Shown here piece after piece: positions 1 through 23,186 of a stretch of 23,186 nt of DNA. The DNA lies in IMG/VR virus record IMGVR_UViG_3300030202_002508, positions 1 through 23,186 of that record. One strand, 5' to 3'. Below the pieces are notes generated by a model. It saw only the letters and a list, made by a program, of their open reading frames with translations. It ran no database searches and was not told the origin of the DNA. The position numbers were made by a program, and so were the translations under genes. This DNA is from a virus. The first letter of the stretch is position 1. Every line of letters begins with the position of its first letter.

Positions 1-1
1 A

Positions 2-3000
2 TACGCAGATAAGTCAGAGTTATTTAGAAGATTAAAGACAGAATCAGAACGTTCCTTCCCTAAATTGGCTCAAGAAATAGCAGGTGCATATACAAAAACT
101 AAAGGTTTTGATAACATTGATAGAGATAAAGAGTTGGTTACACAAGCAATGGCTAGACACTTTAAGAGAGAGTATGAACAAAATCCTACAGAAAGTTTTA
201 GATCTAAAATTAGAGAGTTTATGAGATGGTTAATGGATGTCTTTAGTGATCTTAGCAAGTGGGTGGTAGGTAAAGACTTATCATTAGCACCAGGTATGAT
301 AGACAACGCTAACAACTTAACAAGTCTTTCTAAAATTTTAAATACAGGTGATTTAAAATTTAGTGTTGATAGAGCTATAAGAGAAGATAGAAAAGTTAGA
401 TTTAGTTTAACACCTAGATTTAAAAAGATATATAATAAAATAAAAGGTAAGGCTACATCAAAAAAACAAATTACTAGACTTGATGATCTTTACAATGTAA
501 GTATTAAAAGTGAAAAACCTATAGATGATTTTACTGTTTCTATGACAAAAAAGAAGAATCATCCTTTAGTAATATTAAATAAAAAAACACATAAGTATAT
601 TAGTGTAGAAAACGTTACTGATCCATTTACAAGTGTAACTACAAAAATTGGAGGACTTAGTTCTAAAAGTTACTCTATTAAAAAGGGAGATACTGTATCA
701 AGTATTGCTAAAGATTTAGGTACTACAGTAAAAAAGATTAAAGAATTAAACCCACCATCTGATAACTTAAACACACTTACAAAAGCAAATGGGCAAGCTA
801 TAAAAGAAATATATGTACCACAAGAAGATTTCCAAACTAATATGGATATTGGTAATGATTTTGATAACATAGTAAGTGCTATTGTGTTAGATGAAGGAAT
901 AGATAGTGTAGATTTAAAAGTTGTTAGCAAGGAAGTTGCAGAAGATTTCTACACAAGAATGAAAAAAGATCTTGCAATACTAACAAGAAATGGTGGTATC
1001 CTTATACCTCAAGTTGTGGTATCAGATAAACTTAATCAGATTGCAGGAACTATAGATTTATTATACATGGATGAGGATGGTAGTTTAGAGATCATAGATA
1101 TTAAGACAAGTAAAGATGCTTTAAATACTATTGTTAATGGTAAATTAAAGTATGAACAAGCATATTATCCTGTTAGTTATGGTAGTATTTTTTATGATCC
1201 TAGCAAGTCTCATGATGATCAGCAGAAGTTTACTAAAGAACAAATGCAAGCTTTACAGGTAAACTCTTATGCACAAATATTAAGAAATCAAGATTATGAT
1301 GTTGATTCTACTTTTACTTTTCATGTGCATACTCCTGTTACAGGTAAAGGTAAAAATCAAAAGTATACACAGAAATTTATCATTGAAGGTCTTAGATCAC
1401 AAGTTGAAACTGCAGATGTTCTTATTGGTGATCCAGCTAATAACAACTTTGCTTCTGAGATGATGGTAAAAGATATGTCTGATCCTACAGCTGGTAATAA
1501 ACTATTTACTTTAGATAAAGAAACAGGAGAGAATGAAATAGAAATTGATGAGTCTGAGATAGACGCAGTAGCAGAAAATGTTACTTCTAAAATGATGTCA
1601 ACAGAATCTGTGCTTGAGCAAATAACAGATTTTAAGGTTGCAATGTCTACAAGAAAGGAAAACTATCAAAGGGTAAAAAATCAAATTACTTATTTTAAAG
1701 ATGGTAAAGATGTTGTTCAAGAAATTGATAGGACTTTAGCAATTATAGATGCTGGTGTTGAAGATGGTAATGTAATACCTTTGTTTGAAGAAATTGTAAA
1801 ACAATCAACACAAGAGTTAGATGATTTTATTGAGTATGTTAATAACCCTGATAGTTATCTACAAGATCCTAATTATATATCTAAAGTTTTAAACTATTCA
1901 AAGATGGTAAATACTTATGAAAGTTTATCAGAAGTTGAAAAAGCAGAAGGTTTAACAAAAGCACAACTTCAACTTATAGCAAAACTTAGAGAAAGAATAT
2001 ATACAATTAATGGTAAAAGAGACGCTTTAGGAAATATAATAGAAGGTAAAGAAGGTTTAATAAATACCGCTATAGAAAATTTTGCTAAACAGTTTATTAA
2101 AGATAATTCTAAAAGAGATTTTACACAAGAAGATTTAGAAGACATATTAAGATGGGGTACAGATATTGGCATGATAGAATATCAAACAGGTACGTTAGCT
2201 ACATCAAGTGATACTATTCTAGCTTTAATGGATAAAGTATTTAAAAGAAAAAGGCAAGAGGTACTGGATAGAGTAGAGGAAAGGAATTCAGAAGTTAGAA
2301 GGTTAGCTTCAAGAATAGAAAAACTATCACCTGGTAGAAAAGCTAACTTTGATTTTATGATTGTTCTTGATGAAAATGGTGCTCCTACAGGAAATTATGT
2401 AAAGAAGATTGGTAGGAAGTATGTAGAAATGAAACAGGAAAGAACTGATAAACTTAAAAATTCTGATGGTGATCCTTTAGAATATGTAGTAAAACAAAAA
2501 TTAACACCCGAAGAAGTAGCTTATAATAAAAAGTTATATAAGGATAGACAGGAGTATAGGAGTTTTATGCAAGGTGAAAGAATTATAGATGGTAAAATAG
2601 AAGAGGGCAAGTATCACAGATATAGTGAAGAGTTTAAAAAAGAAAGATCAAAGTTTATGTTTTTTGATGGTCAGCAATGGCAGAAGAGAGACAGAGTGCC
2701 TTTAAATGAATATTTAGAATTTAGAACTAAATATTATAATCCTTCTAGTTTTTTTGTACCAATAAATGATCAAGATGGATTTACAGGATATTTAAAACCA
2801 AGAAGACAAGGATGGTTTCCTAAGTCTGAACATCTTGAAATTAAAGAGCAAAGTTCATCTGATTCAGGATCAATAAACTTTTTAGATCCAAAGTATCAAA
2901 AGATTATGAATCCTACTAATGCATTACAAGAAGCACAAAAAGAGTTTTATGAAATGTATATTAAGTATTTTGAACAAGACTTGCTTAAAAAACTTCCTAT

Positions 3001-5095
3001 GCGTGTTGTACAACAAATGCATGGTAGGCTACCACTTATAAAAGATACACAGTTTCAGCAACTTAAAAATGCTCCAAACATGATGTCTGAGTTATGGGCT
3101 AAAGTTAAAGGTGTTCCACGTGGTATTTATGATTTCTTTGCAACTAAAACTCAAAAGTCAAGAGTGGTTTTGACTGATGAGTATGGTAACTTTACAAGTA
3201 CTCTTCCAATATTTTATACAGGTAAAATTCAAACTGAACAAGATCTTCAACAAATATCTGATAAAATAAAAGTTAAAGAAGATGAAATAATTAAAGCTAA
3301 TGGTGATCCAAAAACAACACAACTAGCTATAGAGAAATTAAAACAACAACTTGAAGATTTAAAAGGTAAAAGAAGAAGAATGCAAAATAGACCTGAAGCA
3401 ACTGAACTTAGTAGAGATCTTGCTGATAGTTTAATAAGGTTTAGTGCAATGGCTGAAAATTATGAAATCATGTCAGGTGTAGAAGATACTCTTAGTTCAT
3501 TAATAAAAGTATTAGAAAGAAGAACATATGATCCAGCAACAGGTGATGATCTTAAAACTTTTAAAGATGGTGTAATGGAAAAAGCTGGACTAAAGGGTAG
3601 CTCAGGATTAGAAACTCCTTTGATTGTTAGAAGAGCAAAGAAATGGATGAAGATGGTATTTTATGATGATGATCAGAAAACAGAAAATGTATTTGAAAAG
3701 ATATCTAGAGGTTTGATTAGTTATACATCCTTAACATATGTTGGTCTTAACCCTTGGGGTAATTTAAATAACTATGCTATTGGTAGAATAAATAATTTAG
3801 TAGAGACAGCTGGTGCAAGATGGTATGATAGAAAAGCTGCTGCAAGAGCAACAAAAGAATTTAATCAAAGAATGATACCAGACTTTATGAAAAGAATGGG
3901 TGGTAGAACTTTTCTTAATGATGCAATGGGGGTAAGTCCAGGGCAGTATGAAAAGTATAAACCTGGTAGTAAGTATGAAGCTCTTGTAGAATTATTTAGA
4001 ATGATGGATGATAAAGCAGATATACGAGAACAAAACAAAACTGCTGGTAAAGAAAGCCCGTTAAGAAAAGCTATGAGTTGGGGGTATATGTTACAGGATG
4101 CTGCTGAGTATAATGTGCAAACTAAAGTTGGTATGTCTATACTGATGTCTACTAAAATATTTAAAAGTGGTGATCCAGATGGAAGTAAAAGTGCAATATC
4201 TCTTTTTGATGCTTATGAGTACAACCAAGAAACAGGTAAACTATCTTTACAAGAAGGGTATGATACAGTAATAGACTTTCAAACAGGCAAGCAACAAAAG
4301 ATGTCTGATAAAGCAAGATATGATATTAGACAATACATACGTGAGGTTAATATACATGTACATGGTAACTATGCTTATGAGGATAGAATGGTATTACAGT
4401 CTAGCGCATTAGGACAATTAGCTGCACAGTTTCATAAATGGATTGCTCCAGCTGTTAAGGCTAGATACAGATCAGAATATTTTGATGAGAATTTAGGTTG
4501 GATAGAAGGTAGATACAGAACCTTTTGGAATTTTATGACTTATACTGCTAAGAATATGACAGATATTAGAACAGCAGCTAAAGATTGGAAAGAGTTGCAA
4601 GGAGAGAAGGCAGAAATGAAAGTTAAAAATCTTCACAGAGTTGCAGGTGAATTAATGTTATTTATGATGACAGTGATGTTAAGACAAATGTTTGCCGCTA
4701 TGTGGGATGATACAGACGAAGATAAGAAGGGTACAATGAAAAGATTTCAAAATGCTTTTATGTATCAGATGGATAGGCAAAGAAGAGAGCTTCTTCAGTT
4801 TGTAAACCCTAGAGATGCTTTTATGTTAATGAAGTCTCCAATTAGTTCTGTAAGAATGATGAAAGAAATGTCTGAAGCATTAATGACTGGTGTACAAACA
4901 CCTTTTATTATTGGATCATATAGCTTACGTGGTGAAGGAGATGTTGAATTAGATAAAAGAATATACTATCAAAGAGGTGCTAAGAAAGGAGATCTTAAAC
5001 TTTACAAAGAATTCTATGATGCATTCCCAGGTCTTTATGCACTTAACAGATGGATGTCATATGATAATGTAAAAAACTTCTGGGTGGGGGATTAA
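2..5095 (+). CDS. Giant multidomain phage protein (LysM + RecB/Cas4-like nuclease), 5' partial
   Basis: The frame is open from the window edge, so the true start lies upstream; a TTG at nt 65 is only an apparent start. In order: a charged helical N-part; a probable PD-(D/E)XK nuclease domain opening with a SVTTKIGG segment (nt ~632-655); a clear LysM domain (nt ~664-830, core YSIKKGDTVSSIAKDLGTTV); then the rest of the nuclease fold with GTID and IIDIKTS (nt ~1047-1111, the D...D-x-K signature) and a QVNSYAQ segment like the QxxxY motif of RecB/Cas4 nucleases (nt ~1255). A long, charged, coiled-coil-rich region follows, then hydrophobic segments near nt 3715-3785 and 4640-4710. Size and mosaic structure fit phage large polyvalent or ejected virion proteins, which is inference. 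The region before the window may hold a metallopeptidase, since similar N-terminal sequence often follows one; this cannot be seen. It ends convergent to the RNR operon. Confidence 0.75.
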   Translation, partial: YADKSELFRRLKTESERSFPKLAQEIAGAYTKTKGFDNIDRDKELVTQAMARHFKREYEQNPTESFRSKIREFMRWLMDVFSDLSKWVVGKDLSLAPGMIDNANNLTSLSKILNTGDLKFSVDRAIREDRKVRFSLTPRFKKIYNKIKGKATSKKQITRLDDLYNVSIKSEKPIDDFTVSMTKKKNHPLVILNKKTHKYISVENVTDPFTSVTTKIGGLSSKSYSIKKGDTVSSIAKDLGTTVKKIKELNPPSDNLNTLTKANGQAIKEIYVPQEDFQTNMDIGNDFDNIVSAIVLDEGIDSVDLKVVSKEVAEDFYTRMKKDLAILTRNGGILIPQVVVSDKLNQIAGTIDLLYMDEDGSLEIIDIKTSKDALNTIVNGKLKYEQAYYPVSYGSIFYDPSKSHDDQQKFTKEQMQALQVNSYAQILRNQDYDVDSTFTFHVHTPVTGKGKNQKYTQKFIIEGLRSQVETADVLIGDPANNNFASEMMVKDMSDPTAGNKLFTLDKETGENEIEIDESEIDAVAENVTSKMMSTESVLEQITDFKVAMSTRKENYQRVKNQITYFKDGKDVVQEIDRTLAIIDAGVEDGNVIPLFEEIVKQSTQELDDFIEYVNNPDSYLQDPNYISKVLNYSKMVNTYESLSEVEKAEGLTKAQLQLIAKLRERIYTINGKRDALGNIIEGKEGLINTAIENFAKQFIKDNSKRDFTQEDLEDILRWGTDIGMIEYQTGTLATSSDTILALMDKVFKRKRQEVLDRVEERNSEVRRLASRIEKLSPGRKANFDFMIVLDENGAPTGNYVKKIGRKYVEMKQERTDKLKNSDGDPLEYVVKQKLTPEEVAYNKKLYKDRQEYRSFMQGERIIDGKIEEGKYHRYSEEFKKERSKFMFFDGQQWQKRDRVPLNEYLEFRTKYYNPSSFFVPINDQDGFTGYLKPRRQGWFPKSEHLEIKEQSSSDSGSINFLDPKYQKIMNPTNALQEAQKEFYEMYIKYFEQDLLKKLPMRVVQQMHGRLPLIKDTQFQQLKNAPNMMSELWAKVKGVPRGIYDFFATKTQKSRVVLTDEYGNFTSTLPIFYTGKIQTEQDLQQISDKIKVKEDEIIKANGDPKTTQLAIEKLKQQLEDLKGKRRRMQNRPEATELSRDLADSLIRFSAMAENYEIMSGVEDTLSSLIKVLERRTYDPATGDDLKTFKDGVMEKAGLKGSSGLETPLIVRRAKKWMKMVFYDDDQKTENVFEKISRGLISYTSLTYVGLNPWGNLNNYAIGRINNLVETAGARWYDRKAAARATKEFNQRMIPDFMKRMGGRTFLNDAMGVSPGQYEKYKPGSKYEALVELFRMMDDKADIREQNKTAGKESPLRKAMSWGYMLQDAAEYNVQTKVGMSILMSTKIFKSGDPDGSKSAISLFDAYEYNQETGKLSLQEGYDTVIDFQTGKQQKMSDKARYDIRQYIREVNIHVHGNYAYEDRMVLQSSALGQLAAQFHKWIAPAVKARYRSEYFDENLGWIEGRYRTFWNFMTYTAKNMTDIRTAAKDWKELQGEKAEMKVKNLHRVAGELMLFMMTVMLRQMFAAMWDDTDEDKKGTMKRFQNAFMYQMDRQRRELLQFVNPRDAFMLMKSPISSVRMMKEMSEALMTGVQTPFIIGSYSLRGEGDVELDKRIYYQRGAKKGDLKLYKEFYDAFPGLYALNRWMSYDNVKNFWVGD

Positions 5096-5131
5096 TTCAC
5101 AATTCCTTAACTTTCCTTTAACATTAGAGTT

Positions 5132-5144
5132 GTATATTATTAGT
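5132..5144 (+). promoter_or_regulatory. Possible promoter motif, copy 1 (GTATATTAT)
   Basis: The 9-mer GTATATTAT preceded by TT matches three other intergenic sites (nt 7466, 8791, 15871) that sit 30-41 nt before start codons. Here the only downstream plus-strand ORF is a dubious 24-codon one, and transcription would run antisense to the RNR operon. It is therefore the weakest copy of the set. Confidence 0.3.
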
Positions 5145-5187
5145 ATGAGAATAAACATTACTAATTACATATACGTGCTGATAATAA

Positions 5188-5340
5188 TCACTGCTTTTGC
5201 TTTTGGTCTTTTGATTTAAAAGGACAGTGTCTACAACCATTACCACAGCAGTACCCTCTTTTAAGGTGGTATGCTGCAGTCATGACCATGTTGCCGTTCC
5301 GGTCTTTATAGGAATATGGATTAAACTCACCTGACTTCAC
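5188..5340 (-). CDS. Small Cys-rich protein, DUF5522-like (50 aa)
   Basis: Reading on the minus strand from a GTG that overlaps the last codons of the RNR gene gives a 50-residue protein containing HLKRGYCCGNGCRHCPF. This dense Cys pattern (CC-x3-C-x2-C) is the hallmark of DUF5522-like small proteins of Bacteroidota, probably metal-binding, of unknown function. The GTG is chosen because it keeps the usual ~30 residues before the Cys motif; other GTGs lie just upstream, and an in-frame ATG occurs at MVMTAAYHL. The 14-nt overlap with the RNR end implies translational coupling. A role in supporting the reductase, for example metal or thiol handling, is speculation from position only. Confidence 0.7.
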   Translation of the reverse strand: MKSGEFNPYSYKDRNGNMVMTAAYHLKRGYCCGNGCRHCPFKSKDQKQKQ

Positions 5341-7192
5341 AAGCACCACCAGCACATGCTAGCTCTCCCATTAGATTAGTTTCATCATCATCTTCTATAA
5401 CTTTAGAAAGATCTATATCCATTAATGATGTAGCCATTGTATTAAACTTATGCTCATCTATATCCTCAAATGGAGCTTGAGTGTAAGTGCCACCATCATA
5501 AGGTAGCACAGCCAGCCCATTATAATGATCTCTATTATTCCACATCCATTCACCTGCATCATTCCAATCTTCATCTTTTAAACTAATAGTAGCTGATACA
5601 TTATGACTGTTAGATCCTGTCCTATGTCCAGGTTTAACCCATTCAGTTGCAACTTTTTTAACTCTTTCTAATAGTTGAAAAGCAGATTCAGTTCTTAGTA
5701 TAGATCCTCCTGGTGCTTTTTGAGGTATACTTATTACAGCAGTATCATGACCACGGAACACACAGTCTTCTACAAGATCAGGATGATTGTTTGCAAGATA
5801 TCTATATATAGATTCATTTTTACCTACACGTATTCTTCTTACATAATAGTCATTATGCCATGCGTGTATACCAGAACTAGTACCTAATGTTAATGATGTT
5901 GTACCAGCAGGTTTTACTGTTGTTGTTCTAGCAGCTTTTTTAATTCCAATAATTTTAGCTACACGTGCGTTTTCTTTATTAACAATCTTTGCTGCAGTAG
6001 TCATATCTATATAGTCAGCAAGAACTTTTTTAGATCCTATACCAGTCATAGATACACCAATTAATGCATCTTTTTCTGTAGTCTCTTGCCATATTGGTCT
6101 TAGATAGTGGAAGTTAGTGTATCCTGCTTGAAGTGTTCCTATAAATGCAGCAGCTTTAACTCTTGCTTCTAAGTCTTCTTGAGATTCAATATTACTTACA
6201 TTAACTTCACAAAGGTTACAGAATTGAAAAGGACGTAAAGCAATTTCACAACATGGGTTTGTACCCCAGTCTTTGTCATTGTTAAAGTAAATACCAGGTT
6301 CACCGGCTTTACTTAACTCAACTCTTTTCCATAGATCCATAAAGAAAGACTTAGTTATTTTATGTCTCATAAGAACAGCAGAGTTATTAGCTCTACCACG
6401 TTGTGGATTTAGTTCCCACCAAGCTCCAGACTTACAAGCAATCATTTCACTATCATCAGCACTAAATAGACTGATTAATGCAGCACGTCTAATACCACCT
6501 GCTAATACAGCATCTGCTATATGACAAACAATATCATGTACTTCTAATGTAGATAATGCATCACCATCTTCTTTATTTTCTAATATACCTGTTATTTTTA
6601 ATATACATTCTTTTAATGGTTGTGGACCAGGGGCTTTACCTCCTGATGTAACCAGTCTAGCACCTTTAGGTCTAATATCTGAATAGTCAAATACTATACG
6701 TGAACTTTTACCATTTAGGTAAGACTTCATTAGAATCTTAACTGCATCTGCCCATCCTTCTATAGAGTCACTAATTAAATAGCGTCTAGTTCTTTTTGAA
6801 TAAGGTTTGTTTATTAATGGAAGTTTTTCTACATGATGCTGTTGTACTGAATAACCAACACCTGTACCACCAAGTAATAAAAACATGGTTTCACTAAATG
6901 CGTTTACATCATCTATAGGAAGGTATGCACAGTTATATATTCTATTAGGACTGATCTCAATTGGTTTACCTGCAAATTGCATAGATCTCATAGATGGTAA
7001 TATTTTTTTGTTATATACATATGTATAAGCAGCAACTATATCATCTTTAAGTATATCATATTTTTTTATGTGCATGTTCATATTTCTTGTTACTAGTTCT
7101 TCCCAAGTCTCTCTTCTTTTTAACTCTGGTAAATATTTTGCGTATTTCATATAGACAGTGATATCACTAAGGATCTTGTTATTCAATTCCAT
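5327..7192 (-). CDS. nrdJ: Adenosylcobalamin-dependent ribonucleoside-triphosphate reductase (class II)
   Basis: Converts ribonucleotides to deoxyribonucleotides for phage DNA synthesis, using a B12-derived radical and no oxygen-dependent subunit. The 621-aa product matches the monomeric class II type. It has C88 in YNCAYLP, then NPCCEIALRPFQFC holding the probable thiyl-radical C314, E316 and C325. These align with C119, C408, E410 and C419 of the Lactobacillus leichmannii enzyme. The C-terminal CAGGAC supplies the shuttle pair C613/C618 (equivalent to C731/C736). GGTGVGYSV and SNSHNVSATISL are further family segments. It is shorter than the ~740-aa L. leichmannii enzyme, as phage versions often are. 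No cobalamin riboswitch is visible in the ~70-nt leader; an AT palindrome lies 50 nt upstream. It is followed by an overlapping DUF5522-like ORF. Confidence 0.95.
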   Translation of the reverse strand: MELNNKILSDITVYMKYAKYLPELKRRETWEELVTRNMNMHIKKYDILKDDIVAAYTYVYNKKILPSMRSMQFAGKPIEISPNRIYNCAYLPIDDVNAFSETMFLLLGGTGVGYSVQQHHVEKLPLINKPYSKRTRRYLISDSIEGWADAVKILMKSYLNGKSSRIVFDYSDIRPKGARLVTSGGKAPGPQPLKECILKITGILENKEDGDALSTLEVHDIVCHIADAVLAGGIRRAALISLFSADDSEMIACKSGAWWELNPQRGRANNSAVLMRHKITKSFFMDLWKRVELSKAGEPGIYFNNDKDWGTNPCCEIALRPFQFCNLCEVNVSNIESQEDLEARVKAAAFIGTLQAGYTNFHYLRPIWQETTEKDALIGVSMTGIGSKKVLADYIDMTTAAKIVNKENARVAKIIGIKKAARTTTVKPAGTTSLTLGTSSGIHAWHNDYYVRRIRVGKNESIYRYLANNHPDLVEDCVFRGHDTAVISIPQKAPGGSILRTESAFQLLERVKKVATEWVKPGHRTGSNSHNVSATISLKDEDWNDAGEWMWNNRDHYNGLAVLPYDGGTYTQAPFEDIDEHKFNTMATSLMDIDLSKVIEDDDETNLMGELACAGGACEVR

Positions 7193-7242
7193 TTTTTTAG
7201 TTATTTAATAGTTAATAAATGCAGATGCCTGAGATGAACAGG

Positions 7243-7259
7243 TAATTATAATATAATTA
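7243..7259 (-). promoter_or_regulatory. 17-bp AT palindrome upstream of nrdJ
   Basis: TAATTATA-A-TATAATTA is a perfect inverted repeat of 8-bp arms around one base. It lies ~50 nt upstream of the nrdJ ATG and just after the stop of the preceding minus-strand gene. On the minus strand it reads TATATTATAAT, the core also found in the plus-strand promoter-like motifs. It could be a promoter, an operator, or both; AT-rich background makes chance palindromes possible. Confidence 0.4.
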
Positions 7260-7263
7260 AAAA

Positions 7264-7443
7264 TTATGATTTAGGATGCAAGTATGTGAAAGAAATAGTA
7301 AAAAATAAAAATCCAAAAGATACTATGGTTGCAGGTTCCCACTTCTTAACAAACTGCACCTCACATTGTTGCACGTATATTCCTAATAAAGGTGATTCTG
7401 AAAGCATCTCAATTCCAAAACTAAATCTTTTCATATTTCTCAT
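7264..7443 (-). CDS. Small single-TM protein (59 aa)
   Basis: A minus-strand ORF with an ATG start (a second ATG at codon 4) and the same polarity as nrdJ, which lies 71 nt downstream. The N-terminal half is mixed (SFGIEMLSESPLLGIYVQQC) and the C-terminal third is hydrophobic (residues ~38-54), predicting one membrane segment. I recognise no family. It is preferred over the overlapping plus-strand reading frame because it starts with ATG, sits directly behind the divergent promoter palindrome, and has normal coding composition for this window. Confidence 0.6.
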   Translation of the reverse strand: MRNMKRFSFGIEMLSESPLLGIYVQQCEVQFVKKWEPATIVSFGFLFFTISFTYLHPKS

Positions 7444-7462
7444 TTTTAATTGGTTATATTTT

Positions 7463-7487
7463 TTTGTATATTATAATAGTATACAAA
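7463..7487. promoter_or_regulatory. Divergent promoter/operator palindrome
   Basis: TTTGTATA and TATACAAA form a perfect 8-bp inverted repeat around the spacer TTATAATAG. Both strands therefore present TTTGTATA followed by a TATA-rich box. On the plus strand the GTATATTAT element lies 41 nt before the ATG at 7507; on the minus strand the palindrome lies ~20-40 nt before the ATG at 7443. It sits exactly at the switch between the minus-strand RNR block and the plus-strand late block, as expected of a bidirectional control site. Confidence 0.6.
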
Positions 7488-7506
7488 TATAATAAAAATA
7501 AATACT

Positions 7507-7818
7507 ATGGCAAATTCACCTTCAGGATTAAATGCAGATCCTAAATTTAAAATGATGATTGATGTCTTAAGAGACACAATGGTACAAGGTTATGCTAAAC
7601 AAGGAGCAACTTTTATCAATGATACAGCTCAACATACAGCAGGATATTATGCAATTCAAGGTATAAATGCTGCAAAATTAGATGTTAGTGATTGTGTTTT
7701 TGGTTCTGGTATGACAGACTTTGATGCAGATTTTACTATACCAAATGGAGCAATTATATATGGAAACTTTAGTACAGTAAGTTTAGATACCGGTTCATGT
7801 ATAGCTTATAAAAAATAA
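7507..7818 (+). CDS. Putative small virion protein (103 aa)
   Basis: First gene of the plus-strand late block, starting ~20 nt after the divergent promoter palindrome with an A/T-only leader. The N-terminal half is polar and helical (MANSPSGLNADPKFKMMIDV). The C-terminal half (TIPNGAIIYGNFSTVSLDTG) has the short alternating beta pattern of small phage structural proteins. No signal peptide or membrane segment is seen. The next gene starts 2 nt after the stop, so they are co-transcribed. A structural role is inferred from position; no family is recognised. Confidence 0.75.
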   Translation: MANSPSGLNADPKFKMMIDVLRDTMVQGYAKQGATFINDTAQHTAGYYAIQGINAAKLDVSDCVFGSGMTDFDADFTIPNGAIIYGNFSTVSLDTGSCIAYKK

Positions 7819-7820
7819 TT

Positions 7821-8768
7821 ATGATTGGTATAGGTCCTTCAATAGCTAAAGGTCAAATAATTAATGACCCCTCATCAATACCTGACTTAGTTCTTTGGTA
7901 TGATTTTACTGATATAAGTAGTTTGCGTAAAGAAAGAGATGGAACTGTTAATGTAACTGCTAATAATGATATTGTTCATTGGGCACAAAATCTTGCAAAT
8001 GGTGATGCAAATGGAATACTAGGAAGTTTTGCACGTTCAGAGGCAAATGGATCTTCTTATGGTGGAAAATTTAAAACCGGTGGAGCAGGTGGTCAATCTT
8101 ATTTACAATTTGCAGAAACTGATTCAGATAACTCACATGGGTTAAGATCTGGTTTTATAGCTGCTGATGCTACAGATGATGGTGGTGTTGCCTCTGATAA
8201 ATTTAGTGATGTAACTCTTAATGTATCTGATCTTACAATTATTCAGGTTTTAAAACATGATGATACTGTTATAGAAGAAGATGATGTTCCTCTTTTTATG
8301 AATGGTTATCCTGCAGTTGGTGGAGATACCAACAGTTTTCAATTTACTAGTTCTAAAAATCAAAGCACTGAAAAATTTGGTTTGGGATATGTAGTAGTTG
8401 CAGGAGGGATTGATGCAGAATCTAGTGTTACAAATGATACCCTTGATGCAAATACACATGCAATGATTATGAGATCTACATCAGGAGCAAATAATATGAC
8501 ACTAGAAGTTGATGGAGTTGAACAAACAGATACAGATACACCAGATGATAGAACAATGAAATTTGATAGATCAACCGGAGCAACCACTCTTGTAGCTGGA
8601 GGTGCTTTTTTAAGTATAGGTGGTTTATTTTTAAATGGTAGTAATATTACAAAGTCTTGGAGAGGTGCTATATATGAGACTATGATATTTAGTAGATTTA
8701 TAAGTGATGAAGAATTAGCAAGTTTAGAGGTATATTTTGCAGGTAAATACGGAATAACCTTCAGTTAA
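7821..8768 (+). CDS. LamG/concanavalin-like lectin-fold virion protein
   Basis: A 315-aa protein with the layout of LamG-like jelly-roll domains. Near the N-terminus is IPDLVLWYDFTD; in the middle are glycine- and aspartate-rich strands; near the end is WRGAIYETMIFSRFISDEE, then LEVYFAGKYGI. The last part is the familiar closing strand and helix of phage and bacterial LamG domains (iiyxRxLSDeE...YLxxKYGI). Such domains bind glycans or peptides, and on phages they are often found on tail or head fibres. No signal peptide is present, as expected for a virion part assembled in the cytoplasm. It could bind a surface glycan of the host; the ligand is unknown. Confidence 0.75.
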   Translation: MIGIGPSIAKGQIINDPSSIPDLVLWYDFTDISSLRKERDGTVNVTANNDIVHWAQNLANGDANGILGSFARSEANGSSYGGKFKTGGAGGQSYLQFAETDSDNSHGLRSGFIAADATDDGGVASDKFSDVTLNVSDLTIIQVLKHDDTVIEEDDVPLFMNGYPAVGGDTNSFQFTSSKNQSTEKFGLGYVVVAGGIDAESSVTNDTLDANTHAMIMRSTSGANNMTLEVDGVEQTDTDTPDDRTMKFDRSTGATTLVAGGAFLSIGGLFLNGSNITKSWRGAIYETMIFSRFISDEELASLEVYFAGKYGITFS

Positions 8769-8787
8769 TTTTTAAAATCATAAAAAA

Positions 8788-8805
8788 TTAGTATATTATA
8801 ATATA
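8788..8805 (+). promoter_or_regulatory. Promoter-like AT palindrome, copy 3
   Basis: TTAGTATATTATAATATA includes a perfect 14-bp palindrome (nt 8792-8805) and the recurring GTATATTAT 9-mer. It lies 30 nt before the ATG at 8821 and follows the only clear gap in this stretch of the late block, so it may start a separate transcript for the small beta-protein genes. Confidence 0.45.
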
Positions 8806-8820
8806 AAGTAGTTTATAATT

Positions 8821-9063
8821 ATGACTAATAAAGAAATGCAAATGATGGCAATGCAACTCCACAAACAACAAATGTTGGAGCAAAATGATGCATTAATAGG
8901 AGATGCATTGAATCAAGTAGCTACTGAAAACATTATGCTTAAGAATACTATTGAAAGCATGAAACTCAAAACCTCAAAACAAAACCTAATAAACCAAGGT
9001 AGAACTAAACCTGTAGATCTTAGTAAGAGAAGATCAGGTAAAAGAAAAGGAGGAACAATATAA
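8821..9063 (+). CDS. Small helical, basic-tailed protein (80 aa)
   Basis: Residues 1-50 are Met/Gln-rich and helical (MTNKEMQMMAMQLHKQQMLE), with spacing that suggests a coiled coil. Residues 55-80 are strongly basic (SKRRSGKRKGG), suggesting nucleic-acid contact or a disordered tail. No enzymatic motif is seen. It lies 30 nt behind a promoter-like palindrome and 13 nt before the first member of a five-gene paralog family. This could be a scaffold or minor virion protein; I do not recognise it. Confidence 0.75.
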   Translation: MTNKEMQMMAMQLHKQQMLEQNDALIGDALNQVATENIMLKNTIESMKLKTSKQNLINQGRTKPVDLSKRRSGKRKGGTI

Positions 9064-9076
9064 ATAAATATTTAAT

Positions 9077-9484
9077 ATGGCAACTACTACAGCAAGGTTA
9101 GTATTAGATAGTGCAGCCGGAAGTTTATTAACTTCTGTACTAGCTATTGATGATACAATGACTTTAACTAAACTTGGAAGTGCAACTGGCTTAGAAGCAA
9201 CAACAGGTTTGGCTAGACAAACATTTGCAGCAGCAACTGAAACAAAAGTTTTAGAGGCTGATGATTATACAGATAATAAGGCTGCAAAGTTATATATAAA
9301 GAATACAGATACTGGTGGTACAGACACTGTAAGAATACACATTGGTACTATTGGTTCATCAATAACTTTGGGTTGGTTAGATCCAGATGATTGGGCTCTT
9401 ATACCTTGGTCAGCAGCATCAGATATAAATGTAACATGTACATCTGCAACTACAATAGTTGAATGGATGTTATTTTATGAATAA
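9077..9484 (+). CDS. Small beta-rich virion protein, paralog family member 1
   Basis: A 135-aa protein and the most diverged member of a five-gene family. The shared plan is an N-terminus like MATxTAxLxL, a central strand with LYIKNTDTGGTDTVRIHIGT, then LDPDDWALIPWSAASDI. The (G/D)xxxWAL(I/F)PW segment is also found in the next two genes. Alternating hydrophobic residues and Thr/Ser/Gly richness indicate an all-beta fold without signal peptide or membrane segment. Head-decoration or fibre-associated roles are typical for such small repeated phage genes, but this is inference. The leader is a TAAA-type repeat. Confidence 0.8.
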   Translation: MATTTARLVLDSAAGSLLTSVLAIDDTMTLTKLGSATGLEATTGLARQTFAAATETKVLEADDYTDNKAAKLYIKNTDTGGTDTVRIHIGTIGSSITLGWLDPDDWALIPWSAASDINVTCTSATTIVEWMLFYE

Positions 9485-9501
9485 TAAATAAAAAATAAGA
9501 T

Positions 9502-9870
9502 ATGGCAACTTTAACAGCACAAGCAAGTTTAACAGTATCAGGAATATCATCAGATGATATTAATACTGGTTTGGTTTCTATGACACCTACTGTAACTGAA
9601 GGAGGTATTACAAGTGTATCTATTAGCACTAGATCTTCAGCAGGGGAAAAAATTCTTGAATCAGATCATTATGATTCTGGTACTACAGTATGGTTAAGAA
9701 ATAGAAGTACTACTGAAACAGTTACAATAGAAATAACATCTGGAACTGATGCTATAGTTTTAGGACCTTCAACATGGGCAGTGTTCCCATGGAAAGCAGC
9801 AACAGATATGCTTGCGTATTCAACAAATACAAGTGAAGAACCTATATTAGAAGTAGGTGTATTTTCATAA
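9502..9870 (+). CDS. Small beta-rich virion protein, paralog family member 2
   Basis: The 122-aa product starts MATLTAQASLTVSGIS and carries TVWLRNRSTTETVTIEITSG followed by LGPSTWAVFPWKAATDM and a final PILEVGVFS. It is closely related to the next gene along its whole length, clearly a local duplication that has since diverged. It has no Cys and no membrane segment. Its position 17 nt after member 1 with a TAAATAAA leader suggests strong co-expression, which would fit an abundant capsid-associated protein. Confidence 0.8.
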   Translation: MATLTAQASLTVSGISSDDINTGLVSMTPTVTEGGITSVSISTRSSAGEKILESDHYDSGTTVWLRNRSTTETVTIEITSGTDAIVLGPSTWAVFPWKAATDMLAYSTNTSEEPILEVGVFS

Positions 9871-9892
9871 TAAATAAATAAATAATAAAGAT

Positions 9893-10267
9893 ATGGCAAC
9901 GTTAACGGCAAAATTAGATTTAAGTGTTTCAGGAATAACTTCTGATGCAATTTCATTTACAGGTTTAACTCAAACTAAAACAGTATTAGCTGGTGGTATT
10001 ACCAGTAGAAAAATTGATGAAACAGCAACTGGTACAGCAACAGCAATTGTGGAGCAGTCTCATTATGCAGAAGGTACTATGATCTATTTAAAAAATAGAG
10101 GTACAGAAAATATAAATATAGAATTATCTGCTGGAGTAACTCAAATAGTATTAGGTGCTGGAGAATGGGCTCTTTTTCCATGGAAAGCTGCAGTTGATAT
10201 AGAAGCATTTTCTACAGCCGGTGGAGACGATCCTGTATTAGAAGTAGGAATATTTTCAGCAGCATAG
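9893..10267 (+). CDS. Small beta-rich virion protein, paralog family member 3
   Basis: The 124-aa product starts MATLTAKLDLSVSGIT and contains MIYLKNRGTENINIELSAG, LGAGEWALFPWKAAVDI and the ending PVLEVGIFS. The order of motifs matches member 2, so both share the same all-beta fold. Its leader holds three TAAA units, the clearest example of the repeat leader used in this family. The stop lies 3 nt before the next ATG (TM/coiled-coil gene). Function is inferred from context only. Confidence 0.8.
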   Translation: MATLTAKLDLSVSGITSDAISFTGLTQTKTVLAGGITSRKIDETATGTATAIVEQSHYAEGTMIYLKNRGTENINIELSAGVTQIVLGAGEWALFPWKAAVDIEAFSTAGGDDPVLEVGIFSAA

Positions 10268-10270
10268 ATT

Positions 10271-10555
10271 ATGGGAAAAGAACTATCAGAAGATTCAAAG
10301 TTTGAGGTAAGTGTAAAAACACTTGGTGGAATAGGATTTCTAATTACTACTTTAGTAAGTATGTGGTTTGTATTACAAGCAGATATTGCTGAAGCTAAAG
10401 AGTTACCAGCTCCTCCTGATCCTGAAGTAACAAGAATGGAGTTTGATATGAAAGATAAAAATATAAGGTTAACAATAGAGAATACAGCAGAAGATGTAGA
10501 AGAGTTAAAAGATAGACTTATTAGGATAGAAGATAAAATAGATGACATGAGATGA
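10271..10555 (+). CDS. Single-TM protein with C-terminal coiled coil (94 aa)
   Basis: Residues ~17-37 (TLGGIGFLITTLVSMWFVLQ) form one membrane span. A Pro-rich linker (PAPPDPEV) and a charged heptad helix (residues ~58-94, ENTAEDVEELKDRLIRIEDK) follow. There is no cleavable signal peptide. This layout occurs in phage accessory membrane or lysis proteins such as holin partners and i-spanin-like proteins, but no family assignment is safe. Its stop overlaps the start of the thioredoxin-like gene (ATGA), so the two are translationally coupled. Confidence 0.75.
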   Translation: MGKELSEDSKFEVSVKTLGGIGFLITTLVSMWFVLQADIAEAKELPAPPDPEVTRMEFDMKDKNIRLTIENTAEDVEELKDRLIRIEDKIDDMR

Positions 10556-10917
10556 AATGGATACTTATTATATGTTTAATGTTTTCTTATATGTGTTTTG
10601 GTCAACAAATGTTAACTGATAAAACATTTAGTGATAGTCAAGAAGGTGTCACAGTTGTAGAATTTTGGGCTAATTGGAATTCAGCAAATGAATGTGTTTG
10701 GTTAGAAAGTATAGAAGATGCAGAGGTATATAGAATAGATCTTGATACTGATGCTGCTAAAGAAAACAAGATAACAGTACTACCAACTGTTATAGTATTT
10801 GATGATGGTGAAGAAGTAGAAAGGTATGAAGGAGACATATCTTTTAGTTTGTGTCCAGATAAAACACCTAAAAAAGTACAAAAAGAGATTAATGAATTAA
10901 TATTAGATAAATTTTAA
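10552..10917 (+). CDS. Exported thioredoxin-fold protein lacking the CxxC active site
   Basis: Signal peptide residues 1-17 (cleavage before QQ, typical of Bacteroidota). The mature part has the thioredoxin core: VTVVEFWANW (strand 2), the active-site turn, then VLPTVIVFDDG with the conserved cis-Pro (P78) and a following beta hairpin. The position of the redox motif WCGPC reads WNSAN, so both cysteines are Asn (N43, N46); C48 lies just after. It therefore should not act as a disulfide reductase. It could be a chaperone or binding module in the periplasm. The ATG overlaps the previous stop; a 32-aa Cys-rich ORF follows 1 nt after its stop. Confidence 0.8.
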   Translation: MKWILIICLMFSYMCFGQQMLTDKTFSDSQEGVTVVEFWANWNSANECVWLESIEDAEVYRIDLDTDAAKENKITVLPTVIVFDDGEEVERYEGDISFSLCPDKTPKKVQKEINELILDKF

Positions 10918-10918
10918 A

Positions 10919-11017
10919 ATGAAAAAATTTTTATGTAAATTATTATGTATAGTTACTTTTAACTATGTGTGTTTAAAATGGTGTGGTACGTCATGCTGTA
11001 AAGATAAGTGTAAATAA
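10919..11017 (+). CDS. Cys-rich exported micro-peptide (32 aa)
   Basis: The peptide has 7 Cys in 32 residues: the N-terminal MKKFLCKLLCIVTF is a short basic-hydrophobic helix, and the tail KWCGTSCCKDKCK holds most of the rest. The start ATG is one base after the thioredoxin-like stop, consistent with coupling. It may be a small membrane-anchored or exported metal-binding or disulfide peptide. No family is recognised, and at this length the call rests on tight packing and composition. Confidence 0.45.
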   Translation: MKKFLCKLLCIVTFNYVCLKWCGTSCCKDKCK

Positions 11018-11033
11018 ATAAATAAATAATAAT

Positions 11034-11399
11034 ATGGCAACCTTAACAAGTATATTACAACTTTCAACAACTGGTGTGGCTAAAGACGGTTTGAATATAA
11101 CCTATTCTAATATAGCTAATACTAAGAATCCTGCTATTCAAACTAGTACAGCAACTGTTGCAACAGGAGCTGATACAAGTATTGTTACTCCTGCAGCTTC
11201 AAATGCAGCATATGTATATGTATGCAATAAAGATGCAACTAATTTTGTAAAAGTAAAATTAGGTGGTAGTGAATTGCTAAGAGTGGGTCCAGGAGAGGCT
11301 AACTTATTTTGTGTACACAGCAATAATGCATGTGCACTAAGAGCTGACACCGCTGAATGCAAAGTTGAATTCGGATACTGGACATTTGACAAGTATTAA
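11034..11399 (+). CDS. Small beta-rich virion protein, paralog family member 4
   Basis: The 121-aa product begins MATLTSILQLSTTGVAKDG. Its central AYVYVCNKDATNFVKVKLGG leads to LLRVGPGEANLFCVHSN and an aromatic end, EFGYWTFDKY. It shares the N-terminus and the GPGE turn with members 1-3, but belongs with member 5 in a second subgroup that has IAN(T/V)KNPA and an FxWxxxKY-like end. No export signal. The leader contains tandem TAAA units. Probable structural protein, by context. Confidence 0.8.
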   Translation: MATLTSILQLSTTGVAKDGLNITYSNIANTKNPAIQTSTATVATGADTSIVTPAASNAAYVYVCNKDATNFVKVKLGGSELLRVGPGEANLFCVHSNNACALRADTAECKVEFGYWTFDKY

Positions 11400-11419
11400 T
11401 AAAAAATAATTTTTAAGAA

Positions 11420-11791
11420 ATGGGAACTTTAACAAGTGTAATTCAATTATCAACTTCTGGTATAGCAACGGATAAAGCAAGATTTAGTACATCTAAAATA
11501 GCTAACGTAAAAAATCCTGCTACACAAACAGGAGCTCTATCTATATCAACTATAGCTACAATAGCTACAGCACCTTCTGGAGCTACAGCTAGTGATGGTT
11601 TATATATGTATATACATAACACAGATGCAAGTAATTTTTTAGTTGTAACATTTGGTTCTACTAGTACCTTAAAGATTGGACCTGGAGAAACTAGTTTTTT
11701 CTGTGTTCATGACGGTATAGCTGTAAAAGGTACTGCTAGTGCTGGAACTGTGAAGATAGAGTATGGTACTTGGACTTTAAGCAAATACTAA
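11420..11791 (+). CDS. Small beta-rich virion protein, paralog family member 5
   Basis: The 123-aa product begins MGTLTSVIQLSTSGIATDK and has the motif order of member 4: IANVKNPATQT, LYMYIHNTDASNFLVVTFGS, LKIGPGETSFFCVHDG and the end EYGTWTLSKY. The two are a diverged duplicate pair. The IHNTDASNF and GPGE motifs resemble small phage beta-proteins with surface-exposed turns. It lies 5 nt before the T9SS-cargo gene, which may share its transcript. Confidence 0.8.
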   Translation: MGTLTSVIQLSTSGIATDKARFSTSKIANVKNPATQTGALSISTIATIATAPSGATASDGLYMYIHNTDASNFLVVTFGSTSTLKIGPGETSFFCVHDGIAVKGTASAGTVKIEYGTWTLSKY

Positions 11792-11795
11792 AAAC

Positions 11796-14795
11796 ATGAA
11801 TAAATTTATACAAATATTAATCATATTTGTATTATTTATTTCTAGTGGTGTGTACGCACAAGATTCATGGATAAACATACAATTACAAACAGATAATTAT
11901 CCTGAAGAAACATCATGGGAAATATTTAATATTAGTGGTGATACAATAGCTGCTAATGATTCTACTTTAGCAGAACTTACATTATACGATACTATTATAG
12001 ACCTATCAGCAGAAGAATACATTATTCAATTAAATGATGAATATGGTGATGGTTTAGCTGCTTCTCAATGGGGTGGTACAGATGGTTGGTTTCTTATACA
12101 AAACGAATGTCAAGATACATTATTTTATGCAGAAGGTGACTTTGGCTTACAGTTAGTAGATACATTAACTATAGCTCCTTGTGCACCTCCTCTTTCAGGA
12201 TGTATAGATTCTTTAGCAATAAACTTTAATCCTGCTGCAACTGTGAATGATGACTCATGTGAGTATCCAGGTTGTAATGGGATTCTTACTTCTGGTGCAT
12301 ATGATATATGTATAGGAGGTGGAACACAAACACAAATAATATTTGAATGGACATTAGATGATTACAATCCTAATTGTGAAGTAGTTAATGTTATTATATC
12401 AAACGAGCAAGGAATAGGTCCTCTAAACTTTGCACCAGCACCAGTAAATAATTTTGGATTTATAGCAGGTAATGGACAGATGCCACCTAATTGGAGTGTA
12501 GAACACTACTTACAATTAGAGTTTGCAGATGGTTCTATGTCAGACACAATAACACATATACCTAATCCTTGTATTGCTGGTTGCACAGATCCTACACAAA
12601 TATCTTATAATCCTTGGGCAACATTTGATGATGGTACTTGTACTGGAACATCTTGTGATACTACTTCTCAGTATCAAATTACAATGGAAATTATGTTTGA
12701 TAACTGGCCTGGTGAAACAGGTTGGACTATGGTAACTAATTCAGGACCAGGTGTAGAAATGCCTGATGGATCATATAACTTTCAAGATATAGGACAAACA
12801 TATACATATACTTTTTGTGTAGATCAAAATGCACCGTGGGAATTAATTGTTTCAGATACTTATGGTGATGGTATGGCAGGATCTACTTCAGGTGGTAATA
12901 TGGATGGAACAATTGTAGTTTATGATTGTGCAGGAGATACTTTGTGGAATATGGATAATCCAGCGTTTGGTAATGTGTTATATTCAGGAGCACAAAATGC
13001 AAACCCTTGTCCTACTGTACCAACAATACCTGGTTGTATAGATGATGATTATGTTGAGTTTAATCCAGAAGCTAATGAAGATGACTATTCATGTGCTACA
13101 TTACACACATATGGTTGTACTAATCCTAATGCTTTTAACTATAATCCAGATGCAACTATGATGGATTTAGTTCCTGATTGTAATTATGAATTATGGATAG
13201 GTGATGCAGGTGGTGATGGCTGGGGTAATTCTTATTTAGGAATTATGCAAAATGGACTTATGCTTGGTACATACACAATGGGTCCAGGTTCTTATGAACA
13301 AACATTTGATCTTATATTAGATCCAGGTGTACCAGTTGAAGTATATTACTTTGAGGTAGGAGGGCCACAACAACCACCTCAAGAGATAGAGTTTCAAACT
13401 TGGCATAACTCATTTAAGTTAACTAATGCTAATGGTGTTGAGTTAATGTATGAAGGTTATAATCCATTTGCTGATAATGGTCAAGGTGCTTTGCAAAACT
13501 TTACGTCTCCTTTCTGGACAAAGTACATAGCTGTACCTTTTTGTGGCACATACTGTATACCAACAGTTGTTGGTTGTTTAGATCCAACAGCATATAATTA
13601 TAATGAAGAAGCTAACACTGACGACGGTTCTTGTGAAGCTATTGTAGAGGGTTGTACAAATGATTTAGCATTCAATTATAATCCAGATGCTAATGTAGAT
13701 GATGATTCTTGTGTAGCTCTTGTAGTTGGATGTACTGACTCTACTGCTTGGAATTATAATGCAGATGCAAATGAAGATGATGGTGCTTGTATATATTTAG
13801 GATGCACTGATTCTTCAGCATGTAACTATAACCCTGGTGCAAATGCAGACAGTGGAGGATGTACTTATGCTGATCAATATTATAACTGTAGTGATGTATG
13901 TATAAATGATACTGACTCAGATGGAATTTGTGATGAGCTTGAAATACTAGGATGCACTAGTGTAGCTGCTATTAACTATATGCCGGAAGCTACAGATGAT
14001 GATGGCAGTTGTGTAGGTATAATATATGGTTGTACAGACCCTACTGCTTTTAATTATGACGCTACAGCTAATACAGACAATGGTTCATGTGTATCTGTAA
14101 TATATGGTTGTATAGATGATACAGCATTTAATTATGATCCGGCTGCTAATACAGATAACGGAACTTGTATAGAGTTTGTATATGGTTGTACTGATACTAC
14201 AGCTCTTAATTTTGATCCGCTAGCAAATACATTAGATAATTCTTGTTGTTATCTTGGAGGATGTACAGATAGCACTGCACTAAACTATGATGAAGATGCA
14301 TGTTTTGATGATGGAAGTTGTATAGTTATAATAGAAGGGTGTGCTGATCCTAATGCATATAACTATGATCCGCTAGTTAACTTACCAGATAACTCTACTT
14401 GTCTCTATAATGCTGGTTGCTATGGTGGTCCAGGAGAACCCTATTGGTTAAATGATCCTTGTTATGCTTGGGTTATAGATATAGATAGTTACTGTTGTAC
14501 AAATTTATGGGATGAGACTTGTCAATCTATGTATAATTATTGTGAAGACGGTTGGCCTGTTAGCATAGACGAGTTATCAGGTAGTGATATAATTGTTTAT
14601 CCTAATCCTACAGCAAATACTTTTACTATAGAAACAAGATTAAATGTTGATGTAGAACTATATAATATAGTAGGTGAACTTATAAAAACAGATAATATAA
14701 AAAGAATAGATTTATCAGATTATCCTAATGGAATATATAATTTGATTATTACGTATGATAAAATAAGAATAACTAAAAAGATAATTAAACTATAA
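11796..14795 (+). CDS. Secreted Cys-repeat protein with T9SS type A sorting domain
   Basis: Signal peptide residues 1-21 (cleavage VYA-Q). Two domains related to each other (~25-115 and ~290-385) each carry a TxNYPxETxW-type start and a D-x-YGDG turn; a third (~465-560) carries GDAGGDGWGNS. Fourteen repeats of the form GCTDPTAFNY(D/N)..AN.DDGSC run from residue 135 to ~870, densest after ~593; their Asp-rich loops and the thrombospondin-3-like DTDSDGICDE (~705) suggest calcium binding. The last ~75 residues (VYPNPTANTF, LYNIVGELIKT, PNGIYNLII, ending KKIIKL) are a type A T9SS C-terminal domain. Host T9SS would move it across the outer membrane and probably attach it to the surface. The next gene (beta-barrel) overlaps by 1 nt. 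Finding such cargo on a phage is unusual; envelope alteration or receptor masking are possible roles. Confidence 0.9.
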   Translation: MNKFIQILIIFVLFISSGVYAQDSWINIQLQTDNYPEETSWEIFNISGDTIAANDSTLAELTLYDTIIDLSAEEYIIQLNDEYGDGLAASQWGGTDGWFLIQNECQDTLFYAEGDFGLQLVDTLTIAPCAPPLSGCIDSLAINFNPAATVNDDSCEYPGCNGILTSGAYDICIGGGTQTQIIFEWTLDDYNPNCEVVNVIISNEQGIGPLNFAPAPVNNFGFIAGNGQMPPNWSVEHYLQLEFADGSMSDTITHIPNPCIAGCTDPTQISYNPWATFDDGTCTGTSCDTTSQYQITMEIMFDNWPGETGWTMVTNSGPGVEMPDGSYNFQDIGQTYTYTFCVDQNAPWELIVSDTYGDGMAGSTSGGNMDGTIVVYDCAGDTLWNMDNPAFGNVLYSGAQNANPCPTVPTIPGCIDDDYVEFNPEANEDDYSCATLHTYGCTNPNAFNYNPDATMMDLVPDCNYELWIGDAGGDGWGNSYLGIMQNGLMLGTYTMGPGSYEQTFDLILDPGVPVEVYYFEVGGPQQPPQEIEFQTWHNSFKLTNANGVELMYEGYNPFADNGQGALQNFTSPFWTKYIAVPFCGTYCIPTVVGCLDPTAYNYNEEANTDDGSCEAIVEGCTNDLAFNYNPDANVDDDSCVALVVGCTDSTAWNYNADANEDDGACIYLGCTDSSACNYNPGANADSGGCTYADQYYNCSDVCINDTDSDGICDELEILGCTSVAAINYMPEATDDDGSCVGIIYGCTDPTAFNYDATANTDNGSCVSVIYGCIDDTAFNYDPAANTDNGTCIEFVYGCTDTTALNFDPLANTLDNSCCYLGGCTDSTALNYDEDACFDDGSCIVIIEGCADPNAYNYDPLVNLPDNSTCLYNAGCYGGPGEPYWLNDPCYAWVIDIDSYCCTNLWDETCQSMYNYCEDGWPVSIDELSGSDIIVYPNPTANTFTIETRLNVDVELYNIVGELIKTDNIKRIDLSDYPNGIYNLIITYDKIRITKKIIKL

Positions 14796-15853
14796 TGAGA
14801 GCGGTTCTTTACATATTATTACTTCTATCATTTACGATAAATGCACAAGAAGAAAGCAAGTTTAAAAAAGAACTTAAGAAAACTTTTAAATTTTCTACAT
14901 TCTATGCTGCAGTAAACGGTGGTACTTCTATTTCAGATCAGAATACATATTCTATATTAGATGGACTTCAAACCGATGTAATAGAAACTCCATTTGATTA
15001 CGCACTAACTCTAGGTGTAAGAAAGATACAGAGATTTGGATACGAGAATAAAGCTAACACATTTAAGGATGGTACAGAGTCTTCTTACTCTGATGCCGCT
15101 ACTATTGGACGAACTAAAGGCTTTGAGTTTTTATTTGAGATAGATTACAAAAGACAACAAGGTGACTCTTATGTAGACCAACATCATTTCTTACGATACC
15201 TAGCAGACAAATGGGTTGTTAAAATAGAGTATCTACAAGATGGTTTTGCTGATGTAGAATACATGGAAGCATCACAACGATATAGACAAAAGATAGGCAA
15301 GAGATTTTCACTTACAGCAGGGACAGCACAAAGGATCTCCGAACCATATGGTTATGATCCCTTAGCTGAGTGGGTGTTATCTAATGGAAACATACACTAC
15401 ACAAACCTTGCTCTAGAAGAAGGGTACACCATTGCATTTGACCCAGCAGGAATAGAGTATCTATCTCCTAATGGATCTGTTGCAGCTACAAGTACAGAAG
15501 TCTGGGAAGAGGTTGTTATACCTCAAGTTATAGATGACTATGTTAAAGCAAGCAAAGATGCACTCCCTGTACAATGGTGTCACTCTCTTGTGGTAGGTCT
15601 TGATTATTACTACTACACTAAGAAGATCTGGTTACATTCATGGGCTAACGTGCTCCCTTATCACCTCAATACCGGGGGTGAATACTCATATCATAATTTC
15701 AATGGTGGTAACTGGATAGATTATTCTGGAGGATTAATTTTTGGATACAAGATTAATAGAAACCTAGGAATCTTTATTGAAGGTAAATATAACAAGTACT
15801 GGAATAGAGATTGGCATGGCTTCAAGTTTGGAATAAATTATATCATTCTTTAA
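14795..15853 (+). CDS. Probable outer-membrane beta-barrel protein (352 aa)
   Basis: Signal peptide residues 1-17 (NA-Q cleavage). The mature chain has many amphipathic strands with aromatic girdles, e.g. ALTLGVRKIQRFGYENKA, FEFLFEIDYKRQQG, LVVGLDYYYYTKKIWLHSW. It ends with regular ~10-residue strands: GGLIFGYKINR, LGIFIEGKYNK and the final FKFGINYIIL, whose C-terminal hydrophobic strand is typical of outer-membrane barrels. The start overlaps the stop of the T9SS cargo gene by one base, so the two products are made together. It may be a phage-supplied outer-membrane protein acting on host envelope or receptor; no named family is claimed. Confidence 0.75.
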   Translation: MRAVLYILLLLSFTINAQEESKFKKELKKTFKFSTFYAAVNGGTSISDQNTYSILDGLQTDVIETPFDYALTLGVRKIQRFGYENKANTFKDGTESSYSDAATIGRTKGFEFLFEIDYKRQQGDSYVDQHHFLRYLADKWVVKIEYLQDGFADVEYMEASQRYRQKIGKRFSLTAGTAQRISEPYGYDPLAEWVLSNGNIHYTNLALEEGYTIAFDPAGIEYLSPNGSVAATSTEVWEEVVIPQVIDDYVKASKDALPVQWCHSLVVGLDYYYYTKKIWLHSWANVLPYHLNTGGEYSYHNFNGGNWIDYSGGLIFGYKINRNLGIFIEGKYNKYWNRDWHGFKFGINYIIL

Positions 15854-15867
15854 TTTCTAGGTATTTT

Positions 15868-15884
15868 TTTGTATATTATTATAT
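15868..15884 (+). promoter_or_regulatory. Promoter-like motif, copy 4
   Basis: TTTGTATATTATTATAT preceded by a T-run repeats the TTTGTATATTAT core of the divergent promoter at nt 7463. It lies 32 nt before the ATG at 15903 and directly after the beta-barrel gene. It probably starts the transcript of the small-protein block to 20305. Confidence 0.5.
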
Positions 15885-15902
15885 AACCAAAACCGTATTT
15901 AT

Positions 15903-16052
15903 ATGAACTGGATAAACAGTTGGCGTGAAGGTAACAAGAAGAATATTGTTAATTTCACATTTAGATTTGGGGTATTAACCCTATTAGAATTAAATTGGAA
16001 CCCGAAGAAAAGCTTCAGGTTTATAGTATTAAACTTTGGATTTGAAATATAA
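15903..16052 (+). CDS. Small beta-type protein of unknown function (49 aa)
   Basis: ATG start 32 nt behind a promoter-like motif. The product begins MNWINSWREGNKKNIVNFTF and continues with alternating hydrophobic residues and aromatics (FRFIVLNFGFEI at the end). There is no signal peptide. It overlaps the next micro-ORF by one base (TAATG). The opposite-strand frame here is open but has no supporting context. I do not recognise a family. Confidence 0.55.
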   Translation: MNWINSWREGNKKNIVNFTFRFGVLTLLELNWNPKKSFRFIVLNFGFEI

Positions 16053-16123
16053 TGTGTCCGTGCCCAATATGTGTTATAGTAGCAGCTGTTGCTGTAATAA
16101 GTTATAAGGTAATTAAAAGATAA
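16052..16123 (+). CDS. CPCPIC membrane micro-peptide (23 aa)
   Basis: MCPCPICVIVAAVAVISYKV followed by IKR: three Cys at the N-terminus (C2, C4, C7), then a membrane-length hydrophobic stretch and a basic end. The start overlaps the previous stop (TAATG) and the next gene begins 4 nt after the stop, so the ORF fits perfectly into the chain. Possible metal-binding membrane peptide; very short, so unproven. Confidence 0.45.
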   Translation: MCPCPICVIVAAVAVISYKVIKR

Positions 16124-16127
16124 TGTT

Positions 16128-16457
16128 ATGATGAAAGGATTAAAAAACGTTATGGTCACTGATCAAAGAGCTCAGATGACATTTTGTGCAAGCTGTAAAA
16201 GCTGTCCTGCAATTGACATTTCCAAAGACTCAGACAAAGTTATTGTTGGAGGTGATGACGAAGGTTATACTGAGTTCACCAAAGATCAATTTGCATTGTT
16301 TGTAAAAACAGTTAAGGAGGGTATGTATGATAAGTACCTTCCTAAAGACTGTGTATGTGGAACAACTTCAGATCCTAATGGATACTGTGATGGATCTCAC
16401 TCTAATGTTTGTGAAGAACCATCTGATTTAAATGAAGATGTACCCTTTGGAGATTAA
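16128..16457 (+). CDS. CDGSH-motif putative iron-sulfur protein (109 aa)
   Basis: Residues 75-91 read CVCGTTSDPNGYCDGSH. The CDGSH iron-sulfur signature is C-x-C-x2-[ST]-x3-P-x-C-D-G-[SAT]-H, binding a redox-active [2Fe-2S] cluster by three Cys and one His. Here the spacing is one residue longer (CxC-x9-C rather than x8). A second Cys group, FCASCKSC (C20, C23, C26), lies near the N-terminus. Between them VIVGGDDEGYTEFTKDQF and FVKTVKEGMYD vaguely recall DUF397-type small proteins (weak). No export signal, so cytosolic or in the virion. A second ATG at codon 2 is an equal start candidate. Redox or Fe-S role is inferred from the motif. Confidence 0.65.
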   Translation: MMKGLKNVMVTDQRAQMTFCASCKSCPAIDISKDSDKVIVGGDDEGYTEFTKDQFALFVKTVKEGMYDKYLPKDCVCGTTSDPNGYCDGSHSNVCEEPSDLNEDVPFGD

Positions 16458-16475
16458 CTATAAAAATTAAAAATT

Positions 16476-16787
16476 ATGCCAAACCCATTATCATTAGGAA
16501 AAAAGTTTACAAAACTAGCAGAAGCAGGTGCTTTTGCAGGTGCAGCTGATTTCTTTAAAAAGATATACCATAAATCTACAGATCAAAATAGATTAAAAAA
16601 TATAAATAAGACTCTTGAGAATGATGGAAACCTTACTGACAAACAAAAAAAATTTTTAAAAAACTTTCAAAATAGTAAGTTTAGAAAAAGCATGAATACT
16701 AGTGAACAAAATCCTAATACAGCTTATTTAAATAAGTTACAAATTGAAGAAATGGGAGGAGCTGTAGGCCCTAATGGAGTATTATAA
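16476..16787 (+). CDS. Basic small protein with GPNGVL C-terminal tag, member 1 (103 aa)
   Basis: Helical and Lys/Asn-rich, beginning MPNPLSLGKKFTKLAEAGAF, with a charged middle (LTDKQKKFLKNF) and ending MGGAVGPNGVL. It is the first of five consecutive genes that share only this ending. It has a small Ala/Gly-rich stretch (residues ~14-24) but no convincing signal peptide. The stop overlaps the next ATG (TAATGG). Possibly packaged with the virion or made for takeover or lysis; family unknown. Confidence 0.75.
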   Translation: MPNPLSLGKKFTKLAEAGAFAGAADFFKKIYHKSTDQNRLKNINKTLENDGNLTDKQKKFLKNFQNSKFRKSMNTSEQNPNTAYLNKLQIEEMGGAVGPNGVL

Positions 16788-17047
16788 TGGCAAAGAAGTG
16801 GATACAAGATGCAATAAAGAAACCGGGATCTCTAACAGCAGCAGCTAAGAGAGAGGGTAAAAGTATTACAGAATACTGTAAGACACCACCTTCTACTAAA
16901 GCAAAACAAAGGTGTAATTTAGCTAATACCTTGAGAAAAATAGCTAAGAAAAGAAAAAAGAAAGCTTGTGGCGGATCAGTTATGTTTTGTGGTGGAGAAT
17001 ATCATTCACCAGTTAAACAAGCTGTGGGCCCAAATAGAATTTTATAA
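16787..17047 (+). CDS. Basic small protein with GPNRIL C-terminal tag, member 2 (86 aa)
   Basis: Starts MAKKWIQDAIKKPGSLTAAA, a type of short basic sequence recurrent in phage small proteins. A Lys/Arg-rich helix (TLRKIAKKRKKKACGG) follows, then a Cys/Gly segment (CGGSVMFCGGEYHS) and the ending AVGPNRIL. Cys at ~32, ~43, 61 and 68 could bind metal. High charge suggests nucleic-acid binding. It is the most diverged copy of the tag (RIL in place of GVL). Confidence 0.75.
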   Translation: MAKKWIQDAIKKPGSLTAAAKREGKSITEYCKTPPSTKAKQRCNLANTLRKIAKKRKKKACGGSVMFCGGEYHSPVKQAVGPNRIL

Positions 17048-17049
17048 TT

Positions 17050-17346
17050 ATGCCAGGAATATTAACAGCTTTGAAAAACATCTTTACTAAAGGAAGTAAA
17101 GCAAGTAAAGTAAATAAATCAAAAGGATATCCTTTTAAAGGAAGCCTTGATGCAAATTTTCAAGACTATGCTAAAAAGCATTTATTAAATAAAAAAGGAT
17201 TTTTTGAAGGTGGTTATCAAGGAAATAAAACTGGCAGTAAATTTTCAAAAGAAGTTAAAAAAAATAATCCTAATGTTGAGCAATTAAAATTAAATCTTAA
17301 AACAGGAGGATCAATAGGAGCAATAGGACCAAACGGAGTATTATGA
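17050..17346 (+). CDS. Basic small protein with GPNGVL C-terminal tag, member 3 (98 aa)
   Basis: Starts MPGILTALKNIFTKGSKASK (amphipathic helix plus basic linker), with Lys/Asn-rich central sequence and a TGGSIGAIGPNGVL end. Body sequence is unrelated to the other tagged neighbours apart from Lys richness. Its TGA overlaps the ATG of member 4 (TTATGA), giving a -VL ending that also serves as the coupling junction. Confidence 0.75.
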   Translation: MPGILTALKNIFTKGSKASKVNKSKGYPFKGSLDANFQDYAKKHLLNKKGFFEGGYQGNKTGSKFSKEVKKNNPNVEQLKLNLKTGGSIGAIGPNGVL

Positions 17347-17576
17347 AAATATTTAATAAACTTAGAAAGAAAAGAATAAGCAATAAGATTAATAAGCTTA
17401 ATAAGGAGATTGAAAATCTTCAAGGTGAGGGTTATGGTGTTATTCAGCCTGCATGGGATGAAGGTGGTTCAGAAATTGTAGGTAAAACAAAAAAGATTTT
17501 TAAACTACAAGATAAATATAATAAGTTAAATAAGAAACATTACGGAGGAGCAGTTGGTCCTAATAATGTATTATAA
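17343..17576 (+). CDS. Basic helical small protein with GPNNVL C-terminal tag, member 4 (77 aa)
   Basis: Starts with a Lys/Arg/Asn-rich helix (MKIFNKLRKKRISNKINKLN) with coiled-coil spacing. A short central segment (EGYGVIQPAWDEGG) and a second basic helix follow, then HYGGAVGPNNVL. ATG overlaps the previous stop. Coiled-coil interaction or nucleic-acid binding is plausible; function unknown. Confidence 0.75.
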   Translation: MKIFNKLRKKRISNKINKLNKEIENLQGEGYGVIQPAWDEGGSEIVGKTKKIFKLQDKYNKLNKKHYGGAVGPNNVL

Positions 17577-17585
17577 ATTAAAATT

Positions 17586-17840
17586 ATGTCAAAAAGAAAA
17601 TTATTTGAAAAGTTACTTAATAAAGTATTTAAAAAACAAAGAGTTTTTGATCCGCAAAATAGAAACCGAAACTTTATGTCTACCGGATATACTGTAAATA
17701 CTCCTAATATTGATGTTAATGATATAATAATAAAAGGGGGTTCAGGTCTAACTGGTGCAGCTGCAGTTAAAGCTGCTCTAAATAAAAAAGAAGGTGATGC
17801 AAGTTTTGGGGGAGCAGTGGGACCAAATGGTGTATTATGA
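17586..17840 (+). CDS. Small protein with GPNGVL C-terminal tag, member 5 (84 aa)
   Basis: Basic N-terminus (MSKRKLFEKLLNKVFKKQRV), a beta-like middle (STGYTVNTPNIDVNDIIIKG), an Ala-rich patch (LTGAAAVKAALNKK) and the ending FGGAVGPNGVL. The TGA overlaps the ATG of the secreted protein at 17837. It closes the run of tagged genes. Confidence 0.75.
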   Translation: MSKRKLFEKLLNKVFKKQRVFDPQNRNRNFMSTGYTVNTPNIDVNDIIIKGGSGLTGAAAVKAALNKKEGDASFGGAVGPNGVL

Positions 17841-18337
17841 AAAAACTAATTACATTTTTATTACTAGCACTAGCCACATTAGCTTATGGGCAGGATAAAA
17901 ATGTAAGACCAATAGATGTAGTAGAGAATATAAGTGTATACTTTGTAGATACAGCTTATTATAAGTCTTTGACACTTGACTCACTACATGTAAAAAATGT
18001 AACTGAGTTTGTTTATGTATCAAATGCAGTAGCTGACACACTAGTTGTGCCTGTTATAGAATTTGTTGAGAGAGTTACAGTTGATACGCTACACATACAT
18101 GTACCCGAATGCAGAGTAGAATATGTAGAAGTGTATGTAACCGAAGAGTTATTGATGCAGGATACTATTGTAGAGATAGAATTTAAAGATGCACTTATAA
18201 GTTCTAACTCAGGAGTTCAAGAGATTTTAGATAAATCTTTTGGTAATAATATATTATATGATCTTCAAGGTAATCAAATAAGAAGACCAATGGGAGTTTA
18301 TATAGAAAATGGTAAAATAAAGTATATAAAAATTTAA
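17837..18337 (+). CDS. Secreted protein with T9SS-like C-terminal segment (166 aa)
   Basis: Signal peptide residues 1-18 (AYG-Q cleavage). The mature part is beta-rich, with repeated valine-tyrosine strands such as EYVEVYVTEELL and DTLHIHVPECRVEY. Its end, LYDLQGNQI, then GVYIENGKIKYIKI, closely follows the closing strands of type A T9SS sorting domains (LYDLxGxxV...xGIYixxG...). Only this terminal part is evident, without the usual YPNP start, so the sorting call is less certain than for the 999-aa protein. It sits between the tagged genes and the Gly-Gly repeat protein. Function unknown. Confidence 0.7.
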   Translation: MKKLITFLLLALATLAYGQDKNVRPIDVVENISVYFVDTAYYKSLTLDSLHVKNVTEFVYVSNAVADTLVVPVIEFVERVTVDTLHIHVPECRVEYVEVYVTEELLMQDTIVEIEFKDALISSNSGVQEILDKSFGNNILYDLQGNQIRRPMGVYIENGKIKYIKI

Positions 18338-18348
18338 AATTTAAAGTT

Positions 18349-19125
18349 ATGCCCGCAAATATGAAAAAATCTGGAATGTCATATAAGAAAGGAGGTTCCA
18401 AAAAAATGTACGGAGGTACAATGAAAAAGAAAATGTCCTATGGTGGACCAAGAAAAAAACCTAAACCTGGTGAAAATATAAATCCTTTTATTTCATATAC
18501 TCCTGCTGATATAAATGCAATGAAACAAATATTACCAAGTGAAATCAATAAGAAAATGTATGGTGGATCCAAAAAGAAAATGATGAAAGGTGGATCAAAC
18601 GCCAAAATGCCAAAGTCAATGTATAAAAAAGGTGGTTCTAAACCAGATTTTTTAGATTTTGATGGGGATGGTAATAAAACTGAACCTATGACAAGTACAT
18701 ACATGTACGGTGGTTCTATGTATAAAAAGATGATGAAGTATGCAGGTGGCCCAGTAATGAATGAAAGAGGAATGAAAGTACCAGGTATGATGAAAGACGG
18801 TGGTGGACTAAAGAAAATGCCAGGTGGTGGTTTTATGAGAAGTATGGATCTGCCTAAAGCACAGAAAGGATTTTTTACAGCTATAAAGAATACAGCAGAA
18901 AATCTTTTTGGGAAAATAAAAAAAGCTAGTAATAAAAATGCAAATGTAATAGATGACATGGATTTATCTAAAATGGTTTTTAAAGGTACAGGTAGAGGAG
19001 GTAATAAAGTATTTAAAGTTGGAGCAGATGGTAAAGTGCAGGACCAAGCTTCAAATGCAATGCCTCTTTTTCAAAACATCCAGAGAATGCTTAAACAAGG
19101 TAGGTTTAAACCAAGAAAGAAATAA
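18349..19125 (+). CDS. Lys/Met-rich Gly-Gly repeat protein with LPKAQxGFF module
   Basis: The first ~160 residues are low-complexity with recurring KKMYGGS, KKGGS and KMMKGG units. They are interrupted by FLDFDGDGNKTEPM, which resembles an EF-hand or dockerin-type calcium loop (DxDGDGNxxE). Residue ~167 starts LPKAQKGFF, followed by ~60 residues related to the protein at 19518 (SKMVFKG...KVFKV versus SKLVYKA...RFKV). The stop directly abuts the holin ATG. Similar K/M/Y-GG repeats are known in uncharacterised marine phage proteins. Likely disordered, DNA- or envelope-binding; possibly a processed virion protein. Confidence 0.75.
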   Translation: MPANMKKSGMSYKKGGSKKMYGGTMKKKMSYGGPRKKPKPGENINPFISYTPADINAMKQILPSEINKKMYGGSKKKMMKGGSNAKMPKSMYKKGGSKPDFLDFDGDGNKTEPMTSTYMYGGSMYKKMMKYAGGPVMNERGMKVPGMMKDGGGLKKMPGGGFMRSMDLPKAQKGFFTAIKNTAENLFGKIKKASNKNANVIDDMDLSKMVFKGTGRGGNKVFKVGADGKVQDQASNAMPLFQNIQRMLKQGRFKPRKK

Positions 19126-19521
19126 ATGAGTATACTAAAAAAGATTTTTTCAGGTGCCGGAAGCAACCTAATAGAATCCGTGGGTGGTGTAATAGACAAT
19201 CTCGTAACTACAGATGAGGAAAAGCTTGATGCAAAAAGAAAGCTTAAAGAAATGATAATGAACCATGAGGTTCAAATGGAAAAGAATATAACTGACCGTT
19301 GGACGGCAGATATGAACTCTGATTCATGGCTTAGTAAAAATGTAAGACCAATGGTTCTTATATTTTTAATAGTGTGTACTATGATATTAATTTTTATTGA
19401 TGCTGGTGCAGTTAAATTTGAAGTAGAAGAAAAGTGGACAGATCTTCTACAATTAGTTTTAATTACAGTTATAGGTGCATACTTTGGTGGCCGTTCTGTA
19501 GAAAAATTTAAAAAGAAATGA
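19126..19521 (+). CDS. Holin-like membrane protein (3TM/GTA-holin type)
   Basis: A 131-aa protein with a charged N-terminal half (residues 1-70: DEEKLDAKRKLKEMIMNHEV), then MVLIFLIVCTMILIFIDAG (TM ~75-93) and LLQLVLITVIGAYFGGRSVE (TM ~105-121), ending with a basic tail FKKK. The SWLSKNVRPMVLIFL start of the TM part and the IGAYFGGRSVEKF end are typical of the three-TM holin family of phages and gene-transfer agents. It would permeabilise the inner membrane at lysis. No endolysin gene is visible beside it. Its ATG abuts the preceding stop and its TGA overlaps the next ATG. Confidence 0.85.
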   Translation: MSILKKIFSGAGSNLIESVGGVIDNLVTTDEEKLDAKRKLKEMIMNHEVQMEKNITDRWTADMNSDSWLSKNVRPMVLIFLIVCTMILIFIDAGAVKFEVEEKWTDLLQLVLITVIGAYFGGRSVEKFKKK

Positions 19522-20180
19522 AAAAGATAAAAAAACAATTACCTAAAGCACAAACTGGATTCTTCAAAATGTTTAATCCTAAAAATTGGAAAGCTGCAGT
19601 TAATGCTTTTAAAAAAAGTAATGCAGATCAGGTAGCTGCAAGCAAACTTGTATATAAAGCTGATGGTACTCTTGATGGTAGATTTAAAGTAAATTCAAGT
19701 GCTGGTAAATTTAATAAAAATACAGGTAAAGGTAAAGGTAAAGGTTCAAAAACAGAAAATGTAAAAAAGGAACCAGGATTTTTAAACAGAGCTTTTAATA
19801 AAAGATTCCAGATTAACACACCTTCTATAAAAAATCTTACTGTAGACCCTGTTAAGTTAGCATTAAGAAATAAAGGAAAAACAGCACTTTTAGGTGGTAA
19901 TGCGCTTTTAGCTTATTACTTGTTAAAAAGAGGAGATGGTATTAAAGATGTAGAATTAAAAAATCAATTTAATTTTGATACTAACCTTAACACTTTTCAA
20001 AAGGATAATACAAATGTAAACATGGACAGTACAAAAAATCCTAATTTTAAACCAAACATGAATTACTCAATTGAAAAGAAAGGTGGTCCTGTTAAAGCTA
20101 GAGGTGGTAAAACAGCTCCAGGTATGAAAAGTAAAGGTGGTGGTCTTAAAATGGATAGGAATGGTAAATTCTATAGATAA
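19518..20180 (+). CDS. Basic protein with LPKAQxGFF module and Gly-Gly tail
   Basis: Begins MKKIKKQLPKAQTGFFKMFN; after LPKAQ the next ~50 residues parallel the C-terminal module of the protein at 18349. A basic middle (NKNTGKGKGKGSKTENVKK) and a mostly hydrophobic stretch (TALLGGNALLAYYLLKRG, ~118-135, possible membrane helix) follow. The tail carries KGGPVKARGGK and ends RNGKFYR. ATG overlaps the holin stop; the stop overlaps the next ATG (TAATGG). Unrecognised; perhaps a lysis-linked or virion-processed protein. Confidence 0.75.
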   Translation: MKKIKKQLPKAQTGFFKMFNPKNWKAAVNAFKKSNADQVAASKLVYKADGTLDGRFKVNSSAGKFNKNTGKGKGKGSKTENVKKEPGFLNRAFNKRFQINTPSIKNLTVDPVKLALRNKGKTALLGGNALLAYYLLKRGDGIKDVELKNQFNFDTNLNTFQKDNTNVNMDSTKNPNFKPNMNYSIEKKGGPVKARGGKTAPGMKSKGGGLKMDRNGKFYR

Positions 20181-20305
20181 TGGCTGTAAAAAATACATTT
20201 ACCTTTAGAAGTAACTCTACTAAAAGAAGAAAAGGCGTTCATAGTAAAAATGCTAGTAAATCCCAAAACGGTTACAAGAAACCCTATAGAGGACAAGGAA
20301 GATAA
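20180..20305 (+). CDS. 41-aa basic phage protein (ends YKKPYRGQGR)
   Basis: Overlaps the previous stop (TAATGG) and ends just before the terminator. The product starts MAVKNTFTFRSNSTKRRKGV and ends NGYKKPYRGQGR, is strongly Lys/Arg-rich, and has no acidic residue. Similar short proteins with a KPYRGQGR-type end seem to recur in marine phage genomes (recalled, not searched). A nucleic-acid-binding role is plausible. Confidence 0.7.
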   Translation: MAVKNTFTFRSNSTKRRKGVHSKNASKSQNGYKKPYRGQGR

Positions 20306-20307
20306 AA

Positions 20308-20334
20308 AAAGAGGAGACTATTGATCTCCTCTTT
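20308..20334. terminator. Bidirectional intrinsic terminator
   Basis: AAAGAGGAGA and TCTCCTCTTT form a perfect 10-bp stem around a 7-nt loop (CTATTGA). T-rich tracts follow in both directions: CTTTTA on plus, and the complement of the A7 run (nt 20304-20310) on minus. It separates the converging plus late block and the minus operon; the minus gene's stop codon falls in the loop. Confidence 0.9.
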
Positions 20335-20638
20335 CTTTTATAAGCCCCTCAAGAATTATAAGATAGTTTATGGCATCTCCTATTTTTTCTTCTAACAGTT
20401 CATCTGTTGGGACCTCTCCGGGACATTTGCTTATAATGGTTTTAATACATTCAAAATGTTTGCAAGCATATTCCCAAGCTACACCTTCTGGTGTATCATG
20501 AAAAGAAAAACCTACACCTTTTTTAAATGATTGGAATACATCTAGGTCAGTAGCATATTCGTTCATTTTTACAGCATAAGTTTCTCTAGTTTTAGTGAAC
20601 CTCTGTTCTAGAAGTTCCATGAATTTGTCATAAGTCAT
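20318..20638 (-). CDS. MazG/DUF1599-like small helical protein (106 aa)
   Basis: All-helical and acidic. The C-terminal helix LLEEKIGDAINYLIILEGLI matches the E-x-K-x2-D-x2-NY pattern of DUF1599/nucleotide-modification-associated and MazG-type phage proteins; the N-terminal part contains KMNEYATDLDVFQSF. In those families acidic residues bind Mg2+ and a nucleotide. With RNR and polymerase nearby, nucleotide-pool control is a fair guess, but the family call is by eye only. Overlaps the upstream 38-aa ORF by ATGA and ends in the terminator loop. Confidence 0.55.
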   Translation of the reverse strand: MTYDKFMELLEQRFTKTRETYAVKMNEYATDLDVFQSFKKGVGFSFHDTPEGVAWEYACKHFECIKTIISKCPGEVPTDELLEEKIGDAINYLIILEGLIKERGDQ

Positions 20639-20751
20639 GCCTCTTTTTCAAGCTTTCTTAAGACTTCAGGATCAACATTTGGCATGCCATCCTCATTCAC
20701 ATTATTAGGAACACTTGGTTCCTCCATAGAAATCATTTTTTCTAAATCCAT
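20635..20751 (-). CDS. Small acidic ORF (38 aa)
   Basis: ATG start, product MDLEKMISMEEPSVPNNVNE then DGMPNVDPEVLRKLEKEA. It is acidic, helical at both ends and likely disordered in the middle. Its TGA overlaps the ATG of the next gene (ATGA), and it lies 16 nt after the small TM gene, so it fits the minus operon. Unknown function. Confidence 0.55.
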   Translation of the reverse strand: MDLEKMISMEEPSVPNNVNEDGMPNVDPEVLRKLEKEA

Positions 20752-20767
20752 AAGTAATTAATTAAAG

Positions 20768-20941
20768 TTAAAGTTTTTCACCAAAACATTTTTTCATTAT
20801 TCTTGTTAATCTTAACTCAATGTTGGTGATTAATTCAGTTAAAGTGGTTAAAGTTAATGCTATAACCCAAAATATTATAATGATAATTAGTAATATAGAA
20901 CCGCTAATCATCTTAATGCAATCTAATAAAAATTTTCCCAT
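20768..20941 (-). CDS. Small single-TM protein (57 aa)
   Basis: ATG one base after the radical SAM stop. Residues ~12-31 (ISGSILLIIIIIFWVIALT) form one membrane span; the C-terminal part is amphipathic and basic (LRLTRIMKKCFGEKL). The overlapping plus-strand frame has no promoter or partner genes and is rejected. Unknown function; may be a membrane accessory or antiholin-type protein. Confidence 0.6.
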   Translation of the reverse strand: MGKFLLDCIKMISGSILLIIIIIFWVIALTLTTLTELITNIELRLTRIMKKCFGEKL

Positions 20942-20942
20942 T

Positions 20943-21812
20943 TTAAAATATATATCTAATTTTATTCCAAGGTATTACGTTATTATGTTCTTTTATAAAT
21001 GCATCAATAAATTGTTCTTTTAACTTATGTTTATATCTAACGTTTCTACCTCCATACTGTGATGTTTTACTCTCTTGTAGACTAGGTGTCCACAAATCTA
21101 TTTCTTGTTTTTCTTTATGATCTATTAAGTTTTTGTAATGTTTATTCTTGTTGTGTGTTAAAAATATACACTCAGCATAAACACCTTCTTCATATCTAAC
21201 ATTGTTATTTATCAAAGCAAATAACTCTTCATAGTCATCTAACCAGCCTTCATAAACTAATATGGGACTAAAGTTAATATGAACATCATATCCTGCTTCT
21301 TTAAACTTATCTATTGCTTGTACTCTTTCTAATATTGTTGATGTATTGGGTTCATGTAATGCACGTTTTTTTTCAGGCATCATACTAAACCGTATTCTAA
21401 TCTTCTTGTTTGGATTGTATTTAAGTAATTCTTTGTTAACATATTTAGTTGCAAAGCTTCCCATTATATCTTCATTATACTTGAAAAAATCAAATATAAA
21501 TTGCCAATCATGGTACTTACAATGAAGAGCAAAGTCTTCATTACAACTAATATCATATGTAATGTATTTTGGATGTGTTTGATTTGGTTTTTTTGTTTCT
21601 AGTTTTGCAAATATAGAATGGTTGTTTATCTCTGTTAGTATTTGGTTTGCATTTGTTGCTATTGATAATCCTTCAGGCTTGTGCCTTTTCATATAACAAT
21701 ATGAACAATCATATAAACATCCCCAACCAAAGCTTGGAGATATAAAGTCTGTAGATCTACCCGAAGGTCTAATCTTCAGACTTTTTCTAATATCTCTAGT
21801 GACTAATGTCAT
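20943..21812 (-). CDS. Radical SAM protein, spore photoproduct lyase-like
   Basis: Residues 32-39 CLYDCSYC give the C-x3-C-x2-C motif that binds the radical-generating [4Fe-4S] cluster with S-adenosylmethionine. Preceding FISPSFGWGC and following YMKRHKPEG, plus TYDISCNEDF, FATKYVN, IRIRFSMMP and DVHINFSPILVY, resemble the SplB-like family seen in Bacteroidota. SplB repairs the spore photoproduct (a UV thymine dimer) by radical chemistry. The 289-aa length is somewhat short of the Bacillus enzyme (~340). UV-damage repair is reasonable for a surface-water phage, but another radical reaction is possible. Starts inside the end of the DUF932 gene (ATGA overlap). Confidence 0.8.
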   Translation of the reverse strand: MTLVTRDIRKSLKIRPSGRSTDFISPSFGWGCLYDCSYCYMKRHKPEGLSIATNANQILTEINNHSIFAKLETKKPNQTHPKYITYDISCNEDFALHCKYHDWQFIFDFFKYNEDIMGSFATKYVNKELLKYNPNKKIRIRFSMMPEKKRALHEPNTSTILERVQAIDKFKEAGYDVHINFSPILVYEGWLDDYEELFALINNNVRYEEGVYAECIFLTHNKNKHYKNLIDHKEKQEIDLWTPSLQESKTSQYGGRNVRYKHKLKEQFIDAFIKEHNNVIPWNKIRYIF

Positions 21813-22669
21813 ATTTTAAATTCATCAAATGTATCATATTCTTGAGCTTCCATATCAGCATCCCAGTCTGATCCTAATAATGTTCCATCATTTATGTGCC
21901 CATTACCATTTAAATCTATCCAGTTTTTATCCGTTTGATGTAAACCAGATTGACTTAATAGTTCTGCAGTCATAAACTCATGAAATTTTACTTGATCACT
22001 CATCCAAGTACGTGGATGTGACTTCTTAAAAGAATGTGTAACATGATTATAAAATGTCCATGCATTATTAAGATCTGCTGAATAATGATAAGATGGATCT
22101 TTCATCTCTGCTTTAATAACAGAAACTTGTGATGCATCAATGATTTCTTCATCTAAAAATAATCTGCCCACTAATTCAGCTTGTTGTTTTTTAGGTAAGA
22201 ATACTTGTCTCATTTTATTCTTATCATCAATTAGCTTGTCAAAATACTTATTAGCTGATTTAATTTGTGAACTTATTTGAGTATGAATATCATGATCTGC
22301 TTTACCTGTATGTTTTCTAGCATAGTTTGCCATGTCTCCACATAACATACCATTGCTACATACATTTACGAAAGCTCCTACAGCACACTGAAAACGTGTA
22401 CTTTTATCATAAGAGTTAGTCCAAGCAAACATCATTCCCATTTCTTCATCTTTAGTAGAAGCAAGGTGATATACCCCTTGTGCTACTTTTGCATTCATAT
22501 TTGCTCTGTAAAGTTCTTTTGTAATTCTGAACCCATTGTTGTCTAATAGAGTTTTAGTAACATCTATGACATCTTTATGAGGAATAACTGTATAAGTTTT
22601 TCCATGATTAGGTAGTGGTGCTGCCACTAACATATCTTTTGTAGTAGTTGTTGGTCTTGTGTATCCCAT
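21809..22669 (-). CDS. DUF932 / phage-plasmid-like protein (286 aa)
   Basis: The sequence RFQCAVGAFVNVCSNGMLCG and later ARKHTGKADHDIHTQI match the DUF932 pattern (v..vCtNGl...... H). This group is widespread in phages and plasmids, with a suspected but unproven role in DNA metabolism or host takeover. The C-terminal tail is acidic (WDADMEAQEYDTFDEF). The leader upstream has a GC-rich hairpin. The gene heads the minus operon with the radical SAM gene overlapping its stop. Confidence 0.8.
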   Translation of the reverse strand: MGYTRPTTTTKDMLVAAPLPNHGKTYTVIPHKDVIDVTKTLLDNNGFRITKELYRANMNAKVAQGVYHLASTKDEEMGMMFAWTNSYDKSTRFQCAVGAFVNVCSNGMLCGDMANYARKHTGKADHDIHTQISSQIKSANKYFDKLIDDKNKMRQVFLPKKQQAELVGRLFLDEEIIDASQVSVIKAEMKDPSYHYSADLNNAWTFYNHVTHSFKKSHPRTWMSDQVKFHEFMTAELLSQSGLHQTDKNWIDLNGNGHINDGTLLGSDWDADMEAQEYDTFDEFKI

Positions 22670-22688
22670 AATTTATTGGTTTAAATTG

Positions 22689-22731
22689 CCAGAGGGGGGC
22701 CATGCACGAATGGAAACCTTGACCCCCTTGG
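22689..22731 (-). promoter_or_regulatory. GC-rich structured leader upstream of the DUF932 gene
   Basis: In a very AT-rich genome this 43-nt stretch is GC-rich. CCA-g-AGGGGG (22689-22698) pairs with CCCCCTTGG (22723-22731), nine pairs with one bulged base. Inside, CCAT (22700-703) pairs with ATGG (22710-713) around a 6-nt loop. No T-run follows on either strand, so it is not an ordinary terminator. It lies 20 nt before the DUF932 start and could control translation or mark a processing or protein-binding site. Confidence 0.55.
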
Positions 22732-22739
22732 ACTTATTA

Positions 22740-22747
22740 CAAATATA
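22740..22747 (-). promoter_or_regulatory. Bacteroidota-type -7 box (TATATTTG), tentative
   Basis: On the minus strand TATATTTG fits the TAnnTTTG -7 consensus of Bacteroidota, with a TTTG 15 nt upstream rather than the usual 19-21. It would start a transcript through the structured leader into the DUF932 operon. The spacing makes it tentative. Confidence 0.35.
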
Positions 22748-22757
22748 ATAATAAAAC

Positions 22758-23186
22758 TTATTCAAACAACAGCAATTGGTTGTTTTTTATACCAATTATG
22801 TTATTTATTTCTTTCTCAATTGCATTTAAATAATATTTTTCATTAATGTCATAGTCTGACCACTTTTTATTTTCTATTTGATTCATTACAGTTTGAACCC
22901 ATTGCCCAGACTCTAATTGAATTTCTCTATTATCATTTTTATTTATTTTTACTATTTTGCAACCTTTATTTGAAATATAATATCTATTAATTTTTTGCAA
23001 TTCATCTTGTTTTGCTATTCCATTTTTAACATATATAGCATGTTGTCTCCATGCTCCTTTAGATTTACCTCCTATACAATAATCAAGAATATTTCTATTA
23101 TGTTTTATTGTATATTCAGGTAAAGTTCCATCAACAAAGTAAGCGTACAATGCTTTTGGAATGATCATTTTAGACTTGTTTTTATG
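22758..23186 (-). CDS. DNA polymerase, phage family B-like, C-terminal fragment (5' partial)
   Basis: The frame stays open to the window edge. The apparent ATG at 23168 is internal: HKNKSKMIIPKALYAYFV, then RNILDYCIG, matches the conserved C-terminal stretch of phage DNA polymerases of the B-like type (typically hKnxS.lvvPKAl.aYf...DI.dfc...K). It continues with INRYYISNKGCKIVKI, and DINEKYY near the end. Catalytic motifs lie outside the window. The very end NNQLLLFE resembles the sliding-clamp-binding pentapeptide QL[SD]LF, a feature expected of a replicative polymerase. Family recognition is by remembered conservation and not by search; a different polymerase family cannot be excluded. Confidence 0.65.
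   Translation of the reverse strand, partial: HKNKSKMIIPKALYAYFVDGTLPEYTIKHNRNILDYCIGGKSKGAWRQHAIYVKNGIAKQDELQKINRYYISNKGCKIVKINKNDNREIQLESGQWVQTVMNQIENKKWSDYDINEKYYLNAIEKEINNIIGIKNNQLLLFE

Follow-up and report, generated by a model that had tools for sequence, protein, structure and literature searches.

Why should five neighboring genes with dissimilar bodies end in the same peptide? In the window, by which we mean the whole stretch of 23,186 nucleotides analyzed here, five consecutive small basic open reading frames (ORFs) at positions 16476-17840 on the plus strand share the C-terminal end [GG][AS][VI]GPNx[VI]L, with the individual ends GGAVGPNGVL, QAVGPNRIL, GAIGPNGVL, GGAVGPNNVL and GGAVGPNGVL in gene order. 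The ORFs and their common peptide were found exactly as given in a preliminary description of this DNA, except that the GG start proved not to be universal, and the core is better written as G(P/R)(N/Q)x(V/I/L/M)L-COOH. When searched as a DNA pattern, the C-terminal tag occurred five times in the 23-kb record and the reversed control not at all. We know of no description of this tag peptide, and the exact tag peptides were absent from the open-access text searched.

The five tagged genes

All five genes are located on the plus strand. The first (16476..16787) encodes a basic protein of 103 amino acids with the tail EMGGAVGPNGVL, of which the tag codons occupy approximately positions 16755-16784, and it has orthologs in loci L008 and L010. 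The second (16787..17047; 86 amino acids) has a body of the WIQ/KKPGAL kind, followed by the long linker CGGSVMFCGGEYHSPVKQ and then AVGPNRIL. Its first 30 residues showed weak matches to the small phage proteins phrog_20603 (E = 6.4e-06) and phrog_15706 (E = 0.00096), a likeness that concerns the start of the body, with the tail outside the match. The third (17050..17346; 98 amino acids) ends in SIGAIGPNGVL and has QLKLNLK just before the tail, where relatives have QLDLF. The body of the fourth (17343..17576; 77 amino acids) is predicted to consist of two helices, and its tail, YGGAVGPNNVL, is unstructured in the model. The fifth (17586..17840; 84 amino acids) has the tail FGGAVGPNGVL and a body that was present in this record only among the tagged proteins compared. 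AlphaFold models of two families, those of the second and fourth genes, gave helical bodies and an unstructured tail with a pLDDT below 50. None of the tagged proteins matched Pfam above the cut-off or had a relative among solved structures.

Proteins attach to the bacterial sliding clamp through pentapeptides of the QLDLF kind. A sequence resembling this pentapeptide (QLKLN/QLDLF) was observed just before the tag in the window (17050-17346) and in loci L023 (3751-4125) and L019 (7215-7526).

Distribution and form of the tag

With the strict pattern GG[ASTP][VI]GPNx[hydrophobic]L-stop, hits were obtained in 20 contigs from uncultured viruses. The same search of 257 Gb of contigs from cellular genomes gave none, and a cellular origin of the tag was rejected for that reason. 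With a shorter pattern, 57 occurrences were recovered from 20 related records, searched over their whole length, as compared to none with the reversed control. The hits were confined to one strand within each record and the tagged genes were clustered, with the longest array consisting of six tagged genes in a row (L006). Shuffled proteomes yielded 0.00 C-terminal matches, and internal matches were at shuffle level, with one in all genomes compared. The enrichment at C-termini in related phages and the clustering of tagged genes, both of which the preliminary description had proposed to examine, were thus recovered, the former strongly.

The tagged ORFs were collected by a C-terminal pattern, and the C-terminal position is therefore part of the search definition. 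An unbiased comparison of shared C-termini among all proteins of nine genomes identified the tag peptide in each of the five C-tagged genomes but in no other genome. Further groups with shared ends were lysine runs, evident paralogs, and scattered pairs or triplets. No group of proteins with a common C-terminus was found in the cultured relatives Lbo-JY46 (whole genome) and phi17:2 (50 kb). Generic k-mer motif mining gave an output that was swamped by low-complexity words.

The main form of the tag in the sequence logo is GG[AS][VI]GPNG[VI]L. The core residues are nearly invariant, with G at position -6 and L at position -1 in 58 of 58 tags and N at position -4 in 57 of 58. Together, the loci fetched contain 74 distinct ORFs with the ending G[PR][NQ]x[VILM]L. 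All 74 are basic with a net charge of +3 or more, a property that was outside the search criteria. Among 80 loci related through a neighboring protein of 352 amino acids, the 24 closest included 23 with tags, whereas the other 56 had none. The tag is confined to a single crAss-like clade.

Unrelated bodies and a modular tail

The 58 tagged proteins of a first set fell into 23 body families (BLAST, E<1e-3), the 74 proteins of the larger set into 22 families, and 65 of the latter, with the last 30 residues removed, into 23. The bodies are thus unrelated at this threshold, also in the absence of the tail, as had been claimed, and ordinary homology along the bodies, as in a full-length paralog family, was rejected on these counts. 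Neither full-length homology among the bodies nor a lack of C-terminal enrichment in related phages, the two findings that would have spoken against the preliminary description, was observed.

Within families, the tail varies independently of the body. The WIQ/KKPGAL family includes two tagless homologs, in L112 and L062, while its other members carry GGAVGPNGIL directly, via CGGSVMFCGGEYHSPV, via GGQVQGCGCPYGM, or after a longer insert. The neighborhoods of L112 and L113 are nearly identical, and the same slot is occupied by the tagless protein in L112 and by a tagged member of the WIQ/KKPGAL kind in L113. Another body, MAVRKSAKGAALRRWFKEDW, is followed by GGSVGPNGML in L015 and by GGSVQGCGCPYGMQIGPNNVL in G022. 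The linker GGQVQGCGCPYGMxMGPN was likewise found on bodies that elsewhere bear GGxVGPNGxL or CGGSV. The tag behaves as a module, with gain, loss and swapping of tails.

Selection on the peptide

In the window contig, the tags of different genes used the same codon 41 times, as compared to 33.6 expected from codon usage, and in two relatives the observed and expected numbers were 53 versus 57.0 and 23 versus 21.2. Since neighboring tags are no more alike in their codons than codon usage predicts, the peptide is concluded to be under selection at the protein level. In orthologs, the identity of the tag exceeded that of the body in eight of nine families, and synonymous change at conserved residues was equal to or higher in the tag than in the body in most of the nine, a comparison that is based on small families and non-independent pairs. 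Codon use and the ortholog comparison agree with the earlier claims that the tag codons differ at third positions and that the tag is kept by selection on protein. Together, the codon freedom and the synonymous change in the tag exclude recent copying of DNA as the source of the tags and make an element acting at the nucleotide level unlikely.

Phage identity and genome setting

The window bears several signs of a phage genome: a holin-like gene, a gene for an adenosylcobalamin-dependent ribonucleotide reductase, and synteny with a relative of 115,139 bases (G018). The first and last proteins of G018 share the sequence IFVYKNAVEVTRETKDGLETFI, which suggests that it is a complete genome with repeated ends. 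It encodes a portal protein (phrog_6547, E = 1.3e-90), a major head protein (phrog_11589) and a terminase (phrog_6681). The portal is 23-34% identical to those of crAss-like phages of Bacteroides, Cellulophaga and others; in a tblastn search against Bacteroides crAss phages the values were 23-27% over 82%, and the best match in a cultured phage was to Leptolyngbya phage Lbo-JY46 (34%). Because of these portal matches we refer to the tagged phages as crAss-like, with a provisional place in the order Crassvirales that is based on portal similarity.

The tagged genes are located between conserved neighbors from the virion block and the holin. All 19 tagged genes in five large genomes are on the same strand as the portal gene, which is modest evidence, since in four of these genomes about 60% of all genes are on that strand, and members of an array are not independent. 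A second tagged site in G018 (104447-105250) adjoins small basic proteins of the DUF6321 type. In a record of 245,646 bases (IMGVR_UViG_3300030098_004828; G011), two diverged copies of the tagged region were observed, at around 110 kb and 230 kb; they are separated by about 120 kb, a pattern that would be expected if the assembly had merged two related genomes.

Possible functions of the tag

A common partner, as proposed in the preliminary description, is a natural reading of a peptide shared by neighboring genes, and of the three kinds of partner named there, virion packaging would fit best. Nothing was found in support of a secretion signal, and a Pfam scan of nine large or structural proteins identified no domain of a PDZ-type or protease reader. 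With moderate confidence, and by analogy to the capsid targeting sequence (CTS) of phage T4, we suggest that the tag serves at the C-terminus as a signal for cargo loading, by which small basic proteins enter the virion. The tagged proteins would be made late, together with the structural genes, and the tag would serve as a docking peptide on an unstructured tail, to be bound by an inner capsid, portal or scaffold protein. In this way a changing set of small basic proteins could be loaded into the crAss-like virion as internal cargo, condensed with the DNA, ejected and delivered to the host, where the bodies may act.

Cargo loading is favored because the tagged proteins have the anatomy of the T4 internal proteins and because protein cargo is known from crassvirus particles. 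In T4, a terminal sequence of 10 residues suffices to load small basic internal proteins (IPI, IPII and IPIII), whose bodies vary between phages (PMC9026906). In both systems, several small basic proteins share about ten terminal residues while their bodies are unrelated and change fast, and the set of proteins differs between related phages. The T4 peptide is, however, N-terminal, is removed by gp21, and its loading function has been proven by fusions, whereas the tag is C-terminal, unrelated in sequence, located in a crAss-like phage and a putative loading signal. The (L/I)xE prohead-protease site of the T4 type is absent from the tag logo, the conserved positions of the main form include no acidic residue, and no cleavage site was evident in the tag. 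Having the opposite location, another sequence and no gp21 cleavage motif, the tag is not a T4 CTS.

As a rule, encapsulin cargo peptides are C-terminal, follow a flexible linker and occur on unrelated cargo proteins. They direct cargo into a shell made of an HK97-fold protein, which is the fold of phage capsids (PMC10960027, PMC8346489). The likeness to the tag lies in a short peptide on cargo proteins and an HK97-fold shell, although binding of the tag to a shell is hypothetical; encapsulins differ in being cellular compartments with one or a few cargos per shell and another peptide sequence. For the crassvirus phicrAss001, which belongs to a related phage order by portal similarity, the portions of the report considered here describe about 5.5 MDa of cargo protein in the capsid and tail, with gp45-gp50 as cargo proteins (PMC10172136). 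The cargos of that phage are large (60-277 kDa) and a shared terminal peptide is not mentioned in those portions (PMC10172136). The tag was absent from the C-terminal ends of the major capsid and portal proteins. The literature searched yielded nothing relevant on a C-terminal motif in small basic proteins of virions, and no virion proteomics for small basic relatives. To our knowledge, no sequence rule for small crassvirus cargo has been described.

The strongest rival to cargo loading, which we nevertheless consider rather unlikely, is that the tag docks the proteins to a common phage or host hub during infection (for instance a protease adaptor, polymerase, clamp or ribosome), with no relation to virions. 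The C-terminal tip of SSB and clamp-binding motifs provide models for such docking, and a short C-terminal tag with a hydrophobic last residue on a tail predicted to be disordered would suit it, as would the QLDLF just before the tag in one family. An injected effector could equally well carry QLDLF, however, bodies that are all small and basic are unlike the clientele of a general hub, and the tag is restricted to one phage clade. It is improbable that the proteins form one hypervariable paralogous family, in which duplicated genes have kept their ends while the middles diverged, so that the tag would be the end of a fold and not movable. Several bodies do start alike (MPGK..LKKLLKK, M(S/K)IFNK), and a lax BLAST cut-off of E = 0.1 lowers the number of families from 22 to 13. 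However, the tag is found on clearly distinct bodies, among them those of a known family with tagless members elsewhere as well as proteins of 47 residues and of 300-400 amino acids, and homologous bodies have different end linkers; common descent could explain the origin of some members but not the retention of the tag.

Still less probable is a role of the small proteins, as cationic peptides, in lysis or membrane disruption, with the tag as part of that activity. This reading would account for the adjacent holin-like gene and for the amphipathic and basic appearance of many N-termini, but the holin is kept in untagged relatives, the tagged gene at G018 105107-105250 is located away from the holin, many bodies do not look membrane-active, and up to six such genes in a row would be redundant. 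Finally, we find it hardly conceivable that the peptide is incidental to a nucleotide element at the gene junctions, such as a site for translational coupling, recombination or packaging. The genes are tightly packed and several tags share nucleotides with the start codon that follows (gtattATGa), but the spacing of the junctions varies and the last genes of the arrays are still tagged; the freedom of third positions, which are as variable as codon usage allows, and the synonymous change in the tag largely refute such an element.

If the tag is a loading signal, as suggested by the cargo reading, small genes of no known role in abundant uncultured phages would become a defined set of virion cargo, and ten residues would provide a handle for predicting cargo from sequence alone and a C-terminal label with a possible use for placing foreign proteins in crAss-like capsids.

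An N-terminal peptide in other marine phages

A pattern scan for MAFKMKxP matched 100 viral stretches, and proteins and families were counted in 80 of these (loci L172-L251). In this set, MAFKMK[SGTR]P is located at the N-terminus of 65 distinct small, mostly basic proteins from about 29 body families. The peptide occurs in consecutive genes in L203 (1190-2316) and L228 (849-1281), and also in L116 (4205-4640); in L203, four such starts follow in a row on different bodies. Like the tag, it is short, terminal and shared by small, mostly basic proteins from many families, but it differs in its N-terminal location, its sequence and its occurrence in other, more distant phage lineages. The two peptides were not found together at any locus compared, and MAFKMKxP was absent from the C-tagged genomes tested. 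One MAFKMKxP protein (L212) is encoded by a small gene made of a domain with which large virion-block proteins of G018 and G021 begin, which may tie terminal peptides to virion proteins by a thin link.

Tentatively, lineage-specific terminal peptides (GPNxhL and MAFKMKxP) could constitute a general address code by which marine phages of Bacteroidota load rapidly exchanged small basic effectors into the virion, a possibility in which we place limited confidence. Under such a code, any gene gaining the peptide would become virion cargo. If packaging is the function of the tag and the N-terminal peptide is its equivalent, a general rule for these phages would follow.

Neighbors of the tagged array

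A small conserved cysteine protein with a CDGSH-like motif (CVCGTTSDPNGYCDGSH) is encoded directly upstream of the tagged arrays (16128..16457, plus strand, in the window). The tagged relatives compared have homologs of it, whereas three large untagged genomes have none; one of these three (G024) is a weak comparator because its gene listing contains no recognizable crAss-like portal. The only Pfam match at E<0.1 was a weak one to AcrF2. As a speculation, this protein may be considered a candidate partner of the tag. The genes of G018 that are shared with tagged relatives and missing from the three untagged records include the small cysteine protein and several early genes, and no convincing clade-specific partner emerged from this comparison of gene content.

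Downstream of the array, and on the same strand, are two untagged GG-rich small basic proteins of the same cluster, one with VPGM and LPKAQxG motifs (18349..19125) and one with LPKAQTG and GGKTAPGM motifs (19518..20180). Between them is the holin-like membrane protein that accompanies the arrays (19126..19521; phrog_3427, E = 2.6e-32). The recurrence of the LPKAQxG motif of the small cluster in giant proteins of the virion block is consistent with the cargo reading. In its general form, GG-x-[LI]PK[AFY]Q-x-[AG]G, this motif was observed repeatedly in such giant proteins and in the small basic proteins beside the tagged array, with sites in G004 (L062-L067; 43071-57919), in G018 (L056-L061; 30437-36309 and 75194-76938) and in the window (18349-20180). 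The VPGM motif (KGMKVPGMxKxGG) was observed in untagged small neighbors in the window (18349-19125 and 19518-20180) and in loci L095-L115, and is nearly restricted to loci of the tagged clade.

Two further genes in the window were recorded. The protein of 999 amino acids encoded at 11796-14795 has a C-terminal T9SS type A sorting domain (TIGR04183, 41.7 bits, cut-off 23), which points to a Bacteroidota host and to the use of host secretion. On the minus strand, positions 20943-21812 encode a radical SAM protein similar to spore photoproduct lyase (TIGR03886, E = 4.9e-84, below the cut-off of that model), which is possibly a UV-repair gene carried by the phage.
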